Positions 1-64,000 of a stretch of 64,000 bases of DNA are shown piece after piece. Under the pieces are notes generated by a model that was not told the DNA's origin, did not search any database, and was given only the letters and a program-made list of their open reading frames with translations. Origin of the DNA: Chloroflexota bacterium (GTDB lineage: Bacteria > Chloroflexota > Dehalococcoidia > Lucifugimonadales > UBA3495); contig PBMF01000028.1 of the NCBI GenBank assembly GCA_002721995.1, positions 27,161 to 91,160 on the forward strand, written 5' to 3'. How positions within the stretch are numbered: the stretch's first letter is position 1; each line of letters starts with the position of its first letter. Position numbers and translations under genes: made by a program.

Positions 1-16
1 GATTTCAAGCAAGCAG

Positions 17-1309
17 GTGCACAGAATGGCAGCGGTAACCCCCTTCAGAGGATGGCGGTACAACCCGGACACGGTGGGAGACATGGCCTCGGTCCTTTGC
101 CCACCATATGACATGATCACCCCTGAGACCCAAGACGCCCTCAAACGTCAGAACCAGTACAACGTGATCCACCTCGAAGCCGGAGAGGGCCTGGACTGGA
201 CCGCGTCGGTCAAGGAACAGTACGCCGCCACCGCCAACCTTTTTGACGCCTGGATGCAAGAAGGGGTGCTCATCCAGGACCAGGAACCCTGCTACTACCT
301 GATGCGGCATAGCTTCCCCCTGGGAGGCAAGAACATGGTCCGCCTGGGGCTCATAGCTTCGGTGGGACTGGAGGACTACCAGACCCGGCAGGTGCTGCCC
401 CATGAGTTCACCGAGGCCCCGGCCATCCGTGACCGGGTGCTGCTCATGGAATCCCTCAGCGCCAACATCAGCCCCATCATGTCCATGTACCGCGACGCCG
501 ACGGCGTGCTGGATAAGGTGTTCCAGCAGGTAATGGCCGGTACTCCGGTGATGGACGCAAAAGACGACGCCGGTGGCGCTGCGGCCCTGTGGCGCATCTC
601 TGACTCCTCAACCCAGGCCCAGATACAGGAGTTCTTCTCCGGCCGCCCAATCTACCTGGCCGACGGCCACCACCGCTACGAAGCTGCCCGCCAGTACCAA
701 CTGGACCGCCACGCCGAGGGAGCGGCCAACAAGGCTGCAAATCTGGCCCACAATTTCGTGATGATGACCCTCATCGCCTTCGACGACCCAGGTCTGGTGG
801 TGCTGGGCTATCACCGCACCCTGAGCGGCGTGCCAGAGGACAAGCTGGCCAACATCAAAACCAGGCTGGACGGGTTATTCGACGCCCAGCCTCTGGCGGG
901 TGACGCCTATTCCCTGGTGGAGCAGGTAACCGAGCTTGGACAAAAGGGGAGGCTGTTGGCGGCGGTGGACCGCGACGGCGCCAAGCTGTTGACACTGAAA
1001 GACTCGGCGGTGAAGCCCGACTGGGGTGTGTTGGCGGCTTCCGAGGCGTGGGTGATAGAGGAGCAAGCTCTGCGTCCCGAACTGGGCGACGCGACGTTGG
1101 ACCACCTGGGTTTCATCCACGACCACGATGAGGCGGTCAACCGGGCCATTAACGGGGAACTGCAAATGGCCTTTTTGCTGAAGCCATTCCCCCTGGACGC
1201 CTTCGAGAGCATAGTGGGCGGCGGCCAGAGGCTGCCCCGGAAGTCCACTTTCTTCTTCCCCAAGCTGCCCACCGGCCTGGTCATCAACCGGCTGGAGGGG
1301 GAACTCTAA
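17..1309 (+). CDS. DUF1015 family protein
   Basis: Full-length ORF; N-terminus AAVTPFRGWRYNPDTVGDMASVLCPPYDMI and internal YLADGHHRYEAA are typical of DUF1015. Confidence 0.85.
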   Translation: MHRMAAVTPFRGWRYNPDTVGDMASVLCPPYDMITPETQDALKRQNQYNVIHLEAGEGLDWTASVKEQYAATANLFDAWMQEGVLIQDQEPCYYLMRHSFPLGGKNMVRLGLIASVGLEDYQTRQVLPHEFTEAPAIRDRVLLMESLSANISPIMSMYRDADGVLDKVFQQVMAGTPVMDAKDDAGGAAALWRISDSSTQAQIQEFFSGRPIYLADGHHRYEAARQYQLDRHAEGAANKAANLAHNFVMMTLIAFDDPGLVVLGYHRTLSGVPEDKLANIKTRLDGLFDAQPLAGDAYSLVEQVTELGQKGRLLAAVDRDGAKLLTLKDSAVKPDWGVLAASEAWVIEEQALRPELGDATLDHLGFIHDHDEAVNRAINGELQMAFLLKPFPLDAFESIVGGGQRLPRKSTFFFPKLPTGLVINRLEGEL

Positions 1310-1339
1310 GCCTCACGGCCGCCCGTATATCGATGGGGG

Positions 1340-1804
1340 CTAGTTCTGGTCCTGCTGGGCTTCGGTCCGCTCCCGGAAACGCTCGGTGATGGCCAGTTCG
1401 GCCTGGCGGCTGTTTGCGGCGATGAAGGCTTCCAGTTGCTTGATTTCCAACCGGGCCTCTTCGTCCTGGGCATGACCGTTCTTCTTCAGGTCCGCCAGGC
1501 GTGATTTGGTCTCGTCCACCCGCTTCAGCAGCTCCAGGGCTTCCAATTCCTGGGTGGCCGTCTTCTTGATCTCCAACAGGCGGCGGCGCCTGTCGGTCAC
1601 GTCGGCCAGGCGTTCTTCGATCTCGCCCATGGCGGCCAGCGACGCGTCCAGAGACGTGCTGCCGTAGACCACCTGGCGGGGCAGCCGCCGCAGTTGGGTG
1701 GTGAACTGGTAGATCTGCGCGTCCAGTTGTTCTTCTTTGTTCTTGATCTCAGCCAGGCCGAGCCTGAGAGTGGCCATGGCCTGCGCCAGTTGGGAAAGAG
1801 CCAC
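1340..1804 (-). CDS. Prefoldin-like coiled-coil hypothetical protein
   Basis: 154-aa ORF with heptad-like Leu/Glu/Arg-rich sequence. Confidence 0.55.
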   Translation of the reverse strand: MALSQLAQAMATLRLGLAEIKNKEEQLDAQIYQFTTQLRRLPRQVVYGSTSLDASLAAMGEIEERLADVTDRRRRLLEIKKTATQELEALELLKRVDETKSRLADLKKNGHAQDEEARLEIKQLEAFIAANSRQAELAITERFRERTEAQQDQN

Positions 1805-1919
1805 TTTGACACCTCGGGGAACTCACCGGGGCCGGAAATACAACGCCGGAGCAACGTCAACGCTACCCCGGCGGGTGAATCTACTTACCATAAATTATCC
1901 CACTGGGATGCCGTTATTC

Positions 1920-3095
1920 CTACGGCTTGAAACCCACTTCGGGAAGCACTTTCTTCAGGGCCGTGATCACCTCGCTGATGTCCTCTTTGACCACGTAGCC
2001 CAGGTGGCCGATGCGGAATATGTCGGCGGACATCTTGCCCTGACCGCCGGCCAGGACGATGTTCTGCTCGGTCCGCATCTTGCCCATGAACGCCTTGCCG
2101 TCCACGTTTTTCGGCATCTTGACCGCCGTCACCGTGTCCGAGGCATAGGCCTGATCGGCCACCAGCAGCTCCAGCCCCAGTTCTTCCACGCTGTCGCGGG
2201 TGTACTGGGCCACGCTGGCGTGCCGGCCGAAGACGTTCTCCATCCCCTCTTCCAGCAGCTTGTCCAGGGCCAGGCTCAGCCCGAAGAACGCCGACAGGTT
2301 GGGCGTGTAGGGCGTCTGTCCGATCTCCAGTGCCTTCTTGGCCTCGGCCAGGTCGAAGTAAAAACGGGGCATCTTGGCCGTCTGCTGGGCTTCCCAAGCA
2401 CGTTCACTGATGCTGATGAAGGCCAGGCCCGGCGGGATCATGAACCCCTTCTGGGAGGCCGTACCCACCATGTCGCAGTCCCAGGCGTCCACCGGCAGAG
2501 GGATGCAGCCCAGGCTGGACACGGCGTCAACCAGGAGCAGTTTGTCGAACTCGCCCTTGGCTATCTTGGCTATCTCCTCCAGGGGGTGGGTCACGCCAGT
2601 GGAGGTCTCATTGTGGGTCACCAGCACCGCTTTGATGCCGGGGTCGTCGTTCAGGGCCTTGCGGATGGCATCCGGGTCGATGGGCCCGCCCCACTCGAAG
2701 TCCATGCGCTTCACGTCGGCGCCGAAGGCCTCGGCCAGGTCGACGAAGCGGTCACCAAATGCGCCGGCCGTGGCTGCCAGGACGCGGTCCCCGGGGGACA
2801 ACGTGTTGACCACTGACGCTTCCAGGGAACCCGTGCCCGAAGACGTGAGGACCATCAGGTCGTTCTTGGTCATGAACACCTGCTTGAGTTGCTCGGTCGT
2901 CTTCTTGATCAGGGTGTCGAACTCCGGTCCCCGGTGATTGATCATCGGGCTGGACATGGCGTCCACGATGTCGTGGGGTATGGGCGTGGGTCCGGGAGTC
3001 CTCAGGTTCTGCGGCGTCATGTTCTGCATCGGTTTCTTCTTCTTGTTGTCGGCGGCCTCGGCACGGAAGTGGCCGAGTGTGGCCGTTGGGGTCAT
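1920..3095 (-). CDS. Class V aminotransferase (serine/alanine-glyoxylate aminotransferase-like)
   Basis: 391-aa ORF: RTPGPTPIPHDIVDAM, LTSSGTGSLEASVVNT, VDAVSSLGCIPLPVDAWDCDMVGTASQKGFMIPPGLAF (PLP-Lys region). Confidence 0.88.
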   Translation of the reverse strand: MTPTATLGHFRAEAADNKKKKPMQNMTPQNLRTPGPTPIPHDIVDAMSSPMINHRGPEFDTLIKKTTEQLKQVFMTKNDLMVLTSSGTGSLEASVVNTLSPGDRVLAATAGAFGDRFVDLAEAFGADVKRMDFEWGGPIDPDAIRKALNDDPGIKAVLVTHNETSTGVTHPLEEIAKIAKGEFDKLLLVDAVSSLGCIPLPVDAWDCDMVGTASQKGFMIPPGLAFISISERAWEAQQTAKMPRFYFDLAEAKKALEIGQTPYTPNLSAFFGLSLALDKLLEEGMENVFGRHASVAQYTRDSVEELGLELLVADQAYASDTVTAVKMPKNVDGKAFMGKMRTEQNIVLAGGQGKMSADIFRIGHLGYVVKEDISEVITALKKVLPEVGFKP

Positions 3096-3169
3096 TTACA
3101 GGGCTTTGCCAGGGCCGGTCCAAAACGTTTTTCAGGCACGTTATCACTGCTTCCGGCCAGGCGGAGAGC

Positions 3170-3254
3170 ATTATATCACCACCTATGGTGCACGGCTATT
3201 TGGGCCAGAATCCGGCCTTGATTCGCCTAAAGAAGGGGCCTCCGGTGATATAAT
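3170..3254. promoter_or_regulatory. Divergent intergenic region with mirrored extended -10 elements
   Basis: attatatcacc (3170-3180) and ggtgatataat (3244-3254) are an 11-bp perfect inverted repeat; each reads TGATATAAT on the strand facing its gene. Confidence 0.5.
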
Positions 3255-3302
3255 TTTTCCATCCCCAACTCCCTTTCAGAGGGCCGGTGATGACCACCCT
3301 GA

Positions 3303-3971
3303 ATTCCTGGGCAAGGTCCCCAGTTTGAGAACCTCTCCCCCGCCCAGCTTCAACCCCTGGGCGAGAAGCTGCGCACCAGGAAGTACCAGCGGGGCGAGGT
3401 TGTCTTCCACCAGGACGACCCCGGCGACCGCATGCACATCAACCTCCAGGGCCGGGTGCGTATCTCCATAGACTCGGACGACGGCCGAGAGAAGGACGAT
3501 GCCCTCTTGAACCCCGGCGAGTGCTTCGGTGAGATGGCCCTCCTGGACGGCTCCAACCGCTCGGCCAACGCCACCGCCGTGGACGATATCGATACCCTGG
3601 TCCTGCTGCGGGAGGACTTCATCAAGTTCCTGGGCCAGTACCCCCAGGTGGCCGCCCAGACCACCGCGCTCCTGACCAACCGCCTGCGCAACGCCAACCA
3701 GATGATGGGAGATCTGGCCTTCCTGGACGTGCCCTCACGTGTCGCGAAACAGCCCCTGGAACTGGCGGAGAACCAGCTCGACGGAGAAGAGGCCGAGGGC
3801 GAAATACAGATTCCCATCGGACAAGACGAACTGGCCCGCCTGGTGGGCTCCATCCGCGAGACCGTGAGCCGCGCCCTGACCAGCTACCGCCGCATGGGCC
3901 TGCTCACCACCTCCCACCGCCGCATCACCATCACAGACCTGGATGCCCTGGAGCGCATGGCCGCCTACTAG
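3303..3971 (+). CDS. Crp/Fnr family transcriptional regulator (N-terminus apparently frameshifted)
   Basis: Frame open from 3303: FENLSPAQLQPLGEKLRTRKYQRGEVVFHQDDPGDRMHINLQGRVRIS...GECFGEMALLDGSNRSANATA...IGQDELARLVGSIRETVSRALTSYRRMGLL. cNMP domain plus HTH. No ATG before 3432 in this frame. Confidence 0.8.
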   Translation: MPGQGPQFENLSPAQLQPLGEKLRTRKYQRGEVVFHQDDPGDRMHINLQGRVRISIDSDDGREKDDALLNPGECFGEMALLDGSNRSANATAVDDIDTLVLLREDFIKFLGQYPQVAAQTTALLTNRLRNANQMMGDLAFLDVPSRVAKQPLELAENQLDGEEAEGEIQIPIGQDELARLVGSIRETVSRALTSYRRMGLLTTSHRRITITDLDALERMAAY

Positions 3972-4071
3972 GCCCGCCTGTCAGTACTCCATCGCCCCGC
4001 AAACCCTTCCCAGACCGGCCTTCCAAATGCCCTAAACAGCCTCATTTTGAGGCTAATTCCAACTTATGTCA

Positions 4072-4086
4072 TGCTATAATCGGCCC

Positions 4087-4089
<3 letters not shown>
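4072..4089 (+). promoter_or_regulatory. Extended -10 promoter for putative leaderless pcrA transcript
   Basis: TGCTATAAT (TGnTATAAT) ending at 4080, then cggccc and ATG at 4087. Confidence 0.5.
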
Positions 4090-6351
<2,262 letters not shown>

Positions 6352-6355
6352 ACGT

Positions 6356-7420
6356 ATGTCCCAGGACCCGGGCTCCCTAAGCTCCCGGCGCGTACAGGTC
6401 CCCGACTCGCCCCGGGCCATCCAGGACTACTGCTGGGAACAGGGCTGGACCGACGGACTGCCCGTGGTGCCGCCCACCGAGGCCCTGGTGCGCGAGATGC
6501 TCTCCGGCTACGACGGCGCCCCCTCGGACTCCATCGGCCGCATGCAGCCCGGTAATTCCTCGGTCACCCTGGAGAAACTGGCGGTGAACGCCGTCATGGC
6601 CGGCTGTCTCCCCGAGCATTTCCCGGTGGTGGTCACCGCCGTCAAAGCAGCCCTGAGCGACGAGTTCAACCTGGCGGGCAACGCCGTCACCACCGGCGGC
6701 GCGGCCCAGGTTTTGATCGTCAACGGCCCCATCGCCAAGGAACTGGGCATCAACGGCGACGCCGCCTGCTTCGGCCCCGGCTTCCGCGCCAACGCCGCCA
6801 TCGGACGCGCCTTCCGGCTTGCCGTGCGCAACATCGGCGGTCTGGTGCCTGGCGACATGGACAAGGCCACCCTCTCCAACCCCGGACGCTACAGTTTCTG
6901 CTTCTCGGAGAACGAGGAATTAAGCCCCTGGGCGCCGCGCCACGTGGACCTGGGCTACGACGCCTCGGCCAGCACGGTGACGGTGGCGGCCATCCTGGGC
7001 GTCTACAACGTGATGGAGAGCACCGTGGGCACGGGCCGGGAGGTTTTGCGCACCCTCACCGCCAACATGCGGGGCGTGGGCATCCCCGGATACTACCACC
7101 TGGGCACCCGCTCCCAGATCGTGCTGGTCCTCTGCCCGGAGCACGCCAACGAGATCGCCCAGTCGGGGCTCTCCAAGGCCGACGTGCGGGAGTACATCTA
7201 CAACAACGCCCGCATGCCGGTGCACCAGCTCAAGGACCAGGCCCACTACGGCAACCGGGTCTGGCCCGACTGGATCGACCAGGACGACCCCAACGCCCTG
7301 GTCCCCATCTGCTCCGCCGCCGACGACATAGTGGTCATAGTGGCCGGCGGAGGAGGCCGCCACTCAGCCTGGATGTCCGGCTGGGTGACAAGGGTCTGCA
7401 CGGAAGAGGTGGTGGGGTAG
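6356..7420 (+). CDS. Conserved protein of unknown function (WTDGLPVVPPTE motif)
   Basis: 354-aa ORF directly after pcrA; WTDGLPVVPPTEALV, GNAVTTGGAAQVLIVNGP. From memory, resembles proteins that neighbour UGSC-family genes; not verified. Confidence 0.6.
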   Translation: MSQDPGSLSSRRVQVPDSPRAIQDYCWEQGWTDGLPVVPPTEALVREMLSGYDGAPSDSIGRMQPGNSSVTLEKLAVNAVMAGCLPEHFPVVVTAVKAALSDEFNLAGNAVTTGGAAQVLIVNGPIAKELGINGDAACFGPGFRANAAIGRAFRLAVRNIGGLVPGDMDKATLSNPGRYSFCFSENEELSPWAPRHVDLGYDASASTVTVAAILGVYNVMESTVGTGREVLRTLTANMRGVGIPGYYHLGTRSQIVLVLCPEHANEIAQSGLSKADVREYIYNNARMPVHQLKDQAHYGNRVWPDWIDQDDPNALVPICSAADDIVVIVAGGGGRHSAWMSGWVTRVCTEEVVG

Positions 7421-7540
7421 GGGTCTTGGGATAACACCCGTGCTCCCATGCGGACAAGACCAAGGATCCCTAGAAATCTGATACGCCTTAAACCAAGAAC
7501 CTAGATACAGGCACCTCATTCGTGCTGGTCCAAATTTATT

Positions 7541-9505
7541 GTGGCTGAGAATCCGAAAATCGCCGATTTGTGGGCCACGATCGAGTTTTTGTTGGTCAGG
7601 GTTAGAGACATCTATCCAATCGCTTGCAAGACGTTTTCTACAACCACGATAGGGTCCCTAAGAAGCCGAAATTATCCCTACACCAATTTGGATATAATTG
7701 CCTCTATCGGGAAATGGAATCTGTCCACAAAAGCCTACGCGCAGAGAATGTCAAAAATGACCTTGCCTGACGACGAATTCTGGGACGCCATGAACTCCGC
7801 TACGTTTCATCAGGGAGACGCCGAAACTACTGAGAAAATTCTCTTTGACATGGCTTCTGTCTGGCGATCTGAACAGAATTACTTTGCCGCTGGCTATGCG
7901 ATGGAGTACGCATCGAGAGCTGCCCAGGGGAATCAAGAGAAAATGCTTTCCCATTTTGAGGCTGCAGCGCAGGATTTCGAAAACTGCGCCAATTCTCAAA
8001 GTCCAGACTCTTACTCAAGCATGGCTGGTCTGCTCAAGTTATCTTCCTTTCTAGGACAAGGGCGTTGGACGTTTGGTCTAAGAACCCAAGTTCTTTGCGA
8101 AAACATCCTAGAAGAGTTAGGGCAGCGCCTTATTTCTTACTATCACGATTCATCCAACAAGGTTGGGTTCTTGGTCACAGGCGTTCGATTAGAAACTGAC
8201 CTTGCAACTTCTTGGGAAGCAAAAATAACTCAGTACGAGGTAAGACTCGGCTAGGAGCGTTGGGGCAACGGAATATTATCAATCAACCTTCCTTCAGCTT
8301 TTCAGATATTTGTCATGCTTGGGGACTATCAGTGAGCTCAAGCAGTTGTTGATGAATGTCCCGGAGGCTTTACTACACACGGACTCAGAGGTTGGAAAGC
8401 CGCGGTCCAGGCATTTACCACACCGGATGAAGCTGCTGAGAAATTTGCTGAAGCAGCTGAATATTTCGCTCAAGACACACGCCCAGATGATCCTGACGAG
8501 CTTCGTGCGAGAGGTTCTTGGAGTTCAGCGAATATCGACCTATGGGCAAAATACTTCCGTTCAAGGTCGGCGCTTGCCTTTGCAGGACGCGACCCCAAAA
8601 ACGTCAAGAAATTTATCGCCGAAGCAGCGGATGCAATCAAAGGGACTGAGGTAGATTGGCACGATTCCCAAGTTTCCAAATACGCAATTCTAATTCGCTA
8701 TCTAGCACATCTCTTGGGGCAAGGACCTGGCATGACAGCAGAGGATGCGCGCCGCGAATTCTTATCCGAAACCCGGTTCGGTACAGAGAACACCTATGAC
8801 CCTGTATTGCTTCAATTTCTCAAGTTGTCGTCAGAATCATTCGCTGGATTTCGCGATGACCCTGGGAAAGAATTGACAACTGGCAAGTTGCGGCTGGCTC
8901 TGGATGCATTGTCTCAAATTCCCCTAATCGATACTGAAGCCACCAACGCTGTCGGAGTTGAGCTAGGAGAGCGTGCACTAAACGAAGTCCTGGGTCAAAA
9001 CAAAACCTGGTTGTACCGGGCGCTAGAATCAATCACACAGGAAACAACCTTACAAAAAATCACATTGCGCTTGCTTCAAGCACAACTTCTTTTGTACGCA
9101 CAAATCCTCCAAGGACCTTTGGAATACGGTAGAGATATCGTTGTGGTGCTTGAAGAAGGTGGAAACCGTATTCTTCGGATGTATCAACTGAAATGCGGGG
9201 ATATTTCAACGGCTGTATGGCGTACCGTAAAAAGCCAGATGGGGGAGATGTTCCAAGTCCCATTATCCGAATTCCAATTCACAGGTAGTGTACAGGCTAG
9301 ACAAGGATTTCTTCTCGCCAATGGTCACGCAGGGGAATACGTCGAACCCGCAATGGATGGGTGGTTCAAGGAGCAAAAAGAAGACCATCAGCGTGACCTC
9401 AAGTTTATTCATCTCGATGCCATTGTTACTTGGATTCTTGAATACCGCTTAATCAATGAATTCAAGGCGGCGTTAGCAGAGCAAGGGATTAAGATAGTGT
9501 ATTAG
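7541..9505 (+). pseudogene. Large ORF interrupted by in-frame TAG and TGA; C-terminal PD-(D/E)XK-like nuclease motif
   Basis: One frame is open 7541-8251 (TAG 8252-8254), 8255-8332 (TGA 8333-8335) and 8336-9505. The last segment has no ATG/GTG/TTG start until 8714. C-terminus: YGRDIVVVLEEGGNRILRMYQLKCGDISTAVWRTVKSQMGEMF. Lies in an AT-richer islet. Confidence 0.65.
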
Positions 9506-9612
9506 CCCCCACCCCAACCATTTGACACCACCCCTGCCTCCGCGCGATGATACCTGCGCTCCGGGAACGAGTCCCGGAAACGTGAAAACCGAAGCTGAGG
9601 AGGCCCTTTCCG

Positions 9613-10707
9613 ATGGTTAAGGCTGCCGTATTGTGGGAAACCAATAATCCCCTGGTGGTGGAAGAGGTGGAACTGGACGAACCCCAGGCCGGCGAGGTCC
9701 TGGTCAAGGTCGGCGCCGCCGGCATCTGCCGCAGCGATCGCCACTTCATGCACGGCGACGCTCCCATCGCCCTCCCCGTGGTCCTGGGACACGAGGGCGC
9801 GGGCACCGTCGAGAAGGTGGGCCCCGGCGTCACCTCGGTACGCCCCGCACAGCAGGTCATCCTGACCTTCGTCCCCTCCTGCGGCCGCTGCAAGTCCTGC
9901 GTCACCGGCAAGAACCACCTGTGCGACAACCACGGCGCAACCGGCCCCAACATGTACGACGGCACCACCCGCCTGCACAAGGGCGACCAGCGCATCCATC
10001 ACATGGGCAAGACCGCCTGCTTCGCCGAGTACTCGGTGGTCCCCGAGTCCGGCTGCGTGCCCATCGACGTGGCCATCCCCATGGACAAGGCCGCCCTCAT
10101 CGGCTGCTGCGTCCCCACCGGCGTCGGCGCGGTGACCTCCAGCGCCAACGTCCAGCCCGGTAGCACCGTGGCCGTGGTCGGCTGCGGTGGCGTGGGCCTG
10201 AACGTCATCATGGGCGCCGCCCTGGTCAACGCCTCCAAGATCATCGCCGTGGACATCCGTGAGAGCCAGTTGGAGTTCGCCATGAAGTTCGGCGCGACCC
10301 ACACGGTCAACGCCTCGGACCAGGACCCAGTGGCCCAGGTCAAAGCCCTAACAGATGGGAAGGGCGCCGACTACACCTTCGAGGTCTTCGGCTCGGCCGA
10401 CACCACCAAGGCCGCCTACGACATGGCCGGCAAGTCGGGCACGGTGACCGTGGTCGGTATCGCCCCCTGGGGCGCCGAGGCCGGCATCAACGCCGTGGAC
10501 ATGGTCCGCAACGAGAAGACTATGCGCGGCACCTACTACGGCTCCACCCACGCCAGTGTGGAGATGCCCAAGCTGGTGGATATGTACCTGGCCGGCAAGC
10601 TGAACCTGGACGACCTGGTTGTCCGCCAGTACGCCTTGGACGATATCAACGAGGCCTACGGCGACATGGACAAAGGAGAGGTTGGCCGCGGCGTAATCAT
10701 GTACTAG
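9613..10707 (+). CDS. Zinc-dependent alcohol dehydrogenase (MDR superfamily)
   Basis: GAAGICRSDRHFMHGD, GHEGAGTVEKVGPGV, structural Zn cysteines CGRCKSCVTGKNHLC, Rossmann VVGCGGVGLNVI. Confidence 0.92.
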   Translation: MVKAAVLWETNNPLVVEEVELDEPQAGEVLVKVGAAGICRSDRHFMHGDAPIALPVVLGHEGAGTVEKVGPGVTSVRPAQQVILTFVPSCGRCKSCVTGKNHLCDNHGATGPNMYDGTTRLHKGDQRIHHMGKTACFAEYSVVPESGCVPIDVAIPMDKAALIGCCVPTGVGAVTSSANVQPGSTVAVVGCGGVGLNVIMGAALVNASKIIAVDIRESQLEFAMKFGATHTVNASDQDPVAQVKALTDGKGADYTFEVFGSADTTKAAYDMAGKSGTVTVVGIAPWGAEAGINAVDMVRNEKTMRGTYYGSTHASVEMPKLVDMYLAGKLNLDDLVVRQYALDDINEAYGDMDKGEVGRGVIMY

Positions 10708-10756
10708 CCGGCCGGCACAGCCGGGTTTCCGGATTCTCGAACACGGATTTTCAAGC

Positions 10757-10790
10757 AAAGCCTCCCTATCCTGGGGGGCTTTGTTTTATT
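10757..10790 (+). terminator. Rho-independent terminator
   Basis: aaagcctccc tatcct ggggggcttt followed by tgttttatt. Confidence 0.75.
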
Positions 10791-10855
10791 ATTGTGGGGA
10801 GGTGGATCCATATCAGGAATCTCCATCCCCCAACCTGTAACCTGAGCCCGTCTTT

Positions 10856-10973
10856 GTCATCCTGAGCGAAGCCGAAGGATCTGCCAAGACACATGTCGCA
10901 ACCGAGGCTCTGAAAACCGGCGCGACTGGCACAGGACAGCAGGCAGATTCTTCGGTTGACGCCTCAGAATGAC
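10856..10973. repeat. Dispersed intergenic repeat (GTCATCCTGAGC.../...GCCTCAGAATGAC), copy A
   Basis: Termini gtcatcctgagcgaagccgaaggatctgcc and ggcagattcttcggttgacgcctcagaatgac form an imperfect inverted pair; five copies in the window. Confidence 0.8.
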
Positions 10974-10996
10974 AATCAGCTAGGCAAGGAACACAC

Positions 10997-11440
10997 GTGG
11001 AAGACCTGGTCATAAAACTGGTGGAGACGGAGGAGGAGATGGAGGGCGCGCTGGGCGTACGCTTCCGTGTCTTCGTGGCCGAGCAGCTGGTGCCGGCCGA
11101 AGAGGAACTGGACGAATTCGACGCCACCGCCACCCACGCCATCGCCGTCTACCAGGGGACGGTAATCGCCACCGGCCGGGTGATGTACGGCAACGAAGAC
11201 GCCGCCGCCCGCATCGGACGCATGGCGGTGGACGCCGAGTGGCGCCGCCACGGGGTAGGCGGCCAGATACTCAGATTCCTGGAAGAAGAGGCCTCATCCC
11301 AAGGCGTGAACACCTACGTGCTTAACGCCCAAGTGTACGTCAAGGACTTCTACGCCGCCCACGGCTACGTCGAGCGTGGGGACGAGTTCCTGGAGGCGGA
11401 CATCGTCCACATTCTCATGCGCAAAGAAGCTGAAAGCTGA
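10997..11440 (+). CDS. GNAT family N-acetyltransferase
   Basis: IGRMAVDAEWRRHGVGGQILRFLEEEASSQGVNTYVLNAQVYVKDFYAAHGY. Confidence 0.88.
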   Translation: MEDLVIKLVETEEEMEGALGVRFRVFVAEQLVPAEEELDEFDATATHAIAVYQGTVIATGRVMYGNEDAAARIGRMAVDAEWRRHGVGGQILRFLEEEASSQGVNTYVLNAQVYVKDFYAAHGYVERGDEFLEADIVHILMRKEAES

Positions 11441-11454
11441 CAGCTATCAGCCGT
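11428..11454. repeat. Short AGCTGAAAGCTGACAGCTATCAGC-type repeat
   Basis: Variants recur at about 11656-11683, 12367-12400 and 12585-12620. Confidence 0.6.
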
Positions 11455-11487
11455 CGGACCCACTGGAGTCCTAGTCCCACGCCCGTT

Positions 11488-11604
11488 GTCATCCTGAGCT
11501 TGCCGAAGGATCTGGCGTGTCACAGGTGGCAACCGCATCACTTGTGCCAGGGTTGCCAGCCCCAGGTCAGTTGGCAGATTCTTCGTCCGACGCCTCAGAA
11601 TGAC
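11488..11604. repeat. Dispersed intergenic repeat, copy B
   Basis: gtcatcctgagcttgccgaaggatctgg ... ggcagattcttcgtccgacgcctcagaatgac. Confidence 0.8.
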
Positions 11605-11684
11605 AGGTTGGGGGAAAGCCTCTGGTCCAAGGAGCGAGCGAGGAGCCGCCAGTTGAAAAGCTGAAAGCTGTCCGCTGACGGCTA

Positions 11685-11987
11685 CTACGCGGCCAGGTTC
11701 CCTTTCTCCAGGTTCTGAACATCCATCCTGGCGATGTGGTCGCCGGGCTGGCTCCCCAGGGCCTGGAATCCCGGCGAGTTGCGGAACTCGGCCTCTTTGG
11801 CGGGAACGTCGTCACCGTCGGCGAACCGGCGGACCCAGATGAACTGGTTGCGGTCGGCGTTGACCCAAAAGGCCACGACGGGAATCCCCAGGGCCTCGTG
11901 GGCCGGCTTGATCCCCGTCTCAAACAACTTCACCCATGAGTCCATCATTCCCTTGTTGATGGTGTAGCTGCGCATCTGGTCTACCAT
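11685..11987 (-). CDS. NIPSNAP-like small protein (paralog 1)
   Basis: MVDQMRSYTINKGMMDSWVKLFETGIKPAHEALGIPVVAFWVNADRNQFIWVRRF, closely parallel to the adjacent ORF. Confidence 0.75.
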   Translation of the reverse strand: MVDQMRSYTINKGMMDSWVKLFETGIKPAHEALGIPVVAFWVNADRNQFIWVRRFADGDDVPAKEAEFRNSPGFQALGSQPGDHIARMDVQNLEKGNLAA

Positions 11988-12042
11988 GATCTCTTTCTCC
12001 CAATCAGTTGGCTGAATGCTGCAAGCCAATGGCTGACAACTT

Positions 12043-12351
12043 TTATACCTTGGCGGTCTCCAGTACTGCCTCCACCAACTTCACGTCCATCTTGGCGATG
12101 TGGTCGGTGGGCTTACTGCCCAGGGCTTTGCGTCCCGGCGAAGCGAAATAGGCCTCTTCCTTGGCGGGAATCTCCTCGGCGGTCTCGAAGGTCCGCACCC
12201 AGACGAAGTCGGTCCGGTCGGGTGCGACATAGGTGGCAACGATGGGAATACCCAGGCTCTCATGGACCGGCCGGATCTCCTTGTCGAACAACTCCAGCCA
12301 GGAGTCCATCATCCCTTTGTTTATGGTGTAGGTGCGTATCTGTGCGAACAT
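12043..12351 (-). CDS. NIPSNAP-like small protein (paralog 2)
   Basis: MFAQIRTYTINKGMMDSWLELFDKEIRPVHESLGIPIVATYVAPDRTDFVWVRTFETAEEIPAKEE. Confidence 0.75.
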   Translation of the reverse strand: MFAQIRTYTINKGMMDSWLELFDKEIRPVHESLGIPIVATYVAPDRTDFVWVRTFETAEEIPAKEEAYFASPGRKALGSKPTDHIAKMDVKLVEAVLETAKV

Positions 12352-12452
12352 CTCTATCTCCTCGTCGTTAGCTATTAGCTGTCAGCCGTAGGCTTTCAGC
12401 ATTTTGGAGTTCCAAATTCGACCGGCAGTTAGAACCGCGGCTTCTCACAAAT

Positions 12453-12569
12453 GTCATTCTGAGGCGTGAGCCGAAGAATCTGCCAACTGCCCTGTTGCAG
12501 CCAAACTCCTACTCCGTGCTTCGGTTCCCACGTGTACCCCGGTAGATCCTTCGGCAAGCTCAGGATGAC
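12453..12569. repeat. Dispersed intergenic repeat, copy C
   Basis: gtcattctgaggcgtgagccgaagaatctgcc ... gatccttcggcaagctcaggatgac; opposite orientation to A and B. Confidence 0.8.
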
Positions 12570-12619
12570 AGAGGGCGGACCGCTTTTGGCTGATAGCTGT
12601 TAGCCTTTGGCTGTTAACT

Positions 12620-13717
12620 TTACACCGCCCACTGCTTGATCTTTTCCTCATCGAAACTCAAACCCAGACCAGGCTTGTCGGGCACTTCCAGACAGCCGTC
12701 CACGAACTTGGGCGTCTCCTCGAAGAGCTTCAGCGTCCAGGGCATGTACTCCACGGTCAGGCCGTTGGGAATGGCGCCCATGAGCTGAATGTGAATCTCG
12801 GGTATCAGGTGGCTGACCACCGGCAGGTTGAAGGCCTCGGCCATACCGGCCACCTTCCGCCACTCTGTGATGCCGCCCACCCGCAGCAGGTCGATCATCA
12901 CGATGTCGATTGACCGGTTCTCGATGAGCTGCCGGAAGGGCTTGATGCCGTAGACGTACTCTCCGGCGGCGATGGGGGTGTTCAACGCGTCGGCCACCCG
13001 GGCCAGGCCCTGGTAGTCGTCGTGGGCCACCACGTCCTCCAGCCAGAACAGGTTGTACTCCTCGACCCTGTTGCCGATGGTGATGGCCTGGTTCACGTCC
13101 CAAAGCTGGTTGATGTCACACATGATGTCGATGTCATCGCCCACCGCCTCGCGGAGGGTCTTCATGCGCATGACCTCTTTGGCGGAGGTGTTCTCGGCGC
13201 CCATCTGGGACTTCATCTGCCGGAACCCCTTTTCCACCAGCGCCGGGCCGATCTCCGCCAACTGCTCCAGGTTCATGGGACGCATCAGTGCGCCGCTGGC
13301 GTAGGTGGGCACCCGTTTGCGGAAGCCGCCCAACAGGGAGCAGACCGACTGGTCCAGTGCCTTGCCCTTGATATCCCACAGGGCCATGTCCACCGCCGCC
13401 ATGGCCAGGGTCAGCAGTCCGCCGGGGCCCGAGCCGCCGGTCTTCTCCCGCAGCCCGTGCATCACCGCCTCGTTCTCCATGGGGTCCTGACCCTCGGCCA
13501 TCTCGCAGAGGGCCTCCACTGCCAATTTCAGGGCCGGGGCCATGGGGCTGAGTCCCAGTCCGGGGGCGAAGGTCACGCCGATGCCCTCGACACCCTCGTC
13601 GGTCATCATCTTCACGGTCACAAAGGCCCGCATGCCTCCGGCCTGGGGTTGGACGTCCACCAACTGTTCGTCGGCGGGGGCGTGCAGCATCTGGACCTGG
13701 GACTTGGCAATCTTCAT
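12620..13717 (-). CDS. Mandelate racemase/muconate lactonizing enzyme family (enolase superfamily)
   Basis: VEGIGVTFAPG, MALWDIKGKALDQSV, MCDINQLWDVNQAI, FWLEDVVAHDDYQGLARVADALNTPIAAGEYVYG. Confidence 0.9.
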   Translation of the reverse strand: MKIAKSQVQMLHAPADEQLVDVQPQAGGMRAFVTVKMMTDEGVEGIGVTFAPGLGLSPMAPALKLAVEALCEMAEGQDPMENEAVMHGLREKTGGSGPGGLLTLAMAAVDMALWDIKGKALDQSVCSLLGGFRKRVPTYASGALMRPMNLEQLAEIGPALVEKGFRQMKSQMGAENTSAKEVMRMKTLREAVGDDIDIMCDINQLWDVNQAITIGNRVEEYNLFWLEDVVAHDDYQGLARVADALNTPIAAGEYVYGIKPFRQLIENRSIDIVMIDLLRVGGITEWRKVAGMAEAFNLPVVSHLIPEIHIQLMGAIPNGLTVEYMPWTLKLFEETPKFVDGCLEVPDKPGLGLSFDEEKIKQWAV

Positions 13718-13829
13718 GATATTTCTGGACCTTCTAGCTGGTTGAGCGGCCTGATTCTATCACAATCTAGCCTCAAATTTGCCCCACTACCCGTCATGAT
13801 GTTGACACCCGGGACACTGGGGACTAACA

Positions 13830-13865
13830 TACTAAACAAGCAATAGTACTCAATAGGGTTTAGTA
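13830..13865 (+). promoter_or_regulatory. Candidate PadR operator dyad
   Basis: TACTAAAC (13830-13837) and GTTTAGTA (13858-13865) are perfect 8-bp inverted arms; CAATAG is directly repeated between/at the arms (13841, 13851). Confidence 0.5.
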
Positions 13866-13920
13866 TCCCCGAATGAGTATCGATGCCGCCGGCATTCTCG
13901 AGAGGAAAAACACTGATTCA

Positions 13921-14310
13921 ATGACCACCATCAAACTGGAAACCAAGGCGACGGCGATGCAGCAGGAGGCCTACTGGGAGAACCTGGTCAAGCGAAGCCT
14001 GTGCCGGTTCCTGCTCCTGGCCCAACTGGACAAGGGACCATTGCACGGCTACGGCATCAACCAGGCCATCAAAGAAGCCTGTCAGGGCTGCTGCGAACCC
14101 ACCGAGGCCATGGTCTACTCCACCATGAAGGAACTGCAGGACGGCGGCTACGTCGACTGCCGCATGGAGGAGCACCAGGGCCGCCAGCGCCGGGTCTGCT
14201 GGCTGACCGAAAGCGGCCAGGAGGCCTTCAAAGCAGCCGCCCGCGTTTGGCAGCGGATGCTTCCCACGGTTCAAGGGTACGTCGAGCTGGCGCTCTACGA
14301 AGATAAGTAA
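13921..14310 (+). CDS. PadR-like winged-helix transcriptional regulator
   Basis: RFLLLAQLDKGPLHGYGINQAIKEACQGCCEPTEAMVYSTMKELQDGGYVDCRMEEHQGRQRRVCWLTESGQEAF; upstream of arsM. Confidence 0.8.
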   Translation: MTTIKLETKATAMQQEAYWENLVKRSLCRFLLLAQLDKGPLHGYGINQAIKEACQGCCEPTEAMVYSTMKELQDGGYVDCRMEEHQGRQRRVCWLTESGQEAFKAAARVWQRMLPTVQGYVELALYEDK

Positions 14311-14407
14311 ATCCTCAATCTCGAGTTATTGGGGCGAGGACTGTGTCGAAATGGCGCTCGCCGAAGACGAATAGATACTCCGAAATCGATTTGAAGAGGG
14401 ACACAAC

Positions 14408-15190
14408 ATGGCCACCGAACAAGAAAAAATCAAAGAACTGGTTAGGGAGCGCTACGGCGCCCGGGCGGAACGGGTAATCAGCCTGACCCCGGCCGAGGCC
14501 GATACCACCGGCGCCTGCTGCGGCGCCGACGACACAGACCACGCCATGATCCTCTATAACGAGGGTCAGCTGGCCGGTCTGCCGGTGGAGTCCATCGCCG
14601 CCTCAGCCGGCTGCGGCAACCCCACGGCCCTGGCAGACCTGAAGGCCGGAGAACGTGTTCTGGACCTGGGTTCCGGCGGCGGCATCGACTGCTTCCTGGC
14701 CGCCCAGCAGGTGGGCGACACCGGTCATGTGACCGGCCTGGACATGACGCCGGCCATGCTGGAACTGGCCCGGGCCAACAAGGAGAAGCTGGGCATCGAG
14801 AACGTGGACTTCGTGAAAGGCGAGATGGAAAAGATGCCCATCCCCGACACCAGCATGGACGTGATCATATCCAACTGCGTGGTGTGCCTCTCCCCCGACA
14901 AGGACGCCGTGTTCAGCGAGAGCTTCCGAGTGCTGGCGCCCGGCGGCCGCATCCACCTCTCCGATGTGATGGCGCTGACCGAAGATGGCCCCAGCGTGTC
15001 GTCTCCCGAGGACTGGGTCTCCTGCACCGCCGGAGCCGAGCATGTGGACATCTACCGCGGCCGGCTGGAGCGCGCCGGGTTCGTGGACATCGAGTTCACC
15101 AGCGAAACCGTGGACTACAAGGAAGCCCACCCCGAGCGGCCTCCGACGAACACCGCCGGATACAAGGTGGTCGCCCACAAACCCGCCTAA
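14408..15190 (+). CDS. arsM: Arsenite S-adenosylmethionine methyltransferase
   Basis: SAM motif [27 protein letters not shown] near N-terminus, [36 protein letters not shown]. Confidence 0.9.
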
Positions 15191-15213
15191 GTCCTCCCCA
15201 CACAGGCAACAAC

Positions 15214-15246
15214 AAAAGAGGCATCCCGTTGACGATGCCTCTTTTT
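15214..15246 (+). terminator. Rho-independent terminator of padR-arsM
   Basis: AAAAGAGGCATC ccgttgac GATGCCTCTTTTT. Confidence 0.9.
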
Positions 15247-15252
15247 CATTTC

Positions 15253-15356
15253 CGTAGGGTCGGGTTTCCAACCCGCCCTGCCTCGCAGGAACAATGGCCT
15301 GGTTTCGAGAACCGTGTTGGTGATGAAACGGGGCAGGTTAGAAACCTGCCCCTACG
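15253..15356. repeat. Intergenic repeat, CGTAGGGTCGGGTTTCCAACCCGCCC type
   Basis: cgtagggtcgggtttccaacccgcc ... ggcaggttagaaacctgcccctacg; inverted ends. Confidence 0.7.
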
Positions 15357-15385
15357 CATGGCGTGTCCGGCTCGGGGATTGGCCT

Positions 15386-16096
15386 CTAACCCAACCTGAT
15401 CCTCTTGAAACCCTCGGCGTAGGCCATGCCTACTTTCTCTCCGGTCCGAATTCGGCCCTGACGGAACCATTCACCGGCGTTCTCCTGGTCCACCTGTGAA
15501 ACGTGGGCCTTTAAGGCTTTCACGGCTGTGTCCATGTACTCTGCCACATCGACAAACTGGTCCGAACCGTCGCCGCCACCGGCCACCCAAACCTCTCGAA
15601 CGTTATGGGGATCAAGTCCCTCATCCAGCAGCTCCGGAAAGGTCAACCTATCCCTGGCCGTGGGGAACACCGCTGCCATGGCCGCTTCCCCAGACGCAAA
15701 ATGGTCGGGGTGGCCCAGGTAATTGGAGTGAAGCTGGCGGGAAGCTGTCCCGCAGATAACCACGTCAGGCTTGTAGCGGCGTATCTCGCGGGCGATGTCC
15801 TTCCGCAGTTCCAGAGTCGGCTCCAGGTAGGCGTCGGGGTAACCGAGGAACACTATGTCCTTCAGACCCAGTATCTTTCCCGCGTTCCTCTGTTCTTGCT
15901 CTCGTATCTTCACCAGCTTTTCGCTGGTCATCTCCGGGTCCGAACTGCCCTTACTGCCGTCGGTGCAGAGGATGTAGACCACCTCCCAGCCCTCAGCGCA
16001 CCACTTGGCCACCGTGCCGGAACAGCTCCATTCGGCATCGTCCGGGTGGGCCATGATAACCATCCCTCTTCGGAACGGTTCCTCACTGTCTGCCAT
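15386..16096 (-). CDS. PIG-L/LmbE family deacetylase
   Basis: VIMAHPDDAEWSCSGTVAKWCAEGWEVVYILCTDGSKGSSDPEM; HPDHFASGEAAMAAVFPTARD. Confidence 0.9.
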   Translation of the reverse strand: MADSEEPFRRGMVIMAHPDDAEWSCSGTVAKWCAEGWEVVYILCTDGSKGSSDPEMTSEKLVKIREQEQRNAGKILGLKDIVFLGYPDAYLEPTLELRKDIAREIRRYKPDVVICGTASRQLHSNYLGHPDHFASGEAAMAAVFPTARDRLTFPELLDEGLDPHNVREVWVAGGGDGSDQFVDVAEYMDTAVKALKAHVSQVDQENAGEWFRQGRIRTGEKVGMAYAEGFKRIRLG

Positions 16097-16210
16097 TGAC
16101 GATTTCCTCCCAAATATTGCAGGACTTTCCAGGGGGTTTTACGCCTGACTCAGGCTCAAGTTGCAGTGTATCATAGGGCTGTTCCAAATTACCCTCCGGG
16201 AGTGCGCACC

Positions 16211-16600
16211 ATGGCCACCCTTTGGGCCCAGACCGCTACCTTCGGCAACATCAACGTCGGCGATGACCTGCCGATCCTGGTGAAGTTCGAATTCCGTCCA
16301 CCGGCCCAGGAGGGCGTGGAGCCCCCCCATGAGGACCCGGTCAACACGGAAAAACTGTCCGGCTATGTGAGGGAATTGCTGCTGAAGGCCTTTCCCGCCG
16401 AAGCTGTGGAGGGGGACGGAACGGTGATCGAACCTGAGATTTTGGCCCCGTTCCTGCCGGGTGACACCGTCAGCCTGTCAGGACGGGTCCGCGGAAAGTC
16501 TGAGGACGGAGGACGGAACACGGTGGAGTGCCAGGTGGTGGTGGAAACCGAAGACGGCGGTGAGACAGTGGCCCGGGCCAGGACTGTGATCAGCCTTTAG
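16211..16600 (+). CDS. Hypothetical protein, possibly MaoC/hotdog-fold
   Basis: 130-aa ORF (GDDLPILVKFEFRPP...FLPGDTVSLSGRVRGKSEDGGRNTVECQVVVETEDGGETVARARTVISL). Confidence 0.55.
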   Translation: MATLWAQTATFGNINVGDDLPILVKFEFRPPAQEGVEPPHEDPVNTEKLSGYVRELLLKAFPAEAVEGDGTVIEPEILAPFLPGDTVSLSGRVRGKSEDGGRNTVECQVVVETEDGGETVARARTVISL

Positions 16601-16997
16601 AGCGTCCAGTACGGGAATTTCTGCGGCGTCTACGGGCGGTTGGCCGCGGCGGCCCTGACACGTCCGACTGCTCCTCGGCCTCCTGTGCTGCCGCCGAATA
16701 CTTACTCCTGTGGACCGCCCATTGAACCTGGGTCACCAGGGTGAGCAACACACCCGGCACGTAGAAGGTCATGATGGGTTGATATGAGCCTGCCTCTATC
16801 CACTTGAAGGCCATCACCCCGAAGACTATGAGGTGGGCCCAGGCCACCCCGCCCATGATGGTGTTCTTGTTCCAGGGAGATCGCAGCACCAGGATTCCCC
16901 AGACGGGCCAGAAGATGAACATGGGAATCATGTACTCCGGCCGGTAATACCAGGGCCTGGGGAAAGTTGGTTCTTGAGGCTCCTCTTCTGGGGTCAC
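16590..16997 (-). CDS. Small membrane protein
   Basis: Multiple hydrophobic segments (MIPMFIFWPVWGILVL; WAHLIVFGVMAF). Confidence 0.6.
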   Translation of the reverse strand: MTPEEEPQEPTFPRPWYYRPEYMIPMFIFWPVWGILVLRSPWNKNTIMGGVAWAHLIVFGVMAFKWIEAGSYQPIMTFYVPGVLLTLVTQVQWAVHRSKYSAAAQEAEEQSDVSGPPRPTARRRRRNSRTGRSKG

Positions 16998-17003
16998 GGT
17001 TAC

Positions 17004-17267
17004 CTAGTTGCGGGCTAGCAGGACCTGAAATTCCACCTGTTCGATGGCCCGTTCTTCCCGGATACAGGCGACGGCATATTCTATGCCCATCCGCGCCAGT
17101 CCGGAGTACTCCAGCACATTGTTGCCCAGAATCACCACGGGCACATCGCCCTGGAGCTCCACTTCGATCTGGTCTGCCTCGCCTTCGTCGATGTGCAATT
17201 CAACGGGCCGGCCGCTCATTCGCTCGATCTTCTCTTTGATCTGGTTAACAAACACCTGGTCTTCCAT
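17004..17267 (-). CDS. Small conserved hypothetical protein
   Basis: 87-aa ORF MEDQVFVNQIKEKIERMSGRPVELHIDEGEADQIEVELQGDVPVVILGNNVLEYSGLARMGIEYAVACI. Confidence 0.55.
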   Translation of the reverse strand: MEDQVFVNQIKEKIERMSGRPVELHIDEGEADQIEVELQGDVPVVILGNNVLEYSGLARMGIEYAVACIREERAIEQVEFQVLLARN

Positions 17268-17421
17268 CGCGTAAAACCTCGCTCAGCACCCTGGTTGCTG
17301 CGTCCATGGGGAGCGCCGATTCCGGTTCATTCTAGCACCCGTTTTTCTCAAAGGGGTAGTTTAGCTTTTCAGCGGGGCCTAATGGCGCTCCCCAGCCTCT
17401 GAACGGGGTTATAAATTCCTG

Positions 17422-17466
17422 TTGACACTGATTCCTACCCCCACCATAATGGCCTGAATTTCAGGC
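17422..17466 (+). promoter_or_regulatory. Promoter plus dyad operator of the sulfur locus
   Basis: TTGACA (17422-17427) - 17 nt - CATAAT (17445-17450), then GCCTGAA-T-TTCAGGC (17452-17466), a perfect 7+7 dyad at the expected +1. Confidence 0.6.
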
Positions 17467-17524
17467 ACAGAATCCGCCTGGGTTTCGGCCCTGAACACAG
17501 TCCGCCCCCAAAGGAGTGAACGCC

Positions 17525-18109
17525 ATGGCCACCGTGACCTATTCCCTGGACGATTTCACCCAAGACATGGAGGCCCTGCTCGAGAGCCAGCCCGACAACG
17601 CGAAGATCTTCGACAAGGGGTCTGCCTGGCTTGAGCGACTGATCAGCAACCCCGACTCCATCCCCATGGAATATCGGGTGCCCCTGGGAACGGGCCCCCG
17701 CCCCAACCACGCTTCCCGCCTGCTCTACCAGGGCGAAAGCGGTCTGCAGGTAACCGCCGTAGTCTGGGGCGCCGGCGACCACCTTGGCCCCCACGACCAC
17801 CGCACCTGGGGCATGATCGGCCTTCTGGACAACGCCCTGACCGAGACCCGGTACCGCCGGGTGGACGACCGCGACGTCGAGGGCTACTCCAAGCTGGAAA
17901 AGGACCGGGCCGCCACCTTCAAGCCCGGCGAGATCACCCTTCTGGTTCCCATTGAAGACGAGATACACCAGATGGACAACCACACCGACAATCCAACTGT
18001 GGAGATTCACGTCTACGGGACCGACCTCCGCGGCCTGGAGCGCAGCAGTTTCAACCTGGAGACCGGCAAGATCACCAACTTCCGTACCTCAAAATGGGAC
18101 AACTGTTAA
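17525..18109 (+). CDS. Cysteine dioxygenase-type cupin (thiol dioxygenase)
   Basis: VVWGAGDHLGPHDHRTWGMIGLLDNALTETRYRR and DEIHQMDNHTDNPTVEIHVYG match the thiol-dioxygenase cupin pattern. Confidence 0.78.
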   Translation: MATVTYSLDDFTQDMEALLESQPDNAKIFDKGSAWLERLISNPDSIPMEYRVPLGTGPRPNHASRLLYQGESGLQVTAVVWGAGDHLGPHDHRTWGMIGLLDNALTETRYRRVDDRDVEGYSKLEKDRAATFKPGEITLLVPIEDEIHQMDNHTDNPTVEIHVYGTDLRGLERSSFNLETGKITNFRTSKWDNC

Positions 18110-18169
18110 CCTCCCAACTTCAGCAACCAAATATCAACTGCTCTTCCGTGTAGATGATGGGAATGTGAG

Positions 18170-18205
18170 GAAAGCGCCAGACTCGACGTCTGGTGCTTTC
18201 TCTTA
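18170..18205 (+). terminator. Strong hairpin between dioxygenase and rhodanese genes
   Basis: GAAAGCGCCAGAC tcgac GTCTGGTGCTTTC (13-bp stem with one G-U), weak T-tract tctt. Confidence 0.55.
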
Positions 18206-18239
18206 AAAGGCAGCCAACGCAACAAAAGGAGCCCGTGAA

Positions 18240-19817
18240 ATGGCGAGTAAGATTTCCACCCAGGAACTCAAGACACTGATGGACGGGAACGCGCCCTACG
18301 CGTTGATCGACGTCAGGGAGACCGGCGAATATAACGCCACCCACATCCCCGGCGCGGCACTGATTCCCCGCCGGCTTCTTGAGTTCATCGTCGAAGAGTC
18401 GGTACCTCATACGGGCACCCAGGTAGTGGTCTGTGACGACGACGGACGCCGCGCCGCCCTGGCCGGCGAGACTCTGGACAAGTTGGGCTTCACCAATGTC
18501 TCTGTACTGGAAGGCGGCACCAACCGCTGGGCCTCCAACGACCTGCCCACCGAGTGGGGCGTGAACGTCCCCAGCAAGGACTTCGGTGAGATGCAGGAAG
18601 TGGTCCACCACGTACCCGAAATCACCGCCGACGAGCTGCACGCCAAGATCGAAAACGGCGAGAAGCTGGTCATTCTGGACTCCCGCACCCCCGAGGAATT
18701 CCAGCGGATGTGCATCCCCGGCGGCCGCAGCCTGCCGGGCGGTGAGCTGGCCCTCCGCATCAACGACATCAAGAAAGACCTGGACCCCGACACCCAGGTC
18801 GTCATCAACTGCGCCGGCCGCACCCGCTCCATCATGGGAACCCGCGTCCTCCAGCGCATGGGCGTGGATGCCGTGGGCCTGAAGAACGGCACCTCCGGCT
18901 GGCTCCTGGCGGGTTACGAACTCCAGTACGGGGCCGACCTGGTCCCCCTGCCCGATGTCTCCGACGAGAGCAGGGCCGCCGCCGAAGAATACGCCGCCAG
19001 ACTGGCCGAGGAAGACGGAGTCCGCTATCTGGACATACCCGCCCTCCAAGAGCTGCTCGCCAAACGGGGCAACCAGCCGGTCTACCTGATCGACGTCCGT
19101 ACCGACGACGAGTACAACTCCGGTCACATCCCCGGCTTCCGCTGGTTCCCCGGTGGACAGGCTGTGCAGCGCACCGACGACGTGGCCGTGGTGAAAAACG
19201 CCACCTACATCTTCTGCTGCGATGGCAAGGCACGGTCCACAATCACCGCCTCCATGTACCGGCAGATGGGCCACGAAAACGTCTTTGCCGTGGATGGGGG
19301 CGCACCAGCCTGGCAAGCCGCCGGGCAGACTCTTGAGACCGGGTTCCCCGCCTCCACAGTCGCCAACCTGGCGGAAGCAGACGGTTCGGTGAAGAAGATT
19401 TCTCCCCAGGACCTGAACAACAGCCAGCCCGACCTGGTCATCTACGTGGAAACCAGCCAGGACTACTCCCAGGGGCACACGCCGGGAGCCAAATGGCTGT
19501 CCCGGAGCTGGCTGGAGCTTGAGATAGAAGGTATGGCGCCGTCCAAGGACGCCTCCATCGTCACCACCTGCGGCGGCGGCAAGGGCGCCACACTGGCCGC
19601 GGCCACCCTCCACTCCCTGGGCTACACCAACGTCTCCGCCCTGGACGGCGGCATGAATGCTTGGAAAGCGGCCAACCTGCCCGTGGAACAGGGCCTCACC
19701 GGCATCGTCCGCCCACCCTCCGACGTCAACTACCTGGGCGTAGACCGCAGCTACGCCGAGATGATGAACTACCTAAGGTGGGAGACCGCCCTGGGTGAGA
19801 AATACGCCGCTGACTAG
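18240..19817 (+). CDS. Four-domain rhodanese-like sulfurtransferase
   Basis: Four rhodanese units with retained Cys: VVCDDDGRRAA, NCAGRTRSIMGT, FCCDGKARSTIT, TTCGGGKGATLA. Confidence 0.88.
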   Translation: MASKISTQELKTLMDGNAPYALIDVRETGEYNATHIPGAALIPRRLLEFIVEESVPHTGTQVVVCDDDGRRAALAGETLDKLGFTNVSVLEGGTNRWASNDLPTEWGVNVPSKDFGEMQEVVHHVPEITADELHAKIENGEKLVILDSRTPEEFQRMCIPGGRSLPGGELALRINDIKKDLDPDTQVVINCAGRTRSIMGTRVLQRMGVDAVGLKNGTSGWLLAGYELQYGADLVPLPDVSDESRAAAEEYAARLAEEDGVRYLDIPALQELLAKRGNQPVYLIDVRTDDEYNSGHIPGFRWFPGGQAVQRTDDVAVVKNATYIFCCDGKARSTITASMYRQMGHENVFAVDGGAPAWQAAGQTLETGFPASTVANLAEADGSVKKISPQDLNNSQPDLVIYVETSQDYSQGHTPGAKWLSRSWLELEIEGMAPSKDASIVTTCGGGKGATLAAATLHSLGYTNVSALDGGMNAWKAANLPVEQGLTGIVRPPSDVNYLGVDRSYAEMMNYLRWETALGEKYAAD

Positions 19818-19881
19818 ACCGGCCCTACTCTGAAATTACATTACCCGACGGAGTTCAGGCGAAATTCAAAGGAGAGACTCG

Positions 19882-21072
19882 ATGGCGACGCGACAAGATG
19901 ATGTGATCCCCGATTTTCTAAGAATGGACGCGGCGATTGGCTCGGACCCCGCCAACGCCGACAAGACGGGCAACTGGAACGGCTGGCCCACCAAGGACCT
20001 GAACCCCGTCACCCTCATGGATGACGAGGGCCGGACCGTGCGTATCCGCACCCCGGTGATGGATTTGGAAGGCCTGATCACGCCCACCGACCTGCACTAC
20101 ACCGTGCAGCACTTCGCCGTCCCGCCGGTGGTCCCCACGGACCAGTGGGAGTTGAAGATCCACGGTCAGGTCAAGAACGAGCTGACTTTAAACTTCGACC
20201 AGCTCCGCCGATTCCCCGGCCGCAGCGTCCGCACCGTCATGGAGTGCTCAGGCAGCGACGCAACATTCTTCGAGTACTTCAAGGACGAGGGCCCTCGGCC
20301 CTCCCGCACCCAGGAGTGCATGATCCTCAGTGCCAGCGAGTGGACCGGCGTCCCGCTGGCCGCTGTGCTGAACGCCGCCGGCCTCAGTGATAAGTCCCTC
20401 TACGTCAGGGCCGTGGGCAATGACGAGGGAGTTCCCGCCACCGCCGCCAAAGGCACCAAACCCTTCTTCTACGACAAGGGCCTGCCCATCCAGAAAGCCC
20501 TCCACCCCGACACCATCCTGGCCTATGCCCAGAACGGGCAGCTTCTTGAGCACCTACACGGCGCTCCCGTCCGCCTGCTGGTGCCCGGCTGGTCGGGCAA
20601 CTGGTCGGTCAAGTGGCTCACAGACCTGGAAATCATGGACCACATGCCCGACTGCTGGTACCACTACGAGTTCTACTACTACGGCGACTCGGTGGACGAC
20701 CCCAACAAGGAACTGATCACCACCATCGGCGTAAAGTCCATCGTGACCCAGCCCAACGACGACACAGAGACCCTGCCCAAGGGCGTCCACATGGTGCGCG
20801 GCTATGCCTGGAGCGGCGCCGGGGCCATCTCCGAGGTCGATGTCAGTGTTGACGGCGGGGAGACCTGGCACGCCGCCCACATAGAAGAACCCCGCGACCG
20901 TTTCATGTGGGTCCGTTGGTCCTACCGATGGGACGCCGACAAGGCCGGCGACTACAACATCATGTCCCGCGCCACCGACGAGGTTGGCCGGGTCCAGTCG
21001 CGGGAGCCCCGCTACAACAACATGCGAAAGAATTTCAGCGCCATCGTCGGCTACCCCGTCACGGTTAAATAG
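19882..21072 (+). CDS. Sulfite oxidase-family molybdopterin oxidoreductase (paralog 1)
   Basis: WELKIHGQVKNELTLNFDQLRRFPGRSVRTVMECSGSD (Mo-Cys), PVRLLVPGWSGNWSVKWLTDLEIMD, C-terminal EVDVSVDGGETWHAA dimerisation domain. Confidence 0.88.
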   Translation: MATRQDDVIPDFLRMDAAIGSDPANADKTGNWNGWPTKDLNPVTLMDDEGRTVRIRTPVMDLEGLITPTDLHYTVQHFAVPPVVPTDQWELKIHGQVKNELTLNFDQLRRFPGRSVRTVMECSGSDATFFEYFKDEGPRPSRTQECMILSASEWTGVPLAAVLNAAGLSDKSLYVRAVGNDEGVPATAAKGTKPFFYDKGLPIQKALHPDTILAYAQNGQLLEHLHGAPVRLLVPGWSGNWSVKWLTDLEIMDHMPDCWYHYEFYYYGDSVDDPNKELITTIGVKSIVTQPNDDTETLPKGVHMVRGYAWSGAGAISEVDVSVDGGETWHAAHIEEPRDRFMWVRWSYRWDADKAGDYNIMSRATDEVGRVQSREPRYNNMRKNFSAIVGYPVTVK

Positions 21073-21103
21073 CAGGCGCTGGACCAAATACCCGGAGGAA
21101 CAC

Positions 21104-21454
21104 ATGCCGATAATTGACCATTCGGATATCAGGCTGGCCGACGCCTCGGAAAGGGTGCGTGAGCGGTATCTGGTATCAAAAGACAAAGGTGCGGTATCAT
21201 TGACCGTAAAAGAAGTGGAGATTTCCCCCGGCTGGGAAGGGCGTATGCACACCCACCCGGTGGACGTTTCCATACAGGTGCTGTCCGGCGCCATCCAGGT
21301 GATCCTAGGTGACGAGGTACGGACGGTGAGGGCGGGCACCACGCTTTTGGCCCCGCCGGGCGTGCCCCACAAGATGATTCATCATCTCTGGACACCAGCC
21401 CTTCTGCTGATCACCTATCCGTCGGCGGACCTGGTGACCGACCACCTGGAATAG
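21104..21454 (+). CDS. Cupin domain protein
   Basis: GWEGRMHTHPVDVSIQVLSGAIQVILGDEVRTVRAGTTLLAPPGVPHKMIHH. Confidence 0.8.
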   Translation: MPIIDHSDIRLADASERVRERYLVSKDKGAVSLTVKEVEISPGWEGRMHTHPVDVSIQVLSGAIQVILGDEVRTVRAGTTLLAPPGVPHKMIHHLWTPALLLITYPSADLVTDHLE

Positions 21455-21485
21455 TCTTAACTGAGAGCCTTGAGGAGGACCCCAA

Positions 21486-22595
21486 ATGGCCCTGCCACAG
21501 ATCGGCACCCAAGCTGAACCGCAGATCATCCCCACCAACGCAGGCCTGCGCACCTGGGCGGCGCCCCCGCAAGCCCTGCAGAACGAGATCGTTCCCAACG
21601 ACCTGTTCTACATCAGGAACCACTGGAAGGACAGTCCCGACATCGACCCCAACACCTTCGAGTTGAAGATCGACGGTGAGGTGGAACGCACCATCACCCT
21701 GTCTCTGGAAGACATCAAGAAGCTGCCCCAAAAGCGCTTCCAGGTCACCTTCGAGTGCTGCGGCAACAGCCCGGTGCCCGAGTACTACACCAAGTCCCTG
21801 CGCATCAGTTCGGTCATGGAACAGATCAAGGGCCACGGCATTATGGGCAACGCCGAATGGGCCGGTGTCTCCTTGAAAGACGTTCTGGAATTGGCCGGCG
21901 TGAAAGACACCGCCGTTGAGGTGATGTTCGAGGGCGCCGACCACGGTCCCGACGAAGTGGTTGGAGACCCCGCCGAGGTCACCTACGAGCGCAGCCTGCC
22001 CATGGAAAAGGCCCTCCACGAAGACACCATCTTGGCCTACGAGATGAACGGAGAGCCCCTGCCCAAGGACCACGGTTTCCCCCTGCGTCTCCTGGTCTCC
22101 GGCTGGTACGGCATGAACTCGGTCAAATGGCTGGTGGGCATCCACGTCCTCGACCACAAGTTCGAAGGGTTCTACATGACCCAGCGCTACATGACCATGA
22201 ACGAGCCGGGCGATCCGGTCCCGTACCGCTTCTACACCAAGCTGCAGGTCAAGTCCATCATCACCAACCCTGTGCCCGGAGAGATCGTACCCCTGGAAGG
22301 GTACATCCTGGCCGGCGCGGCCTGGTCCGGTGAGGAGGACATCGAGGAGGTGGAGATCAGCACCGACGGCGGCGAGACCTGGGACCCCGTGGAAAAGCTC
22401 CACGACCGGGTGGGCTACTCCTGGTACCGCTGGGAGCACACCTGGAAGCCCAAGTCCGCCGGCAAGCACACCATCATGTGCCGGGCGACCAACGTCCTTG
22501 GCGTAACCCAACCCATGGAGTTCCCCAACCCCTGGGACGGGCGCGGTTACGGTAACAACATGGTCTTCCCATACGAAGTGGAAGTCCGGGGTTAG
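21486..22595 (+). CDS. Sulfite oxidase-family molybdopterin oxidoreductase (paralog 2)
   Basis: FELKIDGEVERTITLSLEDIKKLPQKRFQVTFECCGNS, FPLRLLVSGWYGMNSVKWLVGIHVLD, EEVEISTDGGETWDPV. Confidence 0.88.
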   Translation: MALPQIGTQAEPQIIPTNAGLRTWAAPPQALQNEIVPNDLFYIRNHWKDSPDIDPNTFELKIDGEVERTITLSLEDIKKLPQKRFQVTFECCGNSPVPEYYTKSLRISSVMEQIKGHGIMGNAEWAGVSLKDVLELAGVKDTAVEVMFEGADHGPDEVVGDPAEVTYERSLPMEKALHEDTILAYEMNGEPLPKDHGFPLRLLVSGWYGMNSVKWLVGIHVLDHKFEGFYMTQRYMTMNEPGDPVPYRFYTKLQVKSIITNPVPGEIVPLEGYILAGAAWSGEEDIEEVEISTDGGETWDPVEKLHDRVGYSWYRWEHTWKPKSAGKHTIMCRATNVLGVTQPMEFPNPWDGRGYGNNMVFPYEVEVRG

Positions 22596-22649
22596 CCGGA
22601 CAAGCACGGGGGTACGAGACTGACCGCAACGCGCCGATTCCCGTTTCCG

Positions 22650-22901
22650 ATGGTGTTCGGCCTGGTATTGGCCGGCGTCATCGCGCTGATCATCTTCTTC
22701 GGCGCGTGGGCAGTCTCGGCTGACGTGGGAAACAAACGCTCACTGGCCTTCGGCCTGGCCGGAGTCTCGCCCACTGCCGCCGGTCAGAACGTGGCCCAAG
22801 ACAACGCCGGGGCCTTTGGCTCCAACAGTCTTGAGGGGCACGAAACGGCGGGTGATACCTGGTGGGGCCAGGCTTTCCTGCGGGCCTGCCCGTTACACTA
22901 G
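22650..22901 (+). CDS. Small single-TM protein at end of sulfur locus
   Basis: MVFGLVLAGVIALIIFFGAWAVSADVG TM segment then Gly/Ala-rich tail; no CxxCH. Confidence 0.5.
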   Translation: MVFGLVLAGVIALIIFFGAWAVSADVGNKRSLAFGLAGVSPTAAGQNVAQDNAGAFGSNSLEGHETAGDTWWGQAFLRACPLH

Positions 22902-22982
22902 GACCCGTTCACGGTATACAATTGGATTCTCCGATAATTGAGCGGATTAATCGCTCGATTACATTTGAACCAAGGAACCCAA

Positions 22983-24368
22983 ATGGCGGCCAACACCGAC
23001 TCAAGTCCGGCGCCCACCCGCCCGCGAAAGAGATTTCACCGCGCCTGGTTCATACTGGCGATTCTAGCCGTAGCCCAGGTGACCGGACAGTCCATCAGCA
23101 TGTCCGCCGGCATCATGGTCGCCCCGCTGAACGACCCGGACGGTGGCTTCGGCTGGAATATCGGGCTCATCGGCGCCGCCCTGGCCACCTACTACGTCTG
23201 CGGAGCAACCATCTCTCCCATAACGGGGATGCTGGGCGACCGCTACGGCGCCAGGCCGTTGATGTTCGCCTGCGGGATCCTCTACATGACCAGCATGATC
23301 CTGGTCGGCACCATCACCCACGTTTGGCAGTTCTTCCTGTACTTTAGCGTCATGCTGTCGATCACCCAGTCTCTGGCGATGGTGCCCTTGCTGGCCTCGG
23401 TCAGCGGGTGGTTCAAGATTCGGCTTGGGTTCGCCACCGGTCTTCTCTGGGCTTCGGGCGGAATCGGCGCGGCGGCCATCGCCCCCGCCGTCGCCAATCT
23501 GCTGGATGCCGTCGGCTGGCAGACCACTTTCACCACAATAGGCCTGATTGGCGGCGGCTCCCTCACATTCCTGACCCTGTTCTTCCGGTCCAAACCTGCC
23601 GATGCCAAGGGTCTGGCCTACGGCGCCAGTTTGGACGATCCCCCGAATATAGTCCGGAGCAAAGAGATCGACCGGCTGCGGCTTAGGGTGTTCAACCGGG
23701 CCATGCGGCGGACCAGGGCCTTTTGGAACCTGCCCACCATCCACGGTCTGGGCTGCGCCGGGCATGGGATCGTTTTGATCTACTCCATACCCCTTGCGGT
23801 GGAACAGGGCGTCAGTCTGACGTCGGCGTCATACATCCTGGCCCTCATCTCCATATTCAGCATTCTGGGGCGCTTCATGGCCCCCATCTTGGCAGAACGC
23901 ATGGGCGGCAAGCCGGTGATAATGACGGCGCTGCTGGTACAGGGCATCACGGTCCTGGTCTTGTTCTGGGCCCAAGACACCTGGGCCTTCTATCTCTTTG
24001 GAGCGCTCTTCGGGTTGGGCTTCGGCGGCGAAATGTCGGCCTACCTGGTGGTCAACCGGCAGTACTTCGGCACCGGACCCCTGGCCACCCTGTACGGGTT
24101 TGAGACCATGGGCGCCCTTTCCGGTCACGCCACCGCCACCGTACTGGGCGGCCTTGCCATCTACGCCACCGGGTCTTTCGTTCCGGCCCTGGTGCTCTCC
24201 ATGATCTTCAGTCTGTCCGGTGTCCTTGTTGTACTGAGCATGGAGTCGAATGCCAGGGTGCTGATTCCCGACTGGGAGGACGATCTTCCCCCCGAGGCCC
24301 GCAGCACACCCCAGGTTGCCGACACTGCGGTGGGTGCCGCACTATTGGAGCAGGCCACCGGCGACTGA
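22983..24368 (+). CDS. MFS transporter
   Basis: About 12 hydrophobic segments; GMLGDRYGARPLMFACGILY between TM2 and TM3. Confidence 0.9.
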   Translation: MAANTDSSPAPTRPRKRFHRAWFILAILAVAQVTGQSISMSAGIMVAPLNDPDGGFGWNIGLIGAALATYYVCGATISPITGMLGDRYGARPLMFACGILYMTSMILVGTITHVWQFFLYFSVMLSITQSLAMVPLLASVSGWFKIRLGFATGLLWASGGIGAAAIAPAVANLLDAVGWQTTFTTIGLIGGGSLTFLTLFFRSKPADAKGLAYGASLDDPPNIVRSKEIDRLRLRVFNRAMRRTRAFWNLPTIHGLGCAGHGIVLIYSIPLAVEQGVSLTSASYILALISIFSILGRFMAPILAERMGGKPVIMTALLVQGITVLVLFWAQDTWAFYLFGALFGLGFGGEMSAYLVVNRQYFGTGPLATLYGFETMGALSGHATATVLGGLAIYATGSFVPALVLSMIFSLSGVLVVLSMESNARVLIPDWEDDLPPEARSTPQVADTAVGAALLEQATGD

Positions 24369-24396
24369 ACACCCTATACTGTTCGAGGTTTTAGGT

Positions 24397-25071
24397 ATGG
24401 CGGAACTCATTGATTTGACCCTAACTTTGGGCAGCGACCGCATCAGCCTGGTGCCCGGCCTGGTCGGGGTTGAGACCTCGCCCATCCAGACCCACGAGAC
24501 CCACGCCCGCTCCAACCAGAAATTGTGCCTGGCCACCCACATCGGCACCCACGTAGACGCCCCCTACCACTTCGTCGATGGCGCCACCACCGTGGAGAAC
24601 ATGCCGCTGGAGAAATACGCCGGCCCCGCTCTGCTTCTAGACCTGCGTTCCGCGGTGAAGGGCCTGGCGCCCATACTGGTATCCGAGCTTGAGGATGCCG
24701 GGGCCAGCGCCGCCTCGGTGAAAGACAAGATCGTGGTCCTCTTCACCGGCTGGGCCGAGGCTGAGTCTGGTGGGCCGAAATTCTACGGGCACGGCCCCTA
24801 TCTCAGCACCGAGGGCGCGGCCTTCTTAGCCGAATGCGGGGCCAACGCCGTGGCGGTAGACTTCCCCATCGACAAGCACCCCGAAACACCTCTGTCCACC
24901 ATCAAAGACTTCCCGGTGCACCGGCTGCTCCTGGGCCAGAACATCCCGCTCATCGAGAACCTGATCAACCTGGACAAGCTGGTGGGCAAGGAATTCGAGC
25001 TTTGGGCCCTGCCCTTGAAGCTGAAGGGCGGCGACGGCGCGGCGACCAGGGCTGTGGCCCGCGTCCTCTAG
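24397..25071 (+). CDS. Cyclase family protein (kynurenine formamidase-like)
   Basis: LATHIGTHVDAPYHFVDGATTVENMPLEKYAGPALLLDL (HxGTHxDAPxH). Confidence 0.88.
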   Translation: MAELIDLTLTLGSDRISLVPGLVGVETSPIQTHETHARSNQKLCLATHIGTHVDAPYHFVDGATTVENMPLEKYAGPALLLDLRSAVKGLAPILVSELEDAGASAASVKDKIVVLFTGWAEAESGGPKFYGHGPYLSTEGAAFLAECGANAVAVDFPIDKHPETPLSTIKDFPVHRLLLGQNIPLIENLINLDKLVGKEFELWALPLKLKGGDGAATRAVARVL

Positions 25072-25081
25072 CACCCCAGCC

Positions 25082-25720
25082 ATGACCACAGCGGAACTCC
25101 CGCCCATCCTGTTGGCCACCGGCAACGGCGACAAACAGACCGCCTTCCGGTCACTCCTGAACGGTCTCCCGTTGCGGCCTGTCACGCCGAAAGAAGCCGG
25201 AGTCAGCGCCTCACCCAAGGAAGACGGCGAGACCCATCTGGCCATCGCCCAAGAAAAGGCGGTGGAATGGTCCAGGGCCGGCGCCATGCTGGCCATCGCC
25301 TCCGACGGCGGCCTGGTCATCCCCAGCCTGGGCGCATCATGGGAGAGCCGGCACACCCGCCGCTTCGCCGGCCCCGGCGTCGACGACGCCCAGCGGGCCG
25401 AGCTACTCCTCGAACTGATGGAGCCCTTCACAGGGGCGGACCGAAAAGCGACATGGGTGGAATCGGTGGCCGTAGCCCATAAAGGTCGTCTATTGGCCTC
25501 CTGGGAGCTACAGGGGGCCACTGGAGTGATCGCCCAGGCCCTGCCATCCGGCCCGGTGCCGGAATTCTGGGCCTTCACCCTCTGGGAATTCCCCGAGCAG
25601 GGCAGGTCATACAACCAGCTCTCCCCTGGGGAGTTGGCGGCCCTTGATGACCATTGGACACGGCTGGGCCAACTGGTCCGCCGCTTTTTCCTGTCAGTAT
25701 TCGTACCGCCCCAAGACTAG
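25082..25720 (+). CDS. XTP/dITP diphosphatase-like (Ham1/RdgB family)
   Basis: PILLATGNGDKQTAFRSLL, AIASDGGLVIPSLG. Confidence 0.75.
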   Translation: MTTAELPPILLATGNGDKQTAFRSLLNGLPLRPVTPKEAGVSASPKEDGETHLAIAQEKAVEWSRAGAMLAIASDGGLVIPSLGASWESRHTRRFAGPGVDDAQRAELLLELMEPFTGADRKATWVESVAVAHKGRLLASWELQGATGVIAQALPSGPVPEFWAFTLWEFPEQGRSYNQLSPGELAALDDHWTRLGQLVRRFFLSVFVPPQD

Positions 25721-25815
25721 TACGGTGGTGCGCCCCGCACCTTTGGGATACAATTGAAAGCCGTGCCTGGCCTGATAGAATCCGTGCCTAACCAGGCGAA
25801 AAACACCGGGATACG

Positions 25816-26766
25816 GTGACTTCTTTGACCACCACTGAATACCAAGCCCCCCAGTCCATCGAGGACGTCCAGAATTTGTTGCGCGACCAGGTGTACGTGA
25901 CCGACCGTGCGTTGGCCGTACCCATCTTCCTGGCCATGAAGCTGCAACGCCCCCTGTTTCTAGAGGGCGAGGCCGGCGTCGGGAAGACGGAGATCGCCCG
26001 TGCCCTGGCCGAGGGATTGGGCACCAACCTCATCCGCCTCCAGTGCTACGAGGGTCTGGACGTTAACCAGGCGGTCTACGAGTGGAACCACACCCGCCAG
26101 GTGCTGGAGATACGCCTGATGGAAGCGTCTGGCCAGGTGGACCGGGAATCGGCCACCGCCGACCTATTCAGCGAGAATTTCCTCATCAAACGCCCCCTGC
26201 TCCAGGCCATAGACGAGTCCCAAGAACGGCCGCCGGTGCTGCTGATCGACGAACTGGACCGCTCGGATGAAGAGTTCGAGGGGTTCCTGTTGGAACTGCT
26301 GGCCGATTACCAGATCACCATCCCCGAATTGGGCACCTACAAGGCCGTCCACCCGCCCATCGTCATCATCACCTCCAACCGGACCCGGGAGATACATGAC
26401 GCTCTGAAACGCCGCTGCCTCTACTACTGGGTGGACTACCCCGATTACCAGAAGGAAATTCAGATCATCACCGCCCGCATCCCCGACGCCCCCCGTAAGC
26501 TGGCGGAACAGGTCACGGCATTCATCCAGGAGATGCGTGAGACGGAACTTTTCAAGATTCCAGGCGTCTCCGAGACGCTGGACTGGCTCTCGGCCCTCCT
26601 TGCCCTGAACCAGACCGAGTTGGACCCCGAGGTCATCGACGACACCCTGGGCCTGATGCTCAAGTACCAAGACGACATCGAGTCTGTCCGGGGCGAACCC
26701 GTCCGCGCCATGTTGGAGCGTTCCAAGAACCGGGGACCGCGCCGGGGCGGCCGCCGCCGAGGCTAG
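25816..26766 (+). CDS. MoxR-type AAA+ ATPase
   Basis: RPLFLEGEAGVGKTEIARALAEGLGTNLIRLQCYEGLDVNQAVYEWNH; VLLIDELDRSDEEFEGFLLELL. Confidence 0.92.
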   Translation: MTSLTTTEYQAPQSIEDVQNLLRDQVYVTDRALAVPIFLAMKLQRPLFLEGEAGVGKTEIARALAEGLGTNLIRLQCYEGLDVNQAVYEWNHTRQVLEIRLMEASGQVDRESATADLFSENFLIKRPLLQAIDESQERPPVLLIDELDRSDEEFEGFLLELLADYQITIPELGTYKAVHPPIVIITSNRTREIHDALKRRCLYYWVDYPDYQKEIQIITARIPDAPRKLAEQVTAFIQEMRETELFKIPGVSETLDWLSALLALNQTELDPEVIDDTLGLMLKYQDDIESVRGEPVRAMLERSKNRGPRRGGRRRG

Positions 26767-26767
26767 A

Positions 26768-28096
26768 ATGCCTGGTCCCATCCCCATAATCCCCAACGAC
26801 GCTGGGCCCGACGGCCACATACTGCACAGCCTGACTCTTTTCGGCGAGATGCTGCGCCGGGTGGGGCTGGATATCGGCTCCGGCAACATACTGGACCTGG
26901 TGCGTGCCACCGAACACGTATCCATCGGCAAACGCGGCGAGTTCTACCAGGCAGCCCGGAGCATCCTGGTGCACCGCAAGCAGGACCTGCCCATCTTCGA
27001 CGAGGCGTTCAAGGTCTTCTGGCGCAAGCCCACCGACAGCAGCTCCACCATGGACCTCCGTTCAATGGGCGAGCAGCGGCGGTTCAGAAAGCCCCAGGTT
27101 GGAGCCGGGCAGGACGAGGACCCGGGTGATGCCGGGACCATCCAGGGAGAACCAGACGACGACTCGGTCCAAAATGTGGACCTGAGCCGCACCTACAGCG
27201 CCGTGGAAGTGCTGCGGCAGAAGGACTTCTCGGAGTTCACCTCCAGGGAGATGGCCGAGGCCCGCCGCATGATGACCGGCCTGAGCTGGGACCTGGGCCA
27301 AAGACGCACCCGGCGTCTCACGCCCGGCGGTCAAGGCCAACTGGACCTGCGCCGCACCATGCGGAAGAGTCTGCGCTACGGCGGCGAGTTCCTGGAACTG
27401 TCATCCCGCTCGCCCAAGTACAAGAACCGGTCATTGGTGCTCATCTGCGACGTCAGCGGCTCCATGGAACGCTACACCCGGATGCTCCTCCAGTTCATCC
27501 ACACCATCGCTGGCGGCTTCGACCAGCTGGAGGCGTTCTTGTTCGCCACCCGCCTGACCCGCATCACCAGGAGCCTCAAATACCGCAGCATCGACCAGTC
27601 CATCGACGAGGTGTCCAAGGCAGTGCCCGACTGGGCGGGCGGCACCCGCATCGGCGAAGCCATCAAGAGCTTCAATTACCAGTGGCTGCGTCGTGTGCTG
27701 AGGGGACAGGCCGTGGTGCTGATCATCTCCGACGGCTGGGACCGGGGCGACCCGGAACTGTTGGCGCGGGAGACGTCACGTCTGCAGCGCAGCTGTCACC
27801 GGCTGATATGGCTGAACCCGCTCCTGGGTTCGCCAGACTATCAGCCCCTGACCCAGGGAATGAAGGCGGCGCTCCCCTACGTCGACGATTTTCTGCCGGT
27901 GCACAACCTGAACAGCCTGGAGTCGCTGGCCCGACACCTGAGCGCGCTGGGGCCGGACCGCAACCTTGGCCCCGCCTACCGTCCTCCCGCACCCGAAGAC
28001 CCGGAGCCCGCGGCCGCTGTGAAGGTGGACCGGCCCATCGACCGGCTGAACCTGCCCACTTTCCAGCACCCCATGTGGGGCAAGAACAGGGACTAG
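26768..28096 (+). CDS. VWA domain protein (CoxE-like), MoxR partner
   Basis: LVLICDVSGSMERYTRMLLQFIHTIAGGFDQLEAFLFATRLTRITR; adjacent to MoxR. Confidence 0.9.
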   Translation: MPGPIPIIPNDAGPDGHILHSLTLFGEMLRRVGLDIGSGNILDLVRATEHVSIGKRGEFYQAARSILVHRKQDLPIFDEAFKVFWRKPTDSSSTMDLRSMGEQRRFRKPQVGAGQDEDPGDAGTIQGEPDDDSVQNVDLSRTYSAVEVLRQKDFSEFTSREMAEARRMMTGLSWDLGQRRTRRLTPGGQGQLDLRRTMRKSLRYGGEFLELSSRSPKYKNRSLVLICDVSGSMERYTRMLLQFIHTIAGGFDQLEAFLFATRLTRITRSLKYRSIDQSIDEVSKAVPDWAGGTRIGEAIKSFNYQWLRRVLRGQAVVLIISDGWDRGDPELLARETSRLQRSCHRLIWLNPLLGSPDYQPLTQGMKAALPYVDDFLPVHNLNSLESLARHLSALGPDRNLGPAYRPPAPEDPEPAAAVKVDRPIDRLNLPTFQHPMWGKNRD

Positions 28097-28836
28097 ATGG
28101 CAGGCGGCCGCAGCGTCAAGCGCTCGGGCCACACCGTTCTCCGCAGCAAAATAACCACACCGAAGGACAGGATAGCCAGTATCCCTCCTGCTATGGCGTC
28201 CAGGATGAAGTGGTTGCCGGTGAGCACAATGGCGAAGAAGGTCAGCACCGGATAGAGCAGGCCCAGCAGCCGGAACGCGCCCGGTAGGGTTCGGAAGAAC
28301 AGCACCCCCAGAATAACGGTCCAACTGAAGTGCAGGCTGGGCATGGCAGCGGAGATGTTATAGAGGGATGCCATATCCTCGCTGCCGTAGAACCTGGGGC
28401 CATATTCCTGGATGGTGTCCAAAAGCTCCACACCAGGTATGGCGAAGGGCGACACCACCGGAAAGAGCATGAATGTGACCAGCGCCCCGGCCAGGTCAAC
28501 AAACACCACCGTCCTGTAGAAGAAGTAGTCACGCCGCCGCCTGAGGTACAGGAAAAGGGCGACGACCAGAATCACCGGCCAGTAGGTGACGATATACACC
28601 CAGTTGAGCGTCACCACTAGCGCCTTCACATTCTCGATGGCCCATGACTGCCACTCCGGCTCCCACAGAAACCCCCAGTCCCGTTGCAGCGACACGACCT
28701 TGTCGCCATTTTCCAGACCAACGGCCCTGGGATCGGAGTGAAGCAGGCCCTTGGTCGCCAGATAGACCAGGTAGGCCCCGACGTAGAGGGATAACTCGCC
28801 GATGCCGGCCCTTCGGGCGTTGATGGCGGAAATCAT
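28093..28836 (-). CDS. PAP2 superfamily membrane protein (paralog 1)
   Basis: AAMPSLHFSWTVILGVLFFRT, VLTGNHFILDAIAGG PAP2 motifs. Confidence 0.85.
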   Translation of the reverse strand: MISAINARRAGIGELSLYVGAYLVYLATKGLLHSDPRAVGLENGDKVVSLQRDWGFLWEPEWQSWAIENVKALVVTLNWVYIVTYWPVILVVALFLYLRRRRDYFFYRTVVFVDLAGALVTFMLFPVVSPFAIPGVELLDTIQEYGPRFYGSEDMASLYNISAAMPSLHFSWTVILGVLFFRTLPGAFRLLGLLYPVLTFFAIVLTGNHFILDAIAGGILAILSFGVVILLRRTVWPERLTLRPPAI

Positions 28837-28924
28837 CGACCGGCCACGTCAAAAACCGCCTGGCGCGGCAGACAGGGAAAGGAGCTCATACCGGTGACAA
28901 GGGCGTGGCTGGACCGGGGAAGAA

Positions 28925-29803
28925 TCAATCGGCTGTGGAAGGGTGACCGTCTGGCCGGTCTGTGGCTTCCCGGCTTCTGCCGCCGGACTGGGAGAGGACC
29001 CAGCGGTAAGCGGCGGGCAGGAAGAAGCGCCGCCGAAAACCAAGTTCGATGGTCATGAACGAGGCCAGGATGAGCAGGCCGCCGCCGACGGCGTCCATGA
29101 TGTAGTGGTTCCCGGTGATGGTGATGGCGAACAGGGTCATGGTCGGGTAAAAGACACCAAAGATCTTTATCCAGGTGTTGTTCGTCCGCAGGAACATGAT
29201 GCCGAACATCACCGTCCAACTGAAATGCAGGCTGGGCATTGCCGCGTAGGCATTGTAGTAGTTGGCAAACTCCCTGCTGGCGTACCCCGAAGGTCCGAAG
29301 GCCTTGATGGTGTCTACGAAATGCTCGGCAATCATCCGCGGCGGTGCCAGGGGGAAGAGCATGAACCCCAGGAGGGCGATGATGAAGCTGACCAGGACCA
29401 CGTTCCGGTAATAGGCGTAACGGGTCCGATTGGTAACGTAGAGGATGACTGCGGCCGTCAGGATGATGGGCCAGAAGGTGACGATATAGGCCCAGTTGAA
29501 GAATATGACCAGCGACTTGGCGCTGTCTATCGCCCAGGACTGCCAGACGGGCTCCCAGAAGAAACCGATGCTCTGCTCAAAATCTATTACCCGCCGGGCG
29601 TTGGAGAGGGCCGTGGCCTGGAAGTCGGAAAAGACCAGGGCCCGGGTATACATGTAGACAAAATAACCGCCCGCAAGCATCCCTAACTCCCTGAGATGAG
29701 GGAGCCAAATCATCGAGAACGGGATCTCTGCGAGCGTGCTTTTTATCGCGGCCATCGTCAGGCTCGTTTTCCTATCGTTATCATCCCACAATCGAGGCGA
29801 CAT
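28925..29803 (-). CDS. PAP2 superfamily membrane protein (paralog 2)
   Basis: AAMPSLHFSWTVMFGIMFLRT, ITGNHYIMDAVGGG. Confidence 0.85.
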   Translation of the reverse strand: MSPRLWDDNDRKTSLTMAAIKSTLAEIPFSMIWLPHLRELGMLAGGYFVYMYTRALVFSDFQATALSNARRVIDFEQSIGFFWEPVWQSWAIDSAKSLVIFFNWAYIVTFWPIILTAAVILYVTNRTRYAYYRNVVLVSFIIALLGFMLFPLAPPRMIAEHFVDTIKAFGPSGYASREFANYYNAYAAMPSLHFSWTVMFGIMFLRTNNTWIKIFGVFYPTMTLFAITITGNHYIMDAVGGGLLILASFMTIELGFRRRFFLPAAYRWVLSQSGGRSREATDRPDGHPSTAD

Positions 29804-29944
29804 GAAATCTGTTTCACCCTTTGCGATGCAACAGATCTGACTCGGGTATCGGACAAATTTTCCGGCAAAGCCGCCACCGGAAGAAATTTAACGGAGATTT
29901 TGACACAAAATCCCGCGATATTCTAGGCATCAACCCATCTGAAT

Positions 29945-31249
29945 TCAGTCCAGTGCTTCCGTCTGTGCCTCCTCTAATTTTGCTTCCTCTTCACCGTCCG
30001 TCGCGATCGCCGCTTCCGGTCCGGGAATCCCTTGGCCCATCTTGGACCTGTTTCCGTTGGCCGGCTTACCGCCATTCAACTGGAGCAGCACCGGGTCGGG
30101 CTTCAGGTCCACTGGGCCCCGGCTGCGGGCGGCCCGGCTGCCCTGATAGACGCTGCATTCCAGACAACCGATCCACTTTTGCGGGGTGAACTTTTTGTTG
30201 AACAAGCCCCGCGCCGTGATGTAATTCTCGTTGTTCCAGATTTCCTTCAACGTACTTTCGTTGGCGTCGCCAAAGTCCTCAGACTTGTCGGTCAGATAGC
30301 AACAGGGAGCAAACCCGCCGTCCCAGTTGACCACCGCGCTGCGCCACAAACGCCAGCAGACCGTGCCGTCTTCTTGATAGGGCTTGTAGAACGGGTCATC
30401 CCGCAGATACTCGGGATGCTGCCGGGGCAGCCAACGCTCGGCTTCTTCGGCGTCGTTCTCTCCATGGGGAAAGTCCACCTTCTTGAACACCAGGGAATCC
30501 ACACCCAGTTCTGAAGCCAGCGCCTTGGCCTCCTCCAGTTGGTGTTCGTTCTGACGCATGACTATGAACTGCCATTCTATGTGGGGGGTCTTGGAACCCA
30601 ACTCCCGTTTCTTCTGGTCAAGGAGCCGCAGGTTGGCCAGCACCCTATCCAGGTGCCCGCCGACCCTGTAGACCTCATAGACCTCTTGGGTGACTCCATC
30701 CAACGACACGATCATGACATCCAACCCGGACCTGATGACCTGCTCCGCCAATTCCGGCGTCAGAGGTTTGTTCAAGTTGGAGCTGATGATCGTCGCCACT
30801 CTCTGCTTGTGGGCGTACTCAATGTATTCGTGGATCCGCCAGTTCAAGAACGGCTCTCCCCAACTGTAGAGGGTCATCCACATGCAGGAGTGCTTGATCT
30901 GGTCGACCACCTTGGTGAAGAGGTCGTAGTCCATCACGCCCTGATCGCGGTGGATGCTGCCCTTGCCCGTATGGCACAGGGGGCATTTCAACTGGCAGAT
31001 GTTGGTCGTGTCCACTTCCCATTCGTAGGCCGACCCCCAGACCACACGGCGTGCAAATCGCAGTTGCAGTTCAACCCAGACGAAGTTCCAGAGCTTGCGC
31101 CAGCCGAAATAACGCGTGGCCAACCAGAAGCGTTGGTCGCGGCGGCCATCGGCCACCGCGTTGATCACACCGCCGTTCACCTGCAGCCAGCGCTCGCCCA
31201 CATAAATGGCGAACTTCAAAAACCAGAAAAAGGGATTGTATCGGACCAT
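29945..31249 (-). CDS. Radical SAM/SPASM domain protein
   Basis: VDTTNICQLKCPLCHTGKG (CxxxCxxC); C-terminal SPASM-like cysteines GGFAPCCYL and WIGCLECSVY. Confidence 0.88.
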   Translation of the reverse strand: MVRYNPFFWFLKFAIYVGERWLQVNGGVINAVADGRRDQRFWLATRYFGWRKLWNFVWVELQLRFARRVVWGSAYEWEVDTTNICQLKCPLCHTGKGSIHRDQGVMDYDLFTKVVDQIKHSCMWMTLYSWGEPFLNWRIHEYIEYAHKQRVATIISSNLNKPLTPELAEQVIRSGLDVMIVSLDGVTQEVYEVYRVGGHLDRVLANLRLLDQKKRELGSKTPHIEWQFIVMRQNEHQLEEAKALASELGVDSLVFKKVDFPHGENDAEEAERWLPRQHPEYLRDDPFYKPYQEDGTVCWRLWRSAVVNWDGGFAPCCYLTDKSEDFGDANESTLKEIWNNENYITARGLFNKKFTPQKWIGCLECSVYQGSRAARSRGPVDLKPDPVLLQLNGGKPANGNRSKMGQGIPGPEAAIATDGEEEAKLEEAQTEALD

Positions 31250-31476
31250 CTATCTACCGTTATTTAGCTTAGCCGCCGGGGGCCAAAACGGTTGAATCTA
31301 CCCTGGTAGGCCGGTGGCCGGTGCGGGTGCCCCAGCATACAGGCCCATGATACTCCCGCCGTAACTGGCGCATCAACCGCGTCTGGTTAGCTACGCAAAA
31401 TTGACTCGATTCCAGGGGCGGGAGTATTCTTGTCAGAATTATTTCCGGGGCAGACCGGATGAACAAGGAATAACCG

Positions 31477-31941
31477 ATGATAACAGGAAAGCAGGTACTT
31501 TCCCCCGGCCAAAGGTCGCTATTGACCGAGGTTATCAACCGCATAGTGCCGGCCAACGACAAGATGCCGGCGGCGGGGGACCTGGGCATCGCGGCCTTCA
31601 TCGAGGGCGTGGCCGCCGAAAAACCTGCTTTGACCCGGCTGCTCAACGAGGGACTAACCAAGATAGCCGTGGCTGCCGGACAGCAGTCACCCGGCGGGTT
31701 CGCCCAGCTTTCCGACGCCACCAAGGACGAGCTGCTCCGGGGAATCGAGGCCTCCGATCCAGTGTTCTTCGACCAGTTGGTGTTACAGACCTATAACGGT
31801 TATTACACAAATCCTGATGTCTTCGCTGCCATCGGCTATACTGTACCCAAGCTTGCACCTCCAGGCTCACAGCCGGAACTGCTGGACACATCGCTCCTGG
31901 ACGAACAACGCAAGCGGGCGCCATTCTGGAAAAAGGTCTAG
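31477..31941 (+). CDS. Gluconate 2-dehydrogenase subunit 3-like protein
   Basis: LLTEVINRIVPANDKMPAAGDLGIAAFIEG...YYTNPDVFAAIGYTVP. Confidence 0.7.
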   Translation: MITGKQVLSPGQRSLLTEVINRIVPANDKMPAAGDLGIAAFIEGVAAEKPALTRLLNEGLTKIAVAAGQQSPGGFAQLSDATKDELLRGIEASDPVFFDQLVLQTYNGYYTNPDVFAAIGYTVPKLAPPGSQPELLDTSLLDEQRKRAPFWKKV

Positions 31942-31950
31942 AGGCCCACC

Positions 31951-32616
31951 ATGCCCAGGGAAGACTTCGACCAACAATTGAATCTGCTTCAGCAAGAGGT
32001 AGAAGTACTTGCCCAGATCGTCGGCAAGTCCATCAACCGAGCCGTTGACGCACTGAAACGGCGGGACCTGGTCGCCTCGCAAGAGGTCATCAACGACGAC
32101 GATTACATCGACCAGAAGCGGTTCGAGATCGAAGACCGTTGTGTGGACATGATCGCCACCCAGCAGCCAATGGCCGGCGACCTGCGGGCCATCATCGCAC
32201 TGCTTCACATCGTGGTGGAGTTGGAGCGGATGGGCGACTACGCCGAGGGCATCGCCAAGATCAGCGTTTCCATGGGAGACGCACCGCCCCTAAAGCCCCT
32301 CATCGATATCCCCCGCATGGCCGAGAAAGCGACCGCCATGCTGAACGACAGCATCGATTCCCTGTTGAACCGGGACATGGTGAAGGCCAACGGCGTCTGC
32401 CAGGCAGACGACGAGGTGGACGAACTTTACGACCAGGTCTACCGGGAACTGCTCTTGTTCATGATCCAAGACCCGGACACCATTCAGCGGGCCACCTACC
32501 TGCTCTGGGTCGCCCACGACCTGGAGCGCATCGCCGACCGGGCCACCAACATCGCCGAGCGCGTGATGTTCCTAGTGACCGGCAAGATGGTGGAGATAAA
32601 CGTCTCCCGCTTCTAG
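31951..32616 (+). CDS. phoU: PhoU family phosphate signalling protein (copy 1)
   Basis: VVELERMGDYAEGIAKI, VAHDLERIADRATNIAERVMFLVTG. Confidence 0.92.
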   Translation: MPREDFDQQLNLLQQEVEVLAQIVGKSINRAVDALKRRDLVASQEVINDDDYIDQKRFEIEDRCVDMIATQQPMAGDLRAIIALLHIVVELERMGDYAEGIAKISVSMGDAPPLKPLIDIPRMAEKATAMLNDSIDSLLNRDMVKANGVCQADDEVDELYDQVYRELLLFMIQDPDTIQRATYLLWVAHDLERIADRATNIAERVMFLVTGKMVEINVSRF

Positions 32617-33518
32617 GCCGTGAAAGCCAGTTCCAGCTGTCCTCTGGGTGCCATGTTCTCCTGGACCTTTGCCCTGTCCGGCAGGTCATATTGCCGGCGC
32701 ACCCGGTCCACCGTATCCAAGATGCTCTTGGTGTATTCCTCGGGCGCGTAAGTCCTGTGGTAGAGGCGGTTGTAGCCCGGGGTGAGATGGGGATAGGCCT
32801 CCTTGAGCATGGGCATGAACCACTCCTTGGAGCCCGGCTTCAAGAACAGCACATTGGCCCCCAAGTACTGGGCCTTATGCTCATGGGCCGCTGCGACGAC
32901 CGTATGGATGTTCTCCTCGCTGTCAGTGAGGCCCGGCAGGAGAGGCGCCATCATCACTCCGGCTGAGACCCCGTTTTCCACCAGGTATTGCATGGTCTCC
33001 AGGCGCGCCTGAGGCCGGGGTGTGCCCGGCTCCATCTGCTTCCAGATCTTTTCGTCGGTGGTGCCGACGCTGAAATTGACGTGCACATCGGCCAACTGAC
33101 TGAGTTCGGCCAGTATGTCCACGTCACGGCGCACCAACACACCCTTGGTGGTGATGGATACCGGGTTCTGGAAGTCGCGCAGCACATGGAGAAGCCGGCG
33201 GGTGATTTCGTACTCGGCTTCTGCGGGCTCGTAGGGGTCTGAGGCCGTGCCGATGGCGATTGACTCCCGGCGCCAGCTGGGACGCCTGAGTTCCTTCCGC
33301 AGGACCTCGGGAGCGTTCACCTTGACGAAGACCCGGGTTTCGAAATCGCGGCCCGAGTCCATACCCCAGAATTCGTGGGTGGGGCGGGCGTAGCAGTAGG
33401 TACAGGCGTGGCGGCAGCCACGGTAGGGGTTCATGGTCCACCGGAAGGGGAACCGGGGAACATCGATCTTATTGAGCAGTGTCTTGCAGTGGATTTCCTG
33501 AACGTCGGCGCCAGCCAT
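32613..33518 (-). CDS. SPL/Rv2578c-like radical SAM protein
   Basis: RWTMNPYRGCRHACTYCYARPTHEFWGMDSGRDFETRVFVKVNAPEVLRKEL. Confidence 0.9.
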   Translation of the reverse strand: MAGADVQEIHCKTLLNKIDVPRFPFRWTMNPYRGCRHACTYCYARPTHEFWGMDSGRDFETRVFVKVNAPEVLRKELRRPSWRRESIAIGTASDPYEPAEAEYEITRRLLHVLRDFQNPVSITTKGVLVRRDVDILAELSQLADVHVNFSVGTTDEKIWKQMEPGTPRPQARLETMQYLVENGVSAGVMMAPLLPGLTDSEENIHTVVAAAHEHKAQYLGANVLFLKPGSKEWFMPMLKEAYPHLTPGYNRLYHRTYAPEEYTKSILDTVDRVRRQYDLPDRAKVQENMAPRGQLELAFTA

Positions 33519-33562
33519 AAAAGCCCTCCCAATCGACCCGCGTATAACGACAAATATTAATA

Positions 33563-33582
33563 AAACATCTGTTCTAATTATA
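33563..33582 (-). promoter_or_regulatory. Candidate LexA/DinR box overlapping promoter
   Basis: Minus strand TATAAT-TA-GAACAGATGTTT; GAACAGATGTTT fits GAACRNRYGTTY. Confidence 0.4.
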
Positions 33583-33643
33583 CGCCTGGGCCGTTTGGAC
33601 AGGCAAGCCGGGGCCGTCAGGTGGCGTTGTCGGCTGAATGGAC

Positions 33644-35044
33644 CTAGAGCCGGTAGACAGCCGCTCCGCTGGAACGGTCGCAGTTGAGCTTGCGGCTCAG
33701 GTGCAGGCCTTCCAGGATGAACTCCACCGCCGAGGCAATAACCTCCGGGCGTTCATCGTCGGTCAGCTTCTTCACCGCCGCTGCCAGGCCGTCGATCTTC
33801 TTCACCAGATCGGGGTATCCGGCGGCGGGCATCTCGCTGCCCGTCTCAGCGCTGTTGCCCAGGTCGAAAGCGGTTACCACCGCATCCAGCTCCTCCAGAT
33901 CAAAGTAGCCGCCAAAGGTGCGGAGCACAGCCCGGCGGGCCAGTTCGTCGGTCACCCGGGACTCTCGGCCCTCTTCAAATGTCTCAAGTTCAATCTTGCC
34001 GGCGAAGGACGCCACGATGTAACTGAGGTCGGAGACCCTGGGGCAGGCGAATTCCTCGCCATTCATGATTGCCCGGCGCACGGCGTTGCCCAGCATGGTC
34101 TCGTAGTTGGCGATGGACACCCGGACACTGACTCCGGAGCGTTGGTTGATCTCGTTGCTCTGGCGGGCCTGTACGGTGACCTCGGCAAGAACCTCTTTCA
34201 TATAGTCGGGAACTACCAGCTTCTCCTCTTCGGGGAACCTGGTTCGCTCCTGGTCCATGATGGCGATCTCGTCCCGGGAGTCCAGGGGATAGTGAGTGTG
34301 AATCTGGGAGCCGTACCGGTCCTTGAGGGGCGTTACGATGCGGCCGCGGTTGGTGTAGTCCTCGGGGTTGGCGGTGGATACCACGAAAACGTCCAGGGGC
34401 AGCCTGACCCGGTAACCCTTAATCTGCACGTCCCTTTCTTCCATCAGGTTGAACAGGCCCACCTGGATACGCTCGGCCAGGTCGGGCAGTTCATTGATGC
34501 AGAAGATGCCCCGGTTGGTGCGGGGTACCAGACCGTAATGGATCACGAGCTCATCTGAAAGGTAATGCCCCTCGGCGACCTTGATGGGGTCGATCTCCCC
34601 GATCAGGTCGGCAATCGATATATCCGGCGTCGCCAGCTTTTCCGAGTAGCGGTCGTCCCTGGGGATCCATTCCAGGGGCGTCTTGTCGCCCATCTCCGCC
34701 ACCTTGTCGCGGCAGACCTGGCAGATGGGCTCGTAGGGGTTGTCGTTTATCTCGCAGTCGGCAATTTTTGGAATTGCCTCGTCCAGCAGGGTTGTCAGGC
34801 TGCGGATCATCCGCGATTTGGCCTGGCCCCGCTCGCCCAGCAAGATGATGTCCTGCCCGGCCAGGATGGCGTTTTCCAGTTGGGGGATCACCGTATGTTC
34901 AAATCCGACGATGCCGGGAAATACGATCTCCTCGGCCCGGATCTTGGCTATCAGGTTCTTCCGTAGCTCCTCGCGGACGGGGATGACCTCATACTTGGCC
35001 TTGCGGAGAGCGCCGATGGTCTGAGGGAGTTTGGCCTTGGGCAT
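33644..35044 (-). CDS. Magnesium chelatase (BchI/ChlI)-like AAA+ ATPase
   Basis: AGQDIILLGERGQAKSRMIRSLTTLLDEAIPKI; RGIFCINELPDLAERIQVGLFNLMEERDVQIKGYRVRLPLDVFVVSTANPEDYTNRGRIVTPLKDRYG. Confidence 0.9.
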   Translation of the reverse strand: MPKAKLPQTIGALRKAKYEVIPVREELRKNLIAKIRAEEIVFPGIVGFEHTVIPQLENAILAGQDIILLGERGQAKSRMIRSLTTLLDEAIPKIADCEINDNPYEPICQVCRDKVAEMGDKTPLEWIPRDDRYSEKLATPDISIADLIGEIDPIKVAEGHYLSDELVIHYGLVPRTNRGIFCINELPDLAERIQVGLFNLMEERDVQIKGYRVRLPLDVFVVSTANPEDYTNRGRIVTPLKDRYGSQIHTHYPLDSRDEIAIMDQERTRFPEEEKLVVPDYMKEVLAEVTVQARQSNEINQRSGVSVRVSIANYETMLGNAVRRAIMNGEEFACPRVSDLSYIVASFAGKIELETFEEGRESRVTDELARRAVLRTFGGYFDLEELDAVVTAFDLGNSAETGSEMPAAGYPDLVKKIDGLAAAVKKLTDDERPEVIASAVEFILEGLHLSRKLNCDRSSGAAVYRL

Positions 35045-35223
35045 GCTCGTTCCTCCATGGGGACGATAAGCGCCGAATCGCTGCTGGGGCCGGACGGGCT
35101 GCTGCCGTCCGTGGCTGGCCCTCGACTGGTCCGGAAATGGGACTGGGGCCGGACCGTCGGTTTCAAGTTATCACACCTTGGCCTATAATTTACAAGCAGA
35201 AACAATCGGCTTCGAGCGCGACA

Positions 35224-35595
35224 ATGTTCCTGAGACTCCTTTATCCACTGCTTTTCTACCTGGCCCCAAGAATTCTTCCCCGGGCCATCAAGTTCGCCCG
35301 CCTGGTATGGCGTCTTACCTTCGACAAGCGGGTGTCCATTTTCCTCCGCGCTCTGGTGCCCCTGGCTATCATCTACATCATCTCCCCCTACGACCTGCTG
35401 AAGGACCGCCTGCCGGTCCTGGGGCGTTTCGACGACCTGATCGTGCTGGGCCTGGCCCTACTGGCCCTGACCAAGTTCGCGCCGTCCGACATAGTGGACG
35501 AACACATGGGCCGGGTGCCGCCCTCCGATCGCCCCGAGGACAAAGACCCGGACAAGGTGGTGGACGGCAAGAGCAGACTGATTGACGACGAGTAG
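35224..35595 (+). CDS. YkvA/DUF1232-like small membrane protein
   Basis: KRVSIFLRALVPLAIIYIISPYDLLKDRLPVLGRFDDLIVLGLALLALTKFAP. Confidence 0.75.
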   Translation: MFLRLLYPLLFYLAPRILPRAIKFARLVWRLTFDKRVSIFLRALVPLAIIYIISPYDLLKDRLPVLGRFDDLIVLGLALLALTKFAPSDIVDEHMGRVPPSDRPEDKDPDKVVDGKSRLIDDE

Positions 35596-36805
35596 CGGCT
35601 CCCAGATAGTTCTCTCGTCCGGCATGGGGTTCTATGTCCATGTCCCCTTCTGCAAGACCAAGTGCCCCTACTGCGACTTCAACACCTACCAGGGCATCGA
35701 GGACCTGATACCGGCCTTTCTCACTGCCCTCACGTCGGAGATCGATTGCTGGGGCACGACCCTCTCCCACCCGGCGGTGAAGTCCATATTCTTCGGCGGT
35801 GGCACACCCTCATATCTCCCCCAGGGCTACATCGAGCAGATACTGGCCTCGATTCAAAGCTCCTTCCAAGTCGCGCCGGGCGCCGAAATATCCATCGAAG
35901 CCAACCCCGGCGACCTGGACGAAGCCGCCTGCCAGGGCATCCTCAAGCAGGGTGTGAACCGCCTGAGCATTGGCATCCAGAGCTTGGACAACGAACTGTT
36001 GAACCTCCTGGGACGCCGTCACGAAGCCGCCCAGGCGATAGAGGCCTTTCAAACTGCCCGAAAGGCCGGCTTCGACAACGTGAACCTGGACCTGATGTAC
36101 GGCCTGCCCAACCAGTCGCTGGCACAGTGGCAAAACACACTGGACACCCTGGTGGGCCTATCCCCGGAGCATATCTCTCTCTACGCCCTGACCATCGAGG
36201 AGGGCACTCCCATGCACCGCTGGGCCGAGGAGGGCAAGATTCCCCAGCCGGACCCTGACATGGCCGCCGATATGTACCAGTACGCCCGGGAGTCCCTGGC
36301 CTCCGCGGGTTACCACCACTACGAGATATCCAACTGGTCCCTGCCGGGCAAGGCCTGCGAGCACAACCTGGTCTACTGGCAAAACGGGCCGTACCTGGGA
36401 GTGGGCCCCGGCGCCCATTCTAGGTTGGCTGATTACCGCTTCTGGGAGGTGCTCTCGCCCCGTGATTACAACAAAAAGGCGTCAGCCTGGGCCGATGGGG
36501 GAGTCCAAGCTGTGACCTACCTGTTGCAATCGGTGCTGGAAGGCATCCCCACCCTGGGCGGCTGGGAGCATATCAGCCCCGACACCCGCTGTTCGGAAAC
36601 CATGTTCCTGGGCCTGCGACTCTTGGACGGCATGGACCTGAACGAAGCATCATCCTTCGCCGGCGCAGACCTGGCCGAAAAATTCCAAGACGCCATCGCC
36701 GAGTGCATCCACCTGGGCCTGCTCACCCAAGAGGACAACAACCTGCGCCTGACCGAGTCCTCCTACCTCATAGCCAACCAAGCATTTACCAAGTTTCTGG
36801 AGTAG
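35582..36805 (+). CDS. hemW: HemW-type radical SAM protein
   Basis: GFYVHVPFCKTKCPYCDFNTY, FFGGGTPSYLP, EANPGDLD, NRLSIGIQSLDNELLNLLGRRH, VGPGAHSRL. Confidence 0.92.
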   Translation: MTTSSGSQIVLSSGMGFYVHVPFCKTKCPYCDFNTYQGIEDLIPAFLTALTSEIDCWGTTLSHPAVKSIFFGGGTPSYLPQGYIEQILASIQSSFQVAPGAEISIEANPGDLDEAACQGILKQGVNRLSIGIQSLDNELLNLLGRRHEAAQAIEAFQTARKAGFDNVNLDLMYGLPNQSLAQWQNTLDTLVGLSPEHISLYALTIEEGTPMHRWAEEGKIPQPDPDMAADMYQYARESLASAGYHHYEISNWSLPGKACEHNLVYWQNGPYLGVGPGAHSRLADYRFWEVLSPRDYNKKASAWADGGVQAVTYLLQSVLEGIPTLGGWEHISPDTRCSETMFLGLRLLDGMDLNEASSFAGADLAEKFQDAIAECIHLGLLTQEDNNLRLTESSYLIANQAFTKFLE

Positions 36806-36809
36806 GGGG

Positions 36810-37142
36810 GTGGAGCTACCCAACGCCGGGTCCGCCATTGTCACAACTGACAAGCTGAGGGCATATCTGCTGTCCGACGCCCATCCGGTGGGCCAGTACA
36901 AGGCACTGTTCTTCAAGAATCTGGGGTATGATGAAGCAGACACGGATATACTCCGACAAGATTTGCTGAATATCGCGGCCGAACAAGGAATCTCGGATTC
37001 CCAACAGTCCGCATACGGGACGAAATACATCGTCGACGGTCCGGTCCGGACGCCAAGCGGCAATGAAGTAGGCATACGGACCGTTTGGATCGTCGAGTCG
37101 GGAACATCCGAGCCTCGGCTGGTGACCGCTTACCCTATCTAG
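36810..37142 (+). CDS. DUF6883-like small protein
   Basis: MELPNAGSAIVTTDKLRAYLLSDAHPVGQYKALFFKNLGY... matches the remembered DUF6883 pattern. Confidence 0.6.
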   Translation: MELPNAGSAIVTTDKLRAYLLSDAHPVGQYKALFFKNLGYDEADTDILRQDLLNIAAEQGISDSQQSAYGTKYIVDGPVRTPSGNEVGIRTVWIVESGTSEPRLVTAYPI

Positions 37143-37160
37143 TCCCACGACATTGGGGAT

Positions 37161-37391
37161 GTGATGATCAAAGAACTGGACACCGTCGTCCTAAAACACG
37201 ACATCAAAGAGCACAACCTGGAGCAGGGTGACGTTGGCGCTGTGGTGCACTGCTATCCTGGGGAAGAGTTCGAGGTCGAGTTCGTCACGGGAGAAGGGAC
37301 TACTGCTGCGGTCCTCACTCTAAAAGGAGAGGACATCCGGCCCCTGGGCAAGGGAGAGATCCTTCACGCCCGCGAAATCACCGCCGCGTAG
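37161..37391 (+). CDS. DUF4926-like small protein
   Basis: IKELDTVVLKHDIKEHNLEQGDVGAVVHCYPGEEFEVEFVTGEG; 18 bp after the DUF6883-like ORF. Confidence 0.6.
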   Translation: MMIKELDTVVLKHDIKEHNLEQGDVGAVVHCYPGEEFEVEFVTGEGTTAAVLTLKGEDIRPLGKGEILHAREITAA

Positions 37392-37400
37392 ACCACCGCC

Positions 37401-39266
37401 ATGTATGTTATAGGCACCGCCGGTCACGTTGACCACGGCAAATCCACCCTGGTGAAGGCCCTCACCGACATTGACCCGGACCGCTTTCCCGAAGAGAAGG
37501 CCCGGGAGATGACCATCGACCTGGGCTTTGCCTGGATGACGCTGCCCAGCGGCCGCGACGTCAGCATCGTGGACGTCCCCGGCCACGAACGTTTCATCAA
37601 GAACATGCTGGCCGGCGTGGGCGCCATCGACCTGGCCATGCTCATCGTCTCCGCTGAAGAGGGCGTCATGCCCCAGACCAGAGAGCACCTGGCCATCTTG
37701 GACATCCTGCAGATCACCCGCGGCCTGGTGGTCATCACCAAGACCGACCTGGTGGACGAGGAGATGGTGGAACTGGTCAAGGCCGACGTGGAGGACACCC
37801 TCATCGGCACGTCCTTCGAAGGCTGCCCCATGCTCGGCGTCTCCGCCTACACCCTTGACGGAATCCCCGAACTGAAGGCCGCCATCGACACGATTCTGGA
37901 CAACACCCAAGCCCGGCAGGACCTGGGCCGCCCCCGCCTGCCCATCGACCGCTGCTTCACCATCTCCGGATTCGGCACGGTGGTGACAGGCACCCTCATC
38001 GACGGCACCCTCACCGTGGGGCAGGAGATTGAGCTGGCCGGGTCAGGCCAAAAGGCCAGAGTTCGCGGACTCCAAAGCCACAAGACCAAGGTCGACGCCA
38101 CCGACCCTGGCGTAAGATTGGCGGTGAACCTTTCCGGACTTTCCAAGGACGAGGTGGAGCGAGGTGAGATTCTGACCATACCCGGCTGGCTCAAGCCCAC
38201 TTACCGCGTGGACGCCCGCCTGCGCATGGTCAAGAACGCACCCCACCCCCTGCGGCATAACCAAGGCATCACCTTCCACCTCTTCACCAGCGAAGCCTCG
38301 GCCCGGGTCAGGCTCTTGGACGCCGACCGGCTGACCGAAGGACAAGAGGGCTGGGTACAGCTGCTGCTTTCAGACCCCCTGCCCGTGGTGAAAGGCGATT
38401 TCTTCGTTGTCCGTTCCGCGGAGGACACTTTGGGGGGCGGCCAAGTCGTCGATCCCCACCCCAGACGACGCTACCGCCGCTTCGACAACGACGTATTGGA
38501 ACGGCTCATGACCCTGGACCAGGGCACCGGCGGCGACATCATCATCAGCGTGTCCGAGCAGTGGGGACCCTGCGACCTGACCGCCCTGTCCCAGCGCACC
38601 AACCTATCCCGCGAGGAAGTGACGGAAAGGGTGGCCCAACTGGCAGAGGAAGAGCACCTGGTCACCCTGGGCGATTTCGGCAGCGACGCCGACGCCGTGG
38701 TCTACTCGGCCCAGGGCTGGGACATACTGAAGAGCAAGGTCCTCTCAGCCCTCCAGCTCTACCACACCCAGTACCCCCTGCGTACCGGCGTCCCGGCCCA
38801 GGAGATCCGCAGCCGGCTCAGCCTGTCCCAGCCCGTGTACCAGCGCGCATTGGCCCGGCTCACAGCCGACCAAGTGGTGGTGGACGAGGGCCAGTCCCTG
38901 CGCCTTCCCGACCATGAAGTTGTCATGACGCCAAAGATGGAAGAAGAGGCGTCAGCCTACTTGAAGTCACTACAAAAAGAGCCATACTCTCCCCCCAGCG
39001 ACCAGCCGGTGGACTCGGAGCTGCTCAGTGTCCTCATTGACCAGGGCAAGGTGGTCAGAGTCGCCGATTCGGTGGTATTCGACGCCGGGGCCTACCGGGA
39101 AATGACCGAGCGCATCGTCCAGCATTTGAAGGACCAGGGCACCATCACCGTGGCCGACGCCCGCACCATGTTCGACACCAGCCGCAAGTACGTACTGCCC
39201 CTGCTGGAGCGCATGGACCAGCAGCAGATAACCCGCCGCAACGGCGACGAACGGGTGCTCAGGTAA
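37401..39266 (+). CDS. selB: Selenocysteine-specific translation elongation factor SelB
   Basis: IGTAGHVDHGKSTLVKALTDIDPDRFPEEKAREMTIDLGFAWM, VDVPGHERFIKNMLAGVGAID, C-terminal winged-helix-like region. Confidence 0.92.
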   Translation: MYVIGTAGHVDHGKSTLVKALTDIDPDRFPEEKAREMTIDLGFAWMTLPSGRDVSIVDVPGHERFIKNMLAGVGAIDLAMLIVSAEEGVMPQTREHLAILDILQITRGLVVITKTDLVDEEMVELVKADVEDTLIGTSFEGCPMLGVSAYTLDGIPELKAAIDTILDNTQARQDLGRPRLPIDRCFTISGFGTVVTGTLIDGTLTVGQEIELAGSGQKARVRGLQSHKTKVDATDPGVRLAVNLSGLSKDEVERGEILTIPGWLKPTYRVDARLRMVKNAPHPLRHNQGITFHLFTSEASARVRLLDADRLTEGQEGWVQLLLSDPLPVVKGDFFVVRSAEDTLGGGQVVDPHPRRRYRRFDNDVLERLMTLDQGTGGDIIISVSEQWGPCDLTALSQRTNLSREEVTERVAQLAEEEHLVTLGDFGSDADAVVYSAQGWDILKSKVLSALQLYHTQYPLRTGVPAQEIRSRLSLSQPVYQRALARLTADQVVVDEGQSLRLPDHEVVMTPKMEEEASAYLKSLQKEPYSPPSDQPVDSELLSVLIDQGKVVRVADSVVFDAGAYREMTERIVQHLKDQGTITVADARTMFDTSRKYVLPLLERMDQQQITRRNGDERVLR

Positions 39267-39272
39267 TCCACT

Positions 39273-40484
39273 ATGGGACTGGACATGGGACAGACGGTCC
39301 TGCAATTGGACCAGTTCACCCAGTCGGTCCGTGGGGATAGCGACGCCCGGGAACAACGGCTCACTGCCCTGCTCAACTCAGCCGCCGGCATCGACCCCGA
39401 CACCGCGGCAGCAAAGACCGGCGACACCAAAGAACGCCCCTACCTGGCTGCGGAAGTACAAGAATCCTTGCTGGGCGCCTACCCACCGCCGGAGACACCG
39501 GCCGACTGGGTTGTGGCCGGGGTGGACGGGTCCCACATCGACGTTGACCGCCACCTACCGGTGGCGTGCTACCTGCTGAATTTCGGCGGCTGTGTGCTGA
39601 CCTACGGCTCCAAGCCCGACGCCACCTTGTTCAGCGAACCCCATCTGGCCACCGCGCCGGAAGAACTCTATATCTCCAATCCCAAAGACGAGAACCAGGA
39701 GGAGCTGGTCAGCGGCACCATCCTTGGGCTGGTGCGATCGGTAAAAGAACTTGAGACACTGGCCAACACCGTGGAGCAGTGCCCGCCGGACCTCCCAGTG
39801 CTGGGATTGGTTGACGGCTCCCTGGTCATGTGGCCCCTTTCCAGCCAGACCTACCGCTCCTACGTGAGCGACGAAATCATCGGGGAGGGCCTGCTCCCAG
39901 CCATGAAGCGGCTGGAAAAGCTGTCCGATTCCCGGCCCGTGGCCCTGGCCGCCTACGTGTCCTACCCCCGAAGCACCGAGGTGGTGAACGCCGTACGCTG
40001 CTCCCTGTGCCCCCACGACCTGGGCGTCTGCACCCAGTCATGCAACAACCGGCGGTCCACCCAGCAACCCTGCTCCGGGGCCAACGACTTTCTGGACCGG
40101 GACCTGTTCCAAGAGCTGCTGGAGCCAGGCTGGCGGTCGCCGGTCTACAAGACCAATTCGTCCGTCTCCCGGGAGTCCTACGACGAGGCCAACAAGGTCC
40201 ATTTCTTTTACGTGAACGCCGGCGAGGAGATCGGCCGCGTGGAAGTCCCCCAGTGGGTGGCCAAGAACGATACCCTGCTGTCTCTGGCCCACGGGCTGGT
40301 CTGGGACCAGTGCCAGCGGGGTCAGGGCTACCCGGTGGCCATCTCCGAGTCCCACGAGCAGGCCGTCATCAACGCCGGAGACCGTCGAGTGTTTCGGCGC
40401 ATGCTGACCGACTCCCTGGAACGCCAGGGCCTCTCCGCCGCCACCTCCCAGAAAGACCGCTCCAAACGCTCCCCCTGGGTATAA
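39273..40484 (+). CDS. NurA domain nuclease
   Basis: WVVAGVDGSHIDVDRHLPVACYLLNFGGCVLTYG, VLGLVDGSLVMWPL; C-terminal catalytic region. Confidence 0.8.
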   Translation: MGLDMGQTVLQLDQFTQSVRGDSDAREQRLTALLNSAAGIDPDTAAAKTGDTKERPYLAAEVQESLLGAYPPPETPADWVVAGVDGSHIDVDRHLPVACYLLNFGGCVLTYGSKPDATLFSEPHLATAPEELYISNPKDENQEELVSGTILGLVRSVKELETLANTVEQCPPDLPVLGLVDGSLVMWPLSSQTYRSYVSDEIIGEGLLPAMKRLEKLSDSRPVALAAYVSYPRSTEVVNAVRCSLCPHDLGVCTQSCNNRRSTQQPCSGANDFLDRDLFQELLEPGWRSPVYKTNSSVSRESYDEANKVHFFYVNAGEEIGRVEVPQWVAKNDTLLSLAHGLVWDQCQRGQGYPVAISESHEQAVINAGDRRVFRRMLTDSLERQGLSAATSQKDRSKRSPWV

Positions 40485-40489
40485 AAAGT

Positions 40490-40529
40490 CCCTTCCCCCG
40501 CCTGCGGGGGAAGGTTAGAATGGGGGAAA
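40490..40529. repeat. Short REP-like element CCTTCCCCCGCCTGCGGGGGAAGG
   Basis: Perfect hairpin ccttcccccgcctgcgggggaagg followed by ttagaatgggggaa. Confidence 0.65.
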
Positions 40530-40587
40530 CATTGCTCATCCACCATCCTCCAATTGATCAGCCCACCACCCCCACAGGAGTCCCAAC

Positions 40588-41562
40588 ATGCTAACCACCC
40601 GCCTCTGCACCCTGTTGGGAATAGACTTCCCCATCATGAACGCCCCCATGTCCGGCACCGCCTCCGCCGCTCTGGCCGCCGAAGTCTCCAGGGCCGGCGG
40701 GTTCGGAATGATTGGCGCCGGTGCAAGCCCGGACTCGGCCTGGGTGATGGAGCAGATAGACGCCGTCCGTGCCAAGACCGACGCCCCCTTTGGGGTGGGG
40801 TTCATATCGTCGGCCTCGGGACTGGAAAAGGTCATCCAGTCGACCATCGACGCCAAGGTTTCCGCTGTGTGGAACTCCTTCACCGACCCCACCTGGCTCA
40901 TCAACCAGGCAAGGGGCAGCGGCGTTAAGGTCTTCGCCCAGGTGCAGTCCATGGACCACGCCCGAAAGGCCGTGGAGGCCGGGGCCGATGTGATAATCGC
41001 CCAGGGCAGCGAGGCCGGTGGGCACACCAGCCATCTGGGCACCATGTCCTTCGCCCGGGCGGTGGTGAAGATCTCGGGGGACATACCGGTGGTGGCAGCC
41101 GGCGGCATCGGTGACGGTTCCGGCATGGCCGCCGCGCTGATGTTGGGCGCTGAGGGCGTCTGCTTAGGCACTCGGTTCGTGGCCAGCTTGGAGTGGGCGG
41201 GTCCCGAATGGGCCAAGGGGCAGGTGGTACTGGTGGAGGGCGACGACACCATACTCACCAAGGTCTACGACCTGGTGACCGGCGCCCCCTTCCCCGAAGG
41301 CGTGGGTGACCGGGTGATCTCCAATATCTTCACCGACACCTGGCACGGGAGGGAAGGGGAAATGATGGCCCGGCAGACCGAGCTGGCCGAGGACATCGCC
41401 GCCGCCAGTTCCGCCGGAGATGCCACCAAAGCCCCGGTGCGGGCGGGAGGGGCGTCCGGACTGATCCAGTCCATCGAGCCCGCGTCCTACATCCTCCGGG
41501 AGATCATGTCCCAGGCCGAAGACGTGCTCAGGAACCGGGCTTCCAGCCTGCTCAACCTGTAG
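40588..41562 (+). CDS. Nitronate monooxygenase (2-nitropropane dioxygenase family)
   Basis: LLGIDFPIMNAPMSGTAS, QGSEAGGHTSHLGTMSF, VVAAGGIGDGSGMAAALMLGAEGVCLGTRFVAS. Confidence 0.9.
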   Translation: MLTTRLCTLLGIDFPIMNAPMSGTASAALAAEVSRAGGFGMIGAGASPDSAWVMEQIDAVRAKTDAPFGVGFISSASGLEKVIQSTIDAKVSAVWNSFTDPTWLINQARGSGVKVFAQVQSMDHARKAVEAGADVIIAQGSEAGGHTSHLGTMSFARAVVKISGDIPVVAAGGIGDGSGMAAALMLGAEGVCLGTRFVASLEWAGPEWAKGQVVLVEGDDTILTKVYDLVTGAPFPEGVGDRVISNIFTDTWHGREGEMMARQTELAEDIAAASSAGDATKAPVRAGGASGLIQSIEPASYILREIMSQAEDVLRNRASSLLNL

Positions 41563-41596
41563 GACACGGCCCACCGACACCAACCGTGCCTCCTCT

Positions 41597-41670
41597 GTCA
41601 TTCTGAGGAGGTACTACGAAGAATCTGCCGGCCCGCGGCTGGGCAGACCTTTGGCTTCACTCAGGGTGAC
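41597..41670. repeat. Dispersed intergenic repeat, copy D (degenerate)
   Basis: gtcattctgaggaggtactacgaagaatctgcc ... cttcactcagggtgac. Confidence 0.7.
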
Positions 41671-41714
41671 ATCGTGGAGACGTTGCTCGGTATGAGCGCC
41701 AGGCTCACTGGGCG

Positions 41715-42914
41715 TCAGGGCAGCCCCAGGTACTCCGCCAAGTCTTCCGTCCGGTCGAACTCGGCCACCGTCTTGAGAAACTCACCAATGGTATCGGTGC
41801 CCGCGTGGACCTCGTCCAACTGTCCGCCGATGGGACTGACCGAGGCCGGACCGGTGGCGTACGACCCGTGGAAGGCGAAGAACGCCTGGTTCAGCTTCCG
41901 TATGAAGTAGCCATTCTCGTCCAGGTACTCCCGCCGCCCCTCCATGTAGGACTCAGCCTCCTCAATCTTGCCCTCGGCCAGCAGGGCCTCGGCCTGTGTC
42001 CGCGTCTCCCGCATGGCCGCCGTGAAGTCGAACCGGTCCGGGTCCACTGGTCCTTCTGAGGCTGGTTCGCGGTGTATGACTTCCCCGGTCATAGCCTCTA
42101 GCGCCCGGTCCCCGATGATTTCGCCCCCGATGGTGGCCACCGTCTCGTTGATGGTGGTCATGTCCGCGTTGTCCCAGAAATGCTGTCCCAGGGGCTGGAA
42201 GAAGAGCCAGTGGTGCAGCCATTCGTGGGCTGTAATCACCAGGGCGCCGTGCAGTGAGCCGGAGTCAGAGACCACACTGGGGTACGTAGCCACCCCGCCG
42301 GTGTTGACGATGATGGCCGAAACGTCCTCTTCCTGGAAGACCAACTCCTCCAGCCGCTCCCGTTCGGCGTCATCTATACCGGGTTTGAGCAGGGTGGTGC
42401 TGGTCTGGACGATCTGGTCTCTTGGAGAGCGTACCAGGACGCCGGGCGAACGGGCGTAGACCGTGTCCACCGGCGGGAAGATGACGCCGATGCGCGACGA
42501 GAAACCCTCCTCCACCAGGACAGAACTGATCTCCGACTCCAGTGTCTCTTCCACCCTGGGCTGTATCTCCCGCCTTCTCTCTCTTAAGTCGGCGATCTCA
42601 TCAGCCAGTCCCCCGTCATCACCTTCCGCAGCCAGCCTCTTCTCCAGGTCTCTGATCTGGCCGCCCAGTTCGAAAAACTCCTGGGCCAGGGCGATTCGTT
42701 CTTCCCGGGAAGGTTCTGAGTTCCACGGCAGGATATCCTGGAACTTCTCTACCCACTTATCGCTGAAGTGGGCTAACTCCCAGCGAAGCAGGCTGTATTT
42801 GTGGGGAGCGATGGCCACTTCACTGGCCGATGGGTTACCGCTGCCGTTGGCAGCACCCAACAGCACCAGGGTGACCACAGACAGGAGGAACAACCGTTTT
42901 GCCATCTTGAGCAC
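41715..42914 (-). CDS. Exported HEXXH metalloprotease-like protein
   Basis: N-terminal signal-like LFLLSVVTLVLLGAANG; ITAHEWLHHWLFF (HEXXH) and MTTINETVATIGGEIIG downstream. Confidence 0.6.
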   Translation of the reverse strand: MLKMAKRLFLLSVVTLVLLGAANGSGNPSASEVAIAPHKYSLLRWELAHFSDKWVEKFQDILPWNSEPSREERIALAQEFFELGGQIRDLEKRLAAEGDDGGLADEIADLRERRREIQPRVEETLESEISSVLVEEGFSSRIGVIFPPVDTVYARSPGVLVRSPRDQIVQTSTTLLKPGIDDAERERLEELVFQEEDVSAIIVNTGGVATYPSVVSDSGSLHGALVITAHEWLHHWLFFQPLGQHFWDNADMTTINETVATIGGEIIGDRALEAMTGEVIHREPASEGPVDPDRFDFTAAMRETRTQAEALLAEGKIEEAESYMEGRREYLDENGYFIRKLNQAFFAFHGSYATGPASVSPIGGQLDEVHAGTDTIGEFLKTVAEFDRTEDLAEYLGLP

Positions 42915-42929
42915 GGGGAAGATAGCTGC

Positions 42930-44096
42930 CTAAGCCAGCACCCGGTATCGGTAGCTGGACTCCAACAGGTCACCCTCCTGGAAGCGGTTGAACCGCAAGG
43001 GCGAGATGTCCACCGAACTGGCCTTTCCCTCCACGATCAACTCCGCCATGGTCACGCCGATCATGGGGGACAGCTTGAACCCGTGGCCGCTGAAACCGAT
43101 GGCGCAGTAGAGCCCTTCAATGCCAGGCACCGCGTCCAGAATGGGGTGCCAGTCGGGCGTGGTAGTGAAGAGCCCCGACCAGCCCCGGCGGAACTCCGCC
43201 TCTGCCATGGCGGGTATCCGGTGGGCCAGGCAGGAAAGCGCCTCGGCCATCACATCCATATCCACACCCTGGTTGTAGGTCTCCAGGTCATCGTCACCAT
43301 CGGGGCCAAAGCCCATCATGGTCTGTTCACGGCCGTCGGGGCGAAAGGAGAATGACTGGGCGATATCCCCCACCATTGGATGCAGGGGCAATTTGTCCAC
43401 GGGCCGGCTCAGGGACGCCACCTGATGACGCACGGGCACCAGCGGGACGTCCACGCCCACCTGGGCCAACACGCCCTTGGACCAGGGGCCCGATGCCACA
43501 ACGGCGACCGGTGTCTCCACCCGTCCCTGTTCGGTCACAACAGCCCTGACCTTGCAGCCCTCAACCTCGATTGCCGAGGCGGCGTTCCGCAGGGAGACCT
43601 CGGCGCCCATCTCCCGAGCCCGGATGCCGTAGGAAGTGGTGACCATGTGGGCGTCGGCATAACCCGATTGGGGCTCCCAGGCCATCACCTCATCGTCACT
43701 CACCGAGACCATTGGAGCGATGTCCCGGAGGTCGTCGGCGGTGACCTGCATGGTATCGATACCCAATTGGTACTGCAAGGCCACGTTGCGCTCCAGTCCT
43801 CCCCTATCCTCTTCCTTCACCACCACCAAATAACCCGTCTCCACAAACCCCGATTCGCCGCCCACCACTTCACCGAAGTGGGTGAATATTCCCAGGCTCT
43901 CCCAGGCCATGGTGGCGGTAACCGGGTTGGAATAGTGCATCCGGCAGATGGTCTGGGAGCGGCCGGTGGAACCGGAACCCAGCACGTCTTTCTCCACCAG
44001 CAGGGTGTCGGTCACGCCCAGACGGCCCAGATTGAAGAGCAAACTGGTCCCGATGACCCCGCCGCCTATAACCACTACGTCAGCCGTGGCTTTCAT
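42930..44096 (-). CDS. FAD-dependent oxidoreductase (DAO/sarcosine oxidase beta-like)
   Basis: ADVVVIGGGVIGTSLLFNLGRLGVTDTLLVEKDVLGSGSTGRS; YCAIGFSGHGFKLSPMIG. Confidence 0.9.
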   Translation of the reverse strand: MKATADVVVIGGGVIGTSLLFNLGRLGVTDTLLVEKDVLGSGSTGRSQTICRMHYSNPVTATMAWESLGIFTHFGEVVGGESGFVETGYLVVVKEEDRGGLERNVALQYQLGIDTMQVTADDLRDIAPMVSVSDDEVMAWEPQSGYADAHMVTTSYGIRAREMGAEVSLRNAASAIEVEGCKVRAVVTEQGRVETPVAVVASGPWSKGVLAQVGVDVPLVPVRHQVASLSRPVDKLPLHPMVGDIAQSFSFRPDGREQTMMGFGPDGDDDLETYNQGVDMDVMAEALSCLAHRIPAMAEAEFRRGWSGLFTTTPDWHPILDAVPGIEGLYCAIGFSGHGFKLSPMIGVTMAELIVEGKASSVDISPLRFNRFQEGDLLESSYRYRVLA

Positions 44097-44208
44097 GGTC
44101 TTCTGCCTCCGTCACGCGCCTTCATTACCGTCCTGACTATACAGCGATACAAAACATAATTGAACACTGGCATAATTTTGCCCATCGTCCACCTTGCAAT
44201 TACGCCTG

Positions 44209-44237
44209 TTGACAGTTGTCGACCCCAAGAGTAGACT
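44209..44237 (+). promoter_or_regulatory. Promoter of sulfite reductase operon
   Basis: TTGACA (44209-44214), 17-nt spacer, TAGACT (44232-44237). Confidence 0.65.
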
Positions 44238-44245
44238 TTACCGAG

Positions 44246-44302
44246 ATGCTGAAGTTGGACGGCAACCTCTGCGCTTGTTGTTGTATCTGTCCCCGTACAT
44301 AG
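44246..44302 (+). CDS. Putative leaderless poly-cysteine leader peptide MLKLDGNLCACCCICPRT
   Basis: ATG CTG AAG TTG GAC GGC AAC CTC TGC GCT TGT TGT TGT ATC TGT CCC CGT ACA TAG; 5 Cys in 18 codons; ATG lies 8 nt after the -10. Confidence 0.65.
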   Translation: MLKLDGNLCACCCICPRT

Positions 44303-44353
44303 GGAACAGGTAACCTTCTGCGTTAACTAAACAAACACCACCAGGTACCCCTG

Positions 44354-44387
44354 AACCCACCGATGCGATTTTGGTGGGTTTTTATTT
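44354..44387 (+). terminator. Intrinsic terminator (attenuator) upstream of sulfite reductase
   Basis: AACCCACC (44354-44361) / GGTGGGTT (44373-44380), perfect 8-bp stem, 11-nt loop, then tttattt; located before the gene, not after one. Confidence 0.75.
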
Positions 44388-44414
44388 GCCCAGGATTTTG
44401 GAGGACAATACACC

Positions 44415-46277
44415 TTGACTAGCCAGACCTCAACCGGACAGGAAAAGACCCAGGAAGCCATCTACGAAGAGAGCTTGGAACTCTCGAAGAATACCCAGAC
44501 CATCATTCCCTTCATGGACGATGAGATTGTGCGGTTGGAGGAGGAGTCGGCGGCATTCGTGGCCGGCCAGAGGGAGATCACCGAGTTCACACCCTTCCGT
44601 TTGAAACAAGGTGTGTACGGCCAACGCCAGGCCGGTGTGCAGATGATTCGCGTGAAGATTCCCGGCGGCATCATCACTCCGGAAGCCATGGACGCCTTGG
44701 GCGAACTGACCTCCAAATACGCTCCCTTGGGCAAGGGCCACATCACCACCAGAGAGAACTTCCAGTTCCACCACATCCCCCTGGACCAGTGCCCGGACGC
44801 TCTGCGTCTCATCGGCGCGGCCGGCCTCAGCACCCGTGAGGCGTGCGGCAACGTGGTGCGGAACGTGGTGGGAGCGCCCACTGCGGGCATATGCGCCTCT
44901 GAGGTCTTCGACCCCACGCCCTATCTGGCGGCCTTCGTCCGTTTCGCGGTCCGCCATCCCCTGACCCAGAACTTCCCACGGAAGTTCAAGTCAGCCTTCA
45001 CCGGCTGCGACGACCATGACCATGTGGCCGCGGCCATTCAGGACCTGACCTACGTGTCCCAGATTCGCGTGGAGAACGGCGTCGAGAAACGCGGCTTCAA
45101 GGTGTTCGTCGGCGGCGGCACGTCCATCATGCCCCGTCTGGCGAAACCCCTCTATGAATTCCTGCCGGAGGAAGACTATCTCCGGCTGGCCCTGGCCCTG
45201 TTCACCGTCTTCAACAACGCAGATATGTTGCGCAAGAACCGGATGATGGCCCGCCTGAAGGTCCTCATCGACCGCATCGGCCTGGACGAGTTCAAGGGCC
45301 TGGTGGAAGCAGAGTTGGAGAAGATCGGACCCATCGACCCCACGCCCTGGATGAACGTGGAAGAGATGATGCGGGAGACCCCGCCCGCCCTGGCCGCCAA
45401 TGGCAACGGCCACAGCAACGGTCACAACGGGAACAACGGGAACAACGACTACGACACCTGGCGCGCCACCAACGTGGAAGCCCAGAAACAGGACGGCTAC
45501 TACGCCGTGCACGTCAAGCCAGACCGCGGCAACATAACCGCCAGCCAGTTTCACAGCCTGGCTGACATCATCCGCAAGTACACCAGCGGGCGGGCCCGCA
45601 CCAGCCAGGAGCAGAACCTGGTGCTCCGGTTCATCCCCGAGCATTCCCTGCCCGATGTATTCGACGCACTGACCGAGATCGACCTGGCCGAAGCCAACGC
45701 CAACTCCATCACCAACGTCGTCTCCTGCCCTGGCACCGATAGCTGCAAGCTGGGCATCACGTCCTCCATGGGCCTGGCCGGCGCTCTGAAACAAGAAATG
45801 AGCAACTGGAACGGCCTGCTCCAAGACGAGGGTGTCAACGACATCCGCATCAAGATGAGCGGCTGCCCCAACGGCTGCGGACTCCACCACATCGCCAACA
45901 TCGGCTTCCACGGCGGGGCCGTGAAGGGCGCCGAGGGCCAGCAGATCCCGGCCTACGAGATGTTCCTGGGCGGAAACTACGGCGACCACAAGGTCACCGA
46001 CTCCCGCATCGGCACCCGCATACCCCTGGTCAAGATTCCCGCCAAGTCGGTGCCCGGCGTCCTGAAAGACGTGGTCACCTACTACAAGGACAACCGCTCC
46101 GGCGGCGAGAGCTTCAACCAGTTCCTCGACCGCGTCGGTGTGGAAGAACTGACCGAAGTCGCGTCCAAGGCCCAGCAGGCCGCCGCCGACGCAACTCCCG
46201 GCTCTGATCTCTACATCGACTGGGAACGCTCCAACCAGTACGTACTGGAACGGGGCGAAGGCGAGTGCGCCGTCTAG
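44415..46277 (+). CDS. Nitrite/sulfite reductase (siroheme, 4Fe-4S)
   Basis: TTG start with ggagga SD; GKGHITTRENFQFHHIPLD, CPGTDSCKLGITSSMGLAG, MSGCPNGCGLHHIANIGFHG siroheme/4Fe-4S motifs. Confidence 0.92.
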   Translation: MTSQTSTGQEKTQEAIYEESLELSKNTQTIIPFMDDEIVRLEEESAAFVAGQREITEFTPFRLKQGVYGQRQAGVQMIRVKIPGGIITPEAMDALGELTSKYAPLGKGHITTRENFQFHHIPLDQCPDALRLIGAAGLSTREACGNVVRNVVGAPTAGICASEVFDPTPYLAAFVRFAVRHPLTQNFPRKFKSAFTGCDDHDHVAAAIQDLTYVSQIRVENGVEKRGFKVFVGGGTSIMPRLAKPLYEFLPEEDYLRLALALFTVFNNADMLRKNRMMARLKVLIDRIGLDEFKGLVEAELEKIGPIDPTPWMNVEEMMRETPPALAANGNGHSNGHNGNNGNNDYDTWRATNVEAQKQDGYYAVHVKPDRGNITASQFHSLADIIRKYTSGRARTSQEQNLVLRFIPEHSLPDVFDALTEIDLAEANANSITNVVSCPGTDSCKLGITSSMGLAGALKQEMSNWNGLLQDEGVNDIRIKMSGCPNGCGLHHIANIGFHGGAVKGAEGQQIPAYEMFLGGNYGDHKVTDSRIGTRIPLVKIPAKSVPGVLKDVVTYYKDNRSGGESFNQFLDRVGVEELTEVASKAQQAAADATPGSDLYIDWERSNQYVLERGEGECAV

Positions 46278-46289
46278 AGCAGCCCTGAT

Positions 46290-47111
46290 TTGCCAGCATC
46301 CCTAAAAGGAAAAACCGTCGCTTACGTCGAGGCCCGCATGCTCTCCGAGATGGGGGCCTTGATAGAGCGTCACGGCGGCACCCCCTACGCAGCGCCGGTT
46401 CTCCAGGAAGTGCACCTGGGAGACACTCCCGAGGTAATCTCCCTGGTGGACGATGTCTGCTCCAGGGTGGTCCAGGTAATGGTCTTCCAGACCGGAGTCG
46501 GCACCAAAGCCCTCTTCGACAGCGCCGAGTCCCTGGGCAAAGAGTCCCAGGTGCTGGACGCCCTGGCCAACCTCACGGTCATATCCCGCAGCCCCAAGCC
46601 CTCTGCCGTGCTGCGCCGCAAAAATGTCCACATCGACCACATGCCGCCCGAGCCATTCACCTCCAATGACCTCATCGAAACCATAGGAGGGTTGGAGCTC
46701 AGCGGAAAGTCGGTGGCCATCCAGGCCTACGGCGGCCCCAACGGCCTGCTCACACGCACACTCAGAGAGCGGGGCGCCACGGTGCGGGAGGTCTCCACCT
46801 ACACCTGGGGAATGCCCGAGGACACAGCGCCGGTGCTGGCGATGATTGAGGACCTGGACCAGGGGTCCATTGACGCCCTGGCATTCACCAGCCAGCCCCA
46901 GATTGGCAACCTCATCGCCATCGCCGCCCAGACCGGGAAAGAGGAATCACTCCGTAATAGCCTGGCGCGGGAGTCCCTAGTTGTGGCATCGGTCGGCCCG
47001 GTCACCACCAAACGTATGTTGGATGCGGGCATCAAGGTGGACGTTGAGCCGGACCACCCTCATATGGGCAACCTGGTACTAGCCTTGGCCGACCGTCTCA
47101 ACCCGGACTAA
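46290..47111 (+). CDS. hemD: Uroporphyrinogen-III synthase
   Basis: GKTVAYVEARMLSEMGALIERHGGTPYAAPVL; VVQVMVFQTGVGTKALFDSA; ALAFTSQPQIGNLIAIA; VVASVGPVTTKRMLDAGIKVDVEPDHPHMGNLV. Confidence 0.85.
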   Translation: MPASLKGKTVAYVEARMLSEMGALIERHGGTPYAAPVLQEVHLGDTPEVISLVDDVCSRVVQVMVFQTGVGTKALFDSAESLGKESQVLDALANLTVISRSPKPSAVLRRKNVHIDHMPPEPFTSNDLIETIGGLELSGKSVAIQAYGGPNGLLTRTLRERGATVREVSTYTWGMPEDTAPVLAMIEDLDQGSIDALAFTSQPQIGNLIAIAAQTGKEESLRNSLARESLVVASVGPVTTKRMLDAGIKVDVEPDHPHMGNLVLALADRLNPD

Positions 47112-47126
47112 TAACCCTGACCAGAC

Positions 47127-47166
47127 AAAAAGAAAGGGGCGGCCTACGGCCGCCCTTTTCTTTTTC
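47127..47166 (+). terminator. Rho-independent terminator after hemD
   Basis: AAAAAGAAAGGGGCGGCC tac GGCCGCCCTTTTCTTTTT. Confidence 0.9.
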
Positions 47167-47187
47167 TTCTCTTTGGCGAAGTTCGAG

Positions 47188-47592
47188 CTAACTCTTCATC
47201 CAACGCTTGAACTTCTCCCACGGCGATTCAGCCGGCTCTTCCAATGACTCTCCCCGCCACCGTTTTTCCACGGTGATGTTCCTTGGCGTGATGAAGAAGA
47301 GCAGGTAACCAACAACCAACAGGGCCAGTCCAACCCAGATCAGGACCCAAATCTGCAATAGGGCCGTGATGATGAATACGACCAGACCGGTCATCAAGAC
47401 CTTGCCCGGCGTTATGGTCGGAAAACCACCCCTGGAGGTTGAAACAGAGGCCTTGCTGGGTGTGAAAGAGCGGCTCACAGACCTGGGACGTTCCTCCGCC
47501 GGTCTTTCCATCTCGCCCACAGCCTCGTCGGGGGCGACTTCCCCGGCGCGCTCGAGAATCTCTTCGATTTCTTTTTGGTATTTGTCGGCCAT
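47188..47592 (-). CDS. Small membrane protein
   Basis: Two-TM segment VLMTGLVVFIITALLQIWVLIWVGLALLVVGYLLFF. Confidence 0.6.
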   Translation of the reverse strand: MADKYQKEIEEILERAGEVAPDEAVGEMERPAEERPRSVSRSFTPSKASVSTSRGGFPTITPGKVLMTGLVVFIITALLQIWVLIWVGLALLVVGYLLFFITPRNITVEKRWRGESLEEPAESPWEKFKRWMKS

Positions 47593-47728
47593 AAGAACCG
47601 GGGTTGGACAATGCCTCTTAAACCGCTAATTAGCAACCACAATTATACAGCACATAATCATTAGCGGGAAGGGATTAGTCTACGCCTGTACAGGCACGAA
47701 TTTCCGGCGTGTAAAGGCCGCGTCGGGA

Positions 47729-48406
47729 CTAATTGTTCTGGTGGCCTGGATAGTTGTCGCCGCGGCCAACCTTTCCCGTGACCAGGAAGATCACCCGCTC
47801 GGCAATGTTGGTCGCCCGGTCCGCGATCCGCTCCAGGTCATGGGCCACCCACAGGAAATGGGTTGATGCCTCGATTATGTGGGGGTCTTTGCCCATGTCC
47901 ACGAATATCTGATGGCACACACGGTCGTAGAGGGCATCCACCTCATCATCCGAATCCCAGACCTCGTTGGCCAGGTCGGTGTCCCGCTCCACCAGGGCCC
48001 GCAGGCTCCGCCGCAACATGGCAACACTCATCTGGGCCATCTGAGGTAGTTGGGGAGGAATCTCAACCCGGACATCGTCCCCGATTATCATGCAGATCTT
48101 GCCTATACCCTCGGCATAATCCCCCATACGCTCCAGTTCAACGGCGATGTGCAGCACCGCCAAGAGGGTGCGCAGGTCGATGGCCAAGGGCTGCTGGGTG
48201 GCAATCAGGTCGATGCTCTTTTCTTCCAGCTCAAACCGCTTTTCATCAATGAGGTCGTCTTCATCCACCACCTCATACGCGATTCCCATGTCGCGGCGGT
48301 CGAGGGCGTCCATGGCCTTAAGGATGGCCTTTTCCACCATCTCCCCCAGGGCGACCACCTCGCCCTGCAGTTCCTCTAAGCTCCTATCAAAATCGGCTCT
48401 GACCAT
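47729..48406 (-). CDS. phoU: PhoU (copy 2, pst operon)
   Basis: VELERMGDYAEGIGKI, VAHDLERIADRATNIAERVIFLVTGK. Confidence 0.93.
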   Translation of the reverse strand: MVRADFDRSLEELQGEVVALGEMVEKAILKAMDALDRRDMGIAYEVVDEDDLIDEKRFELEEKSIDLIATQQPLAIDLRTLLAVLHIAVELERMGDYAEGIGKICMIIGDDVRVEIPPQLPQMAQMSVAMLRRSLRALVERDTDLANEVWDSDDEVDALYDRVCHQIFVDMGKDPHIIEASTHFLWVAHDLERIADRATNIAERVIFLVTGKVGRGDNYPGHQNN

Positions 48407-48436
48407 ATTTGCTCCCCGCTAGACCAAACTTGGCGA

Positions 48437-49210
48437 TTATCCGAACCTGCCGGTAATATAGGCCTCCGTGCGCTCGTCCTTCGGGTTGGTGAAGATCCTC
48501 CGGCTTTCTCCAAACTCGACCATGAAGCCGACCCGTGCCTCTTCCACCATCAAAAAGGCCGTGTAATGGGAGACCCGAGCGGCCTGCTGCATGTTGTGGG
48601 TCACAATCATTATGGAGTAGTCCTCGGACAACTCGCGCATCAGCTCTTCGATGGCCAGTGTGGCGATGGGGTCCAAGGCTGAACAGGGCTCGTCCATCAG
48701 GATGACGCTGGGCTCCACCGCCAGGGTCCGGGCGATGCAGAGGCGTTGCTGCTGCCCGCCGGAAAGGGACAGAGCACTGGACTTGAGCCGGTCTTTGACC
48801 TCGTCCCAAAGCGCCGCGCGGCGGAGGGAGCGTTCCACCACCTCGTCCATGTCGCCCTTGAATCCATTGATCCTAGGGCCAAAGGCCACATTGTCGTAAA
48901 TCGACTTGGGGAACGGATTAGGCCGCTGGAATACCATCCCAATCAGATAACGAATCTCTGTGGGGTCAATGTCCGCGCCGTAGAGGTCTCGGCCATCGAA
49001 GAGTACCTGGCCCTCCACCCGGGCGGAGGGAATCAAGTCGTTCATCCGGTTGAAGCAACGCAGCAAAGTGCTCTTGCCGCAACCAGACGGGCCGATGATG
49101 GCGGTGATGCGGTTGCGGGCAACGTCCAGATTCACGTCGGATACGACCTGCTTGGTGTCGTAGTAGACGCTCAGCCCGCGGGTCTGGAGTATGGAGTCCG
49201 GTTCTTGCAA
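48437..49210 (-). CDS. pstB: Phosphate ABC transporter ATP-binding protein
   Basis: [58 protein letters not shown]. Confidence 0.95.
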
Positions 49211-49247
49211 ATCTCTATCCTTCCAACCTATCGACGATACGCCTGGG

Positions 49248-50168
49248 TCATAACTCCAGCTTGCTCTGGAACCGGTTGCGGAGTAACACCGCGAAGGCGT
49301 TCATCACCAGTAACACCACCAGCAGCACGATTATACCGGCGGCCGCGGCCTCCTGGAATCCTTCCTGGGGACGGGAGGTCCAGTTGAATATCTGGATTGG
49401 CAGCACCGTGAACCGGCTGAAGGGACTATCGGGCGTGAATGGCACGAAGGTAAGAGCCCCCATGGCGATCAGCGGCGCGGTCTCACCCATTGCCCGGCTG
49501 ACCGCGAGGATCACTCCGGTGAGGATACCCGGGAACGACTGGGGCATCACGGTGTGCCAGATAACCTGCCAGCGCGTGGCTCCCAGCGCGTAGGCGCCCT
49601 CCCTCAGAGACGGCGGGACAGCGCGGATCGCCTCACTGGCCGCCACGATCACGATGGGCATCACCAGCAGGGCAAGGGTGAACCCGCCGGCGATCACGCT
49701 CTTCCCCATCTCCATTATGCGCACGAAGATCTCCAGACCCAGGATGCCGTATACGATGGACGGCACTCCGGCCAGGTTGGAGATGTTGATCTTGGCGATG
49801 CGGGCGAACTTGCTGCGGGCGGCGTACTCCTCCAGATACAGGGCCGAGGCCACACCCAGCACGAAGGCGACAAGTCCCGCGATGATTACGACGTAGACAC
49901 TGCCCAACAAAGCGGCCCGTATGCCGGCCTGCTCGGGGTGGCGGGACGCGAACTCGGTGAGGAAGCTCCAGTCTATGCGGGTGACACCCTGGACCAGAAG
50001 GTAGACCAGCAGCACAGCCAACATACCCAGGGCTATGAGCACCGACGTCAGACACAGGCCGTGGAATAGCCGCCCCATCCATTTGCGGCGGTTCCTTACC
50101 CGTTCAAAGTCGTTCTGGGGAATGACCGCCACTACTCGTACTCCTCGCGGAACCGGCTGACCACCCAC
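49248..50168 (-). CDS. pstA: Phosphate ABC transporter permease
   Basis: [63 protein letters not shown]. Confidence 0.93.
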
Positions 50169-51064
50169 TGGCTGAGCAGGTTCATGCCCAGGGTTATGGC
50201 GAAGAGCAGGAGCGCCACCGCGAATATGGTCTTGAATTCAATGGACCCGGTGGGGGCGTCGCCCTGGCTGACCTGCACGATATAGGCGGTCATGGTCTCG
50301 ATGGGCACGAATGGGTTCAGGGTGAAGTTGGGGTTCTGACCGGCGGCGATGGTCACGATCATCGTCTCGCCGATGGCCCGGCTGATGGCCAGTATGAAGG
50401 CCGAAACTATCCCCGAAAGAGCCGCCGGCACCACCACCAGCGTCGATACTTCAAGTTTGGTGGAACCCAGGGCGTAGGCGCCCTCGCGCAGGGTTCGGGG
50501 CACCGCCCGCATTGCGTCCTCGCTGAGACTGGAGACCATGGGCAGAATCATGATTCCCATGACTATGGCGGCGCTCAGGGCGTTGAAGACCGCGATGTCC
50601 TCGGATATTCCCCGGAGGATGGGAGTTACGAACAACAGGGCGAAATACCCATAGACCACAGTTGGGATCCCGGCCAGGACCTCCAGTATTGGCTTCACCG
50701 TGCGGCGGACCGGGTCGGGGGCGTATTCACTCAGATAGATGGCGCTGAGCAGCCCCAAGGGCAAGGCCACAACCATGGCCAGCACCGCCGTCAGGGCCGT
50801 CCCTGCCACCAGTGCCAAAACACCAAACTGCTTGGAGGAGAACAGAGGGGTCCACCGCGTGCCGGTGATGAACTCCCAAAACGAGACATCGACGAAGAAT
50901 TGGATCGCTTCGAACAGCAGGACGAAAACGATCCCAACGGTCGTAAGAATGGACAGGAAACTGCAAAGGAAAAGGAATAGGGCGATGGCCCGCTCCGGTA
51001 ACATCCTTCGCCATCCGGAACGCGCGCCCTTGCCCAATGGTGGACCCAACACGTTTCTAGCCAA
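50132..51064 (-). CDS. pstC: Phosphate ABC transporter permease
   Basis: [63 protein letters not shown]. Confidence 0.93.
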
Positions 51065-51087
51065 TGCGGACTACGCTCTCCACCCGA

Positions 51088-52101
51088 TCAATTATTCGCC
51101 CTCAGTATCTCTTCCACGGTGCCATGCTTCGGGTGTTCCCCGCCGAATATTGTGCCCGTCAGACCCCGGTTGAAGCGGTCCAAAACCAGTTCATGCACCC
51201 TCTCGGGAAAGGCGACGAAACCCAATTCCTGCAGCAGGTCTGCCCTGTCGTAGCTCACGTGATAGCTGACAAAGTCCTTAACGTCCTGCTTTTCCCACGA
51301 CTCTTTCCTGACGTAGATGAAGAGGGGGCGGGAGAGGGGGGCGTAGCTTCCGTTGTTGATGGTCTCGTCCTCTGGAAAGACGCAGCCCTCACCACCGTCC
51401 ACGGCCACCGCCTTCAACTTGTCCTTATTCTCCACTAGGAACGAATATCCAAAGTAGCCCAGACTGGTCTGGTCACCTGCGATTCCCTGCACCAACACAT
51501 TGTCTCGTTCGCTGGAGGTAAAGTCGCCCCGTGAAGCCTGTGCTTCGCCGTTGACAGTCTCGGTGAAGTAGTCAAAGGTGCCGGAATCCACACCGGGACC
51601 ATACAAACGCAGTCCCTCGTCCGGCCAACCGGGGCGAATCTGACTCCAGTTGTTTACCTTTCCCTCAGCCTCCGGCGCCCACATCGTGTGCAACTCTTCG
51701 ATGGTCAAACACTGGACAAAGTCATTGTCGGGATGAACGGCCACCGACAACCCGTCGATGGCCACCGGCAGCTCTATGAACTCCACACCAGCGTCGGCAC
51801 ACTTGGCCACCTCGCTGGCCTTGATGGGACGCGAGGCGTTGTTGATGTCTATCTCGCCGTTGCAGAACTTTTTGAAACCGCCGCCGGTACCGGATATACC
51901 GATCACCAACCGGGCAGACCCGCCTATGGAGTCTCCCCAGTCTTCGACCATGGCCTCACTGATGGGGAAAACGGTGCTCGAACCGTCGATGTCGGTGGTG
52001 CCTGCCCCGCAGGCGATGAGAAACAAAAAACCACAAAAAAAAGCCGCCCCCCAGGCCTTTCGGCCCAGAGAGCGGCTCAAGTTCAACTTCCTACCCTTCA
52101 T
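51088..52101 (-). CDS. pstS: Phosphate-binding protein
   Basis: Lipoprotein-like FLFLIACGAGTTDIDGSSTVFPISEAMVEDW; GISGTGGGFKKFCNGEIDINNASRPIK. Confidence 0.92.
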   Translation of the reverse strand: MKGRKLNLSRSLGRKAWGAAFFCGFLFLIACGAGTTDIDGSSTVFPISEAMVEDWGDSIGGSARLVIGISGTGGGFKKFCNGEIDINNASRPIKASEVAKCADAGVEFIELPVAIDGLSVAVHPDNDFVQCLTIEELHTMWAPEAEGKVNNWSQIRPGWPDEGLRLYGPGVDSGTFDYFTETVNGEAQASRGDFTSSERDNVLVQGIAGDQTSLGYFGYSFLVENKDKLKAVAVDGGEGCVFPEDETINNGSYAPLSRPLFIYVRKESWEKQDVKDFVSYHVSYDRADLLQELGFVAFPERVHELVLDRFNRGLTGTIFGGEHPKHGTVEEILRANN

Positions 52102-52286
52102 TCGGCAAAAATTATATGATGCCCATCAGGGTCACGCAATAGGTTCTACCGCCTGATTACCAACCCATTTTCCGGCGTAGCTTGTATACTTGTAGCTGAC
52201 GGGCCAACTGCCCTCAAACCTGCATTGAAAAATGGGGAATCGAGCGGCCAAACAACGGGCCCTGGACCCCGTTCCGAGGTACTGTT

Positions 52287-53315
52287 TTGGACCAGCAACT
52301 TATCCTAAGCGTCGTGGACCAGACGCCGGTGCCTTCAGGCGCCACCGCGGGCCAGGCGCTGCGCAACACCATCGCGCTGGCGGTGGAAGTGGAGAAGATG
52401 GGCTACCAGCGGTATTGGCTGGCCGAGCACCACAGCGCACCCAATTACGCCGGCACCAGCCCGGAGATTCTCATCGGCCAGGTGGCCGCTCAGACCAAGA
52501 GCATCAGAGTGGGCAGTGGCGGCGTCATGCTCTCCCACTACAGCGCCCTGAAAGTCGCCGAGAACTTCCGCCTCCTGGGCTCCCTCTATCCGGGACGCAT
52601 CGACCTGGGCATCGGCCGGGCCCCCGGCAGCGACCAGGTCACCGCGGCGGCCCTGTCCTTTCCCGGCCAACCCAAGGAGATCCGGCATTTTCCCCGTCAG
52701 GTGGTGGACCTGCTGGGATTCCTGAAAAACGACCTGGAAGAAAACCACTTCTTTTCCGGAATACAGGCCGGACCCGGCGAGCCCGAGGTCCCCGACGTGT
52801 GGCTGCTGGGTTCCCGCTACGAGAGCGCCCACATGGCCGCCCAACTGGGCCTGCCCTTCGCCTTCGCCCACTTCTTCGGCATATCAGTCGAGGACGGGCC
52901 GGCGGTGGTGGAGAACTACAAGAAGAACTACCAGCCCTCGGAGCAGTTCCCAGAGCCCAAGGTGAACGTGGGCGTGCACGTCGTCTGCGCCGAGACCGAG
53001 GAAGAGGCCCTGCGGCAATCCAAGAGCCGGAACCTGGGACGGCTGTTCAACCTTACGGGCCGGGCCAAGGGCATCCCCACGCCCGAGGAATCGGCGGCCT
53101 ACGTGTACCAGGCCGGGGAAGAGGCCTTCGTCAACCAGTACCAGAGCGTCTGCGTTGATGGCACGCCGGAACGGGTGAAAGAGGGCCTGGACGAGATTGC
53201 CGAGCTGTACCAGACGCCAGACCTGAGCATCGTCACCATCACCCACGGGCTGCCCGAGCGGATACGCTCCTACGAACTGGTGGCCAAGGTCTGCGGGCTG
53301 ACGCCCCTGGAATAG
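52287..53315 (+). CDS. LLM class flavin-dependent oxidoreductase
   Basis: LSVVDQTPVPSGATAGQALRNTIALAVEVEKMGYQRYWLAEHHSAPNYAGTSPEILIGQVAAQTKSIRVGSGGVMLSHYSALKVAENF. Confidence 0.92.
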   Translation: MDQQLILSVVDQTPVPSGATAGQALRNTIALAVEVEKMGYQRYWLAEHHSAPNYAGTSPEILIGQVAAQTKSIRVGSGGVMLSHYSALKVAENFRLLGSLYPGRIDLGIGRAPGSDQVTAAALSFPGQPKEIRHFPRQVVDLLGFLKNDLEENHFFSGIQAGPGEPEVPDVWLLGSRYESAHMAAQLGLPFAFAHFFGISVEDGPAVVENYKKNYQPSEQFPEPKVNVGVHVVCAETEEEALRQSKSRNLGRLFNLTGRAKGIPTPEESAAYVYQAGEEAFVNQYQSVCVDGTPERVKEGLDEIAELYQTPDLSIVTITHGLPERIRSYELVAKVCGLTPLE

Positions 53316-53318
53316 TCC

Positions 53319-54314
53319 TTAGTTGGGCGCCAGGGCGTCGATGACGTTCCGGTGGGAGGTCTTGTTGTCCCCCACCGCGAAGGGCGCTATGACCGGCATC
53401 TGCAGCCCGGCGGCGCGGCGCTTCTCCAAGGCGTTACGGCATTCATCAACCGTGCCCACCACGGCCACCTGGTCCTGCATCTCCTCGGTTATGGACTCAG
53501 CGGCCTTGTCCAGGCTGCCATCGGCCAACGCAGACGCGGCAGCGGACATCTCCTTGTCGAACCCGGTCTGGGCGAAGAAGTTGCGGTAGAAGGGGTTGCT
53601 GGCGTAGCGGGCCACCTGATACCGGAGCGAGTCCCGGGCAGCGGAAACGTCGTCTCCCACCGCCACCCGCACGTACCCGGCGATGTCTATCTCGCCCATG
53701 TCCCGGCCGGCCTTATCGGCGCCCCGCTTGATGTGGCCCACGGCCTCGGTCAGGTAGTCGGCCGCCGTCCAGTTCATAAGCACGCCGTCGGCCAGTTCAC
53801 CCACCATCTCTAGCATCTGGGGGCCCAGGGCGGCGATGTACACCGGAACCTTGGTCTTGGGGGTAGCGGATCCCATGGACGCGCCGGAGACGTTGAACTG
53901 CTTGCCCGAGAAGTTGACCTCCTCGCCGGAGAGCAGCCCCTTGATGATCTGGATGGTCTCCCGCATGCGAGTCATGGGAGCTTTGAAGGGAATGCCGTCC
54001 TTGCTTTCCACGGTGGGCGCGTGGCCCACACCCAGACCCAGCATGAACCGGCCATTTGAGACCGCGGCCATACCGGAGGCGCCCATGGCGGTGTTGGTGG
54101 GGGTGCGGGCGAATATGGGCAATATTCCCGTGCCCAGCTTCACCTTCTCGGTCTTCATGGCGATGGTGGCCAGGGAAGTGAGGGAGTCCCTGCCGCCGCC
54201 CTCGGGCACCCACACCGCCTCGAACCCGTTCTTCTCAGCCTGGGCGGACAGTTCCTGGTAGTCCTGGGGGCTCAGATTCGGGTCATTCTCCAGTCGCACA
54301 CCAAAGCGGGCCAT
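53319..54314 (-). CDS. LLM class flavin-dependent oxidoreductase (F420-type-like)
   Basis: GFEAVWVPEGGGRDSLTSLATIAMKTEKVKLGTGILPIFARTPTNTAM. Confidence 0.9.
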   Translation of the reverse strand: MARFGVRLENDPNLSPQDYQELSAQAEKNGFEAVWVPEGGGRDSLTSLATIAMKTEKVKLGTGILPIFARTPTNTAMGASGMAAVSNGRFMLGLGVGHAPTVESKDGIPFKAPMTRMRETIQIIKGLLSGEEVNFSGKQFNVSGASMGSATPKTKVPVYIAALGPQMLEMVGELADGVLMNWTAADYLTEAVGHIKRGADKAGRDMGEIDIAGYVRVAVGDDVSAARDSLRYQVARYASNPFYRNFFAQTGFDKEMSAAASALADGSLDKAAESITEEMQDQVAVVGTVDECRNALEKRRAAGLQMPVIAPFAVGDNKTSHRNVIDALAPN

Positions 54315-54325
54315 GATCGCTCCTA

Positions 54326-55039
54326 TTAGACGCCCAGTTGGGTTGCCAGGTCCCTGAAATCGTTGCAGACAAAGTCGAAGGACGGGTCGGGCGTGGTGTC
54401 CACCTTGCCGTTGATGCCCCGCTCCAGGGGTCGCTTCACAAACGCGGTCCGCAGGCCCTGTTTGGCGGCAGCCAGCAGGTCGTTCTGGTGGGCGGCAACC
54501 ATCATCACCTGCTCCGGTTGCAGGTGGAGCAGTTCCACCCCGGTCAGGTAGGTCTTCGGGTCGGGCTTGTAGGCGTGGGCCAGCTCCGCGCCCAGGATGG
54601 TGTCCCAGGGCAGCCCGGCGTATTTGGCCATGTCCACCATGAGGGCGATGTTGCCGTTAGACATGGTCGCCAGGATGAACTTGGACTTGAGACGCGTCAG
54701 CCCCGGAGGGGAGTCGGGCCAGGGGTCCAGACGGTGCCAGGCCAGGTTCAAGTCAGCCTTGGCCTCTTCGCTGACCCCGGTGATGCCGAAATCGTCCAAC
54801 AATTCTTCCAGGCCCATGCGGTGCAGGGTGTCCAACTCGGTCCAGGGCAGCTCGCCGTTTCTGACCTTGTTCATGAAGGGTTGGTACTTGGCCCGCCATT
54901 TCTCCGCGAAGTCCACCCAGTCAGCTTCGATGCCGTTGGCCTTGCCGAAATTCTCGCCGTGCTTGGTCACCGAGGTATGCCAGTCCACCACCGTGCCGAA
55001 CACGTCGAATACCAACGCCTTGATGTTGGAAGAGTCCAT
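54326..55039 (-). CDS. Haloacid dehalogenase type II (HAD superfamily)
   Basis: IKALVFDVFGTVVDWHTSV, ATMSNGNIALM, GAELAHAYKPDPKTYL. Confidence 0.9.
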   Translation of the reverse strand: MDSSNIKALVFDVFGTVVDWHTSVTKHGENFGKANGIEADWVDFAEKWRAKYQPFMNKVRNGELPWTELDTLHRMGLEELLDDFGITGVSEEAKADLNLAWHRLDPWPDSPPGLTRLKSKFILATMSNGNIALMVDMAKYAGLPWDTILGAELAHAYKPDPKTYLTGVELLHLQPEQVMMVAAHQNDLLAAAKQGLRTAFVKRPLERGINGKVDTTPDPSFDFVCNDFRDLATQLGV

Positions 55040-55056
55040 TACCGCCCGCTCCTTAC

Positions 55057-55794
55057 CTACTCCTTAGCTATCTTTATCAATATGTCCGCCAGCTCCCCGG
55101 CGTGGGTGATCATGGTGTCGTGGCCCGAAGCCACTGGGTACACGCCCCAGCCCGCCGCCCGAGCCCGCTCGGCGACGGAGTCGAAGCCCGACTCTCCGCC
55201 GCCCACGAAGTTCTTGGGGATTGCCTGGGCCTTGGGGTTGCCCAGACGCACCGAGCTGTCCATGGCCGCCGCCGGCTGGGGACAGACTTTGGCCATCGTC
55301 CAGGCCAGGTCGTCGGGGTCGGTGATGCCCCAGCGCCGGCTGATCTCTTCGGTGGAGGCTGGCGCCGGCAGAAACCCGTCGCCGTTTTCGATCTGGTCGC
55401 GCACCCAGGCCGCGAACTCCTCGCCCCTCACAGGGATGAGCTGGTCGGCCATGGACTCGCCGTCGCCGGGTATCACCCCGTTCACATAGACCATGTGGGA
55501 GATCAGTTCGGGACATTCCTCGGCCACACCGGTGATGACCATGCCCGCGTAGGCGTGGCCCACCAGCACCACGTCCGAAAGACCCTCATAGCGCATCATC
55601 TGGACGACGTCTTGAACGTGCACGTCCAGGGTGATTCCAGCGGGGTCCAGGCGGTCGTTCAGGTGGGCGCGTTCCCCCATGCCGGTGAGGGTGGGCGCGA
55701 AGGCATCGGCACCAGTCTTCCGGAGGAGGGGGACAACCTTCTTCCAGCACCAGCCGCCGTGCCACGCGCCGTGGACCAGTACGTACGTCGCCAT
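55057..55794 (-). CDS. Alpha/beta hydrolase
   Basis: YVLVHGAWHGGWCWKKVVPLL, VVLVGHAYAGMVITGVAE. Confidence 0.9.
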   Translation of the reverse strand: MATYVLVHGAWHGGWCWKKVVPLLRKTGADAFAPTLTGMGERAHLNDRLDPAGITLDVHVQDVVQMMRYEGLSDVVLVGHAYAGMVITGVAEECPELISHMVYVNGVIPGDGESMADQLIPVRGEEFAAWVRDQIENGDGFLPAPASTEEISRRWGITDPDDLAWTMAKVCPQPAAAMDSSVRLGNPKAQAIPKNFVGGGESGFDSVAERARAAGWGVYPVASGHDTMITHAGELADILIKIAKE

Positions 55795-55816
55795 CTATCT
55801 GACCTGGGTGATCGGG

Positions 55817-56293
55817 TTACTTACCGAGGGCGTCCACCTGGCGCTGGACCTCGTCATAGTCGGGTTCCACGCCCGGGTTCTCGCCGACCCACTTGTAGCG
55901 GATCACGCCCTCTTTATCGATGACGAACACGGCCCGCTCTGACGCGGTGTAGCCGTCCATGCCGGCAAAGTTGGGCAGGGCGACGCCGTAGGCGTTGACT
56001 GTCTTCCGTTCGTAGTCGCTGAGCAGCGGGAAATTCAGGTTATTGGCGTCGGAGAACGCCTTCTGGGAGAAGATGGCGTCCACGCTGACGCCGAATACCT
56101 GGGCGTTCATGGAATTCAAAGCGTCCATGCGGTCGCGGAAGGAGCACATCTCGGTGGTGCAGACACCGGTGAAAGCGCCGGGGAAGAACGCCAAAACAAC
56201 GTTCTTGCCTTCGGAATCGCTGAGCTTACGAGAGCCCTTGTTGTGGTCGAAGAGTTCAAACTGGGGGGCTTTTTGGCCAACTTCTGCCGCCAT
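55817..56293 (-). CDS. Peroxiredoxin (AhpC/TSA family)
   Basis: VVLAFFPGAFTGVCTTEMCSFRDRM peroxidatic Cys motif. Confidence 0.93.
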   Translation of the reverse strand: MAAEVGQKAPQFELFDHNKGSRKLSDSEGKNVVLAFFPGAFTGVCTTEMCSFRDRMDALNSMNAQVFGVSVDAIFSQKAFSDANNLNFPLLSDYERKTVNAYGVALPNFAGMDGYTASERAVFVIDKEGVIRYKWVGENPGVEPDYDEVQRQVDALGK

Positions 56294-56495
56294 GGTAGTT
56301 CCTCCTAAAAAGGTTTCACCGCTTCAGTCCCGTCGTGCGATCGTTGGGGAAATCAACGGAGATATTCTTGTAATGCCCGGAAGCCGGGCCGAGCCTATAT
56401 TAGCACAGACCACGTGCCCAGGGACGAGGCGTGCCTATGTTACAATCCGAGGCACGCTCACCAGCTACGAAACACCCTCGGAGAAAGCACCCGGA

Positions 56496-58088
56496 ATGTA
56501 TTTCGACTCGCGTCGTTCCACCATCCTGGCGACCAACGGCATGGTCGCCACCAGCCAACCCCTGGCCGCCGTGACCGGCCTGCGCATCCTGATGGAGGGG
56601 GGCAACGCCGTCGATGCCGCCATCGCCACCGCAGCCGCCCTGAACGTGGTGGAACCCATGTCCACCGGAGTGGGCGGCGACATGTTCGCACTGGTCTGGG
56701 ACAACAAGAAGAAGTCCGTCACCGCCCTGAACGGCAGCGGCCGGGCCCCGGGCGCCGCTTCCATCGACGAACTGCTGAACAAGGGCTACCGTTCCTATCC
56801 CGACACCGGCGTCTACTCCGTGGCCGTCCCGGGCACGGTCCATGGCTGGGATACCTTGCTGAACGCCAACGGCACCATGCCCTTGAGCAAGCTGTTGGAG
56901 CCGGCCATCAACTATGCTGAGAACGGCTTCCCCGTCTCCGACATAATCTCCGAGCAGTGGAAGGGCCAACTGACCAAGCTCTCCGCCTTTCCCTCGGGCA
57001 GCGAGATGCTGCCCAACGGCCATGCTCCCTCCCACGGCGACTTTGTCACCCTGCCCACCCTGGCATCCACGCTGAGGGCCATATCCGAGGGCGGCTCCGA
57101 CGCCTTCTACCACGGCGAGATCGCCCAGAAGTCGGCGGCCTTCGTCCAGGAACACGGCGGCTGGCTGTCGGTGGAGGACATGGCATTCCACACCTCGGAC
57201 TGGGACGAACCCATCTCCACCGATTACCGGGGGGTGACCTGCTGGGAATGCCCGCCCAACGGACAGGGCATCGCCGCCCTGGAGGCCCTGAACATCGCCG
57301 AAGGTTTCGACATCAAGGGCATGGGCGCCCAGTCTCCCGACGCCTACCACCACCTCATCGAGGCCATGCGCCTGGGCTTCGCCGACGCCTTCCAGTACTT
57401 GGCCGACCCCCGCAAGGCCGACGTGCCCATCAAAGAACTGACCTCCAAGGAGTTCGCCGCCACCCGCCGCGGACTCATCAACCCTACCAGGGCCATGGAC
57501 ACCGTGCCCTACGGGAAGGTCCAGGGCGGCTCCGACACTGTCTACATCAGCGTGGTGGACGGTCAGGGCAACGCCTGCTCCTTCATCAACAGCGTCTTCT
57601 CCAACTTCGGTTCGGGCATGGTGGTGCCGGGCACGGGCATCGTGCTCCACAACCGGGCCTCCCTGTTCTCCCTGGACCCCAACCATGCCAACGCCCTGGC
57701 GCCCCACAAGCGCCCATTCCACACCATCATCCCCGGCATGGCCACCGTCGACGGCGAGCTGTACCTCAGCTACGGCATGATGGGTGCCTTCATGCAGCCC
57801 CAGGGACACCTGCAGCTGATCAGCAACATGGTGGACCACGGCATGGACCCGCAGAAGGCCATCAACGCCCTGCGGTTCATGGTGGGCAACAACAACGTAC
57901 TCGTGGAGGAGGGCCTGGACCCATCGGTGGCCCAGGACCTGCGCTCCAGGGGACACAACGTGGGCCAGATCACCGGCTACGACCGGGTGTCCATCGGCGG
58001 CGCCCAGGTCATCCAGCGCGACCCCGACACCGGCGTGCTGCGCGGCGGTTCCGAACCAAGAAAAGACGGCTGCGCGGTGGGCTATTAA
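56496..58088 (+). CDS. Gamma-glutamyltransferase family protein
   Basis: MVATSQPLAAVTGLRILMEGGNAVDAAIATAAALNVVEPMSTGVGGDMFALVWD; GGSDTVYISVVDGQGNACSFINSVFSNFGSGMVVPGTGIVLHNR. Start moved to 56496 because the longer ORF overlaps the peroxiredoxin. Confidence 0.92.
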   Translation: MYFDSRRSTILATNGMVATSQPLAAVTGLRILMEGGNAVDAAIATAAALNVVEPMSTGVGGDMFALVWDNKKKSVTALNGSGRAPGAASIDELLNKGYRSYPDTGVYSVAVPGTVHGWDTLLNANGTMPLSKLLEPAINYAENGFPVSDIISEQWKGQLTKLSAFPSGSEMLPNGHAPSHGDFVTLPTLASTLRAISEGGSDAFYHGEIAQKSAAFVQEHGGWLSVEDMAFHTSDWDEPISTDYRGVTCWECPPNGQGIAALEALNIAEGFDIKGMGAQSPDAYHHLIEAMRLGFADAFQYLADPRKADVPIKELTSKEFAATRRGLINPTRAMDTVPYGKVQGGSDTVYISVVDGQGNACSFINSVFSNFGSGMVVPGTGIVLHNRASLFSLDPNHANALAPHKRPFHTIIPGMATVDGELYLSYGMMGAFMQPQGHLQLISNMVDHGMDPQKAINALRFMVGNNNVLVEEGLDPSVAQDLRSRGHNVGQITGYDRVSIGGAQVIQRDPDTGVLRGGSEPRKDGCAVGY

Positions 58089-58143
58089 CGGCGCGGCAAG
58101 ATAGGATACTAATTAACCAGAGCTGGATTAAGAGGAGCAACCA

Positions 58144-59127
58144 ATGACCCAGGAAAAACCGGGACCGGGGTTTTATAGGAACTATTTCCGGGAGATCGAC
58201 GTGGTCCACGGGCTGCTAACCAAGCCCGAAGACCGGGACTGGCTCCTCTCCACGCCTCCTGACGACGTCAAGCAGACCGACGTGGTCCTCTACCTGGGCT
58301 GCAACGTGCTCCGCACCACCCACATGATCCGCACCGTCCAGGACATCTTCAAGCTCATGGGCGTCAACTTCGCGTCGGTGGGCGGCAAGACCTACTGCTG
58401 CGGCATCCAGCACTTCCAGCGGGGCGACGAAGATTCGGGACGCGCCGTGGCCGCCACCACCGCCGCCAACTTCCAGAAGTTCAACCCCGAGCAGGTGGTC
58501 ATGTGGTGCCCGTCGTGCATCTACTTCTACGACGACATCATGGACATGCGGGGGGCCCAGAAAGAAAAGAGCTTCGACTTCAACCACGTGGCCGAGTTCC
58601 TGGTGGACAACCTGGACAAGCTGGACTTCCAACCCCAGCCCGAGACCACAGTGGCCCTGCACTACCACACAGGACGTGCCCAGGGCGACGCCGAGGCTGA
58701 AGCGGCCAAGATTCTGCTTTCCAAGCTGCCCGGCGTGAACGTGATTGACGTGGGCACCGACGCCCGCTTCGGCCGCCACTGCACCCCGGCCGTTCGGGAA
58801 CGCATGGGCGCCGACGAGTGGGAGACCATGGCCACCGGGTTCGTGGAAAAAGCCATCGACCAAGGTGTGGACACCTTCGCCACGCTGTACCACGGCTGCC
58901 AGCGCCACATGTGCCGCTACGAAGCCGACTACCCGGTGAGGGTTGAGCACTACCTGACCGTGGTGGGCCGGGCCCTGGGCATCGAGCACGAGGACCTGCA
59001 CAAGAAGCACGTGCTCTCCGGTGACGTGGACGCCATCATGGAAGAGACCAGCCCCTGTGCCATCGCCAACGGCATCCCCCTGGAGGAAGCCCGCCAGGTC
59101 ATCCAGAAGATCTACCCGGCGCGCTAG
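58144..59127 (+). CDS. (Fe-S)-binding protein with CCG domains (HdrB-like)
   Basis: VVLYLGCNVLRTTHMIRTVQDIFKLMGVNF, KTYCCGIQHF, YHGCQRHMCRYE. Confidence 0.82.
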   Translation: MTQEKPGPGFYRNYFREIDVVHGLLTKPEDRDWLLSTPPDDVKQTDVVLYLGCNVLRTTHMIRTVQDIFKLMGVNFASVGGKTYCCGIQHFQRGDEDSGRAVAATTAANFQKFNPEQVVMWCPSCIYFYDDIMDMRGAQKEKSFDFNHVAEFLVDNLDKLDFQPQPETTVALHYHTGRAQGDAEAEAAKILLSKLPGVNVIDVGTDARFGRHCTPAVRERMGADEWETMATGFVEKAIDQGVDTFATLYHGCQRHMCRYEADYPVRVEHYLTVVGRALGIEHEDLHKKHVLSGDVDAIMEETSPCAIANGIPLEEARQVIQKIYPAR

Positions 59128-59270
59128 AGTCCACCACCCGAGCCAGGCTCGCTTGGCAAGGCCCTTCAACAATCTCAGGACCAACGGCTGAGGTCAAGGC
59201 TAACTTGGTGTGTATCAATTCCACGCAATTGATTGCTGGTACGCATGACCAGGCACATACTCACCATCCG

Positions 59271-59296
59271 TTCGTGGTGAGCCTGTCGAACCACGC
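59271..59296. repeat. Short common intergenic element TTCGTGGTGAGCCTGTCGAACCACG
   Basis: ttcgtggtgagcctgtcgaaccacg; hairpin CGTGGT...ACCACG. Confidence 0.5.
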
Positions 59297-59522
59297 GCAC
59301 TCAGTCCACCGCCTGGCCCGCAGCACCCAAGCTAACGGCCCCGGTCGGACTGGCCACTTAATTTTCTGGAGGAAGCGGCTCCTCCTCAGGTACTGGATGG
59401 CCAGGGAGATCGGTATGCCCTTGAAGCAGACCACCGTGCATTCAAAGGTCGAGCGGCAACTTGATGGAGCATTACGGTCCGGAGCGCATGCAGCAGTCCG
59501 CCGGCCTGAGTCCGGATAACGC

Positions 59523-61544
59523 CTAGGACTCTTCCTCCCAGGGCATGCCGGTCTCCCGCCTCTGCGACCGCCCAGAATCGTCCTCAGCGGTTGCAACTAG
59601 GGACGGCTCGGGACGCTCGGCGGTGCTGATGCTCCCATCGCTAAAAATCACGCCGTCTTCGCAGTAGGCCTCGATGCGCCCACCCCCGAACTGCTCCCGG
59701 TACAGGTTGGCGTAGAGTCCGCCCTTGGCCAGCAGCTGGCCGTGGGGGCCGTGCTCCACGATCCGCCCTTTGTCCACCACGTAGATGACATCGGCCGATA
59801 TGATCGTGGAAAGCCGGTGGGCGATGACCATGGTCGTCCGGTCGCGCATCAGCGGCTGCAGGGCCGACTGCACGTAACGCTCACTGGCCGTGTCCAGTGC
59901 CGAGGTGGCCTCGTCCAGGATCAGCACCCGGGGCTGGTGCAGGATCACCCGGGCGATGGACAGCCTTTGGCGTTCGCCGCCGGACAGCCGAAAACCACGC
60001 TCGCCCACCACCGTGTCGTAGCCATCGGGCATCTCCAATATCCGGTCGTGAATGAAGGCCGCCTTGGCCGCCGTCACCACCTCCTCATTGGTGGCCTCGG
60101 GCCGGGCGTAGAGCAGGTTCTTCTCCATGGTGTCGTGGAACAGGTAACTGTCCTGGGTGACGAAGCCGATGATCTCCGCCAGGTCCCGCTGCCTGATCTT
60201 CCGCACGTCGATGCCGTCGATAGACACCGAGCCCTCGGTGACGTCGTACAGCCGGGGCACCAGGTAGGCCAGGGTGGTCTTGCCCGCGCCGCTGGGCCCC
60301 ACGAAGGCCGCCAACTGCCCGGGGGGGATGTCCAGGCTCACGCCGTCCAGCGCCCACAGCCGAGCGTCGGGCTCGGCCTCGTGCTCCACGATGCCGTTGT
60401 TGGACTGACCGTAGTTGACCCGCACCGAGTCGAAGGCGATGGCCCCCGACACCTCCTTGGCGTCCATGGGCCTGGCGTCCGGCGCGTCCACGATCTCCTG
60501 TTTCAGGTCCAGGTAGCCGTAGATACGCTCGAAAAGGGCCATGGACGACTGCAACTCCACCGAAACCTGGAGCAGCCTGCCCACTGGGAAGTAGAGCCGG
60601 CTCTGCAGCGTGGTGAAGGCGATGATCGTCCCGGCAGTGACGGCGGGCGCTCCGGTCCCCGAGATCAGATAGCCGGCCAGCAGGTAGATGAACGCCGGCG
60701 AGATGGACAGGAAGGTCATGACCACAGCGAAGAAGGAGTGGCCAATCATCTGCTGGCGCACCGCCAAGTCGGAGAGCTCCTGGTTGTGGCGGTGGAAGTT
60801 GGCCATCTCCTGGGTCTGACGGCCGAACAACTTGGCCAGCATGATGCCCGACACGGACAGGGTTTCCTGGGTGATGGCGGTGACCTCGGCCATGGAACGC
60901 TGGGCCTCGGCGGTAACGGCACGGCGTTTCTTGCCCACCACCCGGGTCAGGACGAAGCAGAATGGCACCGTCGCCACGGCTACGATGGTCAACTGCCAGG
61001 AAAGGATAACCATGGCGACCAGGGTGCTGATGAAGATCACGGTGTTGGAGATGGTGTCGGTCAGCGTGCTGGTCACCACCGACTGGATACCGCCCACGTC
61101 GTTGGACACCCGCGACTGGATCTCGCCGGTGCGGGTGCTGGTGAAGAAACCCAATGAAATGCCCTGCAGGTGGACGTAGACGGCGTCGCGCAGATCACGC
61201 ATGACACTTTGGCCCACCTGGTTGGTCATGTAGGTCTGGAGCACGCCCATCAGTCCGTTGGCGATGGCGATGGCCGTCATGACCGCGGCCAGTATCCACA
61301 GCAGGTCCATGTCCGGACCCCCGGTGGCCGGGAACAAGGCTGAGTCGAAGACCACCTTGATGAGCACCGGGTTGACCACACCGATGCTGGCGGTGAGCAG
61401 TATGAGCACAGCCACCGACACCACCTGGAACCGGTAGGGCCGGAAGAGCCGCACCGTCCGGGGCACCGGAGGGCTGGTGAGAGGCGTAAGACCCAGGGAG
61501 TCTGGTTTGTCGGCCGAGTTCCCCGGCCCGATATGGTGCATCAT
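59523..61544 (-). CDS. ABC exporter, fused permease/ATPase
   Basis: TM domain plus AFVGPSGAGKTTLAYLVPRLYDVTEGSVSIDGIDVRKI and LSGGERQRLSIARVILHQPRVLILDEATSALD. Confidence 0.93.
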   Translation of the reverse strand: MMHHIGPGNSADKPDSLGLTPLTSPPVPRTVRLFRPYRFQVVSVAVLILLTASIGVVNPVLIKVVFDSALFPATGGPDMDLLWILAAVMTAIAIANGLMGVLQTYMTNQVGQSVMRDLRDAVYVHLQGISLGFFTSTRTGEIQSRVSNDVGGIQSVVTSTLTDTISNTVIFISTLVAMVILSWQLTIVAVATVPFCFVLTRVVGKKRRAVTAEAQRSMAEVTAITQETLSVSGIMLAKLFGRQTQEMANFHRHNQELSDLAVRQQMIGHSFFAVVMTFLSISPAFIYLLAGYLISGTGAPAVTAGTIIAFTTLQSRLYFPVGRLLQVSVELQSSMALFERIYGYLDLKQEIVDAPDARPMDAKEVSGAIAFDSVRVNYGQSNNGIVEHEAEPDARLWALDGVSLDIPPGQLAAFVGPSGAGKTTLAYLVPRLYDVTEGSVSIDGIDVRKIRQRDLAEIIGFVTQDSYLFHDTMEKNLLYARPEATNEEVVTAAKAAFIHDRILEMPDGYDTVVGERGFRLSGGERQRLSIARVILHQPRVLILDEATSALDTASERYVQSALQPLMRDRTTMVIAHRLSTIISADVIYVVDKGRIVEHGPHGQLLAKGGLYANLYREQFGGGRIEAYCEDGVIFSDGSISTAERPEPSLVATAEDDSGRSQRRETGMPWEEES

Positions 61545-61710
61545 GGGAGTCTGCCTGCAGTATGGATGAAACGGCTTGGCCCATCACTGAGGCGTGGTCT
61601 AGCCGCAATAATTTCCTTTGTCCGGCAAGCCATGAACGGTGCCCGTCGGACGTGGGCTTATTTTATCACCCAGGCGTAAAGGGGCCTGATGCGCGCCAAC
61701 CCTCGCGTAT

Positions 61711-61783
61711 GTCACCCTGAGTGAAGCGAAGGGTCTGCCAAGGTGCTGATCGGCAGATTCTTCGGCTGGCGCCTCAGAATGAC
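61711..61783. repeat. Dispersed intergenic repeat, copy E
   Basis: gtcaccctgagtgaagcgaagggtctgcc ... ggcagattcttcggctggcgcctcagaatgac. Confidence 0.8.
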
Positions 61784-61853
61784 AGGGGCGGGTAGTGAGG
61801 TGATCGGGATGTAGTGTGGCTGGAGAGGCGTACGGAAATCCCCCTCTCGCCCC

Positions 61854-62984
61854 CTACCAGTCCTTAATCACAGGCAGTATCTCTTTCCCAAAGAGGCCGA
61901 TGTTGGCCATGGTGGCCTCGTGGTCCATCTTGGACTCCTGGCCATACATGATTAGGTGTTCCATGCCCAGGCGTTTGTGCAAGTACTCCAGCTTCTCCAG
62001 CACGGTGTCGGGTGTGCCACAGACGATGTGGTAGTTCTCCTTCAGCTCCTCGAAGGACTGGTTGCCCAGGGGTCGGGCAGCCCGCCGCGCGGCCACGGCC
62101 TGGCCCGCCGCCGACCGGTAACCCACCGGGTTCATGTACTCCCTTGGGCCTCGGGTGGTGGCCCCCATGCGCCAGATGAAGTGCTTGGCCTGCTCGTCGG
62201 CCTTCTCCTGGGTATCGGCCACGTAGCAGCAGAGCAGATAGCCGAAGTTGTCCTTGATAACCGTGTGTCCCGCTCCCTCGGCAGCGGTACGGTAGGTGGA
62301 GAACAGGTCCTCGGTCACGTCCAGGGGAGTGAGGAAAGCCACGTAGGTGTAGCCGTGCACGCCGCACCACTCGGCCGTCTCGGGGCTGGCCGTGCCGGGC
62401 ACCCAGATGGGCGGATGGGGCTTCTGGATGGGCACCATCCACGGGTTCACCACCCGGTAGTTGTAGTGCTTGCTCTCCCAGCGGAAGGGTCCGGGGGTAG
62501 TCCAGGTCTTGATCAGCAGGTCGTGGCACTCTTCGAAGCGGTCCCGGTTCTCGGTCGGATTTATGTTGGTGGAAACGGTCTCCACCCCCGTGCCCCGCAC
62601 TATGCCGGATATGACCCGGCCACCGGAGATCACGTCGATCATCGCGATCTCCTCTGCAAGCCGCACCGGGTTCTCGTGGATGGGCAGAATGTTGCCCAGG
62701 AGCAGTATCTTGACGTTCTTGGTGATGCGGGCCAGCACGGCTGCGGTCAGGTTGCACGAGGCGTTCATGCACGACGGCGTGTTGTGGTGCTCGTTGACCA
62801 TGATGCCGTCATAGCCCAGCTCATCCACGTACTGCGACTCGTCGAAATAACGCTTGAACAAGTCGTTGGCCGTGTTGGGGTTGAAGAGGTCATTGGGAAA
62901 AGTAAGCCGCAAGGACGGGTACTTGTCCGCCTCCTCCTCCGGGTATTCATGGTACGGGAACTCGCTGAAGTAATAGACCTTCAT
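61854..62984 (-). CDS. LLM class flavin-dependent oxidoreductase
   Basis: MVNEHHNTPSCMNASCNLTAAVLARITKNVKILLLGNILPIHENPVRLAEEIAMIDVISGGR. Confidence 0.92.
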   Translation of the reverse strand: MKVYYFSEFPYHEYPEEEADKYPSLRLTFPNDLFNPNTANDLFKRYFDESQYVDELGYDGIMVNEHHNTPSCMNASCNLTAAVLARITKNVKILLLGNILPIHENPVRLAEEIAMIDVISGGRVISGIVRGTGVETVSTNINPTENRDRFEECHDLLIKTWTTPGPFRWESKHYNYRVVNPWMVPIQKPHPPIWVPGTASPETAEWCGVHGYTYVAFLTPLDVTEDLFSTYRTAAEGAGHTVIKDNFGYLLCCYVADTQEKADEQAKHFIWRMGATTRGPREYMNPVGYRSAAGQAVAARRAARPLGNQSFEELKENYHIVCGTPDTVLEKLEYLHKRLGMEHLIMYGQESKMDHEATMANIGLFGKEILPVIKDW

Positions 62985-63032
62985 GGGGTTCGGGTTGTCT
63001 CCTTGGTTGTGTCTAGGTTTTGGTGGGGGGCT

Positions 63033-63138
63033 GAAATCACCCTCAGTTCCCCTTTATAAAAGGGGGAGGAAAAAAACCCTCTTTCGCCAAAGGGTTAGCA
63101 AAGCCCCCCTTTGCAAAGGGGGGTTGGGGGGATTTCCC
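63033..63138. repeat. Intergenic repeat with inverted ends (gaaatcaccctcag ... gggggatttc)
   Basis: gaaatcaccctcagttcccctttataaaagggggagg...ccccccttttgcaaagggggg-type palindromic modules; ends invertedly related. Confidence 0.65.
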
Positions 63139-64000
63139 CTACTCCTCCAGAGTCGTTATATCCCCGGGGTCCAGGCCCAGTTCGTTGGCTTTCAGCAGCC
63201 GGCGCATGATCTTGCCCGAGCGGGTCTTGGGCAGGACGGGCATGAATTCTAGCTCGGCGGGGACGGCGATGGGACCCAGCTCGTTCCTCACGTGCAGTTT
63301 CAGGGCGTCAATCATCTCATCCGACGGGTCTTGACCAACGCGCAGGGTCACGAAGCCCTTGATGATCTCACCGCGAATATCGTCTGGCTTGCCGATCACC
63401 GCGGCCTCGGCCACGGCGGCGTGGGAGACCAGGGCGCTTTCGACCTCCGCTGAGCCGATGCGGTGTCCCGCCACGTTCAGCACGTCGTCGGCCCGGCCCA
63501 CCACCATGTAGTAGCCGTCGGCGTCGCGCAGGGCCACGTCCCCGGTGAGGTAGACGCCGGGTATGGTGTTCCAGTCGCGGTCATAACGCTCGGGGTCGCC
63601 GAAAACCGTGCGGTAGAAGTGGGGGAAGGGGCGTTTAATCACCAGCAGACCGCCCTTGTCAGGCTCGGTTATGGGCTGGCCTTCCCGATCCACGATATCC
63701 ATCAACGCTCCGGGCAGGGGCTTGCCCACCCGCCCCGGCTTCACCGGCATGGTGGCGGTGGTGGCCAGGCAGGGCCCGCCAGTCTCGGTCTGCCACCAGT
63801 TGTCCACGATGTGGCCCCACTTGCCGTTACCGCAGATGAACTCGTAGGTCCATTTCAGCGCCTCGGGGTTCAGGGGCTCGCCGGCGCAGGTCAGGAAGCG
63901 CAGGGAAGTCAGGTCGTACTTCAGGGCGTATTCCTCACCGTAACGCATGAGCATGCGCAGGGCGGTGGGGGCCGTGAATATCACGTTCACGCCGTACTTT
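63139..64000 (-). CDS. Acetyl/acyl-CoA synthetase, C-terminal part (5' end beyond window)
   Basis: VDNWWQTETGGPCLATTATMPVKPGRVGKPLPGALMDIVD, YLTGDVALRDADGYYMVVGRADDVLNVAGHRIGSAEVESALVSH, LPKTRSGKIMRRLLKA. Confidence 0.93.
   Translation of the reverse strand, partial: KYGVNVIFTAPTALRMLMRYGEEYALKYDLTSLRFLTCAGEPLNPEALKWTYEFICGNGKWGHIVDNWWQTETGGPCLATTATMPVKPGRVGKPLPGALMDIVDREGQPITEPDKGGLLVIKRPFPHFYRTVFGDPERYDRDWNTIPGVYLTGDVALRDADGYYMVVGRADDVLNVAGHRIGSAEVESALVSHAAVAEAAVIGKPDDIRGEIIKGFVTLRVGQDPSDEMIDALKLHVRNELGPIAVPAELEFMPVLPKTRSGKIMRRLLKANELGLDPGDITTLEE

What the first reader, a model, noticed from the sequence alone, without database searches (positions are those of the whole stretch)
44209..44415. 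Putative cysteine-responsive attenuator: leaderless poly-Cys leader peptide and terminator ahead of sulfite reductase
Seen directly: TTGACA-17 nt-TAGACT, then 8 nt later ATG opening an 18-codon ORF MLKLDGNLCACCCICPRT* with Cys codons TGC/TGT at positions 9, 11, 12, 13 and 15. A -10 ending at 44237 predicts a start site at about 44243-44246, so the mRNA would start at or near the ATG. A perfect terminator (AACCCACC-11 nt-GGTGGGTT-TTTATTT, 44354-44387) then sits before the SD (ggagga) and TTG start of the sulfite reductase, with no gene upstream that it could serve. Established: leader-peptide attenuation controls amino-acid operons, and poly-cysteine leaderless short ORFs act as cysteine attenuators in mycobacteria. 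Inference: the same logic operates here, with Cys starvation stalling the ribosome and allowing read-through into sulfur assimilation. I do not know of a description outside Actinobacteria.
Basis: partly seen in the sequence, partly recalled or inferred. Interest (0 to 1): 0.95.

Follow-up and report, generated by a model that had tools for sequence, protein, structure and literature searches.

The report
Cysteine-sensing attenuator before sulfite reductase
In uncultured marine SAR202 bacteria, a tiny gene rich in cysteine codons and a transcription stop signal sit in front of the sulfite reductase gene and, in the same genome, in front of a cysteine synthase operon, forming what looks like a switch that turns sulfur assimilation on when cysteine runs short.

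Summary
The window is from a SAR202-lineage Chloroflexota MAG. TTGACA-17-TAGACT-8-ATG opens MLKLDGNLCACCCICPRT*, followed by an intrinsic terminator before a NirA/SirA-type sulfite reductase (sir). A Cys-rich leader in the same place occurs at 32/32 same-family sir loci and about 12/18 loci from other families of the order. A second copy in the same genome (MNAYQFQLPCACTCPPT*) precedes MoeB-cysteine synthase; other order members have one before CysH-Sat or TauE/SafE. Only five TTGACA-17-TANNNT-(6..11)-ATG sites exist in the genome; these two are the only ones opening an ORF of more than nine codons. Folding with a ribosome stalled at Cys11-15 gives the antiterminator; a ribosome at the stop codon abolishes it. 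Segment 2 fits its own terminator better than other lineages' (p<1/20,000). Best reading: ribosome-mediated, Cys-responsive transcription attenuation with predicted leaderless initiation. The principle is known; the combination, lineage and regulon appear new. All evidence is computational.

The parts
44209..44237 (+). Promoter: TTGACA, 17 nt, TAGACT
   Evidence: sequence; 10/12 matches; same 17-nt (rarely 18) spacing and -10 to start gap at most SAR202 loci
44246..44302 (+). Leader ORF MLKLDGNLCACCCICPRT* (Cys codons 9, 11, 12, 13, 15; stop TAG 44300-44302), predicted leaderless or nearly so
   Evidence: Cys-rich leader at the same place in 32/32 same-family sir loci; no Shine-Dalgarno sequence between -10 and ATG
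44287..44294 (+). Segment 1 (CTGTCCCC), overlaps the last Cys codon; pairs with segment 2 when free
   Evidence: P(1:2) about 0.85 with no ribosome or with a stall at Cys9; family alignment, (86% of pairs kept)
44302..44312 (+). Segment 2 (GGGAACAGGTA), begins at the last base of the stop codon; the switch strand
44350..44361 (+). Segment 3 (CCTGAACCCACC): antiterminator partner of segment 2 (44350-44353 and 44356-44358) and terminator 5' arm (44354-44361)
   Evidence: P(2:3) 0.76-0.97 with a ribosome at Cys11-15; 82% of pairs kept, at most 62% when slid; swap test
44373..44387 (+). Segment 4: terminator 3' arm (44373-44380) and U tract (44381-44387)
44400..44405 (+). Shine-Dalgarno GGAGGA of the sulfite reductase; lies outside the terminator hairpin
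44415..46277 (+). Ferredoxin-type sulfite/nitrite reductase (NirA/SirA-like), regulated gene
   Evidence: closest solved structure M. tuberculosis NirA 1zj8, E 1.5e-51
46290..47111 (+). Uroporphyrinogen-III synthase (HemD; leads to sirohaem), 12 nt downstream, probably the same operon

Best explanation
A cysteine-responsive, ribosome-mediated transcription attenuator controls sir-hemD. Transcription starts at or within a few bases of the leader AUG, and a ribosome translates the leader without a Shine-Dalgarno sequence (inferred). With ample Cys-tRNA the ribosome reaches the UAG, which lies against segment 2; it covers segment 2, so segment 3 is free to pair with segment 4 and RNA polymerase stops at 44381-44387. 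When Cys-tRNA is short the ribosome stalls on Cys codons 11-15 and covers segment 1 but not segment 2; segment 2 pairs with segment 3, the terminator is pre-empted, and sir-hemD is transcribed. With no ribosome, 1:2 forms and termination is the default. The same device controls MoeB-cysteine synthase in this genome and CysH-Sat or TauE/SafE in other SAR202 families, forming a small cysteine regulon. Shown by computation: anatomy, conservation, gene association, lineage-specific 2:3 complementarity. Inferred: start site, translation, stalling, read-through and the response to cysteine.
For: Cys-rich leader between promoter and terminator at 32/32 same-family sir loci and about 12/18 loci from other families of the order. 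Start codon mostly 6-9 nt after the -10 (10-11 at MoeB loci) with a 17-18 nt spacer. Genome-wide pattern: hits in 41/60 relatives, reversed-pattern control zero; the hits away from sir that I followed and that had an intact leader lie ahead of CysH-Sat, TauE/SafE or MoeB-cysteine synthase. Second copy in the own genome, kept in 18/20 same-family genomes. CPPT*-motif hits with at most 2 mismatches in the own genome fall only at these two operons. Folding states; 2:3 complementarity own versus swapped p<1/20,000. Cys codons in leaders are 111 TGT:51 TGC versus 38:336 in the sir genes.
Against: No transcript, translation or expression data. At equilibrium the full terminator is more stable than the antiterminator, so the model needs the usual kinetic argument. 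A stall at the first Cys codon (Cys9) is predicted to favour 1:2, hence termination. Six SAR202 sir loci of other families lack a recognisable leader (L035, L042, L044, L047, L048, L051). Within the family, segments 2 and 3 vary little, so column-wise covariation is thin; support comes from the slide control and the between-family swap test. The sulfite rather than nitrite substrate is inferred.
Confidence: 0.9

Rival explanations
1. Translation attenuation as in mycobacteria: stalling on the poly-Cys ORF changes access to the downstream Shine-Dalgarno sequence, and the hairpin is not a working terminator.
For: Leaderless poly-Cys ORFs ahead of cysteine genes in mycobacteria are described this way (PMC13236596 citing Canestrari 2020).
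Against: A strong hairpin with a U tract is conserved at most loci; the SD at 44400-44405 is outside it; segments 2 and 3 pair within the terminator, not with the SD.
Confidence: 0.05
2. The Cys-rich peptide itself is the sensor or product (metal, redox or Fe-S binding), and the leader is a small protein gene.
For: Conserved Cys clusters such as CxCxCPPT could bind metal or react with oxidants (general knowledge).
Against: The N-terminal half varies freely between genera; the Cys cluster abuts the stop codon, which lies against the switch strand; codon choice is skewed to TGT; all clear associations are cysteine/sulfur genes.
Confidence: 0.03
3. A protein regulator or riboswitch controls sir, and the ORF and terminator are incidental.
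For: None found; a protein factor acting at the promoter in addition cannot be excluded.
Against: No Rfam family even at E<=1; the Cys codons and terminator persist together over many genera.
Confidence: 0.02

Closest known systems
Polycysteine leaderless short-ORF attenuators of mycobacteria (Canestrari 2020, Mol Microbiol 114:93, paper not held; Shell 2015 PMC4633059; first predicted in PMC1262725)
   Same: Leaderless-type short ORF with a Cys-codon run near its stop codon, ahead of cysteine/sulfur genes.
   Different: Mycobacterial leaders lack conserved terminators (PMC1262725) and are described as translation attenuation (PMC13236596); here there is an intrinsic terminator with a 1-2-3-4 switch, in Chloroflexota.
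uORFC-8-2 motif ahead of cysS, Rhodobacterales (PMC8632094)
   Same: Cys codons in a short ORF, intrinsic terminator, transcription attenuation (predicted).
   Different: Controls a tRNA synthetase, two tandem Cys codons, another phylum; the passage read there says nothing of leaderless initiation or of a sulfur regulon.
Classical trp/his-type ribosome-mediated attenuators
   Same: Leader peptide rich in the end-product amino acid; protector, antiterminator and terminator hairpins that exclude one another.
   Different: Those of enteric bacteria use a Shine-Dalgarno-led leader peptide (general knowledge); here initiation is predicted to be leaderless and the amino acid is cysteine.

Membership tests
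Classical ribosome-mediated transcription attenuator | Short leader ORF rich in the end-product amino acid, ahead of its biosynthetic genes | tested here: met
Classical ribosome-mediated transcription attenuator | Intrinsic terminator between leader ORF and first gene | tested here: met
   no terminator found by the script at three divergent loci (L039, L040, L045)
Classical ribosome-mediated transcription attenuator | Mutually exclusive antiterminator whose formation depends on ribosome position | tested here: met
   (prediction)
Classical ribosome-mediated transcription attenuator | Read-through rises when the amino acid is limiting | not testable with these tools
   needs an experiment
Mycobacterial polycysteine leaderless attenuator | Start codon at the 5' end of the transcript | tested here: inconclusive
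   -10 to start gap mostly 6-11 nt at dozens of loci; start site not mapped
Mycobacterial polycysteine leaderless attenuator | Cys-codon run near the stop codon ahead of cysteine/sulfur genes | tested here: met
Mycobacterial polycysteine leaderless attenuator | No intrinsic terminator; control described as translational | tested here: not met
   literature PMC1262725, PMC13236596. It works similarly but is not filed as a member
uORFC-8-2 (Rhodobacterales cysS) | Located ahead of cysS | tested here: not met
   located ahead of sir
Known Rfam cis-regulatory RNA | Match to a family model | tested here: not met

The most novel reading that the evidence does not exclude
SAR202 bacteria sense cysteine mainly through a family of leaderless poly-Cys transcription attenuators covering sir-hemD, MoeB-cysteine synthase and, in other families, CysH-Sat and TauE/SafE. 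This would be a hybrid of the mycobacterial leaderless ORF and the enteric terminator switch, with codon choice (common TGC first, rare TGT at the later Cys positions) placing the stall where it gives antitermination.
Probability: 0.6. Interest if true: 0.72.

Novelty: new variant of a known kind. Interest (0 to 1): 0.62.

Why it matters
It would extend cysteine-responsive attenuation to a phylum where I found no report of it, in an uncultured lineage abundant in the ocean, and would show that leaderless poly-Cys ORFs can drive transcription attenuation. It gives a sequence-readable cysteine regulon for organisms that can hardly be cultured, and a testable model of leaderless initiation coupled to attenuation. 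The window's family lacks a CysH homologue in the genomes searched, so the switch would set how much sulfite from other sources goes to cysteine (inference).

Tried and rejected
The Canestrari 2020 paper is not held; its content is taken from papers that cite it. A phylum-wide pattern search gave mostly chance hits, many with the Cys codons out of frame; only L220 (MMTYATLLSCFTCSCMVRA* ahead of a cysteine synthase) looks real, with a weaker 2:3 fit. sir homologues of Thermoleophilia and other Actinobacteria returned showed no such leader. The first Cys filter missed leaders with only two Cys codons (L030, L036, L037, L038, L041); the promoter-anchored scans and direct reading recovered them. 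L169 (ABC transporter genes) is rejected as chance. Translational control by SD masking was considered and rejected because the SD is outside the structures. Column-wise covariation within the family was thin, so a swap test between families was used. A covariance model was not built, as the motif search already separated the two operons.

Full report
Observation. The gene is a NirA/SirA-type sulfite/nitrite reductase, nearest in the PDB to M. tuberculosis NirA, 1zj8 (E 1.5e-51), followed 12 nt later by uroporphyrinogen-III synthase. Upstream lies a divergent FAD oxidoreductase, so the terminator can only act on this operon.

Organism. The closest named relatives are Dehalococcoidia/Chloroflexi MAGs, and a same-family genome matches the contig of 'SAR202 cluster bacterium Casp-Chloro-G3'. 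The window's genome, G000, is a 2.57-Mb assembly, about 88% complete.

Conservation. The sulfite reductase is in 55 of 60 relatives by the tool's tally, which includes some distant paralogues. I read the upstream DNA of 50 loci. All 32 same-family loci (L002-L029, L031-L034) have a Cys-rich leader ORF at the same place, with ends such as CTCPPT*, SCCTCTCYIG.., CVCMCCVPK*. Of 18 loci from other families of the order, 12 have one (L030, L036-L041, L043, L045, L046, L049, L050) and 6 do not (L035, L042, L044, L047, L048, L051). Further named SAR202/Dehalococcoidia loci show leaders such as MNIAVTMCACCCRP* and MSINYSFNCCCSL*. The start codon lies mostly 6-9 nt after the -10 with a 17-18 nt spacer and without an SD, so the leader mRNA is predicted to be leaderless or nearly so.

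A regulon. The pattern TTGACA-17-TANNNT-(6..9)-ATG-(9..39)-TGYNNNTGY hits 41 of 60 relatives; the reversed control pattern hits none. Of the hits away from sir that I followed up, those with an intact leader lie ahead of CysH-Sat (L162, L168), TauE/SafE then CysH-Sat (L163), TauE/SafE (L165), or MoeB-like plus cysteine synthase (L164, L166, L167); L169 is chance. The gene names in this paragraph are my reading of the translated ORFs; no family search was run on them. The own genome has a second copy, MNAYQFQLPCACTCPPT*, ahead of MoeB-cysteine synthase, and this copy is kept in 18 of 20 same-family genomes. The motif TGTCCNCCNACATAGGGNGCRGG with at most 2 mismatches marks only those two places in the own genome. 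Only five TTGACA-17-TANNNT-(6..11)-ATG sites exist in that genome; the other three open ORFs of 1, 2 and 9 codons. The same-family genomes have no CysH match.

Structure. The leader's end is constrained twice over: TGT CCC CCC ACA TAG GGG GCA GG encodes CPPT* and also makes segment 1 (TGTCCCCC) and segment 2 (GGGGGCAGG). Segment 3 (CCTGCGCCCACC) is the terminator's 5' arm and segment 4 (GGTGGGC) its 3' arm. In the family alignment 82% of 2:3 cells pair, against at most 62% when the partner is slid by 1-5 columns. Across 17 representatives of different families and operons, segment 2 binds its own terminator arm better than those of others (mean -16.9 versus -12.9 kcal/mol; none of 20,000 permutations reached the observed sum), although individual cases (L162, L163, L220) are unremarkable.

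Ribosome states for the window leader, before the terminator's 3' arm exists: no ribosome, 1:2 at 0.85; stall at Cys9, 1:2 at 0.85; stall at Cys11, 12, 13 or 15, 2:3 at 0.76-0.97; ribosome at the stop codon, neither. The footprint edge used (11 nt past the A-site codon) is an assumption. Once complete, the terminator is the more stable hairpin in all states, so antitermination must be kinetic, as is assumed for trp-type attenuators (general knowledge).

Codon choice. Cys codons are 148 TGC to 23 TGT in the window's long ORFs and 336 to 38 in the sir genes, but 51 to 111 in the leaders (the loci are related, so the Fisher p of 5e-42 overstates it). In the family the first Cys codon is TGC in 27 of 33 loci counted and the last is TGT in 30 of 33 (that count includes L030). 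Because a stall at the first Cys is predicted to favour termination and a stall at later ones antitermination, this placement may tune the switch. That is inference.

Prior work. Cys leader peptides without terminators were predicted in Mycobacterium, P. acnes and B. longum in 2005 (PMC1262725), found as leaderless ORFs in 2015 (PMC4633059), and shown to respond to cysteine in M. smegmatis (Canestrari 2020, cited in PMC13236596, PMC9031893 and PMC9094748). A Cys-codon terminator attenuator ahead of cysS was predicted in Rhodobacterales (PMC8632094). Three other attenuator or ncRNA surveys gave nothing of this kind for Chloroflexota, and Rfam has no match. The literature search covers open-licence PMC papers only.

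Verdict. Real, and very probably a cysteine-responsive transcription attenuator (0.9). New variant of a known kind: the pieces are known separately, but the combination, the lineage and the regulon appear undescribed.

Noticed in passing
own genome contig C18:34575-35414 (L175, L274): Second Cys attenuator, leader MNAYQFQLPCACTCPPT*, ahead of a MoeB/ThiF-like gene and cysteine synthase; conserved in 18/20 same-family genomes.
   Followed up: yes
L162, L163, L165, L168, L203: Cys-rich leaders ahead of CysH-Sat or TauE/SafE genes in other SAR202 families.
   Followed up: partly
L220 (same phylum, different class): Leader MMTYATLLSCFTCSCMVRA* and a terminator ahead of a cysteine synthase, suggesting a wider distribution in Chloroflexota.
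   Followed up: partly
L131 (MAG labelled Acidobacteria): TTGACG-18-TAGAAT-8-ATG and leader MFSLCSKTMCLMCCCR* ahead of a sulfite reductase homologue, without a clear terminator.
   Followed up: partly
L225 (Chloroflexota, other class): Promoter-proximal ORF MSCCCVHR* ahead of what look like a zinc-ribbon protein and a CobW-type GTPase; purpose unknown.
   Followed up: no
genomes G000-G035: No CysH homologue in the window's family, although sulfite reductase is present; sulfite presumably comes from another source.
   Followed up: partly
window 37401-39266: ORF that looks like SelB, the selenocysteine elongation factor; whether the genome uses selenocysteine was not checked.
   Followed up: no
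L125: Record titled Bifidobacterium breve MAG carries a sulfite reductase like those of Solirubrobacterales; the label may be wrong.
   Followed up: no
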